Below, piece after piece: positions 1 through 64,000 of a DNA stretch of 64,000 bases (position 1 is its first letter; every line of letters begins with the position of its first letter). This DNA is from Haloglomus salinum (GTDB lineage: Archaea; Halobacteriota; Halobacteria; Halobacteriales; Haloarculaceae). Under the pieces are notes generated by a model. That model did no database searches, had not been told where the DNA came from, and saw only the letters and a program-made list of their open reading frames with translations. Position numbers and translations under genes: made by a program. Location: the NCBI RefSeq assembly GCF_024298825.1, contig NZ_CP101153.1, forward strand, positions 3,534,001 to 3,598,000. Direction: 5' to 3'.

Positions 1-940
1 TGCGCGCGGGCCCGCCGACCTCCCACACCCGCGTCGGGACCCCGAGGTCCTCGATAGCCGCCTGCACCTGGTCGACGTCCTCTGCCGTCGTGTTGACGTA
101 GACGGAGGCCCCCGTATCCGTCGAGTAGTAGGCGTCGACGCCCTCCTCGCGGAGGTCATGGACCGTCTCGAAGATCTCCAGCGTCTCGGGCTGCCAGTAG
201 ACCCAGCCCGCGGGCCCGGTCATCGTCGTGGCGGCGAGCGAGAGCGAGTCGTGTTCGGCGAGTTCGAAAGCACGCTCGAAGTCGGCCTCGCGGAGCGCGT
301 CGCGCATCGTCTGGAGTTGCTCGTGGACGTGCGCCATGCGGGCCTGGAACATGTGGCTCTCCTCGGCCTCGTCGTGGGCCGCCTGGGTGTGCTTGAACGC
401 CGGCACCTCGCAGCCGACGATACGCAGCTCGTCTTCCAGCTCCGTCTCGAGTCGGTGGGAACGGCAGTCCGCGTCGTTGTGGCCGGCCGAGAGGTCCGAG
501 AACGCCCCCGTCACGGCGCGGGCCGCCGAGGCCGACCCGCGGCGGGCGATGGCCGACATCGACGGGTGGTCGAGGTCGAGGCCGGCGGCCTCACAGGCCG
601 CGACCGCGAGTGCCGCGAACCCGGACGCCGAGGAGCCAAAGCCGATGTTGGTGGGGAAGTTCGACTCGCTCTCCATGCGGACGCGCCGGTCCTCGTCGGC
701 CAGTTCGCGGACCCGGTCGAGCACCGACCGGATGCGGTCGGCTCCCTGCCCCTCGACCGCCTCGCCGTCAACGACGTAGTGGTCGGCGTCGCGCTCCTCG
801 AACTGCACTGACGTCCGCGTGCGCGTGGGAGCGGTGCAGACGCTGATGGAGTCGTGGTACGGCAGTCGGAGGTCGTGGTCGCTCATCCCGTGGTACTTGA
901 CCAGCCCCTCGATGGGGTGGGCGACGGCGGTGGCCTTCAT
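1..940 (-). CDS. mvaD: Phosphomevalonate/diphosphomevalonate decarboxylase, C-terminus cut by window edge
   Basis: Mevalonate-pathway decarboxylase of the GHMP kinase superfamily, acting in the cytoplasm to make the isoprenoid precursors of archaeal lipids. About 313 codons are visible from the ATG at 940; the frame is still open at base 1, so the last residues lie outside. The GHMP ATP-binding loop reads NFPTNIGFGSSASGFAAL near residues 80-97. The N-terminus MKATAVAHPIEGLVKYHG is typical of the haloarchaeal proteins. The Haloferax volcanii orthologue was shown to act on phosphomevalonate rather than the diphosphate, giving isopentenyl phosphate; that this one does so is inference. A purine-rich stretch (GGGAGAGGG) precedes the ATG closely. 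The family assignment is firm; substrate is less so. Confidence 0.9.
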   Translation of the reverse strand, partial: MKATAVAHPIEGLVKYHGMSDHDLRLPYHDSISVCTAPTRTRTSVQFEERDADHYVVDGEAVEGQGADRIRSVLDRVRELADEDRRVRMESESNFPTNIGFGSSASGFAALAVAACEAAGLDLDHPSMSAIARRGSASAARAVTGAFSDLSAGHNDADCRSHRLETELEDELRIVGCEVPAFKHTQAAHDEAEESHMFQARMAHVHEQLQTMRDALREADFERAFELAEHDSLSLAATTMTGPAGWVYWQPETLEIFETVHDLREEGVDAYYSTDTGASVYVNTTAEDVDQVQAAIEDLGVPTRVWEVGGPAR

Positions 941-1136
941 ATCCCTCTCCCGGTGTGGGGCTCGCTTCAGGCTTCGGGTTCGACGCCGTGCTTCCGGTCT
1001 GGCGCGGGCGTTTCTCACTGAGGCGCCGCATTATCCGTCGAAATCCACGCTCCATGCCAAGAACGCCCCATTCGACTCGAAACTCTCCGATTGTGTGGTT
1101 ATCGAGGGAGGGGCTCACGCTACTGGTGCCGGTGAT

Positions 1137-1817
1137 TTACAGGTCGTCCCGACGGTAGAGACAGAGCGCGTACTCCTCTGTGACGCCGTCGAGCGCGTCG
1201 CCGAGCGCGTCGACCGTCGCGTCGGCCGCCGTCGGGCTCGGTTCCGCGAAGCAGGCGATGCCGGGGTACGAGAGCGGCCGCGGGTCGGCCTGGCCTGTCG
1301 GCTCGCCGAGGAAGTCGAAGTCGCTGGTGAGTCGGGTCCCGTAGACGTAGGCGCCGCCGGCCGCCTCGACGGGTTCGCGGACGGCGTCGAAATCCCCCTC
1401 GTCGACGCGGCCGGTCGGCGGCTCGAAGTGGGCCGCGAGGAGGTACTCGTGGCGGCCCAGCGGCTCGTCCGTCACGGGCGTGGTGAATCCGGCCTCGAAG
1501 TGCGAGACGCCGCGCTCGCGGAGCCGGTTGATGAGCGCGTAGTACGGGTTGCCGATCATCAGAAGGAACCGGCGATGCGAGGGGTACTCGACGAGGCCGA
1601 ACTCCTCGCACTGGCGCTCGCCGTGGTAGGTCCGCTCGTGGCGGCCGAACCAGCGTGCCGACCCGCCGACCGCTCGGATGAGTGGGTAGACCGCGGCGCC
1701 GTAGCGTCGGTACCACGCCCGGTTCGAGAAGCTCAGCAGGTTCGGGACATGGACCGGCTCGGGAAGGTCCCGCTCGTACGCGGCCTGCAGGGGCCCAGGG
1801 AGGAGACGTTCGAGCAT
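1137..1817 (-). CDS. Conserved hypothetical protein, 226 residues
   Basis: Soluble acidic protein beginning MLERLLPGPLQ, with no signal peptide or membrane segment. The middle and end (ETH-like strands such as FEAGFTTPVTDEPLG and a closing EEYALCLYRRDDL) suggest an alpha/beta fold of the ferredoxin-like, dimeric barrel kind, but I recognise no catalytic motif. It lies 57 bases downstream of the glutamate dehydrogenase gene on the same strand and could be its last co-transcribed gene. Function unknown. Coding nature is supported by frame-long G/C third positions and acidic composition. Confidence 0.65.
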   Translation of the reverse strand: MLERLLPGPLQAAYERDLPEPVHVPNLLSFSNRAWYRRYGAAVYPLIRAVGGSARWFGRHERTYHGERQCEEFGLVEYPSHRRFLLMIGNPYYALINRLRERGVSHFEAGFTTPVTDEPLGRHEYLLAAHFEPPTGRVDEGDFDAVREPVEAAGGAYVYGTRLTSDFDFLGEPTGQADPRPLSYPGIACFAEPSPTAADATVDALGDALDGVTEEYALCLYRRDDL

Positions 1818-1874
1818 GGTTGCGGCGACGATGGGGGGAGATAAAACGCTACGGGCTTGCGATGGGCCGCCGAT

Positions 1875-3134
1875 TCAGGGCCAGCTCCCGCCCTCCTGGT
1901 AGGATTTGAGAACCCGCTGGAGGCCGACCACGTAGGCCGCGGTCCGGAAGTTCGGAATCTCGTAGCTCTCGTAGGCATCGATGAGCCCCTCGAAGGCGTC
2001 CACGATGTGGCGTTCGAGTTCCTCGTTGACCTTCTCCTCGGCCCAGTAGAAGCGCTGGCGGTTCTGGACCCACTCGAAGTACGACACCGTCACGCCGCCG
2101 GCGTTCGCGAGGATGTCCGGGAAGACGTGGATACCACGCTCGGTGAGGACATCGTCGGCGTCGGGGGTGAGCGGGCCGTTGGCCGCCTCCACGATGATGT
2201 CCGCCTGCACGTCGTGGGCGAGGTCCCCGTCGATGGCGTTCTCGAGTGCGGCCGGGATGAGCAGGTCGACGTCCAGCGTCAACAGTTCCTCGTTGGTCAG
2301 TTCCTCCTTCGCCTCGGCGTACCCCGTGACGGCGCCGGTCTCGTCCTTGTGGTCGCGGACGGCCGCGGCGTCGAGCCCACCTTCGTGGTAGACGGCGCCC
2401 GAGGAGTCGGAGACGGCGACCACGTTCGCGCCGAGTTCGGACTCGAGGAGCTTCGCTGCGACCGACCCGGCGTTCCCGTATCCCTGGACCGCGACCGACG
2501 CGCCCTCGATGCGCTTGCCGAGGTAGTCGAACGCTTCCCGCGAGGTGAGCATGACCGACCGGCCCGTGGCCTCGACGCGCCCCTCGCTCCCGCCGGAGTC
2601 GATTGCCTTCCCGGTGATGACACCGGGCGCCGTGGTGTTCTCCAGTTTCTCGTAGGTGTCCTTGATCCAGTTCATCTCCCGCTGGCCGGTGTTCACGTCC
2701 GGCGCGGGGATGTCCTGGTCCTCACCGATGACCGGTCGGAGCTCCTTGGCGAACGAGCGGGTGAGCCGCTCCAGTTCGTCCATCGACAGCTCTCGGGGGT
2801 CGACCGCGATACCGCCTTTCCCGCCGCCGTACGGGATGTCGACGACGGCAGTCTTGTAGACCATCCACCCCGAGAGCGCCTTCACCTCGTCCTTGTTGAC
2901 GCCCGGGTGATAACGGATACCGCCCTTGTACGGGCCGCGGTCACCGTTGAACTGTGACCGGTAGGCCTTGAACGTATCCAGCGTTCCGTCGTCGCGTTCG
3001 ATGGTCAGGTTCGTCTCAAGCACCCGTTCCGGGCGTGAGAGACGCCGGAGCACGCCCTCGTCCGCGTCGACGTACTCTGCGGCGTCCCGAATCTGCTCTT
3101 GCAGGGACTCGAACGGATTCGCCTCCTCGGACAT
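1875..3134 (-). CDS. gdhB: Glutamate dehydrogenase
   Basis: Hexameric Glu/Leu/Phe/Val dehydrogenase family enzyme, 419 residues, interconverting glutamate and 2-oxoglutarate plus ammonia with NAD(P). The substrate-binding segment [13 protein letters not shown] contains the conserved lysine, and the Rossmann half has [12 protein letters not shown] chose the ATG at 3134 (protein [12 protein letters not shown]) rather than an upstream in-frame start because GGAGG sits five bases before it and the N-terminus matches relatives. A CitE-like lyase gene lies 119 bases upstream on the same strand. Haloarchaea carry several paralogues, so the gene letter and cofactor cannot be read from sequence alone. 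Confidence 0.93.
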
Positions 3135-3253
3135 ATCGCCTCCCTCACTCGGTCGGTGTATAAGCGTGCTGGAGTGATTGCACACCCGAGAATGTGTGTG
3201 TGTGTGTTCTGTACACGTCTCCGGGTCGCCGGGGGGCCACCGAGACGGCTCGC

Positions 3254-4126
3254 TCAGCCCTCATCCGGCCAGGCGTCGGCCGCGAGCGCGCGGTCGCGGA
3301 CCTGCTCGGCCCGGGCGATGAGCGGTGCATCTATCATCTCGTCGTCCACCCGGAAGACGCCGACGCCGTCGGCCTGGGCCTCGGCAGCCGCCTCGAGCAC
3401 CCGGTGGGCCCACTCGATGCGGTCGTCGGCGGGCGTGAACGCGTCGTTGACGACCGGCACCTGGGCCGGGTGGATGCACATCTTCCCGTCGTAACCCAGG
3501 CCGAGCGCGAACTCCGTCTCCTCGGCCAGCGCCTCGGACTCGCCGATGTCCGTGAACACGGTGTCGAGCGCGTCCACGTCGGCCGCACCCGCCGCGAGCA
3601 CGACGTGCTCGCGGGCGTGGAGCACCTCCGTCCCCTCGCGGGTGCGGGTCGCGCCGATATCCGCCGAGAGGTCCTCGGCGCCGAACGCGATTGCCTCGAC
3701 GGGGTCGGTCGCGGCGATGTCTTCGGCGTGGAGGACTCCCGCCGCCGACTCGCACAGCGCGATGATGGGGAGATCGACACGGCGCGCACCGAGCAGGTTG
3801 TCGAGGATGCGGACGTCCTCGGCGCGCTCGGTCTTCGGGAGCATCACCGAGTCGATTCGCGGGTCGCCGTCGAGGACCGCCCGCAGGTCCGCAGCGGTCA
3901 CGTCACGGTCCGCCCGGACCGGATTCACGCGCACGCAGACCTCGCAGTCCGGGTCGAACGCGTCGTCGGTCAGGACATCGTTGACCGCCTCGCGGCCGTC
4001 GTCCTTCGCCTCGGGGGCGACACCGTCCTCGAGGTCGAAGACCACCACATCGGCGCCGGAGTCGGGCGTTTTCCGCATCAGGTCCGGCCGGTCGCCCGGC
4101 GAGAACAGGACGCTGCGTCGTGCCAT
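3254..4126 (-). CDS. HpcH/HpaI aldolase / CitE-like CoA-ester lyase
   Basis: TIM-barrel lyase of the CitE/HpcH family, 290 residues from the ATG at 4126 ([17 protein letters not shown]). The start motif [11 protein letters not shown], the [12 protein letters not shown] strand (Asp/Glu metal ligands), RVNP, MLPKTE and [13 protein letters not shown] are all family signatures. Relatives cleave malyl-CoA, beta-methylmalyl-CoA or citramalyl-CoA. Its position upstream of glutamate dehydrogenase recalls the haloarchaeal methylaspartate cycle, where both activities are needed, but the glutamate mutase and mesaconate genes are not in this window. The exact substrate is therefore inference. No signal peptide; cytoplasmic. 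Confidence 0.85.
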
Positions 4127-4250
4127 ACCGGCGGGGTCGACTCCGGGGCACTTCAATGCGGCCACGGACCCCGACCGGTCACGATGTTGTGAGGCTCCCT
4201 TGGTGGTCGGTCCCGGAGGAGGTTAGTGGGCGGGGGACGAACGGCTGCCC

Positions 4251-5375
4251 ATGACGCGTCGGGTCGGGGTCGTGGTCAACCCCATCGCAGGCATGGGTGG
4301 TCGGGTCGGTCTGAAGGGGACCGACAACAAGGTCGAGGAGGCCCGCCGCCGCGGTGCCGAACCTCGTGCCTCCGACCGCGCGACGGAGGCCCTCGAGCAC
4401 CTCCGTCGGCAGGGTGTCGACCTCGAACTCGTTGTCTGGGGCGGCCGGATGGGCGAGGAGCCGGCACTCGACGCCGGGTTCGACCCGTCGGAGCTGACCG
4501 TCGCGGGGCAGCCGGCCGACCCCGAGGAGACGGGGGCCGAGGACACCCGGGCCGCGACCCGTGCGTTCGTCACTGGCGGGGCGTCCGGTGATGCCTCCGA
4601 CGGTGACGACGCCGGTGTGGACCTCGTCCTCTTCGTCGGCGGCGACGGGACCGCGGTCGACGTGGCCGAGACGCTCGACGAACTCGACAGCGACACACCG
4701 ATGCTCGGCGTCCCGGCGGGTGTGAAGGTCTACTCCTCCGTGTTCGCCGTCACGCCGCGGGCAGCCGGGCGACTCGCCGCGACCTTCGACCGCGTGGAGA
4801 CCCGCGAGGTCAACGACATCGACGAGGACGCCTACCGCGGTGGCGATGTCCGGACGGACCTGAAGGCGCTCGCGAACGTCCCCGTCGGCGAGGAGCTCCA
4901 GTCCTCGAAGCAGATCGGTGGCGGCTCCGTCGAGGCGCTGGCCCAGGCCGTCGCGGCCGAGATACGCGACGACGAGGGGACCACCTACGTTCTCGGTCCC
5001 GGGTCGACCGTGGACGCCATCAAGACCGAACTGGGCTTCGATGGCTCGCCGCTCGGGGTGGACGTGTGGCGCGACGGCGAGGTGCTGGTCCGGGACGCCG
5101 GGGAGTCGGACATCCTCGAGAACCTGGGCGAGGAGAACGTCATCGTGGTCTCCCCCATCGGTGGCCAGGGGTTCGTGTTCGGCCGCGGGAACCCGCAGAT
5201 CTCCCCACCGGTCATCCGCCAGTGCGAGGTGACGGTCGTCGCCTCCTCGCGGAAACTGGACGAGACGGGCGTTCTCCGCGTCGACACGGGCGATACGGAC
5301 CTCGACGAGGAACTCCGGGGCTGGCAGCGCGTCCGCGTCGGCAAGTTCGAGCGCCGGCTGATGGAAGTGGTGTAG
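4251..5375 (+). CDS. COG3199-type ATP-NAD kinase family protein
   Basis: 374-residue protein of the predicted polyphosphate/ATP-dependent NAD kinase group (COG3199). The N-terminal glycine-rich strand reads VGVVVNPIAGMGGRVGLKG, and the GGDGT motif of NAD and diacylglycerol kinases is present as LFVGGDGTAVDVAE near residue 128. The C-terminal part has GPGSTVDAI and SPIGGQGFVFGRGN, both typical of this subgroup. Length is normal. It is divergently arranged from the CitE-like gene (125 bases apart). Cytoplasmic. Whether it phosphorylates NAD or another adenylate has not been settled for most relatives. Confidence 0.82.
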   Translation: MTRRVGVVVNPIAGMGGRVGLKGTDNKVEEARRRGAEPRASDRATEALEHLRRQGVDLELVVWGGRMGEEPALDAGFDPSELTVAGQPADPEETGAEDTRAATRAFVTGGASGDASDGDDAGVDLVLFVGGDGTAVDVAETLDELDSDTPMLGVPAGVKVYSSVFAVTPRAAGRLAATFDRVETREVNDIDEDAYRGGDVRTDLKALANVPVGEELQSSKQIGGGSVEALAQAVAAEIRDDEGTTYVLGPGSTVDAIKTELGFDGSPLGVDVWRDGEVLVRDAGESDILENLGEENVIVVSPIGGQGFVFGRGNPQISPPVIRQCEVTVVASSRKLDETGVLRVDTGDTDLDEELRGWQRVRVGKFERRLMEVV

Positions 5376-5483
5376 GGTGGCACGGCCCGTGATATCATCT
5401 CTCCCTTAGCTACGGATGAAGATTCTGCCGCGAGTATAACCATACCCCTCTATCACGGTCGTTCCTGATACTGTATAGTGAAC

Positions 5484-5488
5484 ATTAA
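5484..5488 (+). promoter_or_regulatory. TATA-like box of the AbrB-PhoU gene
   Basis: ATTAA inside AACATTAAGG, 25-29 bases before the ATG at 5513. This fits a leaderless haloarchaeal transcript. The stretch just upstream (TGATACTGTATAGTG) is AT-richer than its surroundings and may hold the factor B element or an operator. Confidence 0.5.
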
Positions 5489-5512
5489 GGTCGCTGCCGA
5501 CGATGGGGTGAT

Positions 5513-6547
5513 ATGGAAACCCGGAAGGTGCAACGGCTGGGGCCGTCGACGCTGGCGATGACGCTGCCGGCGGAGTGGGCCAAGGCCCAGGACGTCGAGA
5601 AAGGTGACGAGGTGTCGCTGCGCATCGGGTCGAAGGGGACGCTGACGGTGATGCCCGAATCCCTCCAGCAGGAGGAGTCCGAGGCCGTCATCCACGCGGG
5701 CGAACTCGACGCCGACGCCGTCGAGCGCGCCATCCTCGCGCAGTACGTGCTCGGCCGACGTGTCATCCACGTGGAGGTCGAGGAGGGTGGCACCCTCGAT
5801 TCGGCTACCATCAACGCCGTCTACAACGCAGAGACGCAGTTGATGGGGCTCGGCGTCATCGAGGAGACGCCCGAGCGCATCGCCATCCGCTGCTCGGTGG
5901 ACCCCGAGGACTTCACGCTCGACAACCTTCTCACGCGACTCGAATCGACGGGGAGCACGATGCGCAACGAGGCTATCAAGGCGCTCGCGCACGGCAATCC
6001 GGACCTCGCCCAGCGAGCACTCAACCGCGAGCGGCAGGCGAACAAGATATTCGTCCTCCTGCTCCGCCTCATCTTCACCGCCTACCAGAACCCGAACCTC
6101 GCACGTGCGGTCGGGCTGGAGGGTGGCTTCCCACTCATCGGCTACCGCTCCATCGCGAAGAACCTCGAGCTGACCGCGGACAACGCCGAGGACATCGCGG
6201 AGATCGTCCTCGAGGCCGAGGGCCACTCCCTCCAGGTCGACCAGGCGACGATGCGACGCATCCGTGACTTCACGGACGACGTCAACGAGATCACCGAGAA
6301 GGGCGTCGAGGCGGCTGTCCAGCGCGACTACGACATCGCTATCGAGGTCCGCGAACTCTTCCGCCAGATCGAGGACCGCGAGCGCGAGATACTCAGCGAC
6401 CTCGACGAGATGCCAAACGAGGACCTCCTGCAGGTCCGCGAGGTGCTGGTGTCGCTGGGTCAGACCGCGCAGTACGCCGTCCGGAACGCCGAAATCGCGA
6501 CGAACCTCGCACTCAACAAGGATTCCGAATACGTCACCATATCGTAA
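5513..6547 (+). CDS. phoU: AbrB/SpoVT-PhoU fusion, phosphate uptake regulator
   Basis: 344-residue regulator. The first ~50 residues form an AbrB/SpoVT-type swapped-hairpin DNA-binding domain (METRKVQRLGPSTLAMTLP, then GDEVSLRIGSKGTLTV). Residues ~110-340 are helical PhoU repeats, with the recognisable LDEMPNEDLLQVREVLVSLG segment near the end. This architecture is common in haloarchaea, which have several such proteins, often near phosphate transporters; no pst genes are present here. It probably acts in the cytoplasm as a transcription factor or transporter regulator responding to phosphate. The start is supported by a TATA-like box 27 bases upstream. Specific target unknown. Confidence 0.88.
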   Translation: METRKVQRLGPSTLAMTLPAEWAKAQDVEKGDEVSLRIGSKGTLTVMPESLQQEESEAVIHAGELDADAVERAILAQYVLGRRVIHVEVEEGGTLDSATINAVYNAETQLMGLGVIEETPERIAIRCSVDPEDFTLDNLLTRLESTGSTMRNEAIKALAHGNPDLAQRALNRERQANKIFVLLLRLIFTAYQNPNLARAVGLEGGFPLIGYRSIAKNLELTADNAEDIAEIVLEAEGHSLQVDQATMRRIRDFTDDVNEITEKGVEAAVQRDYDIAIEVRELFRQIEDREREILSDLDEMPNEDLLQVREVLVSLGQTAQYAVRNAEIATNLALNKDSEYVTIS

Positions 6548-6686
6548 CACGGCCCATTTCATCCGTTCTGGGGATGGTTATCGGATAATACGGCCCATTA
6601 TGTCGCAACATCGGATACTTTCTGCCACTGCCCGCCCACGTCGAAAACGGCATGAGTAGCGAGTGACTCTGCCGAGAGGAAGACCG

Positions 6687-7277
6687 ATGCGCGACCTCGA
6701 CGACACCGACCGGAAGATACTCCGACTCCTGCTGGAGGACGCCCGCCGGCCCTACGCCGACATCGCAGAGCGCGTCGACCTCTCGCCCCCGGCCGTCTCC
6801 GACCGGGTGGACCGGCTCCATGACCTGGGTGTCATCGAGCGGTTCACGGTCGACATCGACCGCTCGGCGCTTCGAGACGGCGTGCAGGTTCTCGTGACGC
6901 TCCGGACCGCGCCGGACGCTGTCACCGAGATACGGGCGGCACTGGCCGCTCTCGACGGCGTCGAGCACGTCTTCGAGACCGCCGACGGGCGGGTCCTCGC
7001 GTCGATGGCGGCCCCGGACGGCGAGGTCCGCAACTACCTCGCCGGGGCACTCGATCTCGACGCCGTCGAGGGGCTGACGGTGGACCTGCTGGCCGACGCG
7101 GAGTGGACCCCAGCGCTCGGAGACGCCACCATCGGCATCGACTGTGTCCAGTGTGGCAACACGGTCACGGGCGAGGGGGTGCTCGCGGAGGTCGGCGGGA
7201 CACAGCGTGCCTTCTGCTGTGAGTCCTGCGAGGCGGCGTTCCGGGAGCGATACGAGGAACTCGAACAGGGCGCCTGA
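6687..7277 (+). CDS. Lrp/AsnC-family regulator with C-terminal TRASH metal-binding domain
   Basis: 196 residues from the ATG at 6687 (MRDLDDTDRKILRLLLEDAR). Residues 1-60 are the AsnC-type winged helix-turn-helix, 65-135 the alpha/beta RAM sensor region, and 150-190 a cysteine-rich TRASH-like module (CVQCGNTV and FCCESCEAAFRERYEEL). Proteins with this combination in haloarchaea are thought to sense copper or other soft metals through the TRASH cysteines. No metal transporter is adjacent; the next gene, 92 bases downstream on the same strand, is an EamA transporter. An in-frame start 24 bases upstream is possible but adds residues unlike the family. Confidence 0.87.
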   Translation: MRDLDDTDRKILRLLLEDARRPYADIAERVDLSPPAVSDRVDRLHDLGVIERFTVDIDRSALRDGVQVLVTLRTAPDAVTEIRAALAALDGVEHVFETADGRVLASMAAPDGEVRNYLAGALDLDAVEGLTVDLLADAEWTPALGDATIGIDCVQCGNTVTGEGVLAEVGGTQRAFCCESCEAAFRERYEELEQGA

Positions 7278-7369
7278 GTCCGGCGGGCTACGGCTCCTGG
7301 TTGCCACGAGAGGCCCGTGCCATCACGTCTCACGCAGACTTCTTCGCATTTCCAGCCCTACTGCAGGTA

Positions 7370-8362
7370 ATGTCGCTGCCCGCTCTCTCCGTCCCCGCAC
7401 GCTATCGCGATGCGGCGCTGTTCGCCTTCCTCGCGGCGCTGTTCGGCGGTTCGTTCGTCGCCATCAAGTCCGGCCTCGCGGCGTTGCCGCCGCTGTTCTT
7501 CGCGGCGCTCCGGTTCGACATCGCCGCGGTCGTCCTGCTCGCCGTCGTGGCGCTGACCCGGCCCCGCGAGACGTGGCTCCCACGGACTCGTGGCGACCTG
7601 TTCGGCATCGGCATCGCCGCAGCGCTGCTCATCGCGGCCAACAACGCGCTCCTGTTCCTGGGGCAGGGGTCGACCACGACCGCCGCTGCCTCGGTCATGT
7701 ACGGACTGAACCCCGTGCTGGCGCCGCTGTTCGCTTGGTGGCTCCTGAAGCAGCGCCTCGCGCCGCTCGGCGCGCTCGGCATCGCCGTCGCGCTGGCGGG
7801 CGTCGTCATCATCGTCCAGCCCTCGCCCGCCTCGCTGACGGGCGGGAGCGCACTCGGACAGGTGCTCGTCCTCGGGGCCGCCGCTGCCGTGGCACTCGGG
7901 AGCGTCGGCCTGCAGTGGGTCGAGCCACGCATGGACAGCGTCCCGCTCACGGCGTGGGCGATGGCCGGCGGCGCGCTCCTCCTGCACGCGAGCAGCGCCG
8001 CGGTGGCCGAGGCCGTCCCGCCGCTGGCTTCGCTCGGCTGGCCCGTCGTCCTCAGCGTCCTCGCCGTCGCCATCCCCTCGACGGCGGTCGCGTATCCCAT
8101 CTACTTCGGTCTCATCGGACGCGTCGGCCCCGTCCGTGCCAACCTCGTCGCCTACGCCGTCCCCGTGTTCGCCGCGTTCATGGGCTGGCTCCTGCTGGAC
8201 GAGGTGCTCTCGGTCTGGACCGCCGTCGGCTTCCCCGTCGTCGTCCTTGGCTTCGCGCTCATCGAGCGGGAGGTCATCCGGGAGGAGGTGACACGGCTCC
8301 GCCGCCGAACACGGGACGAATCGGCGGCCAAGACAGCCCCGAATCAGCCCTGTGACGACTGA
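7370..8362 (+). CDS. EamA/DMT-superfamily transporter
   Basis: 330-residue integral membrane protein with about ten predicted helices in two EamA halves, the usual drug/metabolite transporter layout. Examples are the segments ALFAFLAALFGGSFVAIKSG and FAAFMGWLLLDEVLSVWTAV; the LLLDEVLS motif in the last third is typical of EamA proteins. The start at 7370 (MSLPALSVPARYRD) was chosen because it directly precedes the first membrane helix. The C-terminus is charged and cytoplasmic. It follows the Lrp/TRASH regulator and may be its target. Substrate unknown; amino acids or other metabolites are usual for the family. Confidence 0.85.
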   Translation: MSLPALSVPARYRDAALFAFLAALFGGSFVAIKSGLAALPPLFFAALRFDIAAVVLLAVVALTRPRETWLPRTRGDLFGIGIAAALLIAANNALLFLGQGSTTTAAASVMYGLNPVLAPLFAWWLLKQRLAPLGALGIAVALAGVVIIVQPSPASLTGGSALGQVLVLGAAAAVALGSVGLQWVEPRMDSVPLTAWAMAGGALLLHASSAAVAEAVPPLASLGWPVVLSVLAVAIPSTAVAYPIYFGLIGRVGPVRANLVAYAVPVFAAFMGWLLLDEVLSVWTAVGFPVVVLGFALIEREVIREEVTRLRRRTRDESAAKTAPNQPCDD

Positions 8363-8473
8363 ACGGACGGTACACGACCGGTTCGAGTGACACTCCCTGC
8401 CTAGCCCGTCTGATAAAAACAACGGTGTATGAACTGCACAACTCGGTTACTGTTGTAGATAGAGTTGCTGGTG

Positions 8474-11458
8474 ATGACAGATCGGGACGATGGTGTGGAC
8501 GACGATTCGAACGGGTTCTCGCGGCGGCGCCTCCTCGGAGCGATGGGCGCCGGCGTGGGGGCGAGCGCGTTCCCGGGTGTGGTCCGTGGTGGGCTCGGGA
8601 GCACAACGACCGACGGAGAGCTGAGCGGCGCCGACATCCTTCGGAACCGCGCTGCCGGTTCCCGCAGGGCCCGGCTGTACCCGGTCGGGTCCGACTTCGA
8701 GAGCGGGTCGGTGCCCCAGCGGCTCACGTCGAAGCCGCGCTGTGTCCAGCCGCAGGACCGGCCGATATACGGGCCGACGGACGTGAACGCCCAGACCGCC
8801 AACGGGAGCCTCGCGGTCGCGACCAACCACGAGGGGACGATGACGGTCCTCCGGTGGCCGCGGCCGTCGTTCTACGAACAGCTGAAGTACTTCGCGGAGG
8901 GTCGCGACGCCGAGAACCCCGACGACATCTCCGTCGCGCCCAACCAGGGCGCGTTCCTCGGGCTCGCGGTCGACACCGGAGACGGATTCGAAACGACCTG
9001 GCTCCGTGACTGGCCCGCCATCGAGCAGGCCTACCGGAACGACCGGGAGAACGCGGTCGACTACTCCGACGAGATCGTCACCGAGTACGTCCACGACGAC
9101 CTCGGGCTGGAGGTGGCGGTCCATACCGTCGCCGCCAGGGACGACGACGTGCTGGCCCGGCACGTCGAGGTGACCCGGCGACCGGACTCGCCGGTCGAGG
9201 GCGCGAAGCTGCTGGCGTTCGAGAACCTCGGGCTCGTCGTCGGGAAGTACCCCCAGTACCCCATCCAGGACTGGTGTCTGGAGGAGAACAACCACCACCG
9301 GGCACGGTACGTCGACCGGCTGGACGCCGTGGTCCACGACCGCGCCGGCGTGGACCAGTCCACCGGGAAACAGCGTTCCGTGGCGCTCGCGGTCGGCTTC
9401 GCGGGTGCGTCGACCGGCCATCAGGTCGGCGGCGACGCCCACGACCCTGCTGCCGAGCCCACCGGCCAGGCGGGCCCGACCCGCGACGCCTACGACGACG
9501 CCGCGTCCGGTACGCTGTCGGGCAACGACCAGTACGTCGGGCAGGCGACCAGCGCGCTGGCGACGACGCTGTCGTTCGGCCCCGGCAACGGCCGGGCGAC
9601 CGCGTCGGAGACGGTGCTGTTCGCGGCGGGCGCCGACGAGGCCGAGGCGGGGAGTGCCCTCGGAACCGCCCGCAACCGCTCGTTCGAGGAGATTCAGGGG
9701 GAGAAGGAGGACTGGCTGGACGACCTGCTCGGTGACGCGCCGCTGCCGAACCGGAACACTGCCGCCCGGGTCCACGACGAGGCGGCCGCCTCGGCCATCG
9801 AGTCGACCGCCCGGCGCGCGCTGATATCGATGGTGACGGCGTACGACCCCGAATCCGGTGCCATCGTCGCCTCCATCACAACCCAGCCCCCGTACGGTGA
9901 GGACTGGCCCCGTGACGGCGCCTTCTTCAACTACGTGCTCGATTTAATCGGGCTGCACGACTGGGTGGAGAAACGCAACCGCTGGTACGCCAGCATCCAG
10001 CAGCGGGCCGCCGACGAGGCCGCGGGCGGCGACCCGCTGGCCGCCATCGACCCCGGGCAGCTCTCGTCGCTCAACACCCTCCCGGGGAGCTGGAACATGA
10101 ACTACTACGGGGACGGCATCCCCGGCGGCCCAATCCCCTACCAGACCGACACGACCGGGTTCATGGTCTGGACGATGTACGACCACTACGAGGTGACCGG
10201 CGACGAGTCCTACCTGCGGTCGGTGTATCCGGCCATCCGGCGGGCGGCCGACCTGATGGTCTGGTGCCGGGACCCCCGGAACGGGCTCCAGTGTGGCGGC
10301 TTCGAGGACGACCGACCGACCCAGCCGACCCGGCAGACGGTCAACGGGGCCGTCCCGTTCTGGCAGGGACTGAAGTCGGCGACCCAGGCCGCCCGCGTGC
10401 TGGGCCACGAGGACGATGCGGCCCGCTACGAGGAACGGATGCACGAGCTGGGTCGGGCGATCGACCGGGAGCTGTACCAGGCGGAGAGCGGTTGCTACGG
10501 CTGCGGGGCCAACGGCTTCCCGTACGGCGAGACCACCTGGCCGCTCGGGTTCACCCCGTACGCGGACCCCGAGGCCGACCCGACGGACCCGGATGCCGAG
10601 ATACGGGACCGGCCGCAGGTGGACAACCCGTTCGACCACCCGCGCATCCAGTCCCACATGACGACGGACGGCCGCGGTGTGGCGAAGCTCGTCAAGGAGC
10701 CCGAGGCCGGCGAGGTGGACAACGGGGGGTACGATGCGAAGGCCATAATCCCGCTGGCGAAGGCCCGGCGCGGCGAGAACGAGCCCCGGAGCCTCTCGCT
10801 GATTCGGGACAGCGTCCGCTGGATGGCGACCCAGCACGCCTCCGAGGATACCCACGTCATGGGCGAGTTCTGGCGCATCTACGGCGAGGGCGACGACCGC
10901 GAGGTCCGCTCCATCCAGGGCCAGCCCCACATCTGGGAGCAGAGCCTGTTCTACCTGGCGGCGCTGGAGGCGTTCCCGCCGTCCGGACTCGATTTCGAGC
11001 CGGCGACGATGGAGAGCGTCACCGGGGCGCTCCGTGGTGACGGCTCGGTCGACAGCTCGCCCCTCTCGGCGTCGGGGAGCCGGTCGGACGACGGCCGTTT
11101 CTTCACCCCTGGCGGCACCAACCAGGTCGAGGTGACCATCGAGACGCTGTCACACGACGTGGACGCGGCCCGCGAGGTACTCCCGGCCGACTGGTCCGTG
11201 GTCGGCACGGGCGAGGGCGTCACCGCGACGACGGTCGATGGGAACGACGCCGTCCGGTTCGACCCCGCTGCGGTGAGCGAGGCCACCGCCCCCGACGAGT
11301 CGGTCACGTTCACCTTCTTCGTGGAGGCGCCCGCGTCCGCCGGTGCGTACGACCTCGGCCCCGTCGAGGTCAGCTCCACGGCTACCGACGACGGGTACGT
11401 CCCCGTCTCCGGGACCACGAGCACGGAGTACGTCCTCGGGACGAGCCCGGGGCTCTGA
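8474..11458 (+). CDS. Secreted glycoside hydrolase family 15 protein (glucoamylase/glucodextranase type)
   Basis: 994-residue Tat-exported enzyme releasing glucose from starch-like glucans. The N-terminus has a twin-arginine signal (SRRRLLGAMGAGVGASAF). Residues ~60-430 form the beta-sandwich N domain of prokaryotic GH15 enzymes (NGSLAVATNHEGTMTVLRW). Residues ~450-860 are the (alpha/alpha)6 barrel, with GEDWPRDGAFFNYVLDLIG and the catalytic-base region GQPHIWEQSLFYLAALEAF. A C-terminal Ig-like beta domain of ~110 residues follows. GTG at 8471 and TTG at 8465 are in frame just before the ATG chosen. No sugar transporter is next to it; a lipoprotein gene follows 125 bases later. Confidence 0.9.
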   Translation: MTDRDDGVDDDSNGFSRRRLLGAMGAGVGASAFPGVVRGGLGSTTTDGELSGADILRNRAAGSRRARLYPVGSDFESGSVPQRLTSKPRCVQPQDRPIYGPTDVNAQTANGSLAVATNHEGTMTVLRWPRPSFYEQLKYFAEGRDAENPDDISVAPNQGAFLGLAVDTGDGFETTWLRDWPAIEQAYRNDRENAVDYSDEIVTEYVHDDLGLEVAVHTVAARDDDVLARHVEVTRRPDSPVEGAKLLAFENLGLVVGKYPQYPIQDWCLEENNHHRARYVDRLDAVVHDRAGVDQSTGKQRSVALAVGFAGASTGHQVGGDAHDPAAEPTGQAGPTRDAYDDAASGTLSGNDQYVGQATSALATTLSFGPGNGRATASETVLFAAGADEAEAGSALGTARNRSFEEIQGEKEDWLDDLLGDAPLPNRNTAARVHDEAAASAIESTARRALISMVTAYDPESGAIVASITTQPPYGEDWPRDGAFFNYVLDLIGLHDWVEKRNRWYASIQQRAADEAAGGDPLAAIDPGQLSSLNTLPGSWNMNYYGDGIPGGPIPYQTDTTGFMVWTMYDHYEVTGDESYLRSVYPAIRRAADLMVWCRDPRNGLQCGGFEDDRPTQPTRQTVNGAVPFWQGLKSATQAARVLGHEDDAARYEERMHELGRAIDRELYQAESGCYGCGANGFPYGETTWPLGFTPYADPEADPTDPDAEIRDRPQVDNPFDHPRIQSHMTTDGRGVAKLVKEPEAGEVDNGGYDAKAIIPLAKARRGENEPRSLSLIRDSVRWMATQHASEDTHVMGEFWRIYGEGDDREVRSIQGQPHIWEQSLFYLAALEAFPPSGLDFEPATMESVTGALRGDGSVDSSPLSASGSRSDDGRFFTPGGTNQVEVTIETLSHDVDAAREVLPADWSVVGTGEGVTATTVDGNDAVRFDPAAVSEATAPDESVTFTFFVEAPASAGAYDLGPVEVSSTATDDGYVPVSGTTSTEYVLGTSPGL

Positions 11459-11583
11459 GGTCGACTCGAGCCCGCCGCGGGCTGTGGTGAGCCACGACCG
11501 GGCGACATCCGGACCGACGACGATGTTCCATCACCTTCCACGGTGGACGCGACACTTTTGCGCCCACCGGGCAAGTCACCGGT

Positions 11584-12726
11584 ATGTCGGAGCGGCGACG
11601 TGGACGACGGGCGGTTCTCGGTAGCATCGCGGCGAGCCTGCTGGCTGGCTGTAGCCGCCTCCGCGGCGACGGACTGCTGGGCGGTTCCGACCCCTCGGCC
11701 CCCGGGCTGGAGGGGGAGGTAGCGGACAGGCGGGACGGCACGGCGACGGCGACCGGAACGGAGACCAGGAGCCTCGGACAGCGTGCGTTCGATGTCGTCG
11801 CCCGCTTCGCCGCCGCCTACAACACCGACGACTACGAGGCGCTGCGGGCGACGCTCTCCCGGGGGGCACCAGTGAAAGAGCGCGTCGGGCCGGAGCTACT
11901 GGCGCGCTACGACCTGCCGACCATCACGCCGCAGGGGGTCGCCAGGGCGGGGTCGAGCGTGGTGGTGCAGGTCCGCCTCGAACTGCGCGACCGGGACGGG
12001 TCGACCTCGGAGTTCACGACCAGATTCCAGCTCGTGATGGAGTCCGGTCGCTTCCAGGTCTACGAGATCGACGACCCGGCACCGATGCTCCGGGCGCCGG
12101 GGACGCCGACCGCCACGCCCGAAGCCGAGGAGATGACACCGGTGGAGGATGACGGTACGTACGGGTTCGAGGGCGACCTCGCGGCGTGGACCGTCGAGCG
12201 CCAGGAGTGGGGCCAGCGGGACGACGTCGCGTACGCCGGGACGTACAGTGGCGGCATCACGGCCGGCGGTCCGGACACCGGCGACTACATCGGGACGCTC
12301 GCGACGGCGACGCCCGAGCGCCTCGCCGGTGGACAACAGCCGACCCGGGTCGACCACTACTGGTACGAGCGGGCGGCGAGCTTCGGCGGCGGCCTGCGGC
12401 TGGTGAACAGCGACGGCGAGGTCGAACTGGGCGTCGGTACCGACAACCCGACGTGGTTCGTCGAGGACAGGGACGGCACCACCGAGCTGTCCGACGGGGA
12501 CGGCTACGACCGCTGGGTCCGGACCACGGTCGCCCTCGACTGGGCGGCTGGCACCGCATCGGTCACGTTCACCGACCAGCAGTCCGGGATCGCCGAGACC
12601 ACGGACGCCACGCTCGCGGTCGGTACCGACATAGAGACCCTTCGTCTCGCCGGGTTCACCATGGAGCAGGGCTGGCGAACGGAGTCCTGCCACATGTTCT
12701 GGGACGACCTACAGGTCGAGAGCTGA
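11584..12726 (+). CDS. Tat lipoprotein with C-terminal laminin-G-like beta domain, unknown function
   Basis: 380 residues. The N-terminus (RRGRRAVLGSIAASLLAGCS) joins a twin-arginine motif to a lipobox, so the protein is probably exported folded and anchored at the outer membrane face by Cys19-20. A Ser/Thr/Gly-rich linker leads into a small alpha/beta region (residues ~65-165, starting FDVVARFAAAYNTDDYEAL, reminiscent of SnoaL/NTF2-like folds). Residues ~180-380 are beta-rich (FEGDLAAWTVERQEWGQ to TESCHMFWDDLQVES), resembling a concanavalin/LamG sandwich. Its place after the glucoamylase hints at a role with extracellular polysaccharide, but this is only context. Confidence 0.75.
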   Translation: MSERRRGRRAVLGSIAASLLAGCSRLRGDGLLGGSDPSAPGLEGEVADRRDGTATATGTETRSLGQRAFDVVARFAAAYNTDDYEALRATLSRGAPVKERVGPELLARYDLPTITPQGVARAGSSVVVQVRLELRDRDGSTSEFTTRFQLVMESGRFQVYEIDDPAPMLRAPGTPTATPEAEEMTPVEDDGTYGFEGDLAAWTVERQEWGQRDDVAYAGTYSGGITAGGPDTGDYIGTLATATPERLAGGQQPTRVDHYWYERAASFGGGLRLVNSDGEVELGVGTDNPTWFVEDRDGTTELSDGDGYDRWVRTTVALDWAAGTASVTFTDQQSGIAETTDATLAVGTDIETLRLAGFTMEQGWRTESCHMFWDDLQVES

Positions 12727-12796
12727 CTTCCGGGACGTCTCCGGGTCACGGTTCGATGGTCGTATCGAGGTCGTGCTGGGGACAGTCCCGGGGCGG

Positions 12797-12913
12797 TCAC
12801 TCCTCGTTGCGGTCGGCCGAGCGGTTCCGGACGGCCAGGGTACGCCTGACCTGCTCGACCGCGGCCTCGGCGGCGTCACGCCGGTCGTCGCTGGATGGAG
12901 GGCTCCGGCTCAT
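12797..12913 (-). CDS. Small highly charged protein, 38 residues
   Basis: ATG at 12913 to TGA at 12797. It encodes a short helix-forming protein (MSRSPPSSDDRRDAAEAAV then EQVRRTLAVRNRSADRNEE). It lies 77 bases downstream of the HMG-CoA-reductase-like gene on the same strand. Composition (Asp, Glu, Arg, Ala) is consistent with a real haloarchaeal small protein, but it is short and I recognise no family. Confidence 0.4.
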   Translation of the reverse strand: MSRSPPSSDDRRDAAEAAVEQVRRTLAVRNRSADRNEE

Positions 12914-12990
12914 ACGTGACCCGAGGCGATGCAGGGATAAGTGCTTCCTGGGGGGTCGGGATGCGTTCACACCCCGCGGCGGTCGATGGC

Positions 12991-14610
12991 CTACCGGTTC
13001 CGACCGAGTTCGTCGTGGCTGGTGACCCAGTCCGACGCCGAGATGGCCGAGGCCAGCGACAGCTCGCCCGCGAGGACGGTCGCTGCTGCGATTTCGGCGA
13101 ACTTGTTCACGTTGCCGGCGCCGTCACAGTCCAGCATCGAGAGACACTCCCGCTGGGTCGGCAGCCCCGTCCCGCCACCGTACGTCGCGACGATGAGCGA
13201 CGGGATGGTGACCGAGACGTGCAGGGAGTTGTCGTCGAGCAGCGTGGTGTTGACCATCGCCGCCGACGATTCGGCGACGTTGGCCTCGTCCTGGCCACAG
13301 GCGATGAACAGCGAAGCGAGCCCGTTGGCCGGGTGAGCGCCGTTCGTGTTCGCGCCCGAGAAGAACGAGCCGAGGGTGGCGACCTGTCCGTGATGGTGGA
13401 TGGCACTGGGTTCGACGCCGAGGTGGTGGAGCATCGTCTGCTCCGAGAGCGTGGTCTCGGCGGTGACGCGCTTGCCACGGGTCTGCAGGTCGTTGATCTT
13501 GGAAGCCTTCTTGTCGGTCGCGAAGTTGCCCTCCAGGTAGAAGTTCTCCACGTAGCCCGAGTACTCCGAGAGCATCCAGTTACAGGCCGCGAACGTCGCC
13601 TTCCCCACCATGTTCTGGCCGGCGGCGTCGCCCGTGGTGTAATCGAATCGGAGGTGGACGTGGTTGTTCGTCATGTAGTCCTCGATGCGGACGAGCTCGG
13701 CGACCGAGGAGGTCTCCTCCGCCTTCTCCCGGATGGTCTCCATGTGCTCGAACACCCAGTCGCGGAAGTCACGCGCGTTCCGGGCGTCCTCGAAGACGAA
13801 CACCGGCGCCCGGTTCATGTTGTCGTCGACGACGGTCGTCTTCGCGCCGCCCGAGAGGTTGATGGCCTTCATGCCACGCGAGTACGAGGCGACGAGCGTC
13901 CCCTCGGTCGTCGCGAGCGGGATGGGGTACTCGCCGTCGGCGTGCTCGCCGTTGACCTGGACGGGCCCGGCGACGCCGAGCGGCATCTGGGCGACGCCGA
14001 TGAAGTTCTCGACGTTCCCCTCGGTCTCGTGGGGGTCGAAGGAGTTCCCGGGGACGTGTTCGAGGTCGACGCCTGTCTCCTCCTCGAGGTACTCGTGGCG
14101 CTCCGCGATGGCGGACTCGGAGTAGTTGTCCTCGTCGTCGCGGGGGATGCCCCCAACCGTCTCCTCGTCGCGGATGGTGTCGGTGACCTCCAGCGTGAGC
14201 TCGCCGAACGGGTCGGCCTGGAAGTCGATATCGATCTCGTGTTCGCCCGTGCTCAGGTCCACCCCCTCGATGACGATGACGACGGTCCGCCCCACGGGGA
14301 AGTTGATGGGCTGGTCCTCGTCGATCTCGTCGAGCGTGTACTCCTTCTCGTCGGCTGTCACGACACGGACGTCCTCGAGGTCGATCCGCTGTCGGTTGAT
14401 GACGACCCGGGAGACGCCTGTCACCTTCGCGTCCTGGAGCCGGTTCTTTATCTCGAATTCGGCCCCGCGGTCCGTATCCTTCAGACTCCCGTAGGTGTAG
14501 AGCCGCTGCAGGATGCGGTCCGGGATATCCAGGGAGAACCGCCCCCCCGAGCCGACCAGGTTCGCGTAGATGCGCTTCAGCACGCCGCTGTCTGGCGTCG
14601 GAATGACCAT
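12991..14610 (-). CDS. HMG-CoA-reductase-like enzyme with extra N-terminal domain
   Basis: 539 residues. Residues ~165-539 are a class-I-type HMG-CoA reductase: ENFIGVAQMPLGVAGPV (201-217), PLATTEGTLVASYSRG (231-246, catalytic Glu236), TGDAAGQNM (326-334), ATDKKASKIND (catalytic Lys367/368), CGQDEAN (Asp441), ATYGGGTGLPTQ (475-486) and a C-terminal SHDELGR with His532 where Haloferax reductase has its catalytic His. Residues 1-150 are an additional, beta-rich domain (IPDRILQRLYTYGSLKD, EFEIKNRLQDAKVTG, PFGELTLEVTDTI) absent from ordinary ~400-residue haloarchaeal HmgA. The role would be mevalonate formation, or a related reductase reaction. Start at 14610 is supported by a TTTAA box 30 bases upstream. 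Confidence 0.85.
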   Translation of the reverse strand: MVIPTPDSGVLKRIYANLVGSGGRFSLDIPDRILQRLYTYGSLKDTDRGAEFEIKNRLQDAKVTGVSRVVINRQRIDLEDVRVVTADEKEYTLDEIDEDQPINFPVGRTVVIVIEGVDLSTGEHEIDIDFQADPFGELTLEVTDTIRDEETVGGIPRDDEDNYSESAIAERHEYLEEETGVDLEHVPGNSFDPHETEGNVENFIGVAQMPLGVAGPVQVNGEHADGEYPIPLATTEGTLVASYSRGMKAINLSGGAKTTVVDDNMNRAPVFVFEDARNARDFRDWVFEHMETIREKAEETSSVAELVRIEDYMTNNHVHLRFDYTTGDAAGQNMVGKATFAACNWMLSEYSGYVENFYLEGNFATDKKASKINDLQTRGKRVTAETTLSEQTMLHHLGVEPSAIHHHGQVATLGSFFSGANTNGAHPANGLASLFIACGQDEANVAESSAAMVNTTLLDDNSLHVSVTIPSLIVATYGGGTGLPTQRECLSMLDCDGAGNVNKFAEIAAATVLAGELSLASAISASDWVTSHDELGRNR

Positions 14611-14639
14611 GTAACGTCCCGCAATCTGAGGCGTCGGGA

Positions 14640-14645
14640 TTAAAC
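14640..14645 (-). promoter_or_regulatory. TATA-like box of the HMG-CoA-reductase-like gene
   Basis: On the minus strand the sequence reads GGTTTAATC, about 30 bases before the ATG at 14610. This fits a leaderless or near-leaderless transcript separate from the upstream methyltransferase gene. Confidence 0.45.
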
Positions 14646-14716
14646 CTTGTGTCACCGACAACGATTCGGGCGTTTCGGCCCGTTGTTTACCGTTTCTGCC
14701 GGTTGTAGCCGGGTAC

Positions 14717-15520
14717 CTAACTCCGTTCCAGACGGCTCCGTGCGGCATCGACCGCCTCCCGGACGCGTTCCCGGACCGAGGGGTCGGCACCGAACTCCTC
14801 GATGGAGTCGCGTCGCTCCAGCGTCCCCCTGACGAACGGCCGGACCGGGAAGACGCCGAGGTGCTGACGCTGGATGTCGAGCACGGTGAACGCAGCGTGG
14901 TCGCTGAACTGGTCGCCCGTGCGGCGAGTGAGACGGCAGCCGCCCGCGAACCGGCTCCAGAGTGGCGCGAGCGCCCGCTGAGCGAGGCGTCGCCAGCCCT
15001 CCTCAGCGACGTGTTCGAGGAACCGGAGCTCCCCGCCGGGGCGGAGCACCCGGGCGACCTCGTCGAGTGCCGCCGCCGGGTCCGGAATCGTGCAGAAGAC
15101 CATCGACGCGACCACCACGTCGAACGAGTCGTCCGGGAAGGGGAGCGACTCCGCGCGTGCGTCGCTCACCCGTACGTCGATATCGAGGCGCCGGGCCTCC
15201 GCAACGGCCTGTTTGCGCATGTGCGGGTCCGGCTCGAGGACGGTGATGGTTGCCTCGCCCGACTGGATGGCCGTCTCGTAGTAGGGCAGCATCGCCCCGG
15301 TGCCCGCCCCGAGATCGAGTACGTCTCCCGAGAGGTCGCGGGCGAGATACTCCCGGTGTGGCGGGAACAGCTTCGCCTCGGAGGCCCGCATCACCGGGTC
15401 GTACAGCCGAGCGAACCATGGGTGGGCCGGGCCCTCCGTGTCGTGGTCGTGTCCCGATGCGTCGCCGTCCGCCACCCCACCCTCCACGGACCCCTCCTCG
15501 TTCGTGGTGGCGGTTCCCAT
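14717..15520 (-). CDS. Class I SAM-dependent methyltransferase (UbiE/Methyltransf_11 type)
   Basis: 267 residues from the ATG at 15520 (MGTATTNEEG). A polar, His/Asp-rich leader of about 40 residues precedes the Rossmann methyltransferase domain: motif I VLDLGAGTGAMLPYY, the acidic strand end TVLEPDPHM, motif with DARAESLPFPDDSFDVVV, then LRPGGELRFLEHVA. The C-terminal AHPWFARLYDPVM start and the GGCRLTRRT segment resemble METTL7-like and UbiE-like enzymes. Substrate unknown; lipids or quinones are possible. It is divergent from purE, 111 bases away. Cytoplasmic. Confidence 0.85.
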   Translation of the reverse strand: MGTATTNEEGSVEGGVADGDASGHDHDTEGPAHPWFARLYDPVMRASEAKLFPPHREYLARDLSGDVLDLGAGTGAMLPYYETAIQSGEATITVLEPDPHMRKQAVAEARRLDIDVRVSDARAESLPFPDDSFDVVVASMVFCTIPDPAAALDEVARVLRPGGELRFLEHVAEEGWRRLAQRALAPLWSRFAGGCRLTRRTGDQFSDHAAFTVLDIQRQHLGVFPVRPFVRGTLERRDSIEEFGADPSVRERVREAVDAARSRLERS

Positions 15521-15631
15521 ACCCTGTCGGGTGGGTCCCAGCAGTATAGGTCCGGTGGTGCGTCCGACGTCCGTCTGTCGGCGCCGTCGCGGACCGCAAA
15601 CGACAGGAGCCACCCCCTCGCGGAAGCGCGT

Positions 15632-16255
15632 ATGAGTACACCGGAGTCAGTGCAGTCGCTGGTCGACGACCTCCACGACGAGGCAGAACGGGACCGCCCG
15701 GCCGAGGATACCCCCGAGGTCGGCATCGTGATGGGTTCGGATTCGGACCTCGATACGATGTACGGGGCGTACGAGGCCCTGACCGAACTCGGCTTCGAGG
15801 AGGTGACCGACGTCGAGAACCCGCCCGAGACCCGCTACACGTTCGAGACCTACGTCGTCAGCGCCCACCGGACACCCGGGCTGATGTACGCCTACGCCGA
15901 GACCGCCGAGGACCGCGGCCTCGATGTCATCATCGCGGGGGCGGGCGGCAAGAGCGCCGACCTGCCGAACATGACCGCCAGCCTTGCGTACCCGCTCCCG
16001 GTGGTCGGCGTGCCGGTCCAGGAGAAGTCGGTGAGCAGCGTGCTTGGGATGCCGACGGGCGCGCCCATCGTGGCCGTCGACGCGGGGAAATCGTTCAACG
16101 CCGCGCTGTCGGCGGTCCAGACGCTGGCCCGTGAACACGACGAGCTGCGCGACCGACTCGTCGACTACCACGAGCGCCTGCAGCAGGGTGTGGGCGAGGT
16201 GTCCCGGGACCTCCACGAGTCGGGGACCGCCAGGTTCCGGGCCGAGCGTGAGTGA
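15632..16255 (+). CDS. purE: N5-carboxyaminoimidazole ribonucleotide mutase
   Basis: 207-residue PurE, which converts N5-CAIR to CAIR in purine synthesis. The signature VGIVMGSDSDLDTM starts the fold, SAHRTPGLMYAYA carries the catalytic His, and AGAGGKSADLPNMTA and LPVVGVPVQEKSVS follow. About 30 acidic residues precede the domain and a short insertion (VENPPETRYTFE) lies between strand 1 and the SAHRTP loop, both as in haloarchaeal PurE. The ATG at 15632 was chosen because the family N-terminus begins there. The purK partner often found beside it is not present here, so N5-CAIR must come from a distant locus. Confidence 0.93.
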   Translation: MSTPESVQSLVDDLHDEAERDRPAEDTPEVGIVMGSDSDLDTMYGAYEALTELGFEEVTDVENPPETRYTFETYVVSAHRTPGLMYAYAETAEDRGLDVIIAGAGGKSADLPNMTASLAYPLPVVGVPVQEKSVSSVLGMPTGAPIVAVDAGKSFNAALSAVQTLAREHDELRDRLVDYHERLQQGVGEVSRDLHESGTARFRAERE

Positions 16256-16349
16256 ACAGGTGATTCCGGGCACTGCACCGGCGGTCCCACGGGACCACTG
16301 ATTCCACGGTTGAGGGGCGTGATTCCGCCGACGACGGCGTTATCAACTC

Positions 16350-16356
16350 TTATGTA
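16350..16356 (+). promoter_or_regulatory. TATA-like box of the nuo operon
   Basis: TTATGTA, centred about 33 bases before the GTG at 16386 and 24 before the in-frame GTG at 16377. It is the only AT-rich element in the 130 bases between purE and nuoA. A TSS near 16377-16380 would give a leaderless or near-leaderless message. Confidence 0.5.
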
Positions 16357-16385
16357 CGGGGGTTCCTTAGCCGCCAGTGATAGTC

Positions 16386-16793
16386 GTGAGCAATCCATGG
16401 ATCGCTATCGGGGCGCTAGCGGTCGTGGGGGTGGCGATTCCCCTGACGATGATCGCCGTCTCCGCACTCCTCCGCCCGAGCGTGCCCGAGCAGGGAAAAC
16501 GAGCCGTCTACGAGTCCGGCGAGATTCCGACGGGCAACACGCGCATCCGCTTCAACATCCAGTACTACATGGTCGCGCTGTTGTTCGTCATCTTCGACAT
16601 CGAGACCGTCCTCATCTTCCCGTGGACGGTCATCTACCGGGACGCCGTGAGCCAGTTCGGTCTGGCGAGCGCGCTGCTGCCGATGCTGATATTCATCGGT
16701 GTCCTGGTTATCGGACTCGCCTGGGCGTGGCGCAACGGCGCCGTCCGCTGGGTCGCGAGCCCACGCGGCGAAACCGGACAATCGGCTGACTAA
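16386..16793 (+). CDS. nuoA: NADH dehydrogenase-like complex I, subunit A
   Basis: Membrane subunit of respiratory complex I, 135 residues with three predicted helices (first NPWIAIGALAVVGVAIPLTM). The conserved loop YESGEIPTGNTRIRFNIQYY corresponds to the ND3 quinone-site loop, though the usual Cys of that loop is Ser here, followed by FVIFDIETVLIFPW. GTG at 16386 gives the usual N-terminus MSNPWIAIG; an in-frame GTG at 16377 would add three residues. First gene of nuoA-B-CD-H-I. Haloarchaeal complex I lacks NuoEFG, so the electron donor is not NADH by the usual route. Confidence 0.93.
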   Translation: MSNPWIAIGALAVVGVAIPLTMIAVSALLRPSVPEQGKRAVYESGEIPTGNTRIRFNIQYYMVALLFVIFDIETVLIFPWTVIYRDAVSQFGLASALLPMLIFIGVLVIGLAWAWRNGAVRWVASPRGETGQSAD

Positions 16794-16797
16794 ACCA

Positions 16798-17481
16798 ATG
16801 AGTTCCGACAACACCACACCGACAGAGTCGACGCAGGAAGCCCGCATGGGCGACGGCGTCGACTCCCGCTTCAACTCGAAGCTCCGCGAGGCGTTCGGCT
16901 CCACCCCGTTCATCCTCACAAAGTTCGACAAGTTCATGAACTGGGTCCGGGGCTCCTCGATGTTCATGCTGCAGTTCGGCATCGCCTGCTGCAGCATCGA
17001 GATGATGCACACCTACGCGGTCAAGCACGACCTCGACCGCTTCGGGGCCGGCGTGCCCCGGGCGTCCCCACGACAGGCGGACGTCATCATCGTTCCAGGG
17101 ACCATCGTCTCGAAGTTCGCCCCGCGGATGAAGCGCGTCTACGACCAGATGCCCGAGCCGAAGTTCGTCGTCGGGATGGGCTCCTGTACCATCTCCGGCG
17201 GCCCCTTCCAGGAGGGCTACAACGTCATCAAGGGCGCGGAAGAGGTCATCCCGGTGGACATCCACGTCCCCGGCTGCCCGCCGCGGCCCGAGGCGCTGGT
17301 CTACGGCGTCGCCAAACTGCAGGAGCGCATCGCCAACGGCGAGAGCGCCCCCGTCACCGTCAAGCCGTACGAACTGGAGCAGTTCGGCGACCTCGAGGGC
17401 GACGAACTCGTACAGCACCTCGCCGACCAGATCGACGAGGAGGACCTCGTCATGCGGTACAACTGGGCGGACTCGCCCTGA
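16798..17481 (+). CDS. nuoB: Complex I subunit B
   Basis: 227-residue peripheral subunit carrying iron-sulfur cluster N2, next to the quinone site. The four ligands are visible: the CC pair in FGIACCSIEMM, the Cys in VVGMGSCTISGG and the Cys in IHVPGCPPRPEAL. An acidic N-terminal extension of ~25 residues and a ~40-residue C-terminal tail (KPYELEQFGDLEGDEL) are haloarchaeal features. The ATG at 16798 lies four bases after the nuoA stop codon. Tight spacing to nuoCD (ATG four bases after the stop) indicates one transcript. Confidence 0.95.
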   Translation: MSSDNTTPTESTQEARMGDGVDSRFNSKLREAFGSTPFILTKFDKFMNWVRGSSMFMLQFGIACCSIEMMHTYAVKHDLDRFGAGVPRASPRQADVIIVPGTIVSKFAPRMKRVYDQMPEPKFVVGMGSCTISGGPFQEGYNVIKGAEEVIPVDIHVPGCPPRPEALVYGVAKLQERIANGESAPVTVKPYELEQFGDLEGDELVQHLADQIDEEDLVMRYNWADSP

Positions 17482-17485
17482 TACC

Positions 17486-19174
17486 ATGAGCCTGGAAGAC
17501 CCTACCAAACCCGAGGCCGAGGCGGAACCGGTCGGCGAGACCGCCGCCGGCCTCGACTACGACGCGCTCGAAGCGCTGCTGGGCGACCTGGCCATCGGCC
17601 GCGAGTCCCACATCAACGCCGAGGCGTTCGTCGTCCGGCCGGACGACGTGGCGGAAGCGCTCATCACGCTCCGCGACGAGGCCGGCTTCGACCACTGTTC
17701 CTGCGTCACCGCACAGGAGTACGAGGACCGCTACGAGTCCATCTACCACCTCCGGAAGTACGACGACCCGACCCAGGAGGTCGGCGTCGTCGTGCCCACC
17801 TCGCGTGACGACCCGGTCAGCCAGTCCGGCAACGCGGCGTACCGGACCGCCGATTGGCACGAGCGCGAGGCCTACGACCTCGTCGGCATCGAGTACGACG
17901 ACCACCCGGACATGCGCCGTATCCTCCTGCCGGAGACGTGGCAGGGCCACCCGCTGCGCAAGGACTACAACCAGGAGCAGCCCCAGGTCGTCAGTCTCCG
18001 CGAGCACGCGAACCCGCTGCAGGACGACCACCGGGGCGGGGAGAACTCGGACACGATGTTCCTCAACATCGGCCCCCACCACCCCGCCACCCACGGCGTC
18101 CTGCACCTGAAGACGACGCTGGACGGCGAGACGGTCGCCGACGTCGAATCCGACATCGGCTACCTCCACCGGTGCGAGGAGCAGCTCTGCCAGCAGGGGA
18201 ACTACCGGCACCAGATAATGCCGTACCCCGACCGCTGGGACTACATCTCGGCCGGTATCCTCAACGAGTGGGCGTACGCCCGCACGGCCGAGGACCTCGC
18301 GGACATCGACGTGCCAGAGTACGCACAGGTCATCCGGACCATGTCCGCGGAGATGTGTCGCATCGCGAGCCACATGCTCGCGGTCGCGACGTTCGCGCTG
18401 GACGTCTACGGCGACTTCACGGCCATCTTCATGTACGCGATGCAGGACCGCGAGAACATGCAGAACCTGCTGGAGGACCTGACCGGCCAGCGGCTCATGT
18501 TCAACTACCTCCGGCTGGGTGGCGTCGCGTGGGACCTGCCCGAGCCCCGCGAGGAGTTCTTCGAGAAGACCCGGGACCTGCTGGACGACCTCCCGGAGCG
18601 CCTGGAGGAGTACCACAACCTCATCACGTCGAACGAGATCTTCCAGATGCGGTGTGTCGACACCGGCGTCCTCGAGCCCGAGGTCGCCAAGCAGTACGGC
18701 GCAACCGGGCCGGTCGCCCGTGGCTCCGGCATCGACTACGACCTCCGGCGCGACGACCCGTACGGCTACTACGACGAGCTGGACTGGGACGTCGTGACCG
18801 AGGACGGCTGCGACAACTACGCGCGCGTTCTCGTCCGGATGCAGGAGGTCGAGGAGTCCGCGAAGATCATCCAGCAGTGCGTCGACCTGCTCGAGGACTG
18901 GCCCGAGGAGGAGCGCACCATCCAGTCGAACGTGCCGCGCACCCTCAAGCCCGAGCCGGACACGGAGATCTACCGCTCGGTCGAGGGCGCGAAAGGTGAA
19001 CTCGGCATCTACATCCGCTCGGACGGAACCAGCACCCCGGCACGGTTCAAGATCCGGTCGCCGTGCTTCTCGAACCTGCAGACCCTGCCCGAGATGAGCG
19101 AGGGTGAGTACATCCCCGACCTCATCGCGTCGCTGGGCTCGCTGGACATCGTCCTCGGGGAGGTGGACCGGTGA
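17486..19174 (+). CDS. nuoCD: Complex I fused subunit C/D
   Basis: 562-residue natural fusion. Residues ~20-175 are NuoC (30-kDa subunit: ESIYHLRKYDDPTQEVGVVVP, then TADWHEREAYDLVGIEYDDHPD and RRILLPETWQGHPLRKDY). Residues ~190-562 are NuoD (49-kDa subunit: NIGPHHPATHGVLHLKTTLD, YLHRCEEQLCQQ, and the closing LIASLGSLDIVLGEVDR). The His-rich PHHPATHG motif lines the quinone cavity. The fusion is normal in haloarchaea and enterobacteria. Its stop overlaps the GTG start of nuoH by four bases, indicating translational coupling. Confidence 0.95.
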   Translation: MSLEDPTKPEAEAEPVGETAAGLDYDALEALLGDLAIGRESHINAEAFVVRPDDVAEALITLRDEAGFDHCSCVTAQEYEDRYESIYHLRKYDDPTQEVGVVVPTSRDDPVSQSGNAAYRTADWHEREAYDLVGIEYDDHPDMRRILLPETWQGHPLRKDYNQEQPQVVSLREHANPLQDDHRGGENSDTMFLNIGPHHPATHGVLHLKTTLDGETVADVESDIGYLHRCEEQLCQQGNYRHQIMPYPDRWDYISAGILNEWAYARTAEDLADIDVPEYAQVIRTMSAEMCRIASHMLAVATFALDVYGDFTAIFMYAMQDRENMQNLLEDLTGQRLMFNYLRLGGVAWDLPEPREEFFEKTRDLLDDLPERLEEYHNLITSNEIFQMRCVDTGVLEPEVAKQYGATGPVARGSGIDYDLRRDDPYGYYDELDWDVVTEDGCDNYARVLVRMQEVEESAKIIQQCVDLLEDWPEEERTIQSNVPRTLKPEPDTEIYRSVEGAKGELGIYIRSDGTSTPARFKIRSPCFSNLQTLPEMSEGEYIPDLIASLGSLDIVLGEVDR

Positions 19175-20244
19175 GCCTCCCGACGGTCGCACTGCAGGGC
19201 GGTACGCCACTGCCGACGCTGCTCAAGAACCTGCTCGGGCTCCCGGACGGCCCGGCGTTCGAGTTCGTCGCGGCGCTCATCGCCTCGTCGGTCATCGCGG
19301 CGGCCCTGCTAGGGCTCGTCGCGGTGTCCGGTATCTGGGGCAAGCGGAAGATCACCGCCGCATTCACGGACCGAATCGCAGTCAACCGGCACGGCCCGTA
19401 CGGCCTGCTCATCATCGTGGCCGACGCCGTCCGGCTCCTGTCGAAGGAACTCGTCGTTCCGGAGGGCGTCGACCGCCCGGCGTGGGACATCGCACCCATC
19501 GTCATGGCCGGCTCGGCGCTGCTGGGCTTCGCGGTCATCCCGATGGGGAACGGCCTCCAGATCGCCGACCCCGAGGTCGGCCTGGCCTACGTCTTCGCGG
19601 TCGCCTCCATCGCCAGCGTCGGGCTGGTGATGGCCGGCTACTCCTCGAACAACAAGTACTCCCTGCTCGGGGGCCTGCGCGCGGTCGCACAGAACCTCGC
19701 CTACGAGATTCCGCTCATCATCACGGCGGCGTCGGTGGTCATCTTCGCCGGCACGCTCCAGATGAGCGGCATCGTCGAGGCACAGACCGCGACGCTCGTC
19801 TCGGTCGCAGGCATCGACATCCCCTCGTGGTACGCCTTCGTCAACCCGTTCGCGTTCGTCCTGTTCATGGCCGCGAACCTGGCAGAAGTGGGTCGCAACC
19901 CCTTCGACATCCCGGAGGCACCCACGGAAATCGTCGCCGGGTGGCAGACGGAGTACTCCTCGGTCTACTTCGTGCTCTGCTACCTCTCGGAGTTCATCCA
20001 CATCTTCCTTGGCGGCGCCATCATCGCGACCATCTTCCTCGGCGGCCCGGCCGGTCCGGTTCTCCCGGGCGTGGTCTGGTTCATCATCAAGATGGTCGCG
20101 GTCTACCTGTTCACCCAGTGGACTCGCTCGGCGGTCCCCCGGGTTCGCATCGACCAGCTCATCGAGATCGGCTGGAAGGGGATGCTCGTGCTGTCGTTCG
20201 CCAACCTCGTCCTCACGGCCGTTATCGTGGGAATCACCGTCTAA
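19171..20244 (+). CDS. nuoH: Complex I subunit H
   Basis: 357-residue membrane subunit (ND1) with about eight helices; it forms the end of the quinone tunnel. Recognisable segments include TDRIAVNRHGPYGLLIIVADAV (cut to family form KITAAFTDRIAVNRHGPYG), LAEVGRNPFDIPEAPTEIV and the loop WQTEYSSVYFVLCYLSEF. The GTG at 19171 overlaps the nuoCD stop (GTGA). The next gene nuoI starts four bases after its stop. Confidence 0.95.
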   Translation: MSLPTVALQGGTPLPTLLKNLLGLPDGPAFEFVAALIASSVIAAALLGLVAVSGIWGKRKITAAFTDRIAVNRHGPYGLLIIVADAVRLLSKELVVPEGVDRPAWDIAPIVMAGSALLGFAVIPMGNGLQIADPEVGLAYVFAVASIASVGLVMAGYSSNNKYSLLGGLRAVAQNLAYEIPLIITAASVVIFAGTLQMSGIVEAQTATLVSVAGIDIPSWYAFVNPFAFVLFMAANLAEVGRNPFDIPEAPTEIVAGWQTEYSSVYFVLCYLSEFIHIFLGGAIIATIFLGGPAGPVLPGVVWFIIKMVAVYLFTQWTRSAVPRVRIDQLIEIGWKGMLVLSFANLVLTAVIVGITV

Positions 20245-20248
20245 GACA

Positions 20249-20710
20249 ATGATAGGCGTCCTCAAATCCATGGCCACGACGATGAAGCACGCGCTCGACG
20301 GCGAGACGTTCACCGTCGCGTACCCAGAAGAAACACCCGAAGTGTCGCCGCGCTTCCGCGGCGTCCACAAGTTCTCCCAGGAGCGGTGCATCTGGTGCCG
20401 CCAGTGCGAGAACGTCTGTCCGAACGACACCATCCAGATCGTCACTGACGAGCAGCGCAACGGCGAGCAGTACAACCTCCACATCGGCCAGTGCATCTAC
20501 TGCCGGCTCTGCGAGGAGGTCTGCCCCGTTGACGCCATCCTGCTCACCCAGAACTTCGAGTTCACGGGCGATACCAAGGACGACCTCGCCTACTCGATGG
20601 AGGAACTGAAGAACGTTCCCTGGTACAAGGACATCGACCCGCTCGCCTCGCGCGAACCGGACCGCGGCGCGTGGATCGGCGAGGGCGACGGCGAGATCGA
20701 CTACCAGTAG
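20249..20710 (+). CDS. nuoI: Complex I subunit I, 2[4Fe-4S] ferredoxin type
   Basis: 153-residue subunit passing electrons to NuoB. Both tetranuclear cluster motifs are intact: CIWCRQCENVCP and CIYCRLCEEVCP, about 30 residues apart. The N-terminal amphipathic helix MIGVLKSMATTMKHALDG and the acidic tail ending GEGDGEIDYQ are typical. It is the last gene of the first nuo block; a run of six T residues follows 18 bases after the stop, and the rest of the operon resumes only at 22899. Confidence 0.95.
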   Translation: MIGVLKSMATTMKHALDGETFTVAYPEETPEVSPRFRGVHKFSQERCIWCRQCENVCPNDTIQIVTDEQRNGEQYNLHIGQCIYCRLCEEVCPVDAILLTQNFEFTGDTKDDLAYSMEELKNVPWYKDIDPLASREPDRGAWIGEGDGEIDYQ

Positions 20711-20728
20711 AGCTTCTTCACCGCGAGC

Positions 20729-20734
20729 TTTTTT
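20729..20734 (+). terminator. Oligo-T terminator after nuoI
   Basis: Six consecutive T residues 18 bases after the nuoI stop codon, inside GCGAGCTTTTTTGACGG. Archaeal transcription ends at such runs. It suggests that transcription of the first nuo block stops before the inserted genes. Confidence 0.5.
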
Positions 20735-20774
20735 GACGGCTCGGGTGGCCTTGCCGGCCGGCTTCGCCGTCCTC

Positions 20775-20791
20775 AGAAATCGAAGATTTCT
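20775..20791. repeat. Perfect hairpin AGAAATC-GAA-GATTTCT
   Basis: Seven-base stem with a three-base loop, the first of a set of short hairpins in the nuoI/lipoprotein junction. Confidence 0.8.
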
Positions 20792-20801
20792 GATTGGCTG
20801 C

Positions 20802-20820
20802 GGGAGAGCTTCGCTCTCCC
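20802..20820. repeat. Perfect hairpin GGGAGAGC-TTC-GCTCTCCC
   Basis: Eight-base stem with a three-base loop, 10 bases after the previous hairpin. The same short-loop design makes a shared origin or function likely. Confidence 0.8.
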
Positions 20821-20871
20821 GAACGGCCGTCTGCGGTCACCGCTCGCCGCAAAAAACGTTCAGAAAAAACG

Positions 20872-20896
20872 CCGGCCCTCGCTGCGCTCCGGCCGG
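20872..20896. repeat. Inverted repeat CCGGCC ... GGCCGG around CTCGCTGCGCTCC
   Basis: Six-base arms with a 13-base interior that itself contains a GC-TGC-GC dyad. Third hairpin of the cluster. Confidence 0.65.
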
Positions 20897-20900
20897 TGAA

Positions 20901-20919
20901 ACCGCGCCTGCGGCGCGGT
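20901..20919. repeat. Hairpin CCGCGCC-TGC-GGCGCGG
   Basis: Seven-base perfect stem (20902-20908 with 20912-20918) and a three-base loop, extended by an A/T pair at the ends. Fourth hairpin of the cluster. Confidence 0.75.
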
Positions 20920-21053
20920 ATGCAGGATGGGTCAGAAACCACCTATTATTAAAATAAATCAATAAAGGTGGAATATTATGGGTTTCTGATGGACGTATCG
21001 GTCAAAATTTCATATCACTGACAGTGCAGTCGTCTCGGGCGACTGCAACTGAC

Positions 21054-21794
21054 TCACCGCGCGGTCGCGTTCGCCCGTGCCGCCTCCAGCCACTCCGGTT
21101 CGGGCACCGCTGTCGACCCGATGTCCGTCACCCGGAACGTCCGGTTCATCGACCCCTCGCCGAGGGCGATGGAATCCTCGTAGGAGCGGATGGCCCCGTC
21201 GCCGGTCACCCGGAGCGTCGCGGTGAAGTTTGTCTCCGAGCCGTCGCCGGTCTCACCAGGGAACCCGGTGCTCTCGGCCCGGAAGACGTACAGGCGTTCC
21301 CCGAGGAGTCCACCCTCGCGTCGGACGAAGGTGTAGTTCGGGTCCGGTGGGGCGACCAACAGTTCTAGCCCGTTCGGGGCGCCGAGCGTCTCGTTCACCG
21401 GCCCGCGGGCGCCGGGTCGGAGCACACGGTAGGCCACATCGTGGGGCGTCTCGACGCGACGGTAGACCGTGCCGTTGGCGATGAAGAGCTCCGAGGTTCG
21501 GTTCCCCCGCGTCTCGATGGAGTGGTACGGGGTTCCACCAGTACCGATACGGACCTCCGTCCGGCCCTGGCGTGGGGGTAGCGTCACGTTCTCCGGGGTC
21601 CGCTCCAGGCTCACGTTCACCCGAGAGACGACCGTGTAGCTCCGGTTGTCCAGCGCGGACTGGTGTCCGATCACCAGCGCGGTCTCGTTCACGTGCGTCT
21701 CGTTCGTTCCCGGTGGGTACTCCCCGCCACCTGTCAGCCCGCTGCATCCCGACAGTACGACCAGACAGCAGACGAGAACGGCCGTCGTTCGCAT
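21054..21794 (-). CDS. Secreted lipoprotein, haloarchaeal family of unknown function
   Basis: 246 residues from the ATG at 21794. The signal MRTTAVLVCCLVVLSGCSG has a lipobox (LSGC), predicting a Sec-exported lipoprotein. The mature part is beta-rich and carries several N-glycosylation-type sequons (NET, NRS, NVT, NRT, NFT). A core such as SYTVVSRVNVSLERTPENV and RSYEDSIALGEGSMNRTFRV resembles LolA/LppX-like lipoprotein folds common in haloarchaea. It sits on the opposite strand inside the complex I gene cluster and is convergent with nuoI. Function unknown. Confidence 0.75.
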   Translation of the reverse strand: MRTTAVLVCCLVVLSGCSGLTGGGEYPPGTNETHVNETALVIGHQSALDNRSYTVVSRVNVSLERTPENVTLPPRQGRTEVRIGTGGTPYHSIETRGNRTSELFIANGTVYRRVETPHDVAYRVLRPGARGPVNETLGAPNGLELLVAPPDPNYTFVRREGGLLGERLYVFRAESTGFPGETGDGSETNFTATLRVTGDGAIRSYEDSIALGEGSMNRTFRVTDIGSTAVPEPEWLEAARANATAR

Positions 21795-21993
21795 CGCTTC
21801 GGCGGACAGATGACCACGGCAAGCCGTTTCTGCCGTGTATGTCGGCCGATTTAATCGGGCTGGCAGGAACCGTAGGCCCGAGGTGACGAACCGACCACGC
21901 AGCGCGACCAGCTGCCGTCCGGACAGAGCTGTCGACCGACATCGCCCAGCGACCGAACACTCACCCACTTCGGTTCGCCAGGGGTGCCCCGAT

Positions 21994-22665
21994 TCACGCG
22001 ATATCGGACTCGAAGACCAGCACGTAGCTGTGGTCGTAGCCGTAGCCGTAGACGCCATCAGCCCCCGTTTCACCGTCCCAGGCGACGACGTGTTCGCCGG
22101 TGAACCGGAAGCGCGGGAGCTCCCGAATCGCGTCCGCGAGGTCCCAGGCGAACGTCGTCGTCCGACCGTCGTGTTCCAGGTTCGCCGCTTCGACCAGCAG
22201 TGTCCCGTCTCTGTGGAAGCGTGACCCGAGGCTCCCGAACACGGCCGCGAGGTCGTCGAGATACGTCTCGTAGTCGCTCTCGCCGTCGTGGTTCTGGAGT
22301 GGGTCGCGGGCATCGGACTCGTGCATGAACGGTGGCGAGGTGAGCACGCAGTCGAGTGTCGGGACGTCGTCGGGGATATCCGTGGCCGTCCCGTGGTGGA
22401 GTCGGTCCGGATGTCGGAGGCGGTCGCAGGCGTAGGCGGCGCGGTCGGCGTCGTACTCGATACCCCAGGCCTTGCGGTCGAGTGACTCCGCGACCGTCAG
22501 CGTGGTTCCGAAGCCGGCGAAGGGGTCGAGGAGCCGGTCACCGTGCTCGGTGTACTCGCTGACCAGCCGCCGGACGAGTGCGGGCGGCATCCGGACGTCG
22601 CCGCCCTCGACCCACTCGGGGAGGGGCGTCGGATGGTCGTGGGAGAGGTGGAGGGTCGTTCGCAC
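21994..22665 (-). CDS. DNA methylase-like SAM methyltransferase (N4-cytosine/N6-adenine type)
   Basis: 223 residues from a GTG at 22665. An ATG at 22731 is in frame and would add 22 residues, but the conserved part starts at VRTTLHLSHDHPTPLPEW. SAM motif I is LLDPFAGFGTTLTVAES, and the catalytic motif IV is LTSPPF, in the order seen in DNA amino-methylases. Short length and absence of a restriction gene suggest a solitary methylase or an RNA/DNA methylase of the D12/N4-like group. It lies inside the split nuo locus on the opposite strand, divergent from nuoJ1 (233 bases). Confidence 0.78.
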   Translation of the reverse strand: MRTTLHLSHDHPTPLPEWVEGGDVRMPPALVRRLVSEYTEHGDRLLDPFAGFGTTLTVAESLDRKAWGIEYDADRAAYACDRLRHPDRLHHGTATDIPDDVPTLDCVLTSPPFMHESDARDPLQNHDGESDYETYLDDLAAVFGSLGSRFHRDGTLLVEAANLEHDGRTTTFAWDLADAIRELPRFRFTGEHVVAWDGETGADGVYGYGYDHSYVLVFESDIA

Positions 22666-22715
22666 GGGTGGCCGATGGTCGGCCCGTCGACATGATTCCC
22701 ACGGCTCCCGAGTCA

Positions 22716-22750
22716 GGTCACTTCTGGTCACCTCTGGTCATCACAGGTCG
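22716..22750. repeat. Direct repeats GGTCA at exact 10-base spacing
   Basis: GGTCACTTCT, GGTCACCTCT, GGTCATCACA and GGTCG start at 22716, 22726, 22736 and 22746. The repeats fall on one DNA face and lie in the divergent region between the methylase-like gene and nuoJ1, so a regulator array is plausible. Confidence 0.65.
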
Positions 22751-22898
22751 CCGACGGAGCCGAGGCGGGAGCCACGCCTGGCCCGGGCCGAGGCGGCGAT
22801 TTCTCGCACCTGGGGCGGTGATACGGCACTTCCGAGAGAACATACGCACGCGCCCGCGGATGGCAAGTTTCAAAGCCGTTCTGGATAAGGGAACGACA

Positions 22899-23171
22899 AT
22901 GGCACTAGCAGAGACACTGGCGTTCGCGCTGTTCGCCCTCGTGACCGTGGGGAGCGCGCTGGGCGTCGTGTTGGTCCGCGACATCTGGCACGCGGCGCTC
23001 CTCCTCGGGGTGGCGCTCGTCAGCGTTGCGGTCCACTTCGTCATGCTGCGCGCCGAGTTCCTCGCGGCGATGCAGATCCTGGTGTACGTTGGTGGGGTAC
23101 TCGTCCTCATCACGTTCGCCGTGATGCTGGTCCGCGAGCAAGGGGCCGACACGGAGGTGGTCGGCCAATGA
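22899..23171 (+). CDS. nuoJ1: Complex I subunit J, N-terminal part
   Basis: 90-residue membrane protein with three helices (ETLAFALFALVTVGSALGVV, then HAALLLGVALVSVAVHFVML and LVYVGGVLVLITFAVMLV) matching the first half of NuoJ/ND6; the YVGGVLVLITFAVML segment is the family signature. Haloarchaea encode NuoJ as two genes, this and the next. ATG at 22899 is used; an in-frame ATG at 22860 would add 13 polar residues. It starts the second nuo block. Confidence 0.9.
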   Translation: MALAETLAFALFALVTVGSALGVVLVRDIWHAALLLGVALVSVAVHFVMLRAEFLAAMQILVYVGGVLVLITFAVMLVREQGADTEVVGQ

Positions 23172-23563
23172 CCAGTCGCCCACGACTGGAGCGAAACAGT
23201 CGGCAGGTCGTCGGCCTGCTGTCGCTCGTCCTGTTCGCCGTCCTGTCCGCCGTGTTCCTCACGGCGGAGTTCGGGGGGGCTGCCGGCTTCCCCGGCGACG
23301 GCTCCATCACCGCCGCCATCGGCTACGCGATGTTCAACCTCGACGCGGGGGCCTTCCCCTCCGAGGGATTCCTCGTGACGTTCGAGATCATCGACCTCGT
23401 GCTGGTGGCGGCGCTGGCTGCTGCCGTCATGCTCGCCCGTCGAGAGGGGGGTTCGCTCCCGCTCCGGACGGATGGCGGTGAGCCCGGAGGGCGAGCCTCG
23501 TCGGACCGACAGTCCGACGGCGGCACGGAGCGCACGGGCGACGAGGACGGGGGTGACCGGTGA
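23168..23563 (+). CDS. nuoJ2: Complex I subunit J, C-terminal part
   Basis: 131 residues, overlapping nuoJ1 by four bases (ATGA). Two helices are clear (VGLLSLVLFAVLSAVFLTAE and FEIIDLVLVAALAAAVMLAR), corresponding to the second half of NuoJ. A polar Gly/Asp/Arg-rich tail of ~40 residues follows, typical of the haloarchaeal protein. Its TGA overlaps the ATG of nuoK. Confidence 0.88.
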   Translation: MTSRPRLERNSRQVVGLLSLVLFAVLSAVFLTAEFGGAAGFPGDGSITAAIGYAMFNLDAGAFPSEGFLVTFEIIDLVLVAALAAAVMLARREGGSLPLRTDGGEPGGRASSDRQSDGGTERTGDEDGGDR

Positions 23564-23868
23564 TGGCGGTCCCGGTCCAGTACTACCTGGTCCTCTCGGC
23601 CGCGGTGTTCTGTATCGGCCTGTTCGGCATCCTGACGCGGCGGAACGCGCTGATGTTCCTGATGAGCGTCGAGCTGATGCTGAACGCTGCGAATATCAAC
23701 CTCGTCGCGTTCTCGTTCTACCACGGGAACCTGACCGGGCAGGTGTTCAGCCTGTTCACGATGGCGCTGGCGGCCGCCGAGGTGGCGGTCGGCATCGGCA
23801 TCATCCTCGTCCTGTATCGCAACTTCTCGGACGTGGACGTGACGAAAGCGACGACACTGAGGTGGTAA
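23563..23868 (+). CDS. nuoK: Complex I subunit K
   Basis: 101-residue three-helix subunit (ND4L) of the proton-pumping arm. The conserved RNALMFLMSVELMLNAANIN segment carries the membrane glutamate, and MALAAAEVAVGIGIILVLYR carries the second one. Start ATG at 23563 overlaps the nuoJ2 stop; a GTG directly before it is also in frame. Spacing to nuoL is one base. Confidence 0.95.
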   Translation: MAVPVQYYLVLSAAVFCIGLFGILTRRNALMFLMSVELMLNAANINLVAFSFYHGNLTGQVFSLFTMALAAAEVAVGIGIILVLYRNFSDVDVTKATTLRW

Positions 23869-23869
23869 C

Positions 23870-25942
23870 ATGGCTGCAGAAGGAGGAATATTCACGTTCG
23901 CGCCGGCCATCGCGGTGCTGCCGTTCGTATCGTTCCTGGTCGCCCTGTTCTTCGGTGACCGGATGCCGAAGAAGGGGGCGTTCGCCGGAATCGCGGCGAC
24001 CGCCGGGTCGCTGCTGCTGTCGCTGGTCATGCTCGCGCAGGTCGCGAGCGGGCACGCCTACCACATGGAACTGTACACGTGGGTGGGCGGAGAGGGCGTG
24101 CCGTTCGAGCTGACGTTCGGCATCCTGCTCGACCAGCTCTCGACGCTGATGCTGGTCATCGTCTCGACCATCGCGTTCCTGGTCCACATCTTCTCGCTGG
24201 GCTACATGAACGACGAGAACGAGACCGGCCTGCCCCGCTACTACGCCGAGCTGGGCCTGTTCACGGCGAGCATGCTCGCCTTCGTCTTCTCGGACAACAT
24301 CCTGATGGCGTTCATGTTCTTCGAGCTGGTGGGCCTCTGTTCGTACCTGCTCATCGGCTTCTGGTTCCGCCGCTCGGGCCCGCCGAGCGCGGCGAAGAAG
24401 GCGTTCCTGGTCACCCGCTTCGGTGACTACTTCTTCCTCATCGGCGTCGTCGGCATCTTCGCCACCTTCGGTACGGGGATGTTCGGCGGCCCGGGCGTCG
24501 AGGAGTCGTTCCCCGGCCTCGCCGAGGCCGCCATCGCCGGTAACGCGACGGTCAACACGTTCTTCGGCCTCTCACCGCAGGCGTGGTTCGGCGTCCTCGG
24601 GCTGCTCGTGCTGGGCGGCGTGATGGGCAAGTCCGCCCAGTTCCCGTTCCACACGTGGCTGCCGGACGCGATGGAGGGTCCGACCCCCGTCTCGGCGCTC
24701 ATCCACGCGGCGACGATGGTCGCGGCCGGTGTCTACCTCGTCGCCCGGATGTACGGGTTCTACGCCCTGCTTCCGACCGTCCTCGCCATCATCGCCTTCG
24801 TCGGCGGCTTCACCGCGCTGTTCGCCGCCTCGATGGGCGTCGTCAAGGACGAGATCAAGCAGGTGCTTGCCTACTCCACCATCTCCCAGTACGGCTACAT
24901 CATGCTCGGGCTGGGTGGCGGTGGCTACGTGGCCGGGGTCTTCCACCTGACCACACACGCGTTCTTCAAGGCGCTCCTGTTCCTCGGTGCCGGTTCGGTC
25001 ATCATCGCGATGCACCACAACGAGGACATGTGGGACATGGGCGGCCTCAAAGAGAAGATGCCCGTGACCTACTACGCGTTCCTCTCGGGCAGCCTGGCAC
25101 TGGCGGGCATCGTCCCGTTCTCCGGCTTCTGGTCGAAGGACGAGGTACTGTACGAGACGCTGGTCCACGGCCTCGGCGGGAGCCCGCTCCTGCTGGGCGC
25201 GTACGCCATGGGCCTGCTGGCCGTGTTCTTCACGGGCTTCTACACGTTCCGCATGGTCCTGCTGACGTTCCACGGCGAGCCGCGGACCGACCTCGCCGAG
25301 GACCCCGAGCCGGTTCGCTGGAACGTGAAGGTGCCCCTGGCGATTCTGGGGGTCCTCGCCGCGGTCATCGGCGTCATCAACCTCGTGCCGGTCCACAAGG
25401 TCGTGGACAGCGTGCCGGAGTTCCTCCACGACTGGCTCTACCACGGGCCGGAGGGACTCAACGGCGAGCACTACGCGACGCTGCTGCACGACGTCGCGGG
25501 GTACACCGCCAACGCCACGTTCGCGGGCGGTGAGCTCGTCTCCATCCTCGTCTCGGCAGCCCTCTCGCTGGGCCTGGCGCTGGCCGGTGCGGGCGTCGCG
25601 CTCGCGCTCTACCGCGGTCCCGAGCCCGAGGAACACACCGAGAAGCTCGGTTCACTCAAGACCTTGCTCTACAACAACTACTACCAGGACGAGTACCAAG
25701 TCTGGCTCGCGCAGGACCTCACCGAGGGGACCGTCGCGAAGAACGCCAAGCGGTTCGACGACGGGGTCGTCGACGGCCTCGTCAACCGCGTCTCCGACGT
25801 GAGTCTCGTCTCCGGGCACTTCCTGCGCCGTATCCAGACGGGCATCGTCTCCAACTACGCGGCGCTCATCACGCTCGGTCTCGTGGTGCTGCTGGTCGCC
25901 TTTGGCATCGCTGGCGGTTGGTTCGGGGGTGTCTTCGCATGA
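23870..25942 (+). CDS. nuoL: Complex I subunit L, antiporter-like
   Basis: 690-residue antiporter-like subunit with about 15-16 helices and the C-terminal lateral helix region. Typical segments are FFELVGLCSYLLIGFWF (membrane Glu), SAQFPFHTWLPDAMEGPTPV (Lys/His pathway), and HAATMVAAGVYLVARMY. The order L-M-N and the one- to four-base spacings are those of a single operon. Its stop overlaps the start of nuoM. Confidence 0.96.
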   Translation: MAAEGGIFTFAPAIAVLPFVSFLVALFFGDRMPKKGAFAGIAATAGSLLLSLVMLAQVASGHAYHMELYTWVGGEGVPFELTFGILLDQLSTLMLVIVSTIAFLVHIFSLGYMNDENETGLPRYYAELGLFTASMLAFVFSDNILMAFMFFELVGLCSYLLIGFWFRRSGPPSAAKKAFLVTRFGDYFFLIGVVGIFATFGTGMFGGPGVEESFPGLAEAAIAGNATVNTFFGLSPQAWFGVLGLLVLGGVMGKSAQFPFHTWLPDAMEGPTPVSALIHAATMVAAGVYLVARMYGFYALLPTVLAIIAFVGGFTALFAASMGVVKDEIKQVLAYSTISQYGYIMLGLGGGGYVAGVFHLTTHAFFKALLFLGAGSVIIAMHHNEDMWDMGGLKEKMPVTYYAFLSGSLALAGIVPFSGFWSKDEVLYETLVHGLGGSPLLLGAYAMGLLAVFFTGFYTFRMVLLTFHGEPRTDLAEDPEPVRWNVKVPLAILGVLAAVIGVINLVPVHKVVDSVPEFLHDWLYHGPEGLNGEHYATLLHDVAGYTANATFAGGELVSILVSAALSLGLALAGAGVALALYRGPEPEEHTEKLGSLKTLLYNNYYQDEYQVWLAQDLTEGTVAKNAKRFDDGVVDGLVNRVSDVSLVSGHFLRRIQTGIVSNYAALITLGLVVLLVAFGIAGGWFGGVFA

Positions 25943-27513
25943 TGATCGAGGCCCTCATCGGGCTCTGCCTGCTGGGCGCAGTCGTCGTCTTCTTCGCGCC
26001 CGACGAGTACGCCGGGAAACTCGCGTTCGGCTGGTCACTCCTGCCACTGGCGCTCTCGGCGCTGATGTACCTCAACTTCGACGGGAGCGGCAACGCGCTG
26101 CTGGGTGGCTCGCTGGCGTTCGAGGAGCAGTTCACCTGGATAACGCTCGGCCCCTACGACCTCTCGTGGTACATGGGGCTGGACGGCATCAGCATGCCGC
26201 TGGTGGTCCTGTCGACGCTGCTGACCTCGCTGGCCATCATGTCGGCGTGGACGCCCATCGCCGAACGACAGAACCAGTTCTACGGGCTGGTCCTGTTCCT
26301 GGAGGCCAGTCTCATCGGCGTCTTCGGCGCGCTGGACTTCTTCGTCTGGTTCGTCTTCTGGGAGGCCGTCCTCATCCCGATGTACTTCCTCGTCGGCATC
26401 TGGGGCGGCGCCCGGCGCAAGTACGCCGCCATCAAGTTCTTCGTCTACACGAACATCGCCAGCCTCGTCCTGTTCATCGGGTTCTTCGGGCTGGTGTTCG
26501 GCCTGGGCGACAGCATCAACTCGCTGGCACTCCCCGAGATCGCGCAGGCGTTGCGGGCGGGTGAACTCGGCTCGCTCGCCGGTGGCCTCATCGGGCCGGA
26601 GCAGCTGGCCCTGCTCGCGTTCGTCGCGATGTTCATCGGGTTCGGCGTCAAGGTGCCCATCGTCCCGTTCCACACGTGGCTGCCGGACGCCCACGTCGAG
26701 GCTCCGACGCCCATCTCCGTGCTGCTGGCGGGCGTCCTCCTGAAGATGGGGACGTACGCGCTGCTGCGGTTCAACTTCACGATGCTGCCGGAGGTCGCGC
26801 GGAACCTCGCCGTGCCCATCGCGGCCATCGCGGTTATCAGCGTCATCTACGGCGCGCTGCTCGCGCTGGCCCAGTCCGACCTGAAGCGCGTCGTCGCGTA
26901 CTCGTCGGTCTCCTCGATGGGATACGTCATCCTGGGGCTCGTCGCCTACACGAGCTACGGGATGGGCGGCGCGACGTTCCAGATGGTGAGCCACGGGCTC
27001 ATCTCGGGCCTGATGTTCGCCTGCGTCGGCGTCATCTACAACATCTCGCACACGCGCGAGATCGGCGACATGGCGGGACTGGCCGAGAAGATGCCCGTCA
27101 CCGTCGGCGCGTTCGTCGCCGGCGCGTTCGCCTACGCCGGCCTGCCGCTGATGGCCGGCTTCGCCGCGGAGTTCTTCATCTTCGTCGGCTCCTTCCAGTC
27201 CACCGTCATCGCCGGCAACGGCATGGCCGTGATGACCGGACTGGCGATGTTCGGTATCGTCATCGTCGCCGGCTACCTGCTGTGGGCGATGCAGCGCTCG
27301 CTGTTCGGCCCGTTCGAGTTCGACGGCGACTACGAGATCACGAAGGCGGCTCGACACGACGTCGTGCCGCTCATCGTACTCATCGTGGTCATCATCGCGC
27401 TCGGGACGTTCCCGAACGACCTGTTCTTCCGGATGATCACGGACGCGGTCGGCCCGCTCGTCGACGGCGCGACGGCTGAGGCCGCCATCGAACTCGGAGG
27501 TGGTTCCCCATGA
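25939..27513 (+). CDS. nuoM: Complex I subunit M, antiporter-like
   Basis: 524 residues, about 14 helices, second antiporter-like pump. Family segments: FFVWFVFWEAVLIPMYFLVG, FGVKVPIVPFHTWLPDAHVE and APTPISVLLAGVLLKMGTYA. The ATG at 25939 overlaps the nuoL stop codon (ATGATGA); the neighbouring ATG at 25942 is equally possible. Overlaps nuoN by four bases at its end. Confidence 0.96.
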   Translation: MMIEALIGLCLLGAVVVFFAPDEYAGKLAFGWSLLPLALSALMYLNFDGSGNALLGGSLAFEEQFTWITLGPYDLSWYMGLDGISMPLVVLSTLLTSLAIMSAWTPIAERQNQFYGLVLFLEASLIGVFGALDFFVWFVFWEAVLIPMYFLVGIWGGARRKYAAIKFFVYTNIASLVLFIGFFGLVFGLGDSINSLALPEIAQALRAGELGSLAGGLIGPEQLALLAFVAMFIGFGVKVPIVPFHTWLPDAHVEAPTPISVLLAGVLLKMGTYALLRFNFTMLPEVARNLAVPIAAIAVISVIYGALLALAQSDLKRVVAYSSVSSMGYVILGLVAYTSYGMGGATFQMVSHGLISGLMFACVGVIYNISHTREIGDMAGLAEKMPVTVGAFVAGAFAYAGLPLMAGFAAEFFIFVGSFQSTVIAGNGMAVMTGLAMFGIVIVAGYLLWAMQRSLFGPFEFDGDYEITKAARHDVVPLIVLIVVIIALGTFPNDLFFRMITDAVGPLVDGATAEAAIELGGGSP

Positions 27514-29042
27514 TGCCCCTACAATCCACAGCCATCGAACCGACCTGGGCGGCGCTCACGCCGGCCCTGGTGCTGGCCGTGTTCGCGCTGCTCCTGTTCG
27601 TACTCGACAGCATCGACCCGGACGACTCGAACAGCGGCCTCCTCGCGGGCACGGCCACCGTCGGCAGCGTCTCGGCGATGATCGTCTCCGGAGCGTTCCT
27701 GCTGCTCGGCATCGGGGCCGGCGACGGGGTCTCGCTGTACGGCGGCCAGCTCGTCGTCGACTCCATGGCGCTGTTCTTCATGTTCATCGCCACCAGCGTC
27801 GCCACCCTGGTCTGTCTCGCGAGCCTCGACTATCTCGAGGGTCGGCAGTACCAGGCGGAGTACTACATCCTCGTGATGCTGGCGACGACCGGGATGACGC
27901 TGATGGCCGCGGCGAACTCGCTGGCCACGATCTTCGTCTCGCTGGAGCTGCTCTCGCTCCCCTCGTACGCGCTCGTGGCGTTCCTCAAGAACGACAAGGG
28001 CAGCGTCGAGGCGGGGATGAAGTACTTCCTCGTCGGGGCGCTCTCCTCGGCGGTGTTCGCCTACGGCGTCTCGCTGGTCTACGGCGTCACCGGCAGCCTG
28101 CTGCTGGAGGAGATCGCGGCGGCCCTGCAGAGCGCCGGTGCGCTCTCGGGGCTGGGCGGCGTCCTCGGCGTCGGCGTGCTGATGGTCGCCGGCGGCTTCG
28201 CGTTCAAGACCGCTTCCGTCCCGTTCCACTTCTGGGCGCCGGAGGCCTACGAGGGCGCACCTGCACCCGTCAGCGCGTTCCTCTCCTCGGCCTCGAAGGC
28301 GGCCGGTTTCGTGGTCCTCTTCCGCGTCTTCATCGTCGCGTTCCCCATCGAGGCGGTCGCGCCGGCCATCGACTGGGTGCTCCTGTTCCAGGTGCTCGCG
28401 GTCGTGACGATGACGCTGGGGAACTTCGCCGCCGCCACCCAGGAGAACGTCAAGCGGATGCTCGCCTACAGTTCGGTCGGGCATGCCGGCTACGTGCTCA
28501 TCGGCCTCGCGGCACTCACGGGTGCCGGCAACGGCGAGATCGTTCTCGGCGCCGGGATGATCCACCTGCTCGTCTACGGCTTCATGAACACGGGTGCGTT
28601 CCTGTTCGTGGCCATGGTCGAGTACTGGGGCGTCGGCCGCACCTTCGAGGACTACAACGGCCTCGCGACGAAGGCACCGGTCGCCTGTGTCGCCATGACC
28701 GTCTTCATGTTCTCGCTGGCGGGGCTCCCTATCGGCGGGGGCTTCCTCTCGAAGTACTACCTGCTCGCCGGCGCGGTCGGCGCGGGCGTCTGGTGGCTCG
28801 CGCTCGTCGCGGCTGTCAACAGCGCGCTGAGCCTGTTCTACTACTCCCGCGTCGTCAAGGCGATGTGGATCGAGGAGCCCAACGGCAACCTCGAGGGGAT
28901 GGACGCGCGTGGCTACCCGACGGGGCTGTACGCGGCCGTCGTCATCGCGGCCGTCGTGACGGTCCTGCTGCTCCCGGCCATCGGCGTCTTCTCCGGCGTC
29001 GCCTTCGACGCGGCGAGCGCCGTGCTGCAGCTCGGGCCCTGA
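27510..29042 (+). CDS. nuoN: Complex I subunit N, antiporter-like
   Basis: 510 residues with about 14 helices, last gene of the operon. Typical segments: ATIFVSLELLSLPSYALVAF, the pump region FAFKTASVPFHFWAPEAYEG and SVGHAGYVLIGLAAL. The ATG at 27510 overlaps the nuoM stop. No nuoE, F or G gene follows, in line with haloarchaeal complex I lacking the NADH-oxidising module. Confidence 0.96.
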   Translation: MMPLQSTAIEPTWAALTPALVLAVFALLLFVLDSIDPDDSNSGLLAGTATVGSVSAMIVSGAFLLLGIGAGDGVSLYGGQLVVDSMALFFMFIATSVATLVCLASLDYLEGRQYQAEYYILVMLATTGMTLMAAANSLATIFVSLELLSLPSYALVAFLKNDKGSVEAGMKYFLVGALSSAVFAYGVSLVYGVTGSLLLEEIAAALQSAGALSGLGGVLGVGVLMVAGGFAFKTASVPFHFWAPEAYEGAPAPVSAFLSSASKAAGFVVLFRVFIVAFPIEAVAPAIDWVLLFQVLAVVTMTLGNFAAATQENVKRMLAYSSVGHAGYVLIGLAALTGAGNGEIVLGAGMIHLLVYGFMNTGAFLFVAMVEYWGVGRTFEDYNGLATKAPVACVAMTVFMFSLAGLPIGGGFLSKYYLLAGAVGAGVWWLALVAAVNSALSLFYYSRVVKAMWIEEPNGNLEGMDARGYPTGLYAAVVIAAVVTVLLLPAIGVFSGVAFDAASAVLQLGP

Positions 29043-29271
29043 GGCCGGCCCGAACTCCACTTCCTGACGCGGTTCTCGATACCCACCCCTCGTCTCCGAG
29101 CCCCCGGTCCGTGACCAGCGGCCCGCCGGCCACGGGCCAGTGACGACCCACCGGAGCGACTCGTAGCCTCCCCAGTGGTGGAGACCCCCGGCGGACCGCT
29201 CGCTCGTTCCGCGTAGGTGGGTGCCGGTCGCACGGTCGGTGCTTCCCGGAGTGCGGCAACCTGGATTCGGA

Positions 29272-29279
29272 TTTATAAA
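29272..29279 (+). promoter_or_regulatory. TATA box TTTATAAA of the first UspA gene
   Basis: A perfect eight-base dyad TATA element 25-32 bases before the ATG at 29304, predicting a strong leaderless promoter. Confidence 0.65.
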
Positions 29280-29303
29280 ACAGGCCGTCGGAGACCTGAG
29301 TGG

Positions 29304-29753
29304 ATGTACGACCGGATTCTGCTTTCGACCGACGGGACGAGCGCCTCCGACGAGGCCGAATCGCACGCCATCGACCTCGCTGCGGCCCACGATGCGGTCC
29401 TCCACGTGCTCTACGTCGTCGACGAGGACATCGTAACCGCGTACAGCGGCGACGAGTACGTCGACGAGGCCGAGGGACCCGAACACGGGCTCGAGGAACT
29501 CGGCGAGGAGACCCTCACGGCGATCCGAGGTGAGGCGGATGCTGCCGGGGTCGACGTCGTCGAGGCGATGCAACACGGCCGACCCGCCGAGACGATAGTC
29601 GAGCATGCCGACGACACCGACGCGGACCTGATCGTCCTCGGCACGAAGCGGCGGCCGGACGAGTACCGGTCGCTCCTCGGGAGCGTGACCGACCGAGTCC
29701 TCCGGTTGGCGACCCGGCCGGCGACTGTCGTGAAGACCGAAGTCAGCGAGTGA
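29304..29753 (+). CDS. Universal stress protein, UspA family
   Basis: 149-residue cytoplasmic UspA domain. It begins MYDRILLSTDGTSASDEAES, with the Asp of the nucleotide site. The ATP-binding loop normally written G-2x-G-9x-G-S/T appears as GTKRRPDEYRSLLGSVTDRV, so the first glycine is kept and the loop is modified by KRR and DEY. ATG at 29304 sits 25-32 bases after a perfect TATA box. Single gene, convergent with the P450 gene. Function is stress tolerance in general; no specific role can be read. Confidence 0.88.
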   Translation: MYDRILLSTDGTSASDEAESHAIDLAAAHDAVLHVLYVVDEDIVTAYSGDEYVDEAEGPEHGLEELGEETLTAIRGEADAAGVDVVEAMQHGRPAETIVEHADDTDADLIVLGTKRRPDEYRSLLGSVTDRVLRLATRPATVVKTEVSE

Positions 29754-29762
29754 GTCGTCATC

Positions 29763-29777
29763 GGCCCTGGGTGGGCC
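29763..29777. terminator. Hairpin GGCCC-TGGGT-GGGCC between convergent uspA and P450 genes
   Basis: Five-base GC stem in the 42-base gap between two convergent genes. It may serve as a bidirectional terminator, though no T-run follows. Confidence 0.3.
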
Positions 29778-29795
29778 TACACCCGACACTGCCCC

Positions 29796-31421
29796 TCAGA
29801 CAGGGTTCACAGGGCTGAACCGGACGTGGATATCGCGGTCGGGCTGCAGGTTGATGGCCGAATCCAGCCCGACCTCGGGTGGCTCGTGGGGGTCGAACTC
29901 GTCGGGGTCGGTGCCGTGAGGGCGAGCGAACTCGACCCGGTAGGTCGAACAGATGGCCGCGAGGGCGGCCGTGGCCTCCGTGGTGGCGATGTTCTCGCCG
30001 AGGCATGAGTGGCGACCCTTCGAGAACGGGAGGTAGGCGAGTTCGTGGCGGTCGGCCACCTGCCCGGCCTCGAACCGTGACGGGTCGAACGTGTCAGGGT
30101 CGTCCCAGAACTCCGGGCTGCGGTGGGTGACGTACGGGCTGATGAGCACGTGCGTCCCGGCGTCGATATCCTCGCCGCCGACGCTCGTCCCGGTCTTCGC
30201 GGTCCGGCCGAACACGGGGAGCGAGGGGTAGAGGCGGAGCGTCTCCTGCCAGACGCGTCGGGTGTACGGCAGCGACGCGATGAACGTCTCGCCGTCCTCG
30301 GTCGCCGGTGTCTCGCCCAGCGCGACCTGACAGGCTGCCTCACCATGGGGAGCCAGCAGTTCCGTCTCCCGGGCCTCCACCCGGATGCGCTCTTGTACCT
30401 CGGGGCGGGCGGCAAGCAGGTAGAGTGCCCACGTCATCCCGGCGGTGACGGTGGCGTGGCCGGCGATGAGCAGTCCCAGCACCTCCTGGCGGAGCGTCTC
30501 CGGGTCCAGCGACTCCCCGTCGACCGGGTCCTGGCGGCACAGCCAGGCCCCGAGTGCGTCGTCGTAGGCACGCGGCGTCCGGAGTCGGCGCTCGACGATG
30601 GCCGTCGCGGCCCCGACCAGCTGGTCGACGTACGCCTCGATCTGCTGCTCCTGTCGACTTCCCAGCTCCACGTACGGGTCCGCGCCGAGCCCGTCCTGCA
30701 GCCAGCCGGGGAGATGGAGTTCGTCGGGGAGTCGGCGGCCGACGTAGCTGGCCACCAGCCGGGTCTGCCGCTGTTTGAACAGGTCCCGGAGGCCGTCGAC
30801 CGACTCGATGATGTCTGTCTCCTGGGCGCGGATGTCGGGTCCGAACAGGCTCACCCCGAGCAGCCGGAGGGTGAGCCGCTGCATCGCCGGGAGCAGCCGG
30901 ACGCCGTCGTGGCCGGGAGCCATGACCTGAACGGCGTCGGGCACCGTCTCCGGCGCGGCAGCCGTCGCCCCGCCGTCGTCCCCCTCGAACTCGGCCAGCG
31001 TGGCGAGTGTCGTCTCAACCATCTCCGGTGCCTTCGGAATGACGGCGTTCTCGTTGAACTCCGGGCCCACAAGCCGCATCCGTCGGGTCCAGGAGCCCTC
31101 CTCGCTGTCCTCGTGGAGGCTGACGATGCTGTTGCGGACGACCCGGCTGAAGTCCCGCGAACCGGGGACATCCAGCCCGCCGAACTCCGAGGGGTTCGAC
31201 TGGAGGATGTACTGGAGGTCGTCGGGGTGCGAGACCAGATACACCTCCTTGTCGAGTGATGGGTGGATCGGCGGGATGCGGACGGTGTGTCCGTACTGCT
31301 CCCGGAGGTACAGCCCGACGGTCAGCGGGTCGTCGCTGATAAGCCGGGGAACCAGCTCCACGGCCCGAGCCAGCGAGGGGCCGCCCGGAAGCTCCGAGGG
31401 GTCGATATCCCTGATGCCCAT
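29796..31421 (-). CDS. Cytochrome P450
   Basis: 541-residue soluble haem monooxygenase. The haem-thiolate loop reads FSKGRHSCLGENIA (FxxGxxxCxG), the K-helix ExxR is ETLRLYP, and the I-helix has LLIAGHATVTAGMTW where most P450s have AGxxT. Length is about 80 residues above a typical bacterial P450, with insertions in the N-terminal third. Haloarchaea have a few such CYPs, possibly acting on carotenoids or other lipids, but no substrate can be assigned. No ferredoxin or reductase is adjacent. Start ATG 31421 (MGIRDIDPSELPGG) coincides with one arm of a TTACC/GGTAA repeat. Confidence 0.92.
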   Translation of the reverse strand: MGIRDIDPSELPGGPSLARAVELVPRLISDDPLTVGLYLREQYGHTVRIPPIHPSLDKEVYLVSHPDDLQYILQSNPSEFGGLDVPGSRDFSRVVRNSIVSLHEDSEEGSWTRRMRLVGPEFNENAVIPKAPEMVETTLATLAEFEGDDGGATAAAPETVPDAVQVMAPGHDGVRLLPAMQRLTLRLLGVSLFGPDIRAQETDIIESVDGLRDLFKQRQTRLVASYVGRRLPDELHLPGWLQDGLGADPYVELGSRQEQQIEAYVDQLVGAATAIVERRLRTPRAYDDALGAWLCRQDPVDGESLDPETLRQEVLGLLIAGHATVTAGMTWALYLLAARPEVQERIRVEARETELLAPHGEAACQVALGETPATEDGETFIASLPYTRRVWQETLRLYPSLPVFGRTAKTGTSVGGEDIDAGTHVLISPYVTHRSPEFWDDPDTFDPSRFEAGQVADRHELAYLPFSKGRHSCLGENIATTEATAALAAICSTYRVEFARPHGTDPDEFDPHEPPEVGLDSAINLQPDRDIHVRFSPVNPV

Positions 31422-31452
31422 TACCTGTCGCAATTGTTACCGCAAGGTAATG
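31419..31452. promoter_or_regulatory. TTACC/GGTAA inverted repeats at the P450 start
   Basis: CATTACCT at 31419-31426 pairs with AGGTAATG at 31445-31452. Inside, TTACC-GCAA-GGTAA spans 31437-31450. Three half-sites around the start codon look like an operator for a dimeric regulator. No TATA box is evident. Confidence 0.45.
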
Positions 31453-31594
31453 AGTGTCGTGGCCATTGTGGACGCGGCACACGAACGTTGGGTGGAGGTG
31501 CCTGGTTCGAGTGAGCGCCATCGGTGAACGGTAGCTGTCGGAAAACGAAGGAGAACGGCGGCCGGTCAGGGTCGGTCCGCCGGCAGCGGCCGTA

Positions 31595-32965
31595 TCAGCG
31601 GCCGCGTGCGAGTCCGTTGCCCTTTCCGGTCGCCTTGCCGCGCCCGTGAGCGTGGCCCTGACCGCGTCCGCCGGAGTCACCGGTCACCGTGCTGGTCGCG
31701 CTGTCGTCGGATGGGCGCCCACCACCGCGACCCCGGGAGGGGAAGCTCTCGGCGAAGGCCTGTGCGTCCGCCTCGGTGCAGAAGAACGCGACGAAGCTGA
31801 TCGCGTAGGGGTCGACGTAGCCGACCGTCACGCTGCCATCGTCGTCGTCGGCAGTCACCTGTGTGACCGCGAACTCCTGGCCCGCCTTCACGACCGCCCA
31901 GGCGTCACAGAGACCACCCAGGTCGAACGTCGCGGACATGGGGTCGTACATCGACCCGTCCTTGTCCACGTCGCTGACGTAGCTGATGCCGCCGTCGTAG
32001 TCGCCATCGAGGACGAAGCCGTCGAAGGTCACGGTGCCCTCGTCGTCGTACTCGACCACGTACTCGTACTTGACCGACTCGTCGAGGGTGCACTCGACGC
32101 ACTCGGGCTCGCAGACCTCGCTGATGAGTGTCTCGAGCTCGCTACCCAGGTTGGAGGCGTCCGTGACCGCGACGAAGTCGTCGGGGCTGCTGGCGATATC
32201 GTCGCGGAGATAGTCGTCGAACCCGGCGACGTTCTGCCCGATGCCGACCGCGATGATGCGTCGGCCCGCGTTCTTGATGTCGTCCGCGGTGGCCGTGGTC
32301 TCGGTCTCCTCGCCCGGCTCTCCGGCGATACCGTTCTCGCCACCGGTGGTTCCGCCGGTGAACTCGAAGTCGCCGTAGGGGAACGCCGTGTCGTCCGCGG
32401 GGGGTGTCGCACCGTCACCGACGATGCCGTTCTGGTAGTTCGGACCACCGTCGGTGATGAGGACGATGATCTCCTTGCCGTCGCGGCCCTCCTGCTCGAG
32501 GATGGCGTCGGCGAAGGCCAGGGCACCGGGCATGTGCGTCGCGTTCTCTCCGGGCGGGGTGGTCGCCGGGATACCGCCCTGGATCGCGGTCACGTTGCCC
32601 GCGGTCGCGAAGTCGAGCAGGTTGTTCGTGCCGTACTCGAACGCGCTCGGGGCGTCACCGAAGGTGACCAGTCCGAGCTGGACGTCCTCGGGCACGACGC
32701 CGAGGAAGCTGTCGACACCGCTCTCGATGTCCGGCCAGGTGCCGGCACTGCGGATCGAGCCGGAGTAGTCGAGCGCCACGACGATGTCGACATCACCGCC
32801 ACAGGTCTCGATGACGGTGTGTTCTGCCGCGCGTACGGTGGGGAACAGGGTCGTCCCGACGCCACCGACTGCCGCTGCACCGCCGAGGATGGCGGCCGTT
32901 CGCATCACGTCACGGCGTGAGAAGGGATACAGCTGCGACGTCTCTGTCGGTTGGTTGGTTGTCAT
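31595..32965 (-). CDS. Tat-exported von Willebrand factor A domain protein with basic tail
   Basis: 456 residues. Signal: SRRDVMRTAAILGGAAAVGG, a twin-arginine peptide. Residues ~55-265 form a VWA domain with MIDAS motif DYSGS (DxSxS), the Thr loop and IIVLITDGGPNY. Residues ~270-400 are a Cys-containing beta-rich domain (CEPECVECTLDESVKYEY to FVAFFCTEADAQAF). The last ~55 residues are unusual for a haloarchaeal protein: Gly/Arg/Lys/His-rich (RGQGHAHGRGKATGKGN). Extracellular or surface adhesion/binding role by family; the partner is unknown. Single gene with a palindrome cluster upstream. Confidence 0.85.
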   Translation of the reverse strand: MTTNQPTETSQLYPFSRRDVMRTAAILGGAAAVGGVGTTLFPTVRAAEHTVIETCGGDVDIVVALDYSGSIRSAGTWPDIESGVDSFLGVVPEDVQLGLVTFGDAPSAFEYGTNNLLDFATAGNVTAIQGGIPATTPPGENATHMPGALAFADAILEQEGRDGKEIIVLITDGGPNYQNGIVGDGATPPADDTAFPYGDFEFTGGTTGGENGIAGEPGEETETTATADDIKNAGRRIIAVGIGQNVAGFDDYLRDDIASSPDDFVAVTDASNLGSELETLISEVCEPECVECTLDESVKYEYVVEYDDEGTVTFDGFVLDGDYDGGISYVSDVDKDGSMYDPMSATFDLGGLCDAWAVVKAGQEFAVTQVTADDDDGSVTVGYVDPYAISFVAFFCTEADAQAFAESFPSRGRGGGRPSDDSATSTVTGDSGGRGQGHAHGRGKATGKGNGLARGR

Positions 32966-33063
32966 TGTGGGTCACTCCTCCGGTCCGGTGGGCGCCTGGC
33001 CAGGATGGCCGAGGAACGAGTGCCCTCCTCGCTCGGAAGTGTACCGCAGTATCGGTGGCTTGA

Positions 33064-33072
33064 GGTATTAAG
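33064..33072 (-). promoter_or_regulatory. Possible TATA box of the VWA protein gene
   Basis: On the minus strand CTTAATACC, about 100 bases before the ATG at 32965. A transcript from here would carry a leader of ~70 bases, which is long for haloarchaea, so this is uncertain. Confidence 0.3.
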
Positions 33073-33101
33073 CACGTACTACCGTCGTGTCTCCGTGAAC
33101 G

Positions 33102-33139
33102 GTTCTAGAACGCTTATGTAAGCGGTATGGAGTCCATAC
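33102..33139. promoter_or_regulatory. Cluster of three small palindromes
   Basis: GTTCTAGAAC (33102-33111), GCTTA-TG-TAAGC (33112-33123) and GTATGGA-G-TCCATAC (33125-33139) follow each other with almost no spacing. They lie between the VWA gene and ychF (both minus), just upstream of the possible TATA box, as expected for operator or activator sites. Confidence 0.5.
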
Positions 33140-33257
33140 TGCCACCGTGTGGGGACAGACCGAGCACGGAACGGCCGATGTTGCCGGATGCTATTGTCAC
33201 ACTCGCACGGGTCGAACGGGGGTTCGATTCGCTGCGCGCGCGGCCGAGACCTCCCTC

Positions 33258-34457
33258 TCAGTTCGTCGTCACGACCTCGAGCACCGCCCGGTGGTCGAGG
33301 TCCGTGTCGCCGCCGACCTGCATGTCCGAGCGGCAGTCGATACCGTGGAGGAAGCCGTCGCCGATATCGGAGTGGAGATGGTAGGCGAACTCCTCGGCGG
33401 TGGCGTCCCCGGGCATGAGAAAGCAGTCGCGGAAGGGCCCCTTCGACCAGTCGCCGCTCGCGGAGCCGGGGAAGACGGCTTTCAGCCCGAGCTCGTCGAA
33501 CAGCGCGCGTTCGAGCGCGGTCTGGACCCCCGTGCCGCCGTACTCGGTGACGAACTCGCGGATCGATTCGAGGCCGGCACGCTGGTCGTCGGAGACATCC
33601 CCGACGATATCGAACGCCCCGTCGCCGGGACGGTATTCGAGGGCACCGGCCTCGTCGGCCTTCTTCAGCGCTTTCTCCGCGTGGGCGCTCGTCGGAACGA
33701 TGGTGAGATGGTCGTACTCGGGGTCGGCCGCGATGGCCGCGTAGTTCTCGCGTGCCTCCGGGGTATCCATCTTGTTCGCCGCGATGACCATCGGCTTCGT
33801 CCGCTTGCGGGTCTCGCGGGCGACAGCCTCGCGCTCGGACTCGTCCCACTCGGTCGGTTCGAGAGCGAGGTCGAGCGACCGGACGACGCGCTTGACGCCG
33901 TCGTCGGTGATGCCGAACGCGCTCAGTTGCTCGGCGAGGATGCGGTCCGGCTTCACCTCGTCGTCCGGGGTGGGTCGGTCGTAGGCGCTTTCGACCTTCT
34001 CGATACCCTTCTCGAGGACGCCGAGATACCACATGTCGAGCTCCCGTTCGAGGAAGTCGATGTCGTCGCGGGGGTCGTGGCCCTCCGTCGGTTCGCCCTC
34101 GGCGTCCGTGGTCCCCGAGAAGTCGACGACGTGGACCAGCACGTCCGTCTCGTTGAGGTCGGTCAGGAACTGGTTACCCATCCCCTTCCCCTCGTGAGCG
34201 TCGGGCACGAGCCCGGCCACGTCGACGAGCTTGACGGGGACGTAGCGACGGCCCTCACGGCAGAACCCGGTGCTCGGCTGACAGTCCTCGTCGAACTCCG
34301 GGGCCGCACAGTCCACACCGACGTACGCCTCGCCGAGGCTCGGGTCGATGGTCGTGAACGGGTAGGCGCCCTCCGGCACGTCGTTCATCGTCGCCGCGTT
34401 GAAGAACGTCGACTTGCCCACCGAGGGCTTGCCGACCAGACCGATGCGATAGCTCAT
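33258..34457 (-). CDS. ychF: YchF/OLA1-type redox-regulated GTPase/ATPase
   Basis: 399-residue P-loop NTPase of the Obg/YchF family, linked to ribosome and translation. Motifs: G1 GKPSVGKST (residues ~8-16), G2/G3 VDVAGLVPDAHEGKGMG, G4 ANKMD, and a C-terminal TGS domain (ALFDELGLKAVFPGSASG then GDATAEEFAYHLHSDIGDG). The haloarchaeal form is about 35 residues longer than E. coli YchF owing to a mid insertion. ATG at 34457 (MSYRIGLVGKPS) places the P-loop at the usual distance. Divergent from the zinc-ribbon gene at 34581. Confidence 0.94.
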   Translation of the reverse strand: MSYRIGLVGKPSVGKSTFFNAATMNDVPEGAYPFTTIDPSLGEAYVGVDCAAPEFDEDCQPSTGFCREGRRYVPVKLVDVAGLVPDAHEGKGMGNQFLTDLNETDVLVHVVDFSGTTDAEGEPTEGHDPRDDIDFLERELDMWYLGVLEKGIEKVESAYDRPTPDDEVKPDRILAEQLSAFGITDDGVKRVVRSLDLALEPTEWDESEREAVARETRKRTKPMVIAANKMDTPEARENYAAIAADPEYDHLTIVPTSAHAEKALKKADEAGALEYRPGDGAFDIVGDVSDDQRAGLESIREFVTEYGGTGVQTALERALFDELGLKAVFPGSASGDWSKGPFRDCFLMPGDATAEEFAYHLHSDIGDGFLHGIDCRSDMQVGGDTDLDHRAVLEVVTTN

Positions 34458-34550
34458 TACCGGATGGCAGCCGTCGGCCCGGATAGCGGTTTCCACTCGC
34501 CGGTCCCATGGGTTGTCACGGCGTGACGCGGCCGTGAACGGTCTTCCGGT

Positions 34551-34557
34551 TATATAT
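34551..34557 (+). promoter_or_regulatory. TATA box TATATAT of the zinc-ribbon gene
   Basis: Located 24-30 bases before the ATG at 34581, predicting a leaderless transcript. Confidence 0.6.
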
Positions 34558-34580
34558 GCGTGTACTGCTAGCACGCCGCT

Positions 34581-35078
34581 ATGAGCGCCGCGAGAGAACC
34601 CTGTCCGAACTGCCAGCTCCCGTACTACACGGACCGCAACAGCGACTGTCCGTACTGTGGTGCGCTGGCTGGTGATGACGAGCCAGCGGCCGATGAGTCG
34701 GCGGCCATGGAGTCGACAGCCGGGGCGTCGGCGTCGGTGGAGACTTCTCCGGCCGGGTCGGTCGCCGGACCGACGCCTCCCTCGCGACCACGGACCGTCT
34801 GCTCGAACTGTGGGCTGGCACATTACGCCGATGACGACAACGGCTGCCCGTACTGCACGATGGCCGGTCGCGCTCCCGACACGGCGGCAGAAGCGGAGAC
34901 GGGAGGCGTAGCGCAAGCGGACACGAACGCGGTGGGGGAAGCAGCAACGGAAACCGGGGGGTCGGCCGCGCCGACGGCGGAACCGGCAGCCACGACGGCG
35001 GCTCCCGAGGAGACGGATACGGTGGACGACCAGTCGTCCGGAGGGTTCCTGTCCCGGCTCCGCAACCTGTTTAGCTAG
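34581..35078 (+). CDS. Tandem zinc-ribbon protein with Ala/Thr-rich linker
   Basis: 165 residues. Two near-identical zinc ribbons are visible: CPNCQLPYYTDRNSDCPYCG (residues 8-27) and CSNCGLAHYADDDNGCPYC (74-92), each with four Cys as CxxC ... CPYC. Linkers rich in Ala, Glu, Thr and Gly separate and follow them. The extreme C-terminus GGFLSRLRNLFS is a short amphipathic segment that could be a docking peptide or membrane contact. Single gene with a clear TATA box. Function unknown; nucleic-acid or protein binding is the usual role of such ribbons. Confidence 0.8.
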   Translation: MSAAREPCPNCQLPYYTDRNSDCPYCGALAGDDEPAADESAAMESTAGASASVETSPAGSVAGPTPPSRPRTVCSNCGLAHYADDDNGCPYCTMAGRAPDTAAEAETGGVAQADTNAVGEAATETGGSAAPTAEPAATTAAPEETDTVDDQSSGGFLSRLRNLFS

Positions 35079-35124
35079 CGACCTTCCGAGCGGTCCGTGG
35101 CGGGTGAGTCGACGCTGATGGGGG

Positions 35125-35973
35125 TCAGGCCAGCACCACGTCCAGGGTGAGCATCACGGCGAGGCCCGCCATCAGCCCCATCGTCGCGACGTGTTCGTTG
35201 CCGCGGGCGTGGGTACTCGGGACGATCTCGTGGCTGATGACGAACAGCATCCCGCCAGCGGCAAAGCCCATCGCGTACGGGAGCAGTGGCGCGGCGACCG
35301 AGACAGCGATGGCGCCGAAGACGGCCAGCGGAATCTCGACGACGCCCGCCCGGACGCCCGCGACGACCGCGTAGAACGACGAGCCGAGGCCGGCGTCACG
35401 GGCCGAGATAGAGACCGCGAGCCCCTCCGGGATGTTCTGGATGCCGATTGCGAGCATCAGCGCGATGCCGTCACCCACGTTCCCCGAGCCGAAGCCCACG
35501 CCCACCGCGAGGCCCTCGGGCATGTTGTGGAGGGTGATAGCGAAGATGAACAGCACGACGGCGCTGACCCGGGCCTGGTCGACGTCCACGTCACGCCCGG
35601 CCCGGCCAGTGATGACCTCGCCGATTTCGGGTGCGAACTCCTCGCCGCGGTCGAGCAGGAGCACCCCGAGGACGAAGCCGACGAGGACGGGGACCACACC
35701 GCCCAGCGTGACGCCCGCGATGGTGGCCTGGTAGGCCGGCTGTTCCGCGAAGTCGATGCCCGGCAGCAGGAGGCTGGTGAACGAGGCCGAGAGCATCACG
35801 CCCGCCGCAAAGCCCATCAGCCCGTCGAGCGTCCGCTCGGAGGGGTCACGGACGACGAGGATGGCGGCCGCGCCGAGCGTGTTGAGCGCGGCGATGACGA
35901 TACCGCCGACGAGCCCCTGGACCAGTGGGTCGGTGCCGACCAGCGAGACGAACGTGTCCGTCGGCGTAGCCAT
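35125..35973 (-). CDS. ZIP-family divalent metal transporter
   Basis: 282-residue membrane protein with about eight helices. The ZIP signature is clear in helix 4 (ITLHNMPEGLAVGVGFG) and helix 5 (AIGIQNIPEGLAVSISA), whose His, Asn and Glu residues form the binuclear metal site; SHEIVPSTHARGNE lies in the last loop. Between helices 3 and 4 a ~35-residue charged loop (LDRGEEFAPEIGEVI) is cytoplasmic. Probably moves zinc or another divalent ion. ATG 35973 (MATPTDTFVSLVG). Followed closely upstream by the E1-alpha gene on the same strand (65 bases). Confidence 0.9.
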   Translation of the reverse strand: MATPTDTFVSLVGTDPLVQGLVGGIVIAALNTLGAAAILVVRDPSERTLDGLMGFAAGVMLSASFTSLLLPGIDFAEQPAYQATIAGVTLGGVVPVLVGFVLGVLLLDRGEEFAPEIGEVITGRAGRDVDVDQARVSAVVLFIFAITLHNMPEGLAVGVGFGSGNVGDGIALMLAIGIQNIPEGLAVSISARDAGLGSSFYAVVAGVRAGVVEIPLAVFGAIAVSVAAPLLPYAMGFAAGGMLFVISHEIVPSTHARGNEHVATMGLMAGLAVMLTLDVVLA

Positions 35974-36038
35974 ACACCGGCCCTCACCCGGTACCGTACT
36001 GAACGTGCCGGTGGGTCGACCCCGAGGGGGTCCCGCGA

Positions 36039-37169
36039 CTACTCCTCGCGCAGCAGCGCGTCCGCGCCGTGCCGGTCGATGAGCGCTTCGAGGTACTCCC
36101 GGCTCTCGTCGACCCGTGGCGTCGGTTCGGCGTACGCGTCCCGGAACAGGTCCATCGGGTCGCCGGCGCCCTCCTCGGCCGCGTCGATGGCGTCGGCGAC
36201 CGTCTCCGCCACCTCCGACTCGATGGCGTCGTCGCGCTCGTCGTCGAGTCGCCCCGTCCGCCGGAGGTAGGACGCCATCCGGTCGATAGGGTCCTTCTCG
36301 CGCCACTGCTCGACCTCGCTCTCGTCACGGTAGGCGTCCGGGTCGTCGGCCGTCGTGTGCGCGCCGTAGCGGTAGCAGATGGTCTCGACCAGCGTCGGGC
36401 GCGGGCGCCACTCCTCGCGTCCCGGCCCTCGGGCGGCGGTCGCGGCGGCCTCGGTCACGGCGTACACCGCGAGCGGGTCCATCCCGTCCACGCGGACGCC
36501 GTCGATGCCGTACGCGCTGGCCTTGCCGGCGTAGGTGTCGCTGGCCGTCTGCTCGCTCGCGGGCGTGGAGATGGCCCAGCCGTTGTTGTGACAGAAGAAG
36601 AGCGCGGGCGCGTCGAACACGCCGGCGAAGTTGACGCCCTCGTGGAAGTCCCCCTCCGAGGTCGCGCCGTCGCCGAAGTGGCAGGCGACGACCTCGTCAC
36701 TCCCCGAGAGCTGGGCGGCCCACGCGTAGCCCGTCGCGTGCGGGATGTGGCCCGCGATGGAGATGTTGAGCGGGAAGACGTTCACGTCGGCCAGCGCGGC
36801 GTTCCCGGCTTCGTGGCCCATCCAGTAGCGGACGTAGCCCGGCGTGAATCCGCGGGAGGCGACGGCGCCGTGCTCGCGGTACTGGTAGGAGATGGTGTCC
36901 GAATCCCGGAGCGCGTGCGTGGACCCGACCTGCGTGGCCTCCTGGCCAGCCGCCGGGGCGAACGTCCCGACGCGCCCCTGGCGCTGGAGGCTCACCATCC
37001 GTTCGTCGAAGTGCCGGACCAGCCGCATGTCCCGGTAGAGGCCGAGCAGTTCGTCGTCGCTGATCGCGGGCAGCAGGTCCGGTGCGACGACCTCGCCGTC
37101 CTCGTCGAGCACCTGCACCGTGTCGGTCACGTCGCGGTCCAGCAGCGCGTCGACGCGGTCGCGGTCCAT
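36039..37169 (-). CDS. 2-oxoacid dehydrogenase E1 component, alpha subunit (orphan)
   Basis: 376-residue thiamine diphosphate enzyme subunit, of the pyruvate/branched-chain dehydrogenase E1-alpha family. The ThDP motif is GDGATSEGDFHEG ending in FFCHNNGWAIS, with CYRYGAHTTADDP in the phosphorylation-loop region. Relatives need an E1-beta subunit plus E2/E3, none of which are here; the neighbours are a UspA gene three bases upstream on the same strand and a ZIP gene downstream. Substrate therefore unknown. It may partner with a beta subunit elsewhere. Confidence 0.9.
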   Translation of the reverse strand: MDRDRVDALLDRDVTDTVQVLDEDGEVVAPDLLPAISDDELLGLYRDMRLVRHFDERMVSLQRQGRVGTFAPAAGQEATQVGSTHALRDSDTISYQYREHGAVASRGFTPGYVRYWMGHEAGNAALADVNVFPLNISIAGHIPHATGYAWAAQLSGSDEVVACHFGDGATSEGDFHEGVNFAGVFDAPALFFCHNNGWAISTPASEQTASDTYAGKASAYGIDGVRVDGMDPLAVYAVTEAAATAARGPGREEWRPRPTLVETICYRYGAHTTADDPDAYRDESEVEQWREKDPIDRMASYLRRTGRLDDERDDAIESEVAETVADAIDAAEEGAGDPMDLFRDAYAEPTPRVDESREYLEALIDRHGADALLREE

Positions 37170-37172
37170 CGG

Positions 37173-37652
37173 TCAGACCTCCCCCCGCGAGGGGTCGTTA
37201 TCCCGCGGATGCCGGACGATGTGGACATCGTAGCGTGGGTCTCCGGAGACGGAGGAGCCGACGCTGGTCAGCGGCCGCGAGACGCGGCCGGCGTTCTCGG
37301 ACCCGATGAAGAGGACGCTGACGTCCTCCTCGGCGGCCACCTCGCGGATCCGGCGCGTGATATCGGTCGTGACGTTCGCGAGCAGGTTCGACTCGTCGGA
37401 CTCGAGCCGCTCCACGCGGAAGCGCGCGTCCGGAGCGACCTCGCGCGCCCGTGCCCGGAGGTCCGCTGCCACCGCCTCCGGGTCGTACGGTTCGTCCGCC
37501 CCGACCCAGCCGCGGGTCCGGGCGAACTCCTCGTCGTCCGGGAGCACCGACAGCACGACGACCTCCTCGTCGGCGAACAGCGAGAACTCCTCCGCCCGGG
37601 CCAGGGCTGCCGTCGCGAGCGACGACCCGTCGTACGGGACTAGCAGAACCAT
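37173..37652 (-). CDS. Universal stress protein, UspA family
   Basis: 159 residues from the ATG at 37652 (MVLLVPYDGSSLATAAL). The core has the usual alpha/beta order, VSVLFIGSENAGRVSRPLTSVGSS providing a G-x2-x-G-like loop that is not the canonical ATP-binding form. It sits three bases upstream of the orphan E1-alpha gene on the same strand, so the two are very probably co-transcribed. No membrane segment. Confidence 0.82.
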   Translation of the reverse strand: MVLLVPYDGSSLATAALARAEEFSLFADEEVVVLSVLPDDEEFARTRGWVGADEPYDPEAVAADLRARAREVAPDARFRVERLESDESNLLANVTTDITRRIREVAAEEDVSVLFIGSENAGRVSRPLTSVGSSVSGDPRYDVHIVRHPRDNDPSRGEV

Positions 37653-37758
37653 GTGGCTGTCCACTCCCGGCGCCAGTATAACTCCTTGTCCGAGAGCGGA
37701 ACTCCAGCCCGGCGGTCGAGCCCGAACTGTTAGGGGAACACGTCCGGAACGACCGACC

Positions 37759-38328
37759 GTGCCCCACGACATCGACCGGGCCACCGGCAGGCGTTCGCCG
37801 TCACCAGCGAATCCGTTCCGATTCAACCTCAGGCGGGTCGTCGGCGGGGCCCGGCTCCTGCTGACGGAGGCCTCGCCGTGGCGACTCGCCTTCCAGCGCC
37901 GCATCGGCGACCTGAAGGCCGACCTCGTGGCAGAGGTGGCTGACTGGCCGGCCGTCGAGACGGCCCCACATCGGTACGGCGGCACGGAGTTCCTCGTCGG
38001 GGGCCGGGAGATCGGCCACGTCCACGACTGGGGACTGACCGACATCCCCTTCGTCCGGCCCGTGGGGGAGGCAGTCGTCACGTCCGGCATCGCGGCTCGC
38101 CACCACGTGCTTCCCGACTCGGGCTGGGCGACGACGTTCCTCGAGACGCCCGCGGACCGTGACCGTATCCGCGACCTGCTCTGGCTCTCGTGGTGCTGGC
38201 ACGTCGCCAACTTCGACCCGACGGGTGCGAGCCTCGACCGTGCGTCCACCGAACGGGAGGTACGGGCGCTGTCGCTGGATGAATCAGTCACCGAGGTGTT
38301 CCTGTCGGCACTCGACTCGCGAGCCTGA
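37759..38328 (+). CDS. Luciferase-family protein, DUF5519
   Basis: 189 residues starting at GTG 37759 (VPHDIDRATGRR). The conserved part is LKADLVAEVADWPAVETAPH, then YGGTEFLVGGREIGHVHDWG, DIPFVRP and HHVLPDSGWATTFLE, which matches the DUF5519 'luciferase' group, named by distant similarity only. The role in archaea is unknown. It is divergent from the UspA gene by 106 bases. An upstream stretch in the same frame was not used because it overlaps the UspA gene. Confidence 0.75.
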   Translation: MPHDIDRATGRRSPSPANPFRFNLRRVVGGARLLLTEASPWRLAFQRRIGDLKADLVAEVADWPAVETAPHRYGGTEFLVGGREIGHVHDWGLTDIPFVRPVGEAVVTSGIAARHHVLPDSGWATTFLETPADRDRIRDLLWLSWCWHVANFDPTGASLDRASTEREVRALSLDESVTEVFLSALDSRA

Positions 38329-38389
38329 CGGTCTCCGGGTACGCCCGAGTCGCGGCACCAGTTTTGGGTCCCGAGTGGCACGTCAATCG

Positions 38390-38465
38390 CCATATCATGG
38401 TTGTTTTAATTATTCGAAAACTATCACTGTCATAATTGGTATAATATGTCTATTACACTCGAATC
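38390..38465. promoter_or_regulatory. AT-rich island upstream of queC
   Basis: About 75 bases of unusually low G+C in a very GC-rich region (for example TTTTAATTATTCG and ATAATTGGTATAATATG). GTTTT (38403-38407) and AAAAC (38417-38421) form a small inverted repeat. It may be the promoter region for queC, though it lies 125 bases before its ATG. Confidence 0.4.
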
Positions 38466-38590
38466 CTGTACGCTCTCCATACTTCCGACCGGGCAGACTC
38501 AAGTACCCTGACGACGACGTTCCGATACCCCGGAGTCGTCGTCCGCGTGTGAGGGCCGAATGGCCCGGGACGGCTCCCACCAGAGACCCC

Positions 38591-39379
38591 ATGAGCGACT
38601 CCGAGAACACCCCGACCGACGACGGCAGAACCGAGAGTGCAGACACCCCCTCCGGTGCGGACCAGGCCACGGACCGCCCGTACGAGGACGGCACTCCCGA
38701 GAACCGTGCGGTCATCCTCGTCTCCGGCGGGATGGACTCGGCGACGGCGGTCTACGAGGCGATGGACCGGGGGTACGAGCCGTTCTTCCTGCACACCTCC
38801 TACGGCCAGCGCACCGAGGACCGGGAGTTCGCGTGTGCCCGTGAGCTGGCCGACACCGTCGGCGCGGAGTTCCTCCACGTCGAGACCGAGCATCTCGCGC
38901 GCATCGGCGCGTCCTCGCTCACCGACGAGGAGCTCGAGGTCGCGGACGCGGACCTGGACAGCGACGAGGTACCGACCTCGTACGTCCCGTTCCGCAACGC
39001 GAACCTGCTGTCGATGGCGGTCTCGTACGCCGAAGCGAACGGCTGTACGGCGGTGTTCATCGGTGCGCACGCCGAGGACTTCTCCGGCTATCCGGACTGC
39101 CGTCCGGAGTTCTTCGAGGCGTTCGAGCAGGTCGTCGACGTGGGGACGAAACCCGGGACCGACATCACCATCGAGGCCCCGTTCGTCGAGTGGTCGAAGA
39201 CCGACATCGCCGAGCGCGGCCTCGAACTCGCGGTCCCCTACGAGCAGACGTGGTCGTGCTACCGCTCCGAGGAACCGGCGTGTGGTACCTGCGACGCCTG
39301 TGCGTTCCGGTTGCAGGCGTTCCAGCGCCTCGGCGTTCGCGACCCCATCGACTACGCGGAGCGTCCCGACTACACCTGA
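38591..39379 (+). CDS. queC: 7-cyano-7-deazaguanine synthase
   Basis: 262-residue PP-loop enzyme making preQ0, the precursor of archaeosine in archaeal tRNA. The ATP-pyrophosphatase loop VSGGMDSATA is intact (residues ~43-52) and the zinc site is made by the C-terminal CYRSEEPACGTCDAC cysteines. An acidic N-terminal extension of ~35 residues precedes the fold. The other que genes (queD, queE) usually near it are absent here. Archaea use this for tRNA position 15. Confidence 0.93.
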   Translation: MSDSENTPTDDGRTESADTPSGADQATDRPYEDGTPENRAVILVSGGMDSATAVYEAMDRGYEPFFLHTSYGQRTEDREFACARELADTVGAEFLHVETEHLARIGASSLTDEELEVADADLDSDEVPTSYVPFRNANLLSMAVSYAEANGCTAVFIGAHAEDFSGYPDCRPEFFEAFEQVVDVGTKPGTDITIEAPFVEWSKTDIAERGLELAVPYEQTWSCYRSEEPACGTCDACAFRLQAFQRLGVRDPIDYAERPDYT

Positions 39380-39492
39380 TGTGGTGCCCGGAGCACACCG
39401 TCACGTTCTCGTCGGGGTCGCTGCCTCGGCAACCTTTTTGGTCGTGTCGGGCGCGCGACCGAGCATGACTGCCGACCCCGCCACGTCGGAGG

Positions 39493-40014
39493 GTGAGCGA
39501 CGTGGGTGACACGTTCGCCTCCATCATGGAGAAGTTCGAGGACAGTCCCAGCCAGCAAGCCGTCGTCAGACTCCTCCTGGCGCGTGGCTTCTCGGTCAAC
39601 GAGGACGGCCGTGTCGTCTCGGGCGGTATCGAGATTCCGAACACCGGCATCGCACGCGAGATCGGCGTCGACCGGCGCGTCGTCGACGCCACCACCGACG
39701 CCATCCTCGACGACCCCGAACTCGAGCCCATCTTCCGCAACATCACGGCCATCCCGTCGCTGATGGACCTCGCGCCCGTCCTGGATCTGACGGTGCTCAC
39801 GGTGTCCGTCTCGGACCCGGAGGCGTCGGGCATCGTCGCCGCCGTCACGGGCATCCTCGCGGACCACGACATCTCCATCCGGCAGACCATCTCCGAGGAC
39901 CCGGAGTTCACCAACGACCCCGTTCTGTATGTCATCACCGAGGGTGACCTCCCGGGCGCGGTCATCAACGAGGTCCGCGACCTCGAGTTCGTCCATCGCA
40001 TCGAACTGGAGTAA
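39493..40014 (+). CDS. ACT-domain regulator of amino acid metabolism (COG2150 type)
   Basis: 173 residues from GTG 39493 (next in-frame GTG at 39502). The N-terminal half is a winged helix-like region (SQQAVVRLLLARGFSVNED, IAREIGVDRRVVDATTDAI), and the C-terminal half an ACT domain (LDLTVLTVSVSDPEASGIV, ILADHDISIRQTISED, FVHRIELE). Members are thought to sense an amino acid and regulate transcription. No target gene is adjacent. Cytoplasmic. Confidence 0.85.
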   Translation: MSDVGDTFASIMEKFEDSPSQQAVVRLLLARGFSVNEDGRVVSGGIEIPNTGIAREIGVDRRVVDATTDAILDDPELEPIFRNITAIPSLMDLAPVLDLTVLTVSVSDPEASGIVAAVTGILADHDISIRQTISEDPEFTNDPVLYVITEGDLPGAVINEVRDLEFVHRIELE

Positions 40015-40027
40015 CAGCACGCCGGAG

Positions 40028-40059
40028 CCTCAAACGGTTCTTTGAGCCTCTAGGAGGCT
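40028..40059. repeat. Two overlapping stem-loops before the PQQ-repeat lipoprotein gene
   Basis: CTCAAA (40028-40033) can pair with TTTGAG (40041-40046), and AGCCTC (40045-40050) with GAGGCT (40054-40059). The two stems share bases, so only one can form at a time. They end just before the likely TATA element (GGCTTATG). Confidence 0.4.
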
Positions 40060-40087
40060 TATGCCGTCCGTCCCACCAGTCCCGCGT

Positions 40088-41419
40088 ATGCGACGACGAG
40101 CCCTCCTGGCCGGCCTCGGCGCCGGCCTCACGACCAGCCTCGCCGGCTGTTTCTCGGATGGTGGGTCGAGCACGCCCGCCTCCCCCGGTGACACGCCGCC
40201 GACCGACGACGGAACGCCCACCCCGACCGACACCCCACCGACAGACGACACGACGCCGACCGGCCCCGTCTCGTGGACAGCCTCCGTCGATGGCGCCGTG
40301 GGCGATCCGGTTCACACGGGCGCGACGCTTCGGTACGTCGACGGCTCCGGCCCGGCCCGCGACCGCTGGCTGTTCGTCCCGACCGAAGCCGGTACCCTGT
40401 ACGCGCTCGACCCGGCGACGGGGAAGGACCTGTGGCAGGCCGACCTCGGCAAGCCCGTCCGGGACGTGGTCGTGGCGCCGGATGCCGGCCTCGTGGTGGC
40501 ACGCGCGGGGAAGCAGACCCTGGGCGACGACCACCTCGTGCGTGCGTTCGACGCGGGCGGGACCGAACAGTGGACGTTCCCGGGCAGCGCGGACGCCTCG
40601 CCGTGGGGGCCGCTGGAACTGCTGGCCGCCGAAGGCGAGCGCGTCTTCGTGGCGAGTCGCGACGACCAGCCGATGAGCAGTGGCGAGACGCTCTGGTCGC
40701 TCGACGCCGGGAGCGGCGCGTCGACGTGGACCGGCGAGGTCGGTGACCCGTACAGCGCCGCCGTCACCGACGAGGCCGTCTTCGTCGCCAGTCGCCGAGC
40801 GGTCGACGCGTTCGCGCGGCCGGACGGCGAGCGGCTGTGGCGCTTCTTCGAGGAGGGCGTCGAGTACCAGTTCGACACGCTCCGGGCCGACGGCCGGACA
40901 GCCTTCTTCGCCACCACCTCGGGAACGAACAGCGGCCACACGCGGGCCATCACCTCCGACGGGAGCCACGCCTGGCAGCGTCCCCGCTACACCACGTCGG
41001 TGACGCTCGCCGATGCGCTCTACCTCGGCGGCGGGCCCGTCACGGCCGTCGCCCCCGCGAGCGGCGACGAGCGCTGGGAGACCCAGGGCGAGTCGTTCCT
41101 CGTCGAGGGGCCCGTCGCGGGCGGTGTCCTGTACGCGGGCGGCGACGGGTTCGCCGCCTACGACACCGAAAGCGGCGACCGGCTGTGGACCTGGACCGCC
41201 GACGCCGACCTCGTGACGCCAGCGGTCGCCACGGAGATGGCCGTCTACGGGGATACCGGCGGCGGGAACGACTCCCCGAACCGCGTCTACGCCCGGAACG
41301 CGGCCGACGGGAGCGAGCGCTGGACGTTCGAGGCCGACCGCGGCCTCTCGAACCTCGCGCTCGGCGAGCGGGTCTACGTCTGCTCGGCCGACGGAACGGT
41401 GTACGGGCTCCGGCGCTGA
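40088..41419 (+). CDS. PQQ-repeat beta-propeller lipoprotein
   Basis: 443 residues from the ATG at 40088. The signal (MRRRALLAGLGAGLTTSLAG, lipobox Cys after) is of the Tat lipoprotein type. A Pro/Thr/Asp-rich linker of ~45 residues follows, then about seven PQQ-like blades with repeated W-x-(F/A)-x-x-G and LYALDPATGKDLWQ/LWSLDAGSGAST/FAAYDTESGDRLW pattern. Such propellers at the haloarchaeal surface bind proteins or sugars; a quinoprotein function is not implied, since no cofactor residues are seen. The last blade ends VYGLRR. Precedes the IMPACT-family gene by 107 bases. Confidence 0.85.
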   Translation: MRRRALLAGLGAGLTTSLAGCFSDGGSSTPASPGDTPPTDDGTPTPTDTPPTDDTTPTGPVSWTASVDGAVGDPVHTGATLRYVDGSGPARDRWLFVPTEAGTLYALDPATGKDLWQADLGKPVRDVVVAPDAGLVVARAGKQTLGDDHLVRAFDAGGTEQWTFPGSADASPWGPLELLAAEGERVFVASRDDQPMSSGETLWSLDAGSGASTWTGEVGDPYSAAVTDEAVFVASRRAVDAFARPDGERLWRFFEEGVEYQFDTLRADGRTAFFATTSGTNSGHTRAITSDGSHAWQRPRYTTSVTLADALYLGGGPVTAVAPASGDERWETQGESFLVEGPVAGGVLYAGGDGFAAYDTESGDRLWTWTADADLVTPAVATEMAVYGDTGGGNDSPNRVYARNAADGSERWTFEADRGLSNLALGERVYVCSADGTVYGLRR

Positions 41420-41525
41420 GCGGGAGCGTGAGTGGGAGGGTGGTAAGGAGGCCGGTGGGTGGGTGGGTGGGTGGAGACGACCCGTGGGCCGCACCGTTTT
41501 TGCACGGCCGCGCCGTGGTCCGCCC

Positions 41526-42173
41526 GTGAGCGACCACGACGGGAGCGGCCCGGACGCCACCGACGGGCAGCCGGACGACCCCGACGCCTACCGGACGCTC
41601 GGGGGACGGGGGCGCGCCGAGTTCACCGTCAACGGCTCGGAGTTCATCGGCCACGCGGCGCCCGCCGCGACCGTCGACGAGGCCGAGTCGTTCGTCGCGG
41701 AGAGCCGCGAGGCGTTCCCCGACGCCACCCACAACGTGCCGGCGTACCGCGTCAACGCCGACCCCTTCCGCGAGTACAGCAGCGACGACGGCGAGCCCTC
41801 GGGGTCGGCGGGCAAACCCATCCTGAACGTGCTCCAGGGCCGCGAGGTGGAGGACGCCGCTGTCGTGGTCACGCGCTACTACGGCGGGACGAACCTCGGT
41901 GTCGGTGGCCTCGTCCGTGCCTACTCGCGGGCGGCGAAGGAGGCCATCACGGACGCGGGCGTGACGTGGACCGTCCCCCACGAGCGACTCGTCGCGACCG
42001 TCGACTACGACGACAGCGGGACTGTCCGGGGGCTGCTGGAGTCGGCGGACGTCGAGTTCGAGGCCAGCTACGAGGCCGAGGTCCGGTTCGACGCGCGCGT
42101 TCCCGCCCGCGAAATCGAGGACCTGCGAGACCGCCTGCTCTCGGCGACGAGCGGGCGGGTGGAACTGGATTGA
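41526..42173 (+). CDS. YigZ/IMPACT-family protein
   Basis: 215 residues from a GTG at 41526. The N-terminal part carries the family motif AFPDATHNVPAYRVNADPF followed by EYSSDDGEPSGSAGKPIL and the TRYYGGTNLGVGGLVRAYS glycine loop. The C-terminal third is the usual ferredoxin-like domain (DYDDSGTVRGLLESADVEF). Family members are linked to translation regulation (IMPACT) or are of unknown function (YigZ). An acidic leader of ~30 residues precedes the domain. Confidence 0.88.
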   Translation: MSDHDGSGPDATDGQPDDPDAYRTLGGRGRAEFTVNGSEFIGHAAPAATVDEAESFVAESREAFPDATHNVPAYRVNADPFREYSSDDGEPSGSAGKPILNVLQGREVEDAAVVVTRYYGGTNLGVGGLVRAYSRAAKEAITDAGVTWTVPHERLVATVDYDDSGTVRGLLESADVEFEASYEAEVRFDARVPAREIEDLRDRLLSATSGRVELD

Positions 42174-42265
42174 GCCCGGAGTTGGCGGATTAGTCGGGAA
42201 AGCTGTCCATTGTCCGTCTAAAATCCTGATTCTTGTCGAATATCTGAGAGAGTCTTCCTCTCAGT

Positions 42266-42940
42266 TTACTTCGTTCCGAACGCCCGGTCGCCGGCGTCAC
42301 CCAGCCCGGGCACGATGTAGCCGTCGTCGTCGAGTCGCTCGTCGACGGCGACCGTCAGGAGGTCGGCCGACGGGACGGCCTCGCGGACGTGGACGAGCCC
42401 GTCGGGTGCGGAGACGGCCGAGAGGGCGAGGAGTCGCTCCGGGTCCGCGTTGGCAGTCACCTCCTCCAGGACGGCCGCCATGGTCGACCCCGTGGCCAGC
42501 ATCGGGTCCGCGACGATGACGGTGTCCTCGGGGGTGAGCTCGGGGAGTTTGACGTAATCGACGGAGATGGGGAAGTTCCCGTCCGCGTCCATCCCGGCGG
42601 ACTCGTCGCGCCCCGCGCTGACGATGCCCTGGCGGGCCTGGGGGAACGCCTTGAGCAGCCCCTCGACGAACGGCGTCGCGGCCCGGAGGACGTTCACGAT
42701 GACCACGTCGTCGAGGCCCTTCACGCGCTCGCCGGTCGTGTCGGCCAGCGGGGTCGTGATGGAGACGTACTCGGTGTCCATCATGCCGTCGATGATCTCG
42801 TAGCCACAGATGCGCCCCAGTTTCACCAGCCCGTTCCGGAACGCTACCTGCTCGGTATCGGCCGACCGGAGGTCGCTCAGCGTGTGCTTCGCGAGCGAGT
42901 GGGTGATGACGTACGCGTCGTCACGGTCCTCGATAGGCAT
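42266..42940 (-). CDS. upp: Uracil phosphoribosyltransferase
   Basis: 224 residues. The PRPP-binding loop is intact ([20 protein letters not shown]), with [20 protein letters not shown] at the front and the uracil-binding C-terminus [17 protein letters not shown]. It recycles uracil to UMP. ATG 42940 gives [15 protein letters not shown]; bases before it contain a CTTAAG element about 28 bases upstream that could act as TATA box. Single gene, divergent from the DUF5828-like gene. Confidence 0.95.
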
Positions 42941-43108
42941 ATCCGAATCCGGACGCGCCGAGGGCTTAAGATGCGGGGTCCCGGCCGTTCCGGGGGTCTC
43001 GCGACCCCGGGGGCGGTGCCGTGGCGGGGCCCGTACCGAGTGGGCCGCGGCGTGCGAGCGCCGGACCACTGGCAACACGTATTAGGCCGGAAACCGAAGC
43101 CGGTACCG

Positions 43109-43810
43109 ATGGAAGAGAGCGTCTCCGGGTTCAGTGAGCGCGGCACCTGGAGCGATATCGTGGAACACGGCGAACGAATCACGCGAGCGCTCCGGGACCT
43201 CGCAGGGGGGGAGGTCGAGATCGACGACTCCGCCCTGGTCGAGTGGGACGAGTGGCGCCCGAAACACGACGAGCGGCTGGACGAGCACGTCAACGAGAAG
43301 ACAGCCGAGCAGGCCAGCGTCAGCGAGGGGGCCGGCGAGAAGGCCGGCAAGGACCCCGACGAGGACATCCAGGCCGCCGGCGAGCAGCTCGCCGAATCGT
43401 ACGAGAAGCTCGACGACCCGGACCAGGCCGTCGAGAAGGCCGCCGACTCCGTCAGCTACATCGCCCGCGCGGCGGACTCGGCCAGCCGCAAGGCCATCCG
43501 CCGGGTGGAAGGCGCCGTCTACAAGAACGTCATGACGCGTATCGCGCCGTACTACTTCGACAACGAACTCGTCAGTGCCAACGTCTCCCGGACGGGGCGC
43601 GGGGACGATGCGGACTACGAACTCGAGGTCAACGTCAACGACGACGACCTGAAGATCCGCGTCTCGAACCGGCTGGCGGACTACGAGAGCGACGTGGACC
43701 GCTGGCACGTCGATACGCCGAAGGAGACGGAGTCGGTCGTGGCCGCCGAGGGCGTCGAACCCCCGACCGAGGACGAGACGGAGGGACGCTCCCGGCCGGA
43801 CACCAACTGA
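43109..43810 (+). CDS. Conserved haloarchaeal protein, DUF5828-like
   Basis: 233 residues. The N-terminus (MEESVSGFSERGTWSDIVEH) and the following long helical region rich in Glu, Lys and Asp (residues ~30-130, mostly coiled-coil-like) are conserved in haloarchaea. A small beta domain with NVMTRIAPYYFDNELVSANV and DYELEVNVNDDDLKIRV ends the protein before an acidic tail. I believe it belongs to DUF5828, but this is from memory of the N-terminal pattern. No transmembrane segment. Function unknown. Confidence 0.72.
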   Translation: MEESVSGFSERGTWSDIVEHGERITRALRDLAGGEVEIDDSALVEWDEWRPKHDERLDEHVNEKTAEQASVSEGAGEKAGKDPDEDIQAAGEQLAESYEKLDDPDQAVEKAADSVSYIARAADSASRKAIRRVEGAVYKNVMTRIAPYYFDNELVSANVSRTGRGDDADYELEVNVNDDDLKIRVSNRLADYESDVDRWHVDTPKETESVVAAEGVEPPTEDETEGRSRPDTN

Positions 43811-43909
43811 CGCCGCACCGACAGCTACGCCGGGACCCACGCGAGAGCGCCGACGCCGACGGGGCGAGGCGCCCGAACGCGCGACACACGCGGGCTGAAC
43901 AAAAGACAC

Positions 43910-44317
43910 TCAGACCCCAGCCAGCACCGCGGACGCGTAGACGAGCGTGGTCAGTGTCGCGCCCGCCGCGATCCCGATGAGCGTCAGATGGAGTGCGTAC
44001 TTCCGGTCCTGCTCACGGGCCGTCGATGGCTCGACCATCCCGGTGCCGCCGTCCGTGGCCGTATCGCGGAAATCGTAGCGCCCCTGGAACGCGAGCGTCA
44101 CGCAGAACGACTGGCGGGCCTGCAACCCCCACTCGATGGCCAGCGAGAGCGGGACGAACAGACCCAGCAGGAGGACCGTCGGGAAATCACTCACGAGGAC
44201 GAAGGCCGCGTAGCCGACGGCTCCGGTGAACGAGACCAGTGCGACCAGACCCCGCTCGCGGCGGGCAGCAGGGCCGATGTTGCAGGCTCCGGGTCGGTAG
44301 GCGGAGGGGACCGTCAC
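43910..44317 (-). CDS. Small membrane protein, paralogue of the next gene
   Basis: 135 residues with about three to four hydrophobic helices (LVALVSFTGAVGYAAFVLVS, TVLLLGLFVPLSLAIEWGL, LIGIAAGATLTTLVYASAV). The GLFVPLSL motif recurs in the gene at 44387-44701 on the same strand, so the two are probable paralogues. Polar N- and mid-loops. Function unknown. Confidence 0.6.
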   Translation of the reverse strand: MTVPSAYRPGACNIGPAARRERGLVALVSFTGAVGYAAFVLVSDFPTVLLLGLFVPLSLAIEWGLQARQSFCVTLAFQGRYDFRDTATDGGTGMVEPSTAREQDRKYALHLTLIGIAAGATLTTLVYASAVLAGV

Positions 44318-44386
44318 AGGAGGCAGGAGGGGCTGGATGCCCTTGAGTGGCGTGACACCGGTGTCACCGACAGCAGGGAGCAGGGC

Positions 44387-44701
44387 TCAGGGGACGAGGG
44401 CCCTGGCGGCGAACACCACCATCCCGGTCGCCACCACCCCCACGACGATTCCCAGACCAGTCGCGAGGGCGTCGGCCCGGGTATCGACCGGTCCCGTGTG
44501 GGCGGCCCGGACGGCCGATTCCGTCCCCAGCGAGAGCGGCACGAACAGCCCGGCCAGCAGTGCCACCGGAACGCCCGAAATCGCGACGGCGACCGCGTAG
44601 CCAGCAGCCGCGAGGAACGCCGCCGCACCGCGATGATGGTGTTCACTGTAAGTAGCATCTGGCGTTCGGCATATAGAGTTATTCGGACTACTCGTGGACA
44701 T
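44387..44701 (-). CDS. Small membrane protein, paralogue of the previous gene
   Basis: 104 residues from the ATG at 44701 (a TTG at 44707 is also in frame). Contains AAAFLAAAGYAVAVAISGVP, LLAGLFVPLSLGTESAV and LGIVVGVVATGMVVFAARAL, i.e. three helices. The FVPLSL helix matches its neighbour at 43910-44317. It lies next to an AT-rich divergent region shared with the DUF63 gene. A TATA-like CTATATG lies inside the predicted N-terminus, so the start is uncertain. Confidence 0.55.
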   Translation of the reverse strand: MSTSSPNNSICRTPDATYSEHHHRGAAAFLAAAGYAVAVAISGVPVALLAGLFVPLSLGTESAVRAAHTGPVDTRADALATGLGIVVGVVATGMVVFAARALVP

Positions 44702-44876
44702 ACACAATGATTATATCTCAATTCTATTTAGTTCGTTCGGAAAGGCAAGATTTTCTCATTGTGCAGTCACTCCTGATGAACGGTCAGTCCGAATCGAGGT
44801 TACTGGACGGATGTGAATCTGGATGCCTGCCGTTCCGGACCGCAACGCCTTCCGCAGCGGGGGCGCGAGTGCGCGT

Positions 44877-45695
44877 ATGGTACTCCCCTCCGGGTTCGCG
44901 CTCCCGCCGGTCCCCTATCTGCTGGCGCTCGCGGTCGCCGCTGCGGTCGCCGGGGCTGCCCTCCACCTGACGCGACCGCGTGTCACGTCGCGTGTCGTGG
45001 TGGCGTTCACGCCGTGGATGGTCGTCGGGGCCTCGCTGTACGCACTGTTCCAGGTCGACGCCGTGCCGGCGGTGGTCCGACCGCTCGTCGGGGCGCCGGC
45101 CGTCTACGTCGCCACCTTCTCGGTCGCGGGGCTGGTGTGGGCGGCTGCGAGTCCCTTCCCTGCCGACGAGTGGGACCTGCCCTCGGCACCGAGCCTCCTC
45201 CTGCTGACCGGAACCCTGACTGCCGGGGGAATCATCGGGACCGCGCTCCGGGTCGGGATGGGCCGTGGCGGCCTCCTGCTGGGGCCACCGCTGGCGGCAC
45301 TGGTCGTCTCGCTCGTCGTCGCGACGGCCGTCTGGGTTGTCGCCGCCACATCCAGCGACGACGCAGCGGCGGCGTCGAGCGCCGGGTGGCTGGTCGTGGT
45401 CGGGCACACGCTGGACGGCATCTCGACGGCCGTGGGGTCGACGCTGGGCTTCGCGGAACAGACGCCGCTCTCACGGATTCTCATCGAGCTTGGTGGTGGC
45501 CTCGTGTCGCTCCCGTTCCTCGGGCCGGCGTGGCTGTTCGTGCTGGTGAAGATAGCCCTCGCCACGTTCATCGTCGTCTTCATCGGAGAGTTCGCCGCCG
45601 AGGAGCCCCAGCGTGGCTACCTGTTGCTGGGCGGCGTCGCGGCGGTTGGACTGGGTCCGGGAGCGCACAACCTCGTGCTGTTCATGATCGCGTAG
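44877..45695 (+). CDS. DUF63-family membrane protein
   Basis: 272-residue polytopic protein with about eight helices. It is recognised by GHTLDGISTAVGSTLGFAEQ (His/Asp-rich helix) and the ending GPGAHNLVLFMIA, together with the PWMVVGASLYALF helix. ATG at 44877 (MVLPSGFALPPVPYLLAL). No function has been demonstrated for the family, which is widespread in euryarchaea. Stands alone between two unrelated loci. Confidence 0.85.
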   Translation: MVLPSGFALPPVPYLLALAVAAAVAGAALHLTRPRVTSRVVVAFTPWMVVGASLYALFQVDAVPAVVRPLVGAPAVYVATFSVAGLVWAAASPFPADEWDLPSAPSLLLLTGTLTAGGIIGTALRVGMGRGGLLLGPPLAALVVSLVVATAVWVVAATSSDDAAAASSAGWLVVVGHTLDGISTAVGSTLGFAEQTPLSRILIELGGGLVSLPFLGPAWLFVLVKIALATFIVVFIGEFAAEEPQRGYLLLGGVAAVGLGPGAHNLVLFMIA

Positions 45696-45786
45696 CGACC
45701 AGCCCGGTGTCGCTAACGAGGCCCCGCCGGGTCTGCCCCGGCTGGTCGGGTGGGGTTTATCACCGCCTGCAGCCGGAGTGGTAGCC

Positions 45787-46812
45787 GTGGGACGTATCGC
45801 CGACCCCGTCGACGCCCTCGCCGACCGGATGCCGCCGCTGCTCGCGCTCGTGGTCGCCGTCGCGGCCGTCTCGACGAGCGCCGTCCTCGTCAGGTGGACG
45901 AGCGCCGGCTCGACGGTGACGGCCTTCTACCGAGTCCTGTTCACGACGCTCCTGCTCGTGCCGCTCGCGGGCACCCGCTACGGGACCGCGTTCCGGCGGC
46001 TCGCGCCCCGGGATGGGCTCATCGCCGCGGTGACGGGCGTCGCTCTCGCTGTCCACTTCGCCGCGTGGTTCGAGTCACTCCGGTGGACCTCGGTCGCCGC
46101 CTCGGTGACGCTCGTACAGGCCCAGCCGGCCTTCGTCGCGGTCGGCGCGTGGCTCCTCCTCGACGAGCGCGTCGACCGGCGGACGGCGCTCGGCGTGGCC
46201 GTCGCCATCGGCGGGATGGCCCTGCTCTCGGCAGGGGAACTCGTGTCGGGGGCGGTGGTCACCGGCGAACGACCGCTGTACGGCAACGGGCTGGCCATCC
46301 TGGGGGCGGCCGCCGCCGCGGCCTACGTGCTCGTCGGGCGGTCCCTCCGACAGCGGGTACCCCTGCTCCCGTACGTGACCGTGGTGTACGCCGCGTGTGC
46401 GGTGGCGCTGCTGGTGACCGTCGTCGGCGGCGCGGTCGGTGCGGCGAGTGGTGAGGGGATGGGCGCCGCGGTGGCCGCGAGCCTGTTCGACCACCCGCCG
46501 CGCGACTGGCTCCTGTTCCTCGCGATGGCCATCGGTCCCGGGCTGCTCGGACACACGGTCATCAACTGGGCGCTGGCGCACGTCGAGTCCTCGGTGGTCA
46601 GCGTCTCCCTGCTGGGCGAACCCATCGGGGCGACGCTGCTGGGGGTGCTCCTGCTCGGTGAACGCGTCGGCGCGGTCACGCTCGTCGGTGGGGCCATCGT
46701 GCTCGCGGGAGTCGCGCTCACGGTGCGGGCCAGGGATGACGCCGACGGTGACGGACCCGACCCGGACCCGGCAGGACCCCACGGCGACGAGCCGCCCGAC
46801 CCTCCCGAGTGA
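45787..46812 (+). CDS. EamA/DMT-superfamily transporter
   Basis: 341 residues from GTG 45787; GTG at 45778 is in frame but lies too close to the TATA-like TTTATC at about 45756. Ten helices in two EamA halves, with LLLDERVDRRTALGVAVAIG and LLLGERVGAVTLVGGAIVLA repeated at equivalent places of each half, and the LGHTVINWALAHVE helix. It ends in an acidic Pro/Asp tail. A second EamA protein is at 7370. Substrate unknown. Confidence 0.85.
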   Translation: MGRIADPVDALADRMPPLLALVVAVAAVSTSAVLVRWTSAGSTVTAFYRVLFTTLLLVPLAGTRYGTAFRRLAPRDGLIAAVTGVALAVHFAAWFESLRWTSVAASVTLVQAQPAFVAVGAWLLLDERVDRRTALGVAVAIGGMALLSAGELVSGAVVTGERPLYGNGLAILGAAAAAAYVLVGRSLRQRVPLLPYVTVVYAACAVALLVTVVGGAVGAASGEGMGAAVAASLFDHPPRDWLLFLAMAIGPGLLGHTVINWALAHVESSVVSVSLLGEPIGATLLGVLLLGERVGAVTLVGGAIVLAGVALTVRARDDADGDGPDPDPAGPHGDEPPDPPE

Positions 46813-46822
46813 ACCCGGAGCG

Positions 46823-47278
46823 TCATCTCGCGGCGTCGTGTGCCGTCCGGACCGCAGCCAGAGCCCGCTCGCGCGTGCCGAAGTGGGCGAGGTGGCTCCC
46901 ACAGTCACAGTCCGACGCGCCGAAGCCCTCGACCGGTCCGGCCGGAAGCCGCTGGGCGACCGCACACTCGATGTCGGCGCCCGGCGACGTGACCGCCTCC
47001 CGCAGTGCCACGTCGGGGTGGCCGAGCAGGTAGTCGACGTGCCAGTGTCGGGTGTCCCGTTCGCCGGCCGCGAGTTCCCGGTGGCGCTCGACGCGCGCGA
47101 AGCCGCCACTCCCCAGCGCACTCCCCGTGTAGGCGTACCAGCCAGCCGGGAACTCGCGGGCGCCGAGCGCACCGACTTCGATATCGGCCGCGTCAGGGAG
47201 CGCGACCAGAAGCGTGTAGGTCCCGCCCGTTTCCGAGCTGTCCGGCTCCGAGTCGTCCGAGCTATCGCCTGTCGTCAC
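46823..47278 (-). CDS. DUF123 domain protein (GIY-YIG-like)
   Basis: 151 residues from GTG 47278; an upstream in-frame start would add 22 residues that look unrelated. The domain begins GTYTLLVALPDAADIEVGAL and includes WYAYTGSALGSGGFARVERH, RHWHVDYLLGH and SDCDCGSHLAHFGT, which is the DUF123 pattern. In some archaea this domain is fused to endonuclease III, suggesting a DNA-related role; alone its function is open. Convergent with the EamA gene, ten bases apart. Confidence 0.82.
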   Translation of the reverse strand: MTTGDSSDDSEPDSSETGGTYTLLVALPDAADIEVGALGAREFPAGWYAYTGSALGSGGFARVERHRELAAGERDTRHWHVDYLLGHPDVALREAVTSPGADIECAVAQRLPAGPVEGFGASDCDCGSHLAHFGTRERALAAVRTAHDAAR

Positions 47279-47373
47279 GGGCCCATCGATGGCTTCCCGG
47301 GGCTTCAGGCCTCCCCTCCCTCGGCCTGGGACCCGGAGCTGCACGCTCCGGTGTCCCGCCGGTACATCTAATG

Positions 47374-47386
47374 TGGTATGTTACCA
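47374..47386. promoter_or_regulatory. Palindrome TGGTA-TGT-TACCA before the pcc genes
   Basis: Five-base arms (47374-47378 and 47382-47386) 25-37 bases upstream of a possible start at 47411. It sits where promoter and operator elements would be expected in a gap of 250 bases. Confidence 0.45.
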
Positions 47387-47410
47387 TAGCCGTCGATAGG
47401 TGGCTAACTT

Positions 47411-47539
47411 ATGTCAGAACATGCGCGTCGTGGCGCCATCGTGGCGGCGGGCAACGGTCCGTGGTCGTCCGGGTGGACCGCGGGGTCCGCCCTCGAACGA
47501 TACGAACGTGACCACCAGCCTGCCGGACGGGGGTGGTGA
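47411..47539 (+). CDS. 42-residue Trp-rich protein, coupled to pccB
   Basis: ATG at 47411 to TGA at 47537-47539. Starts MSEHARRGAIVAAGNGPWSS and ends in PAGRGW; three Trp in 42 residues. Its TGA overlaps a GTG at 47536 that can start pccB (GTGA), the usual sign of translational coupling. I know of no family for it; it could be a small subunit, a leader peptide or spurious. The presence of an overlapping stop/start and its promoter-proximal palindrome make it worth listing. Confidence 0.4.
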   Translation: MSEHARRGAIVAAGNGPWSSGWTAGSALERYERDHQPAGRGW

Positions 47540-49167
47540 GCGTGCGCGACGAGCGCGACTCGTCGGACGACCCCGTGGCCGACGGTGGCGCCGACACGAG
47601 CGATGCCGGCGGCGTGGACAGCACGGCCGGGCGGGGAACGGACCCTCTGGACGAGCTACGAGCGCGCAAGCGCGACGCGCGAGGCGAGGAGCGCGCCCAC
47701 CGCCAGCACGACCGGGGCAAGATGACGGCTCGCGAGCGCGTGGCGTACCTCCTCGACGACGGGTCGTTCCGTGAGGTGGACACGCTCGTCGAGCACCGGT
47801 CGACCGCCTTCGAACTGGCCGAGCGCCACACGCCCGGTGACGGTGTGATGACCGGCTTCGGGACCATCGACGGGCGGCAGGTGGCGGTCTACGCCCACGA
47901 CTTCACGTTCCTCGGCGGCTCTGTGGGGGAGGTCGTCGGCGAGAAGATCGCGTCGGTGATGGACCGCGCCATCGAGACGGGGGTGCCCATCGTCGGCCTG
48001 AACGACTCCGCCGGAGCCCGCATCCAGGAGGGTGTCGACTCGCTCGCCGGGTTCGGGAAGATATTCCAGCGGGCCACGGAAGCGTCGGGACTGGTCCCGC
48101 AGATATCGGCCATTCTCGGTCCCTGCGCGGGTGGGGCGACGTACGCGCCCGCACTGACCGACTTCGTCTACATGGTCGAGGACACCTCCTACGCGTTCAT
48201 CACCGGCCCGGATATCGTCCGGACGGTGACGGGCGAGGAGGTCTCGAAGGAGACCCTCGGCGGTCCCCGGACCCACGCTGTCGACTCGGGGTTCGCGCAC
48301 CAGGCCTGCCCCTCGGAGGAAGCCGCGCTCGACGAGATACGGGGGCTCCTCTCGTACCTGCCACAGAACAACATGGAGGACCCACCCCGGACCCGGTGTA
48401 CGGAGGCTCCGGACCGGAAGTGCGTGGCCGGCGATATCGTGCCGGACGCGCCACAGAAACCCTACGACGTCATCGACGTCGTCTCCGAGGTGGTCGACCG
48501 CGAGTCGTTCCACGAGGTCCACGACGGGTACGCGGCGAACGTCGTCGTGGGGTTCGCACGGCTCGACGGGCGGCCGGTCGGCATCGTCGCCAACCAGCCC
48601 AGCATCGCGGCCGGGACGCTCGATATCGAGGCCTCGCAGAAGGCCGCCCGGTTCGTCCGGTTCTGCGATGGATTCAACCTCCCCGTCTGCACGTTCGTCG
48701 ACGTGCCGGGGTTCCTGCCGGGGACGGACCAGGAGCACCGGGGCATCATCCGGCACGGTGCGAAGCTCATCTACGCGTACGCCGAGGCGACCGTCCCGCT
48801 GCTGACCGTCATCACGCGGAAGGCCTACGGTGGTGCCTACATCGTGATGGGGTCGTCGGAACTCGGGGCGGATGCGACCTACGCGTGGCCGGGCGCGGAA
48901 CTCGCCGTGCTGGGGCCCAGAGGCGCCGTCGATATCCTCTACCGGGACGAACTGGCCGATGCCGAGGACCCGGACACCCTGCGGGCCGAGCTGGAGGCCC
49001 GGTTCCGCGAGGAGTTCGCCAACCCGTACGGGCCCGCGAAACACGGCCACATCGACGACATCATCGAGCCGAGCGAGACCCGCCAGCGGCTCGTGGCGGA
49101 CCTGCGGCTCTTCGAGCGCAAGCGGGCCGACTCACCACCGAAGGACCACGGCAACATCCCGCTATGA
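47536..49167 (+). CDS. pccB: Acyl-CoA (propionyl-CoA) carboxylase, carboxyltransferase subunit
   Basis: 543 residues, crotonase-fold carboxyltransferase that moves CO2 from biotin to propionyl- or acetyl-CoA. Recognisable stretches: [49 protein letters not shown] and [27 protein letters not shown]. The first ~45 residues are acidic and low complexity. Start is GTG 47536 (overlapping the small upstream frame) or GTG 47533. It overlaps pccX at its end. The biotin carboxylase/carrier subunit (pccA), contiguous in Haloferax mediterranei, is not here. Confidence 0.93.
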
Positions 49168-49538
49168 CACATCCACGACACGAAGACACGAGCGACGAGG
49201 CGACCGACGGGGATTCCCACACGTTTACGCCCCCCGCGAACGGCGACTCGAACATGGCCTCAGAGTCGACGAACGGTGACGAGGGCCGGAGCCTTCCGGT
49301 TCCGGGCGGGAAGCTGCTGCTCCCCGAGACCGCCAACGAGGAGGAGGCTGCGGCGCTCGTCGCTGCCGTCGCCAGCCACCTCCGCGACCAGCAAGCGGCC
49401 GCCGAGGCCGACGACGAACCCGAGACCGTCGAGCCGTGGGCCTTCGCCGCACGGGTCGGGGCCCGCCAGCGTGCCGACCTCCCGTCCCGTATCGAACGGG
49501 GACAGGAGTGGAAGATGGCAACGCGGGCGCGCCGATAA
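49164..49538 (+). CDS. pccX: PccX-like small subunit of acyl-CoA carboxylase
   Basis: 124 residues, ATG overlapping the pccB stop (ATGA). The C-terminal part [20 protein letters not shown], then [18 protein letters not shown], is the pattern of haloarchaeal PccX ('acc operon protein') and resembles actinobacterial epsilon subunits. The first 30 residues are polar and could be omitted if the internal ATG at 49254 is used. It is essential for the Haloferax enzyme. Position after pccB fits. Confidence 0.85.
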
Positions 49539-49655
49539 TCCGGTAATATTCATCTCCGAGTTTCCACTCTCGACTTTCCAAGTGAAACCGGAGTATATCT
49601 TATATACTCTTCTGTCACGGTGGTAATGACGGTCGTACTGGATATGCACATCTTC

Positions 49656-49669
49656 TTAGGACTACCTAA
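49656..49669. promoter_or_regulatory. Iron-box-like palindrome TTAGG-ACTA-CCTAA
   Basis: Fourteen-base dyad resembling the DtxR/SirR/Idr iron-regulator consensus (TTAGG ... CCTAA). It overlaps the probable TATA element TAAATA (49666-49671) of the RGP/iron operon. A metal-loaded repressor here would block transcription factor binding. Confidence 0.7.
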
Positions 49670-49671
49670 AT
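49666..49671 (+). promoter_or_regulatory. TATA-like box of the RGP/iron operon
   Basis: TAAATA about 40-46 bases before the ATG at 49712, next to the iron boxes. A start of transcription near 49694 would leave a leader of about 18 bases. Confidence 0.4.
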
Positions 49672-49682
49672 ATCGTCAACGT

Positions 49683-49698
49683 TTTAGGAACCCCTAAA
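49683..49698. promoter_or_regulatory. Iron-box-like palindrome TTTAGG-AACC-CCTAAA
   Basis: Sixteen-base perfect dyad, centre 28 bases from the previous box and ending 13 bases before the ATG at 49712. Two closely spaced sites of the same type argue for real operators of a DtxR-family regulator. Confidence 0.72.
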
Positions 49699-49711
49699 CA
49701 ACCCGCTGGCA

Positions 49712-50932
49712 ATGAGTTCATCCGAAGCCCCGGTCGGACCCGACACCTGTGTCGTGGTCCCGACCATCCGCGAGCACGAGTGCGTCCGCGATTACGTGGC
49801 AAACGCCCGCGAGTACGGGCACGACGACCGGCTCTTCTTCGTCCTCGTCACCGAGGATTTCTGCGATGCCGACGCGATGCGCGAGATGCTCGACGACCTC
49901 GATGTGCCCGGCACGGTCTTCGACGAGTCCGACCGGCACGCGTGGTACGCCGAGCACGGCGTCTCCGACTACGGCCACGTCGTGCCGGCGGCGAGCCACG
50001 CACAGACCTCCTTCGGCCTGCTGTACATGTGGGCCCACGACTTCGAGTACGGCTTCTTCATCGACGACGACACCCTCCCCCACGAGACGGACTTCTTCGG
50101 GGGCCACTACGACAACCTCGCTCACGAGGGCTCCATCACGGAGGCCCGCTCGGCCGACGACGACCAGCGCTGGGTCAACGTCCTCTACCAGAACTTCGAC
50201 GAGCACGGTCTCTACCCCCGTGGCTACCCGTACGCGGCGATGGGCGGCGGCCACGACACCGAGACGGTCGAACTGGCCCGGGGCGACGTGGTCGCCTCGC
50301 AGGGGCTCTGGACGAACGTCCCGGACCTCGACGCGGTCCGCATCCTGATGGACGGCGACCTCCAGGGACAGGCACAGACGCTCACCAGCCGCGAGGACTT
50401 CGGCGAGGACTTCGTCTGTGCGCCCGGCCACTACACCACCGTCTGCTCGATGAACCTCGCCTTCCGGCGCGAGGTGATTCCGGCCTTCTACCAGCTCCCG
50501 ATGGACGACAACGAGTGGGACGTGGGCCGCTTCGACGACATCTGGTCGGGCGTCTTCCTCAAGCGCGCGGCCGACATCCTCGGCAAGCGCGTCCTGACGG
50601 GCACGCCGCTGTGCGAGCACAACAAGGCCCCGCGCTCGACGTTCGACGACCTCAACAACGAGGTGCCCGCGCTGGAACTGAACGAGCACGTCTGGCGCGT
50701 GGTCGATGATGCCGGTGCCGACGCTGACACCTTCCGCGGCGCGTTCGCAGCGATGGCCGATGCCCTCGCGGAGGGGGAGTTCGACGACTGGAACAACGGC
50801 GACTTCCTCGTCTTCGTCGGCGAACACATGCAGGACTGGCTGGACTGTCTGGATTCGCTGGACGCGGGCCAGCCCGTCCCGACCGGCCCGGGGCGTACCG
50901 TCGCGGAGGCCGGGGGTGAGGCCGATGACTGA
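49712..50932 (+). CDS. Reversibly glycosylated polypeptide / UDP-arabinopyranose mutase family protein
   Basis: 406 residues, GT75-like. The start VVVPTIREHECVRDYV, the acidic FFIDDDTLP (DDD at 118-120), NVLYQNFDEHGLYPRGYPY (Arg170), SQGLWTNVPDLDAVRILM, CSMNLAFRREVIPAFYQLPM and GRFDDIWSGVFLKRAADILG followed by LTGTPLCEHNKA match plant RGP/UAM proteins throughout. Of the two arginines studied in the plant enzyme, the first (in RGYP) is kept as Arg170; the second, seven residues on, is Met177. It may glycosylate itself or transfer a sugar. First gene behind two iron boxes; overlaps the ABC-binding-protein gene by eight bases. Some annotations call these 'alpha-1,4-glucan-protein synthase'. Confidence 0.88.
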   Translation: MSSSEAPVGPDTCVVVPTIREHECVRDYVANAREYGHDDRLFFVLVTEDFCDADAMREMLDDLDVPGTVFDESDRHAWYAEHGVSDYGHVVPAASHAQTSFGLLYMWAHDFEYGFFIDDDTLPHETDFFGGHYDNLAHEGSITEARSADDDQRWVNVLYQNFDEHGLYPRGYPYAAMGGGHDTETVELARGDVVASQGLWTNVPDLDAVRILMDGDLQGQAQTLTSREDFGEDFVCAPGHYTTVCSMNLAFRREVIPAFYQLPMDDNEWDVGRFDDIWSGVFLKRAADILGKRVLTGTPLCEHNKAPRSTFDDLNNEVPALELNEHVWRVVDDAGADADTFRGAFAAMADALAEGEFDDWNNGDFLVFVGEHMQDWLDCLDSLDAGQPVPTGPGRTVAEAGGEADD

Positions 50933-52094
50933 CGGCCTCGACCGACGCACCCGCCGGCGGTTCCTCGCGATGACGGGCGCCGCCAGTGCGACCGCACTCG
51001 CGGGCTGCAACGGCCTTCTGAACGACGGCAGTGACGGCAACGGCAGCGGCGACGGCGGCTCCGGCGGCGACTCGCTGGAGGATTTCCGCGGCTCCGGTGC
51101 CAACGTCGGCGGGCGCGGGGAGATATCCGGGACGCGCATCGACGACCTCCCGGACCTCTCCGGCCAGCTCAACATCTACCTCGGGGGCGGCGAGGGTGGT
51201 CTCTACACGGACCTGCTCAGCCTGCTGAGCCAGCGCTACCCTGACTTCAAGCCGAACTTCCGGCTGGAGCCCAGCTCCCAGCTCGCCAGCAAGATCGCCG
51301 AGGAGCAGTCCGGCGGCGGGAGCTTCGCGGACGTGTTCTGGGCGGTCGACGCTGGCTCGCTCGCCAACGTCGCCGCACAGGGATACACCCGCCCGCTCCC
51401 GGACGACGTCGTCGCGGCGGCTCCCGAGGAGTTCCGCCCGGACAACGCCTGGGTCGGCGTCGCCGGGCGCGCCCGTGCGGTGCCGTACAACACGAACCAG
51501 CTCTCCGAGAGCGATATCCCGGACAAGATACGTGACTTCCCCGAGGCTGGCGCGCTTCGGAACAGCGTCGGCTGGGCGCCCACCTACAGCTCCTTCCAGG
51601 CGTTCATCACCGCGATGCGGCTCACCCGTGGCGACGAGGGGACGCGGCGATGGGTCAACGGGATGCAGGAAGCCGGCGTCTCCGAGTACAACAACGAGTT
51701 CCTCGTCTCGAACGCCGTGGCCGACGGCGAACTCGCGGCCGGCTTCGCCAACCACTACTACGCGCTCCGGGTGAAGGCCGCGCGCCCGAACGCCCCACTC
51801 GACCTGGCATTCACGAGCGGGGACGCGGGTGCGCTCATCAACGTCTCCGGGGCCGAGGTGCTGCAGGGGACCAGCAAGCCGCAGCTCGCGGAGAACTTCG
51901 TCGCCCACCTGCTCACGGTGGAGGCGCAGGAGTTCTTCGCCACCCGAACGTTCGCCTATCCGATGATCGAGGGCGTACCGCCGGTCGGCGGCCTCCCGCG
52001 TATCAGTGAGCTCGACCCACCGAACATCGACCTCACCAAGCTGGGTGACCTGGAGGGGACCATCGACCTCCTGCGGGATACCGGAGCGCTCTGA
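50925..52094 (+). CDS. Ferric-iron-type ABC transporter, substrate-binding lipoprotein
   Basis: 389 residues from ATG 50925, overlapping the RGP gene. Signal: TRRRFLAMTGAASATALAGC (Tat motif plus lipobox). A Gly/Asp/Ser linker follows, then a periplasmic-binding-protein fold of the FbpA/iron group: LNIYLGGGEGGLYTDLL, FADVFWAVDAGSLANVAAQG and VEAQEFFATRTFAYPMIEG at the end. The Tyr-containing segments near residues 275-290 (GFANHYYALRVK) could supply iron ligands (YY pair as in FbpA). Probably binds ferric iron, possibly chelated; the ligand is inference. Confidence 0.88.
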   Translation: MTDGLDRRTRRRFLAMTGAASATALAGCNGLLNDGSDGNGSGDGGSGGDSLEDFRGSGANVGGRGEISGTRIDDLPDLSGQLNIYLGGGEGGLYTDLLSLLSQRYPDFKPNFRLEPSSQLASKIAEEQSGGGSFADVFWAVDAGSLANVAAQGYTRPLPDDVVAAAPEEFRPDNAWVGVAGRARAVPYNTNQLSESDIPDKIRDFPEAGALRNSVGWAPTYSSFQAFITAMRLTRGDEGTRRWVNGMQEAGVSEYNNEFLVSNAVADGELAAGFANHYYALRVKAARPNAPLDLAFTSGDAGALINVSGAEVLQGTSKPQLAENFVAHLLTVEAQEFFATRTFAYPMIEGVPPVGGLPRISELDPPNIDLTKLGDLEGTIDLLRDTGAL

Positions 52095-53707
52095 TGGACG
52101 TCCGCGAGGAACTGGCCGCCGTCCGTGGGCGGCTCCGGCGTGAGTCCGGCGGTGACGGCCTGGGATTCACACTCCTGAGTGCGGCCATCGCCGCGTTGCT
52201 CGTCTCGCCGGTCGCCTGGCTGTTCCTCCGCGTGGCCGACATCCCGACACCCGAGGCGCTCTCGCTGGTGACCCGCCCGTCGATGGTCGACGTGGTCCTG
52301 AGCAGCGGCCTGCTCGTGGTCGCTGTCACCGTCGGCTCCGTCCTGCTCGGGGTCCCGCTCGCCTTCCTGACGGTGCGAACGGACCTCCCCGGACGCCGAC
52401 CTCTCACGGTCCTCCTCGCGTTGCCACTGGTCGTCCCCTCGTACATCGGCGCGTTCGCGTTCGTCTCGGCGTTCGGGCCGCGCGGCGTGGTGGCCGACGC
52501 GCTCGCACCGCTCGGCATCGAGCGCCTCCCGGAGACGCCGGGCCTGCCCGGCGCGGCCATCGTCCTGACGCTGTACGTCTACCCGTACGTGTTCCTCACG
52601 ACGCGGGCCGCGTTGCTGTCGCTGGACGCCTCGCACGTGGAGGCGGCACGGACGCTGGGCAAGAGCCGGTTCGCCGCGTTCCGGGAGGTGACGTTCCCGC
52701 GCATCGTCCCCGGAATCGCTGCAGGGGCGCTCCTGGTGGCGCTGTACACCCTGTCCGATTTCGGGACGCCCGCCATCATGGGGGCCGACGTGTTCACCGC
52801 GCAGATATACGTGGAGTACAACAACTTCGGCGAGAACCGCGCAGCGTTGCTGTCCCTGGAACTGCTCGCCATCACGACCGTCATCCTCGCCCTGGAGTCA
52901 CGCGTCGGGCGCGACGACGCCAGCGCGTACGCCTCCGGCGGCGGGGGCTCGGCGACGCGCATCAGGCTCGGGGCCTGGCGCTGGGTCGCGGCGCTGGGGG
53001 GGCTGGTGGTGGCGGCGCTGGCGCTCGTGCTCCCGGTCGGCATCCTGCTGCTGTGGCTGGTCCGCGGTGGCCCGGGGTACGCTGGGGGCGGCTTCGAGTT
53101 CGAACTCGCGTACGCGCTGAATTCGGTGGGTGTCTCGACCGCCGCCGCACTGGTCTCGGTGCTGCTGGCGCTACCGGTCGGCTACGTCGCCGCACGACGC
53201 TCGTCGATCACGGGACGCCTCGCAGAGCGCGCCACCTACGTCGGCTACGCGATGCCCGGCGTAGTGCTCGGCCTGGCTCTGGTCTTCTTCGGCGTCAAGT
53301 TCGCGCCGACCCTCTACCAGACGCTGCCACTGCTCGTGTTCGCCTACGTCGTCCGGTTCCTTCCCCAGGCCGTCGGGACCACCTCCTCGTCGGTACTGCA
53401 GGTCGACCAGCAACTCGTGGAGGCGGCGCGGGCGCTCGGGGAGTCACCGGGGCGTGCGTTCCGGCGCGTGACGCTGCCGCTCATCTGGCCGGGCATACTC
53501 GCAGGCGCCGCCCTGGTCTTCCTGACGACGATGAAGGAACTACCGGCGACGCTCATCCTTCGTCCGACAGGTTTTGAAACGCTGGTGAGTTACATCTGGC
53601 TGGTACAGGGAGCCGGCTACTACGGCCGGGCCGCGATTCCGGCGCTGACGCTCATCGCGGTCTCGGCCCTCTCGATGGCCGTCATCCTGGCACAGGAGCG
53701 ACGCTGA
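52094..53707 (+). CDS. Ferric-iron-type ABC transporter, fused permease
   Basis: 537 residues with about 12 helices in two repeated halves, the FbpB arrangement. Each half has an EAA loop: VEAARTLGKSRFAAFREVTFP and LVEAARALGESPGRAFRRVTL, which contact the ATPase. Start ATG overlaps the stop of the binding-protein gene (TGATG). The ATPase gene follows two bases after its stop. Confidence 0.92.
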   Translation: MDVREELAAVRGRLRRESGGDGLGFTLLSAAIAALLVSPVAWLFLRVADIPTPEALSLVTRPSMVDVVLSSGLLVVAVTVGSVLLGVPLAFLTVRTDLPGRRPLTVLLALPLVVPSYIGAFAFVSAFGPRGVVADALAPLGIERLPETPGLPGAAIVLTLYVYPYVFLTTRAALLSLDASHVEAARTLGKSRFAAFREVTFPRIVPGIAAGALLVALYTLSDFGTPAIMGADVFTAQIYVEYNNFGENRAALLSLELLAITTVILALESRVGRDDASAYASGGGGSATRIRLGAWRWVAALGGLVVAALALVLPVGILLLWLVRGGPGYAGGGFEFELAYALNSVGVSTAAALVSVLLALPVGYVAARRSSITGRLAERATYVGYAMPGVVLGLALVFFGVKFAPTLYQTLPLLVFAYVVRFLPQAVGTTSSSVLQVDQQLVEAARALGESPGRAFRRVTLPLIWPGILAGAALVFLTTMKELPATLILRPTGFETLVSYIWLVQGAGYYGRAAIPALTLIAVSALSMAVILAQERR

Positions 53708-53708
53708 C

Positions 53709-54944
53709 ATGGCACGACAGGACCCCAAGACGACGAACGCCGGTACCGACGCTCGCGATGCGGTCGAACAGCAACTGGACCGGACACGCGCGGACCCCGC
53801 GCTGGACGGTGACGTGGGCTGGACCGTCGACGGTAACGGGGATGGCGATACCGTCCTCGAACTCGACGGCGTCACGAAGCAGTTCGGCGCCACGACCGCG
53901 GTCGACGGCGTCTCGATGACCGTCTCCGAGGGGGAACTCCTGACGCTCCTCGGACCATCGGGGTGCGGGAAGACGACGACGCTCCGCCTGCTCGCCGGGC
54001 TGGAACGCCCCGACGAGGGCGTCATCCGGCTGAACGGCGAGCCGGTCGCGGTCGGCGCGGAGGGCGGCGAGGCCGCCGCCGAGACGGAGGACGTGGACGA
54101 CGGTGGGTTCCTCCCACCCGAGGAGCGCGACGTGGGGCTCGTCTTCCAGGACTTCGCCCTGTTCCCGCATCTGACAGTCGCGGAGAACGTCGCCTTCGGG
54201 CTGGAGGGCGAGGCCGACGAGAACGCCGAGCGCGTCGCCGACCTGCTGGACCTCGTCGACCTCCCGGGGTACGAGGACCGCCGGCCGGACGAACTCTCCG
54301 GTGGCGAGCGCCAGCGCGTCGCGCTCGCACGCTCGCTCGCGCCCGAACCGGCCGTCCTCCTCCTCGACGAGCCGTTCTCGAATCTCGACGTCCGCCTGCG
54401 TGTCGCGATGCGCGAGGAGGTCCGGGACATCCTCAAGCAGGCCGGTGTCACCGCCGTCTCCGTCACCCACGACCAGGAGGAGGCCCTCTCCATCTCCGAC
54501 CGCGTGGCCGTCATGAACGGCGGCCACGTCGCGCAGATCGGGAGTCCAGAGAGCCTCTTCCAGCACCCAGAGTCACGCTTCGTCGCGAGTTTCCTTGGGC
54601 AGGCCTCCTTCCTCGACGCCGAGGTGCGGCCCGACTGCATCGAGACGGGGCTGGGCTGTGTCGACAACGACGACCTCGCCGGCCCCATCGACGCCTACGA
54701 CGGCACCCACATCCAGATACTCGTCCGCCCGGACGACCTCCGGGCGACGCCCGTGACGGAGGATGCCGCCGACGGCCGCATCGTCCGCCGCCAGTACAAC
54801 GGCCCCACCTTCGTCTACCGCGTGGAACTCGACAGCGGCGACACCGTCCACTGCATGCACAACCACGTCGAGGAGTTCACCGTCGGCCAGCCGGTGGCCG
54901 TGGAGCTGACCGCCGACCACGAACTCGCCTGGTATCCACCCTGA
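53709..54944 (+). CDS. Ferric-iron-type ABC transporter, ATPase
   Basis: 411 residues. Walker A GPSGCGKTTT, Q-loop VGLVFQDFALFPHL, signature LSGGERQRVALARSL, Walker B AVLLLDEPFSNLD and the switch His (SVTHDQEEAL) are intact. A ~45-residue acidic N-terminal stretch and an insertion rich in Glu (residues ~115-135) are unusual but outside the core. The C-terminal ~90 residues form an OB-like regulatory domain of the FbpC type (IQILVRPDDLRATPVT). Spacing to its neighbours is one to seven bases, so it belongs to the same transcript. Confidence 0.93.
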   Translation: MARQDPKTTNAGTDARDAVEQQLDRTRADPALDGDVGWTVDGNGDGDTVLELDGVTKQFGATTAVDGVSMTVSEGELLTLLGPSGCGKTTTLRLLAGLERPDEGVIRLNGEPVAVGAEGGEAAAETEDVDDGGFLPPEERDVGLVFQDFALFPHLTVAENVAFGLEGEADENAERVADLLDLVDLPGYEDRRPDELSGGERQRVALARSLAPEPAVLLLDEPFSNLDVRLRVAMREEVRDILKQAGVTAVSVTHDQEEALSISDRVAVMNGGHVAQIGSPESLFQHPESRFVASFLGQASFLDAEVRPDCIETGLGCVDNDDLAGPIDAYDGTHIQILVRPDDLRATPVTEDAADGRIVRRQYNGPTFVYRVELDSGDTVHCMHNHVEEFTVGQPVAVELTADHELAWYPP

Positions 54945-54951
54945 TTCGACC

Positions 54952-57186
54952 GTGACCGCCTCGTCACTCCGTGCCTCGCTCGCCGACCGGCTCCCGGACG
55001 ACGAACGTACCCGCCATCGACTCGCCGTCGCGAGCCTCGCGCTGGCCGCGAGCGTCGTCGTCCTGCTGCTCTCGTACCGGGTGTTCCCGTACCTCTCGAC
55101 CAACCACGACGAGGGCGTCTACCTCCAGCAGGCGGCGATGCTGCTGGAGGGGCAACTGGTCGTCCGGCCGCCCGTGGACGTGGCCTTCCGCCCGTGGTTC
55201 TTCGTGAAGTCGGGGGCCGAACTCTACCCGAAGTACACGCCCGTTACGGCCGCCGTCTTCGCCGTTGGGATGGTGCTCGGCGACCCGCGGCTCTCGCTCG
55301 CTGCCGTCGCCGCCGTGCTCGTCGCGCTCACGTACGCCGTCGGTGCCGAAGCGTTCGACCGGCGGACCGGTCTGCTCGGTGCCGGACTCGTCGCCATGTC
55401 ACCGTTCTACCTCGTCCAGACCGCCACCTTCCTCCCGTACGCGCCGACGCTGGGGTTCGAGCTCCTGTTCGGGTGGGCGTACCTGCGTGCGGCGCGTACC
55501 GGCTCGCGTCCGCTCGCGACCGTGGCCGGCCTCGCCATCGGCGTCGCCTTCTTCGCGCGGCCCTACACAGCGGTCCTGTTCGCGACGCCGTTCGTCGTCC
55601 ACGCGCTGTGGACGCTCGGTCGGGCCGCGATGGCGGATGCACACACGGGGCGGAACCTCCTCCCGGTGACGTTCCAGCAGGGGCTGGTCGCTGTCGGCGG
55701 TCTCGTCGGTGTCGGCGCGACGCTCGCGTACAACGCCCGGATGACGGGTGACCCGTTCACCTTCCCGTACCAGGTGTTCGCCCCCCGCGACGGCCTCGGG
55801 TTCGGAACCCGACGCATCCTCGGCTACGAGCGCGACTACACGCTCGCGCTGGCGCTGGAGGCGAACGCCCGCGTCGTCCGCGCGCTCCTGACTCGCTGGG
55901 TCGTCGCCGGGCCACTGGGGACGGGACTCGCCGCCGTCGGACTCGGGGCCACCGCGCTTCAGGTCCGGCGGGCGCTCGGCCGGCGGGACCGCGGCCTGGT
56001 CGGTGCGGTCGTCCGTCCGGACGGTGGCGTGGCCGGTCCGGACCGGACCGACCGCCTCGCCCCGCGGCTCGTCCTCGCCGGCCTCTTCGTGAGCGTCGTC
56101 CTCGGGAACGTCTACTTCTGGGGGAACCTGAACGTCCTCGGTGCGGTCGACGTGCCGGGGGACGGCCTCGTCTCGTTCTACGGCCCGTACTACCACTTCG
56201 ACCTCGTCGTCCCGACGGCGCTGTTCGCGGCGGTCGGCCTCCGGCTGGTGGCGGGCCGCTGGCGGTCGCTCGTCGCGTCACGGTTCGATGGCGATACTGC
56301 CCGTCGGGTGGTCGCCGCCGGACTTCTCGTGGGCGCACTGGTCGGCGGCGGGGCGGGTGCCGCCTTCGTGGCCGACCCGCTGGCCGAGAACGACGACAAC
56401 TCCGACCAGCTCGCCGCGGCGTACGAGCCGTTCGAGCCGCGCCCGCCCGCAGGGGTGGTCTTCCTCCCGACGCCGTACGGCGACTGGCTCAACCACCCGT
56501 TCCAGGCGCTCCGGAACGAGCCATCCTTCGACGGGCGGACGGTGTACACCATGCGCGAGAACCAGTTCGCCGTCGTGGACGCCTACCCGGACCGGACGCT
56601 GTACCGCTACGGCTACCGGGGTGACTGGGCGCCGTTCCTCGGCGAGCCGGTCGAGCCACGACTCTACCGGGTTCGCCACGTGCGCGGCGAGCGCGTGACG
56701 GTCCACACGACGCTCGGCGTGCCCGAGGGCGTCGACACGATGACCGTCCGTCTCGCCGGCGGCGGCGAGAGTACCTACTACTCGGTCGTCGGGCCGCCGG
56801 AGGAACTGAACGCACGCATCGTCGTGGGTGACGGCCGGGCACGGCTGCTGGGCGCCGACGTGGCCCCGGTCGACCCGAACGACACGTCGGTCCCGGTCCA
56901 CGCCCGCGACGAGGTGCTGCTGGAGGCCAACGCCGAGTACGCGCCCGGGAACGCGTTCACCTACCGGCTGGAGACGCCCGTGGCCCTCGACGATGGTGAG
57001 TACCGGGTGCTGACCCCGCATCCGGAGGTCTGCCGCGGCGCCGACCGCTGTGACGGTGAGGCCGCCTGGATTCCGGAGGCGGCCCTGCCCGGAGTGACCG
57101 TCGAGACGCGGCTCTCGACGGACGGCGGCGTGGCCACGAACCTGACAGCAAGCGACCGGACGACGACGGAGGCCCTGGCACGATGA
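54952..57186 (+). CDS. PMT/ArnT-like membrane glycosyltransferase
   Basis: 744 residues, GTG start at 54952. About ten to eleven membrane helices in the first ~480 residues; the first extracellular loop has the acidic motif STNHDEGVYLQQAAML (Asp-Glu), typical of GT39/ArnT-like enzymes that use lipid-linked sugars. Residues ~480-744 are an extracellular beta-rich domain. It would add a sugar to a surface lipid or protein. Coupled by seven bases to the ATPase gene upstream and by four overlapping bases to the next gene. Donor and acceptor unknown. Confidence 0.85.
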   Translation: MTASSLRASLADRLPDDERTRHRLAVASLALAASVVVLLLSYRVFPYLSTNHDEGVYLQQAAMLLEGQLVVRPPVDVAFRPWFFVKSGAELYPKYTPVTAAVFAVGMVLGDPRLSLAAVAAVLVALTYAVGAEAFDRRTGLLGAGLVAMSPFYLVQTATFLPYAPTLGFELLFGWAYLRAARTGSRPLATVAGLAIGVAFFARPYTAVLFATPFVVHALWTLGRAAMADAHTGRNLLPVTFQQGLVAVGGLVGVGATLAYNARMTGDPFTFPYQVFAPRDGLGFGTRRILGYERDYTLALALEANARVVRALLTRWVVAGPLGTGLAAVGLGATALQVRRALGRRDRGLVGAVVRPDGGVAGPDRTDRLAPRLVLAGLFVSVVLGNVYFWGNLNVLGAVDVPGDGLVSFYGPYYHFDLVVPTALFAAVGLRLVAGRWRSLVASRFDGDTARRVVAAGLLVGALVGGGAGAAFVADPLAENDDNSDQLAAAYEPFEPRPPAGVVFLPTPYGDWLNHPFQALRNEPSFDGRTVYTMRENQFAVVDAYPDRTLYRYGYRGDWAPFLGEPVEPRLYRVRHVRGERVTVHTTLGVPEGVDTMTVRLAGGGESTYYSVVGPPEELNARIVVGDGRARLLGADVAPVDPNDTSVPVHARDEVLLEANAEYAPGNAFTYRLETPVALDDGEYRVLTPHPEVCRGADRCDGEAAWIPEAALPGVTVETRLSTDGGVATNLTASDRTTTEALAR

Positions 57187-57752
57187 CGGACGACGACCGA
57201 GATGGGGACGCTGGCCTCACCCGTCGCGACGCGATGGCGGCACTGACGGCAGCCGGCGTGGCCACGACGCTGGGTGGCACGCTCTCGTGGGCCGTGCTGA
57301 ACGAGGCCGACGACACGGCGACCGAGGGGTTCGACGAGCGCGACCGCGAGACCCTCCTCGCGCTGGCGGCCCACCTTTACCCCTCGGCGGTCTCCGGCAT
57401 CTCCGAGTTCGTCGAGCGCTACACCGTCGGCCGGGTCCGCGACCGTCCCGAGTACGCCGCCGGGATGCGCGAGGCACTCGCTGCACTCGACGAGTACGCC
57501 GTCCAGTGGACGGACGAGCGGTTCGTCGACCTCGATGCCGACCGTCGTGGAGCCCTCCTGAACAGCATGGGCGTCACGCGTGCGACACCCGAACCGGACG
57601 GGCTGGACCCCGAGCGAATCCGGTTCTACCTCGTCAACGAACTCCTGTTCGCGTTCTACTCGTCACCGACCGGCGGGAAGCTGGTCGGAATCGAGAACCC
57701 GCAGGGCCACCCAGGCGGCACGAGGAGCTACCGGCAGCCGCCCCACGGGTGA
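57183..57752 (+). CDS. Gluconate 2-dehydrogenase subunit 3-like protein, Tat-exported
   Basis: 189 residues. Signal: LTRRDAMAALTAAGVATTLG. The rest matches the small subunit of gluconate 2-dehydrogenase: LLALAAHLYPSAVSGISEFV, YAAGMREALAALDEYAVQW and ELLFAFYSSPTGGKLVGIEN, ending near HPGG. The large GMC oxidoreductase and cytochrome subunit that this protein normally escorts are not adjacent. Last gene of the iron-box operon, overlapping the glycosyltransferase gene by four bases. Confidence 0.82.
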   Translation: MTDDDRDGDAGLTRRDAMAALTAAGVATTLGGTLSWAVLNEADDTATEGFDERDRETLLALAAHLYPSAVSGISEFVERYTVGRVRDRPEYAAGMREALAALDEYAVQWTDERFVDLDADRRGALLNSMGVTRATPEPDGLDPERIRFYLVNELLFAFYSSPTGGKLVGIENPQGHPGGTRSYRQPPHG

Positions 57753-57812
57753 CCGCCCGCCGCGTCTAGTTATTCGGGACGACCTATACGGCGTTCCGCG
57801 CGCTCCCGTCAG

Positions 57813-58127
57813 ATGATGTCATCCAGTAGCCGGCATCCCGAAGTCGAACGGGCGTACGACCACCTCGACGATGTCGAGACGCAGGTCCCTGCGAGCGTCC
57901 CGCACACGCCGGAACGCCTCGAACAGCTCCGGACCAGCGTCGAGGAGTACGAGAACGCCGAGGACGAGTCCGACCAGGTGGAACTGCTCGACCGTATCGA
58001 CCAGGAGATCGACGAACTTCGCGACGCCATCGAGCGCGAGGTCGAGGAGGGCGCCGACGCGGCCCACGAGGCACTCGCGAAGACCGAGCAGCGCCTCTCC
58101 GAACTCCGGGACCGGCTCCACGGCTGA
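57813..58127 (+). CDS. Acidic coiled-coil protein, 104 residues
   Basis: Almost wholly helical and heptad-like (ERLEQLRTSVEEYENAEDES, QEIDELRDAIEREVEEGADA, KTEQRLSELRDRL) with many Glu, Asp and Arg. ATG at 57813 or 57816. A TATA-like CCTATACGG lies about 30 bases upstream, so it probably has its own promoter. Found in haloarchaea as a small helical protein; function unknown. Confidence 0.7.
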   Translation: MMSSSSRHPEVERAYDHLDDVETQVPASVPHTPERLEQLRTSVEEYENAEDESDQVELLDRIDQEIDELRDAIEREVEEGADAAHEALAKTEQRLSELRDRLHG

Positions 58128-58271
58128 CCGTCCTGCTCGCGGTCGGCTCCCGTCTCCACCGTGGGTGGACATCGACCATGGCGAGGGGCAGTGGCGCCCC
58201 GGACATCGCTCTCGGGGCGACCGGGACGGGATGCCCAAACAGTTACGCCGCCGCCGCGGGACGCCTCGTGT

Positions 58272-59429
58272 ATGCGCGACGTAGCAATCGTCGGGACGTC
58301 GATGACGAAGTTCGGCGTCCGCGAGGGTGAGTGGGTGATGGACCTGCTCGCCGAGGCCGGCGGGGCCTGTATCGCGGACGCGGGTATCACGCCCGACGAC
58401 ATCGACCATCTGTACGTATCGAACATGGCCAGCGGGGAGTTCGAGGGACAGACCGGCGTTCCGAACGCGCTGGCGCACGACCTGGGGGCCATCCCGGCCT
58501 ACACCCAGCGCGTCGACCAGACCTCCTCCTCGGGGGCGGCCGGGATGTACGCCGCCTGGCAGTCCGTCGCCTCGGGGGCGAGCGACCTGACGCTGCTCGT
58601 CGGCGGCGAGAAGATGACCCATCGGAGCACGGGCGAGGCGACCGACGTCATCGCCTCGCTGACCCACCCCGTCGAGTACAAGCACGGCGTCACGCTCCCC
58701 TCGTTCGCGGGACTGACGGCGCGACACTACCTCGACCGGTTCGACGCGCCCCGCGAGGCACTCGGGCACGTCGCCGTCAAGAACCACGCGAACGGGGCCC
58801 TGAATCCGAACGCGCAGTTCCAGAAGGAGATATCCCTCGAGACGGCACTCGAGTCGCCGATGGTGGCCGACCCGCTCCGACTGTACGACTTCTGCCCGGT
58901 CACGGACGGGTCGGCGGCACTCGCGCTCGTCCCGGCCGAGCACGCCGAGTCCTACGCCGACGAGTTCGCCCGTGTCGCGGGCATCGCGGGCGCGACCGAC
59001 ACACACGTCGTCCACGAGCGCGCGGACCCCACTCACATGGGTGCGGTCGCCCAGTCCGGCGCGGCCGCGTTCGAGCAGTCCGGGCACGGGCGCGAGGACA
59101 TCGACGTGGCGGAACTGCACGACATGTTCACCATCCTCGAGGTGATGCAGCTGGAGGCGCTGGGCTTCGAGGAGCAGGGCGAGGGCTGGCGGGCCGCGAT
59201 GGAGGGCCGCTCCGCCCGCGACGGCGACCTGCCGATCAACACGTCGGGCGGACTGAAGTCGAAGGGCCACCCGCTGGGCGCCAGCGGCGTCGCCCAGGCC
59301 GTCGAGGTGTACGAGCAACTCGTCGGTGGCGCCGGTGACCGCCAGGTCGAGGCCGACGTGGGACTGGCCTGCAACGTGGGCGGCTTCGGGAACTGTGTCA
59401 TCACCACCATCATGGAGGCGGCCGCATGA
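58272..59429 (+). CDS. Thiolase, SCP-x-like, catalytic (alpha) subunit
   Basis: 385 residues from the ATG at 58272. Thiolase fold with EKMTHRSTGEAT, GSAALALVPAEHA and the His motif TSGGLKSKGHPLGASG. Where classical thiolases have Cys in CxSG, this has Ser85 (TSSSG, 84-88). Haloferax mediterranei beta-ketothiolases, which also pair with an OB-fold beta subunit, use a Ser-His-His triad, as far as I recall; ELHDMF could supply the second His. Role would be acyl-CoA condensation or cleavage. Overlaps its partner by four bases. Confidence 0.85.
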   Translation: MRDVAIVGTSMTKFGVREGEWVMDLLAEAGGACIADAGITPDDIDHLYVSNMASGEFEGQTGVPNALAHDLGAIPAYTQRVDQTSSSGAAGMYAAWQSVASGASDLTLLVGGEKMTHRSTGEATDVIASLTHPVEYKHGVTLPSFAGLTARHYLDRFDAPREALGHVAVKNHANGALNPNAQFQKEISLETALESPMVADPLRLYDFCPVTDGSAALALVPAEHAESYADEFARVAGIAGATDTHVVHERADPTHMGAVAQSGAAAFEQSGHGREDIDVAELHDMFTILEVMQLEALGFEEQGEGWRAAMEGRSARDGDLPINTSGGLKSKGHPLGASGVAQAVEVYEQLVGGAGDRQVEADVGLACNVGGFGNCVITTIMEAAA

Positions 59430-59830
59430 GCGACGGCGAGCAACACCGCGCGGCCGACGGCGGCACCCCCCCGATGGCGGCTGCGCGCTACGAGGACGGG
59501 AGCATCACCTACCCACCGCACCCCGTCGGCCCGGACGGGAGCGAGCCCATCGAGGAGGTCGACCTCTCGGCGTACACGGCCGAGGTCGTCACCTGGACGA
59601 CCAGCCACGCCACGCCGCCGGGCGTCCGGGAGCCGAACACGCTCGCCATCGTCGAGTTCGACGTGGACGGCACGCCGGTCCGTGCACTGGGCCAGTGCAC
59701 GACCGACGATGTCGACATCGGCGACACTGTCGAGCCGGTGTACGTCGAGGAGCTCCGTGACCCGGACGCGGGTATCCGGGAGCCGGAGAGCCAGCGCTGG
59801 GACGGCTACCGGTTCGAGCCCGTCGAGTAA
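59426..59830 (+). CDS. OB-fold (DUF35-type) partner of thiolase
   Basis: 134 residues. The OB-fold part shows AEVVTWTTSHATPPGVREPN, TLAIVEFDVDGTPVRALGQ and GDTVEPVYVEELRDP. It lacks the four cysteines of the zinc ribbon usually preceding this fold in DUF35 proteins. It follows the thiolase gene with a four-base overlap, as in the beta subunits of haloarchaeal ketothiolases. Needed to hold or channel CoA substrates in related complexes; here by inference. Confidence 0.85.
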   Translation: MSDGEQHRAADGGTPPMAAARYEDGSITYPPHPVGPDGSEPIEEVDLSAYTAEVVTWTTSHATPPGVREPNTLAIVEFDVDGTPVRALGQCTTDDVDIGDTVEPVYVEELRDPDAGIREPESQRWDGYRFEPVE

Positions 59831-59847
59831 CTCCGCGCGGGGACCCG

Positions 59848-60645
59848 TCAGCGGTCGTCGTCCGCCGAGGAATCGTCGTCCGCCGAGGAATCGTCGTCCG
59901 CGACGGGACCGTCGTCCGGGTCCCCCCTCTCGTCGTCGCGACCGGCCCGTTGCTTGAGCGATTCGAGTTCCGCGTCGACGTCGACCGTCGGCCCCCGGTC
60001 GCGCTCGTCACGGCTGGTCCCGTCGGTGGGGTCTCTCGCGGCGAGCCGCTCGTCGATTTCACCGCGTAGCTCCCGGGCATCGGCCAGCAGTCGCCGGGCA
60101 GTCGGGTCCTCCGGTTCTCCCTCGTAGGTCCGCTGGAGTTCCGCGAGGGCATCGTCGACACGTGCGAGCGCCTCGCGCCCGCTGGCCGCTGCCCGTTCGC
60201 CCGCAGCCGTCGACACGTCCGCGAGTATGGCCCCGCCGTCGCGGTCGCGACGGTCCGGCGACCGTGGGTCGCGGCCATCCAGCAGCCGGATGGCGCCGGC
60301 CAGCAGTTCCAGCCCACGGATAGCGGCTTCGAGGAACGCTACGACCGTCGGGATGGTGTAGGTCTCCGTGAAGCGCAGCAGGTCACGGGGCGAGGGTGGT
60401 CGCGGGAGGGCCGATTCCCCGGTGCGACTCCGCGAACGCCCGCGTCCGGGCGGCCCGCGCCGACCGTTGCCATCGACCTCCGTTCGGAGTTCGCGGAGCG
60501 TCTCCTCCAGTTCGGTCACCAGTGCGGCGAGGTCGTCGTTCCCGTCGGACCGACGGGAAGCCCGTCGGTCGTCTCCATCGCCCCCACCGCTCGGCGGTGG
60601 CACCTGCACGGGAATCGACTCGCCGCCAGCGTCCCAGTCGCTCAT
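59848..60645 (-). CDS. Acidic haloarchaeal protein with Asp/Ser repeat tail
   Basis: 265 residues from the ATG at 60645. Contains a central helical region PSPRDLLRFTETYTIPTVV through AFLEAAIRGLELLAGAIRLL, coiled helices around ALARVDDALAELQRTYEG, and a low-complexity C-terminus DDDSSADDDSSADDDR. No catalytic motif. The 60-residue N-terminus is rich in Gly, Arg and Pro. A single gene, convergent with the thiolase pair and divergent from the 49-residue protein. Function unknown; perhaps structural. Confidence 0.7.
   Translation of the reverse strand: MSDWDAGGESIPVQVPPPSGGGDGDDRRASRRSDGNDDLAALVTELEETLRELRTEVDGNGRRGPPGRGRSRSRTGESALPRPPSPRDLLRFTETYTIPTVVAFLEAAIRGLELLAGAIRLLDGRDPRSPDRRDRDGGAILADVSTAAGERAAASGREALARVDDALAELQRTYEGEPEDPTARRLLADARELRGEIDERLAARDPTDGTSRDERDRGPTVDVDAELESLKQRAGRDDERGDPDDGPVADDDSSADDDSSADDDR
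59855..59901. repeat. 18-base tandem repeat, about 2.6 copies
   Basis: TCGTCGTCCGCCGAGGAA occurs at 59855-59872 and 59873-59890, with a partial third copy to 59901. It encodes the DDDSSA repeats in the acidic tail of the gene at 59848-60645 and could vary in copy number by replication slippage. Confidence 0.8.
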
Positions 60646-60712
60646 ACCCGGGACTGGGGAGCGGACCGGCAAAACACCCGGCGGTTTAGGAGGACCGAAA
60701 CCCTCTTTACCT

Positions 60713-60726
60713 CTAGGCTCGCCTAA
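60713..60726. promoter_or_regulatory. Iron-box-like palindrome CTAGGCTCGCCTAA
   Basis: Core TAGGC-TC-GCCTA, eight bases before the ATG at 60734 and close to a TTTAC element (60705-60709) that may be the TATA box. It also lies in the divergent gap to the gene at 59848-60645. A further TTTAGG half-site is at 60685-60690. Confidence 0.6.
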
Positions 60727-60733
60727 TCGGGTG

Positions 60734-60883
60734 ATGGAAGCCACCCGCAGCCGGGATTCCGAGAGCCCGGAGGCACCCAGGGTCACTGCCCACGGGGCCT
60801 CCCCAGAGCGTACCGTGTTCACCGAGGAGGGGAACCCTGACGCGTGGATCGCGACGGACACGCTCGTGGAACTGGACGACTGA
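60734..60883 (+). CDS. 49-residue acidic protein, iron-box downstream
   Basis: MEATRSRDSESPEAPRVTA, then the conserved-looking stretch FTEEGNPDAWIATDTLVEL before DD. The second half resembles a small haloarchaeal protein family I cannot name. Iron-box-like palindrome lies directly upstream. Convergent with dpsA. No membrane segment. Confidence 0.6.
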   Translation: MEATRSRDSESPEAPRVTAHGASPERTVFTEEGNPDAWIATDTLVELDD

Positions 60884-61010
60884 CCGCTCGACCGTTCCGA
60901 ACTGCTTCTCCACGTAGCTGTATTCTGTTCGAATTCTGTCCTGAAAATTCGCCATAGCGCTTCAGTAGCCGATATAACTCGGACAAATCGGAAATTATCG
61001 AGAGATACGT

Positions 61011-61028
61011 CCGGCCGGGCGCGGCCGG
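61011..61028. terminator. Hairpin CCGGCC-GGGCGC-GGCCGG between the 49-residue gene and dpsA
   Basis: Six-base perfect arms between two convergent genes; probable bidirectional terminator, though without a long T-run. Confidence 0.35.
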
Positions 61029-61060
61029 CAACGTGCGTCAGCGTAGGCCGACGGGAATCG

Positions 61061-61609
61061 TCAGTGGGTGGCCTCGTCGAGCACGAGGGTGTCGTCCTCG
61101 AGGTAGTGTTCGAAGTGGTGGGCGTGCTCCTCGAGGTCCTCGAGGTACCGGCGGAGGATCTCGGCGGAGGTGTAGTCGCCCATGTCCTCCATCATGCCGA
61201 TGTGGTCGCGCATCGTCTCGATCATGTCGCCGAACATCTCCATGTCGTTCGCGAGCGAGGTGCGGATGTCGTAGACGTCCTCGCCCTCCGGCTCGACAGG
61301 GGCGGACTCCTCGAGCTTCGCGGCGCCGGAGATGGGGACGCCGCCCAGTGCCTGGGCACGCTCGGCGAAGGCGTCGGCAGCCGCTTCCAGGTCCTCGGCC
61401 ACCTCGCCGAGGTACTCGTGGAGTTCGAGGAACTCGGCGCCCTCGACGTTCCAGTGGTGCTTCCGAATCTGGTGGTAGGCCACGTACGACGCCGCGAGGT
61501 CGGTGTTGAACGCGTCCACAATCTGCTCTGCCTTGTCCGAATCGATACGCAGTGCCTCGCTGCCCTCGACGGTACCTGCCTGCTGACGAACGTTCTTCTG
61601 GGTGCTCAT
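61061..61609 (-). CDS. dpsA: DpsA ferritin-like iron-storage and DNA-protection protein
   Basis: 182-residue Dps of the halophilic type. The ferroxidase-region helices include YVAYHQIRKHHWNVEGAEFL, HEYLGEVAEDLEAAADAFAE, MIETMRDHIGMMEDMGDY and EEHAHHFEHYLEDD. It oxidises ferrous iron with peroxide and stores it as a 12-mer. ATG 61609 (MSTQKNVRQQAG). An iron-box-like palindrome lies 88 bases upstream; its TATA box may be the TTAA near 61637. Confidence 0.95.
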   Translation of the reverse strand: MSTQKNVRQQAGTVEGSEALRIDSDKAEQIVDAFNTDLAASYVAYHQIRKHHWNVEGAEFLELHEYLGEVAEDLEAAADAFAERAQALGGVPISGAAKLEESAPVEPEGEDVYDIRTSLANDMEMFGDMIETMRDHIGMMEDMGDYTSAEILRRYLEDLEEHAHHFEHYLEDDTLVLDEATH

Positions 61610-61696
61610 TGCATCCGTATCTGGGGCCGCCGGCCACTTAATGGTTTCCGCCTATGAAAGTCGTTTTTTGGTTAGACAAAGAAATGTTCCCATCAG

Positions 61697-61710
61697 CTAG
61701 GCGTGCCTAG
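61697..61710. promoter_or_regulatory. Iron-box-like palindrome CTAGGCGTGCCTAG
   Basis: Core TAGGC-GT-GCCTA (61698-61709), 88 bases before the dpsA start and overlapping the stop codon of the next gene upstream. It is too far upstream of the TATA position for simple blocking, so an activator role, or regulation of the neighbouring gene, is also possible. Confidence 0.55.
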
Positions 61711-62140
61711 TCACGGGAGGGGGGTGGAATCGGGGAGCCAGTCCCAGTAGATTCCCACCCGTTCGCGCCGGGTCGAGAGGACGGCCCTCGGACACGACGG
61801 AGTACGGAAGCGCGTCCGCGGCCATCCGGGACTCCTCGTCGAATCGGACGAAATCCCCCTCTGCCGCACGTGCCTCGTCGAAGACGCGCTGCTGGACATC
61901 GGTCAGGTCGTCGTACCGTTCCTGCTCGAACTCCTCCGGAGGCTCGGCATCGAGTTCGTACACCGCGAGCTGAACCAGTTCACACTCGGTGACTGGAACC
62001 GGTTCCTGCGGTCGAGCGGGTGGTTCGACAGGGGTGAGCGCGACGAGACCAGCACCCGTGAGGATGAGGACGAGCATCCCGGCACCGAGACCCTGCTCGC
62101 GCCGATTACCTTCAGGTCCGCGCTGGCGAGCTGGCGGCAA
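61697..62140 (-). CDS. Small single-helix membrane protein, extracytoplasmic
   Basis: 147 residues. One hydrophobic helix (LGAGMLVLILTGAGLVAL) near the N-terminus, then an acidic region with CELVQLAVYELDAEPPEEFE, YDDLTDVQQRVFDEARAA and FDEESRMAADALPYSVVSEG. The signal-anchor predicts an extracytoplasmic C-terminal domain. The D-D-L-T-D-V-Q-Q pattern is shared with a haloarchaeal domain family of unknown function. Its stop codon lies inside the iron-box upstream of dpsA. Confidence 0.65.
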   Translation of the reverse strand: MPPARQRGPEGNRREQGLGAGMLVLILTGAGLVALTPVEPPARPQEPVPVTECELVQLAVYELDAEPPEEFEQERYDDLTDVQQRVFDEARAAEGDFVRFDEESRMAADALPYSVVSEGRPLDPARTGGNLLGLAPRFHPPPVTRHA

Positions 62141-62149
62141 GTATCTTCC

Positions 62150-62557
62150 TCACTCCCGTGTGAGAATCATCGGCGTGGCGCCGTCGAACGGCTCGGTGGA
62201 CTCACCGCGGGTCTCGGCCGCACGACGGGCCTGCCGGTCGTGAACGGCGAGCAGGCGCTCGAAGTCCGCGTCGTCGATGTCGAGCGTATCGGCGAAGTCG
62301 GCCCACACCTCCGGGAGGACCACGCAGTGGAACGCCTCGTCGGTGCGGGCGACCACGGGGTCGTGGGGGAGATACCTGCGCCACTCGTAGACGAGATTGT
62401 CGATGCCGGGGAGCTCCCGGGCGGACTGCTGGTGGCGCCGGAGAAGGGTACGGAGCCGGTCCGGGTCCGCGTCCGTCCGGTCGGCCACCGTCGCGACGAT
62501 ATCGTCGTCGAAGGGGACGAGCGGGCCGCGACGGGCCGAGGCGGTGGAGTCCGTCAC
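62150..62557 (-). CDS. Conserved hypothetical protein, 135 residues
   Basis: GTG at 62557 (VTDSTASARRGPL). Conserved core PFDDDIVATVADRTDADPDR, then GIDNLVYEWRRYLPHDPVVA, TDEAFHCVVLPEVWADFADT and LDIDDADFERLLAVHDRQA. No signal or helix. Small helical protein of unknown role, probably haloarchaeal. Nine bases upstream of the previous gene on the same strand. Confidence 0.65.
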   Translation of the reverse strand: MTDSTASARRGPLVPFDDDIVATVADRTDADPDRLRTLLRRHQQSARELPGIDNLVYEWRRYLPHDPVVARTDEAFHCVVLPEVWADFADTLDIDDADFERLLAVHDRQARRAAETRGESTEPFDGATPMILTRE

Positions 62558-62621
62558 GGCCGGCTCTACCCGACCGGTGGATATAGGGGCATCGACCGGG
62601 GGGAGGAGCGATACGGGTAGG

Positions 62622-63212
62622 CTACTCCGGCCCGCCCGCGCTCGCGCTCCCGTGTGCCGCGCTCGCGATGTCGCGGCCATCGTGGGCGACGGTCACCTCA
62701 CGGGGGGCCTCGCCCTCGAACACGTAGCCTGCCTCGTACTCAATGTCGACGATGCACTGGGTGCACATCTCCGCGCCCCGACGCTCGTGCGCGCGGACGT
62801 TCACGTGGAGCCGGTCGTTCTCGGCGTCGTACTCGACCGACTCCTGCTCGGCGGTGTAGCAGCCGTTCGCCCCGTCGATGACGCCGTCGAGGGTGACCTC
62901 CGACCCGTCGAACCGGACATCCACCGTGTTCTTCCCCTCGCCACACCCTTGCGCGGTGACCTCGAAGGACTGGCTCACCATCTCGTTCCCATTCGGGGTC
63001 CCGGTTGGCGAGTCAGTCGCCGAGTCCGTGGGCGAATCGGTCGGGGAGTCTGTCGGGGAGTCTGTCGGGGAGTTCGTCGGTGAATCGGTTGGCGAGGCGT
63101 CGCCGCCGGCACCGCCGTCGCCGGAGTCGTCGGTCGGTTCGTCGCTGGTACAGCCTGCGATACCCGCTGCCCCGGCGAGTGCCGCGGCGCGGAGGAGGGC
63201 TCTGCGTCGCAT
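62622..63212 (-). CDS. Tat lipoprotein with PTDS repeats
   Basis: 196 residues. Signal MRRRALLRAAALAGAAGIAG with lipobox Cys after it. A stalk of PTDSPTDS repeats (residues ~38-75) leads to a compact domain of ~110 residues with five Cys (QGCGEGKNT, GANGCYTAEQ, EMCTQCIVD). Anchored to the outer face of the membrane. Function unknown; disulfide or metal binding is possible. On DNA level the stalk is coded by near-perfect 12-base repeats (63020-63090). Confidence 0.78.
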   Translation of the reverse strand: MRRRALLRAAALAGAAGIAGCTSDEPTDDSGDGGAGGDASPTDSPTNSPTDSPTDSPTDSPTDSATDSPTGTPNGNEMVSQSFEVTAQGCGEGKNTVDVRFDGSEVTLDGVIDGANGCYTAEQESVEYDAENDRLHVNVRAHERRGAEMCTQCIVDIEYEAGYVFEGEAPREVTVAHDGRDIASAAHGSASAGGPE

Positions 63213-63327
63213 ACAGGTCCACCGAGACGGTGGGTGGATAAACCCTTCCGGGAGTCACAAACAGTCGTTTGAGCGACGGATGCTGGATGGCGTCGGATTC
63301 ATGTGTCGGCGCCGCGCCCGCCGGAAC

Positions 63328-63801
63328 ATGCATGAACGCGCACGTGAGTTCGCCGAGACGGCGTGCGACCGGTACGACTTCGACCCCGCCGTCCGCGAGT
63401 TCGAGGCCGGAACGAAGACCGCGAAGGCCGCGGCCGATGCCATCGGCTGCCGGGTCGCACAGATCGCCTCCAGTATCGTCGTCACGGACGGGGAGGCGGT
63501 GGCCGTGGTCGTCACGAGCGGCGCGAACCGGCTCGACACCGACCGGGTCGCGGACGTGCTGGGCTGGGCGGACGCCGACCTCGCCGACCCCGAAACCGTC
63601 CGCGAGGCGACCGGCTGGGCCATCGGCGGGGTGCCGCCGTTCTGTCACGCCTCGGACCTGCCGACGCTGCTCGACGAGACGCTGCTCGAGTTCGACGAGG
63701 TGTGGGCCGCGGCAGGGACGCCGGCGGCCGTCTTCCCGGTCGACCCGGAGCGACTCGCGGAGCTGGCGGCGGCCGAGCCGGCGGCGGTCGCCGAGTCCTG
63801 A
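63328..63801 (+). CDS. YbaK/ProX-type aminoacyl-tRNA deacylase
   Basis: 157 residues from the ATG at 63328 (MHERAREFAETACDRYDFDP). Family features: AKAAADAIGCRVAQIASSIV, VVTSGANRLDTDRVADVL and ATGWAIGGVPPFCHASDLPT, with the G-G-V-P-P-F motif and a DETLLEFDEVWAAAGTPAAV C-terminal helix. Such proteins cut mischarged aminoacyl-tRNAs. A short upstream in-frame extension (63280) was not used. Single gene. Confidence 0.88.
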   Translation: MHERAREFAETACDRYDFDPAVREFEAGTKTAKAAADAIGCRVAQIASSIVVTDGEAVAVVVTSGANRLDTDRVADVLGWADADLADPETVREATGWAIGGVPPFCHASDLPTLLDETLLEFDEVWAAAGTPAAVFPVDPERLAELAAAEPAAVAES

Positions 63802-63913
63802 CGGTGTCTACTGGTCGTTCTCGTCCGGCACTAGGGGCCTCCGGAGGGGGATGCTGCTCCGCGTCCAGTGGGTTTCCACACACTTACCAGCGCGGACCGA
63901 GAGGAGGCCGCAC

Positions 63914-64000
63914 ATGCACCGGGACGACCGCGTGACGACGGAGCCGGGCGACTCCCCGGTCACGTCCGTCCCGCGCGACTACGCCCCGGCCGACGCCGGC
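63914..64000 (+). CDS. Start of an unidentified gene cut by the window edge
   Basis: ATG at 63914 with an open frame to the end (MHRDDRVTTEPGDSPVTSV, 29 codons). The acidic, Pro-containing N-terminus is haloarchaeal in style, but 29 codons are too few to name a family. Confidence 0.35.
   Translation, partial: MHRDDRVTTEPGDSPVTSVPRDYAPADAG

Follow-up and report, generated by a model that had tools for sequence, protein, structure and literature searches.

The nuo genes of complex I in haloarchaea, where the NADH module (NuoEFG) is absent (PMC8305020), have been described both as two transcription units and as one. In Haloquadratum walsbyi, a transcriptome study proposed two putative polycistronic units, nuoABC/DHI and nuoJ1J2KLMN (PMC5496347), whereas in Haloferax volcanii the genes are depicted as one operon, with a report of a large transcript common to them (PMC6490895; PMC10626798). 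The nuo locus of Haloglomus salinum has the same gene set in the same order as that of Haloferax volcanii, and is divided at the same boundary, into the same two gene sets, as that of Haloquadratum walsbyi. The Haloquadratum units, however, were inferred for one species; in the present case unrelated genes occupy the boundary, and a promoter-like element located there could be followed across about 98 loci. Comparable features have been recorded in haloarchaeal operon-like structures, including internal gaps that have widened and carry promoter motifs, as well as an opposite-strand gene between linked genes, but insertions inside such structures are the rarest single-gene change (9.1%), and nuo is absent from the main text of that study (PMC7760734). 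The splitting of nuo clusters in prokaryotes is a known general phenomenon, but the available part of the account of it does not discuss the I/J boundary of Halobacteria (PMC12361115).

The 64-kb window, which is the whole stretch of DNA analysed, is part of the 4.19 Mb chromosome of H. salinum. Among named relatives, Haloglomus halophilum is the closest, with a NuoI that is 99% identical. All components of the 11-gene Halobacteria nuo cluster are present in the canonical order on the plus strand. The first block (16377-20710), identified by codon-model gene calls and translations, consists of nuoA (16377-16793), nuoB (16846-17481), nuoCD (17486-19174), nuoH (19171-20244), and nuoI (20249-20710). 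The second block (22899-29042), identified by gene calls and tight in nearly all relatives, consists of nuoJ1 (22899-23171, with an ATG start at 22899), nuoJ2 (23168-23563), nuoK (23563-23868), nuoL (23870-25942), nuoM (25939-27513), and nuoN (27510-29042). An earlier sequence-only reading had placed the end of the first block at 20710 and the start of the second at 22899, and had assigned a lipoprotein and a methylase-like gene to the opposite strand between them; gene calls, translations and Pfam matches bear this out. The genes are thus not a single contiguous operon, as two minus-strand, non-nuo genes lie at 21054-22665 within the 2188-base spacer between nuoI and nuoJ1. Because both genes recur at the corresponding position in H. 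halophilum (87-93% identity), the split is not an assembly artefact of a single genome.

The first of the two genes (21054-21794, minus strand) encodes a lipoprotein of 246 aa in the DUF7537 family, as judged by codon usage, a Pfam match (PF24381, E 1.1e-15) and a lipobox-like LSGC. Its product is 93% identical to that of the gene at the matching place in H. halophilum, and no match was found in two further Haloglomus genomes searched. The second gene (21994-22665, minus strand) encodes a small N4/N6-type DNA methyltransferase of 223 aa (Pfam PF01555, N6_N4_Mtase, E 8.9e-17; codon usage), or of 245 aa if translation starts at an upstream GTG at 22731. Its translation contains an AdoMet-binding DPFAGFGTT and a catalytic TSPPF, corresponding to the FxGxG-like and SPPF/Y motifs, and its solved relatives include 2zie and 8s9m. 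The alignment with 2zie falls into two pieces in swapped order (residues 26-82 to 220-276, and 87-157 to 22-94), suggesting that the predicted enzyme has a circularly permuted layout. Genes 76-87% identical to it lie within the same gap of three other Haloglomus genomes. The two gap genes are probably unrelated to complex I in function. A role for the methyltransferase in a defence system was considered and set aside; numerous type II methyltransferase models match the protein, chiefly in its AdoMet-binding part, and the search for partner genes covered the gap only.

To what extent the nuoI/nuoJ1 boundary is loose in relatives was assessed from gene order at 80 named nuoI loci and from gap lengths in 140 genomes of the order, drawn from 57 genera. 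The sequence-only reading held the two blocks to be contiguous in other haloarchaea, which is the case for 81 of the 140 genomes, where the gap is 130 nt or less, and not for the rest. The gap measures 131-450 nt in 21 genomes and 450-6000 nt in 24; in 6 more the blocks lie far apart or in reversed order on one contig, and in the remaining 8 of this last group of 14 they lie on different contigs, some of which may reflect assembly breaks. The looseness is specific to this junction within the cluster, as the I/J1 junction is longer than 130 nt at 28 of the 62 loci where nuoI and nuoJ1 are linked (and longer than 450 nt at 15), with nuoJ1 not near in 13 more, versus only 0-3 loci for each of the nine other nuo junctions. 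In addition, A-B-CD-H-I and J1-J2-K-L-M-N are each tight and in the same order nearly throughout the 80 named relatives. On a NuoB-CD-H-I tree of 78 loci, the joined or broken state has changed at least 10 times, with the direction of change not separable. The split is therefore real but neither unusual, as had been supposed, nor peculiar to H. salinum; it is a common and tolerated state. An insertion hot spot at I/J1 was also considered, and is superfluous because the ordinary purE-nuoA boundary is interrupted or lost about as often (24 of 71 loci, versus 28 of 75 for I/J1). The usual block order is reversed in a genome belonging to the same family (G003 C1:1014602-1034427), where nuoJ1 shares the strand of nuoI but is located some 20 kb upstream of it, and two Haladaptatus loci (L068, L114) have an extra B-CD-I cluster that lacks nuoA and nuoH and has no nuoJ-N nearby.

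Directly upstream of nuoJ1 in H. salinum is a promoter-like element, GGCAAGTTTCAAAG (22862-22875, plus strand), whose AAA begins 27 nt before the ATG. A sequence at this position, such as CGAAATCTTCAAA, resembles a haloarchaeal BRE (CGAAA) and TATA region, and its distance from the ATG is that expected of a leaderless transcript; a BRE of the CGAAA type and mostly leaderless mRNAs have been described for Haloferax (PMC4983044). A BRE/TATA-like pattern is found 27-35 nt before the nuoJ1 ATG in 76 of 98 distinct upstream regions, a descriptive count since the pattern was written after viewing the sequences, with the other nuo genes serving as the control; it is found in none of the upstream regions of ten other nuo genes (53-100 regions per gene) and in 0.4% of shuffled regions. 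Approximately 8 further nuoJ1 regions match with one or two changes, for a total of about 84 of 98. As a signal in the DNA, the element is that of a cluster split by an internal promoter, and it accompanies touching, interrupted and separated blocks alike. Only Natrialbaceae, Halarchaeum, and one further genus lack it, and their gaps all measure -7 to 53 nt. The Natrialbaceae loci (L089, L096-L098, L104, L120, L126) have a short spacer that contains a conserved GCCCGTCCC...AACGGGC inverted repeat instead of the element.

Comparison of H. salinum with H. irregulare shows the limits of the variable DNA. The nuoI genes match up to the stop codon and some 46 nt before nuoJ1 are conserved, whereas all of the DNA in between differs. 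The element is likewise unchanged in H. irregulare and in two further Haloglomus genomes (G163 and G164), despite their differing gap contents. At the other limit, the T-run that had been reported after nuoI is a T6 (20729-20734, plus strand) beginning 18 bases past the stop codon, and is a possible transcription terminator. A T-run of at least 4 within 80 nt after nuoI occurs at 30 of 41 loci with a junction longer than 130 nt versus 1 of 34 with a shorter one, an unequal comparison in that the 80 nt extend into nuoJ1 at touching loci.

The contents of the gap are mostly unrelated from lineage to lineage, and are seen in either orientation. For instance, the gap holds an AI-2E transporter gene in Halorarius, a cupin gene in Natronomonas, an M19 dipeptidase gene in Halomarina, genes for a response regulator and a PCC protein in Haloarcula rara, a class I methyltransferase gene in Halegenticoccus, an NAD kinase/inositol monophosphatase gene in a metagenome-derived genome, and ABC transporter genes and others at other loci. 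Even among five Haloglomus genomes there are four different gene sets: lipoprotein and methyltransferase (H. salinum and H. halophilum), halorhodopsin (H. irregulare), a DUF433 protein with methyltransferase and halorhodopsin (G164), and a hydrolase with methyltransferase and others (G163). The sequence-only reading would have taken the presence of both genes in all close relatives as the mark of a stable lineage trait; this holds only in part, with the methyltransferase found in 4 of the 5 gaps and the lipoprotein in 2. The halorhodopsin is likewise found in 2. As it recurs amid differing gene sets, the methyltransferase gene is, on the genomes compared, the oldest traceable resident of the gap in Haloglomus, and the lipoprotein gene would either have arrived later or have survived in a single pair of species. 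The gap halorhodopsin genes lie at L050:8923-9753 and L205:3298-4125 (H. irregulare and another Haloglomus genome), and the best solved match of the H. irregulare protein is halorhodopsin 5ahy (E 1.8e-117). H. salinum itself has a halorhodopsin gene, 64% identical to the gap version, elsewhere on its chromosome (G000 C1:2737487-2738305). Another genus of the same family has two genomes in which a second nuoCD lies inside the gap (L210:2474-4150, L211:2259-3935).

Most probably, the nuoI/nuoJ1 junction is a long-standing border between two transcription units, where insertions are tolerated and bystander genes have been repeatedly gained and lost. In most haloarchaeal lineages, nuoA-B-CD-H-I and nuoJ1-J2-K-L-M-N would each be transcribed as a unit, the second from its own BRE/TATA-like promoter directly before nuoJ1, assuming that the element is an active promoter and that the T-run terminates transcription. 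Because transcription of the second unit would be independent of the first, insertions between the nuoI terminator and the nuoJ1 promoter would do little harm; genes could come and go, and in some lineages the blocks may even have drifted apart. For Haloglomus, the presumed order of events is that the methyltransferase gene probably entered early and that turnover of its neighbours led to the lipoprotein and methyltransferase pair of H. salinum. RNA-seq of Haloferax volcanii, which places nuo among single large transcripts (PMC6490895), is evidence to the contrary, and where the blocks touch, as in that species, read-through and an internal start may coexist.

The split could instead stem from a unique and recent insertion into what was a single nuo operon in this lineage, forcing the second block to gain a promoter. 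In favour of this, neither gene occupies the gap at any examined locus outside Haloglomus, and the lipoprotein gene is confined to two genomes of the genus. The junction, however, is interrupted by unrelated genes in many lineages, and the nuoJ1 element is already present in lineages with touching blocks and no insertion, including Halorussus, Halobacterium, and Haloferacaceae, making a recent origin very unlikely. The same observation bears on the earlier statement that the blocks need separate promoters. That need is supported, and a candidate second promoter does exist 27 nt before nuoJ1, but there is no support for the split as the origin of the need. Insertion or inversion had both been proposed, and of these, insertion is far likelier, given flanks that match H. 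irregulare around a differing interior. Inversion of a segment that formerly had the opposite orientation, or lay at another position beside nuo, would account for both genes being on the opposite strand, but is scarcely credible, as no mirror arrangement was found at this place in the relatives examined, all four Haloglomus gaps with the methyltransferase gene have it on the minus strand, and gap contents in relatives occur in either orientation.

A further alternative is an ancestral separation, in which touching lineages were joined later, the promoter is a relic, and Natrialbaceae then lost it. The counts of changes on the tree cannot separate gain from loss, and in one divergent family (f9), whose NuoI is about 67-70% identical, the gaps measure 1150-4916 nt, but another (f11, NuoI 68% identical) has a gap of 41 nt. 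For related complexes outside Halobacteria, a single gene cluster is the usual description, which also counts against an ancestral separation, and this scenario is considered unlikely. A similarly doubtful proposal is that selection keeps the boundary as a control point for separate regulation of the membrane-arm genes, with some gap genes (halorhodopsin in two Haloglomus genomes, the second nuoCD of the two genomes mentioned above) placed there for shared regulation of membrane energetics. An old, insertion-tolerant boundary turns an apparent oddity of a single genome into a testable, class-wide statement, that haloarchaeal complex I genes are expressed as two units. Such an arrangement cautions against handling haloarchaeal nuo as one operon, bears on how subunits are balanced within one complex when their genes are not co-transcribed, and makes the gap contents a natural record of how genes turn over at one fixed site.

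The DNA immediately following nuoI is a GC-rich palindromic mosaic (20711-20930; fold z-score -4.6) belonging to a dispersed repeat family, parts of which have 43 matches in the same genome. The approximately 200-nt mosaic extends from the T6 to two A6 runs (20851-20856 and 20864-20869) and further hairpins. Lying between the convergent nuoI and lipoprotein genes, it is terminator-like on both strands, and might serve both genes. Of 26 copies examined, 12 are in convergent gaps, 13 between tandem genes, and 1 between divergent ones; by comparison, 5 of 38 gaps in the window are convergent (Fisher p 0.005). Judged by this repeat, a mobile element carrying both gap genes was rejected, as the repeat is a dispersed family found beside the 3' ends of genes and not the end of an element. 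No known RNA family came near its gathering score in the region. The repeat is also present in the same gap of H. halophilum, and not in that of H. irregulare. Adjoining the mosaic is an AT-rich stretch (20932-20989) bounded by the inverted repeat TCAGAAACC / GGTTTCTGA.
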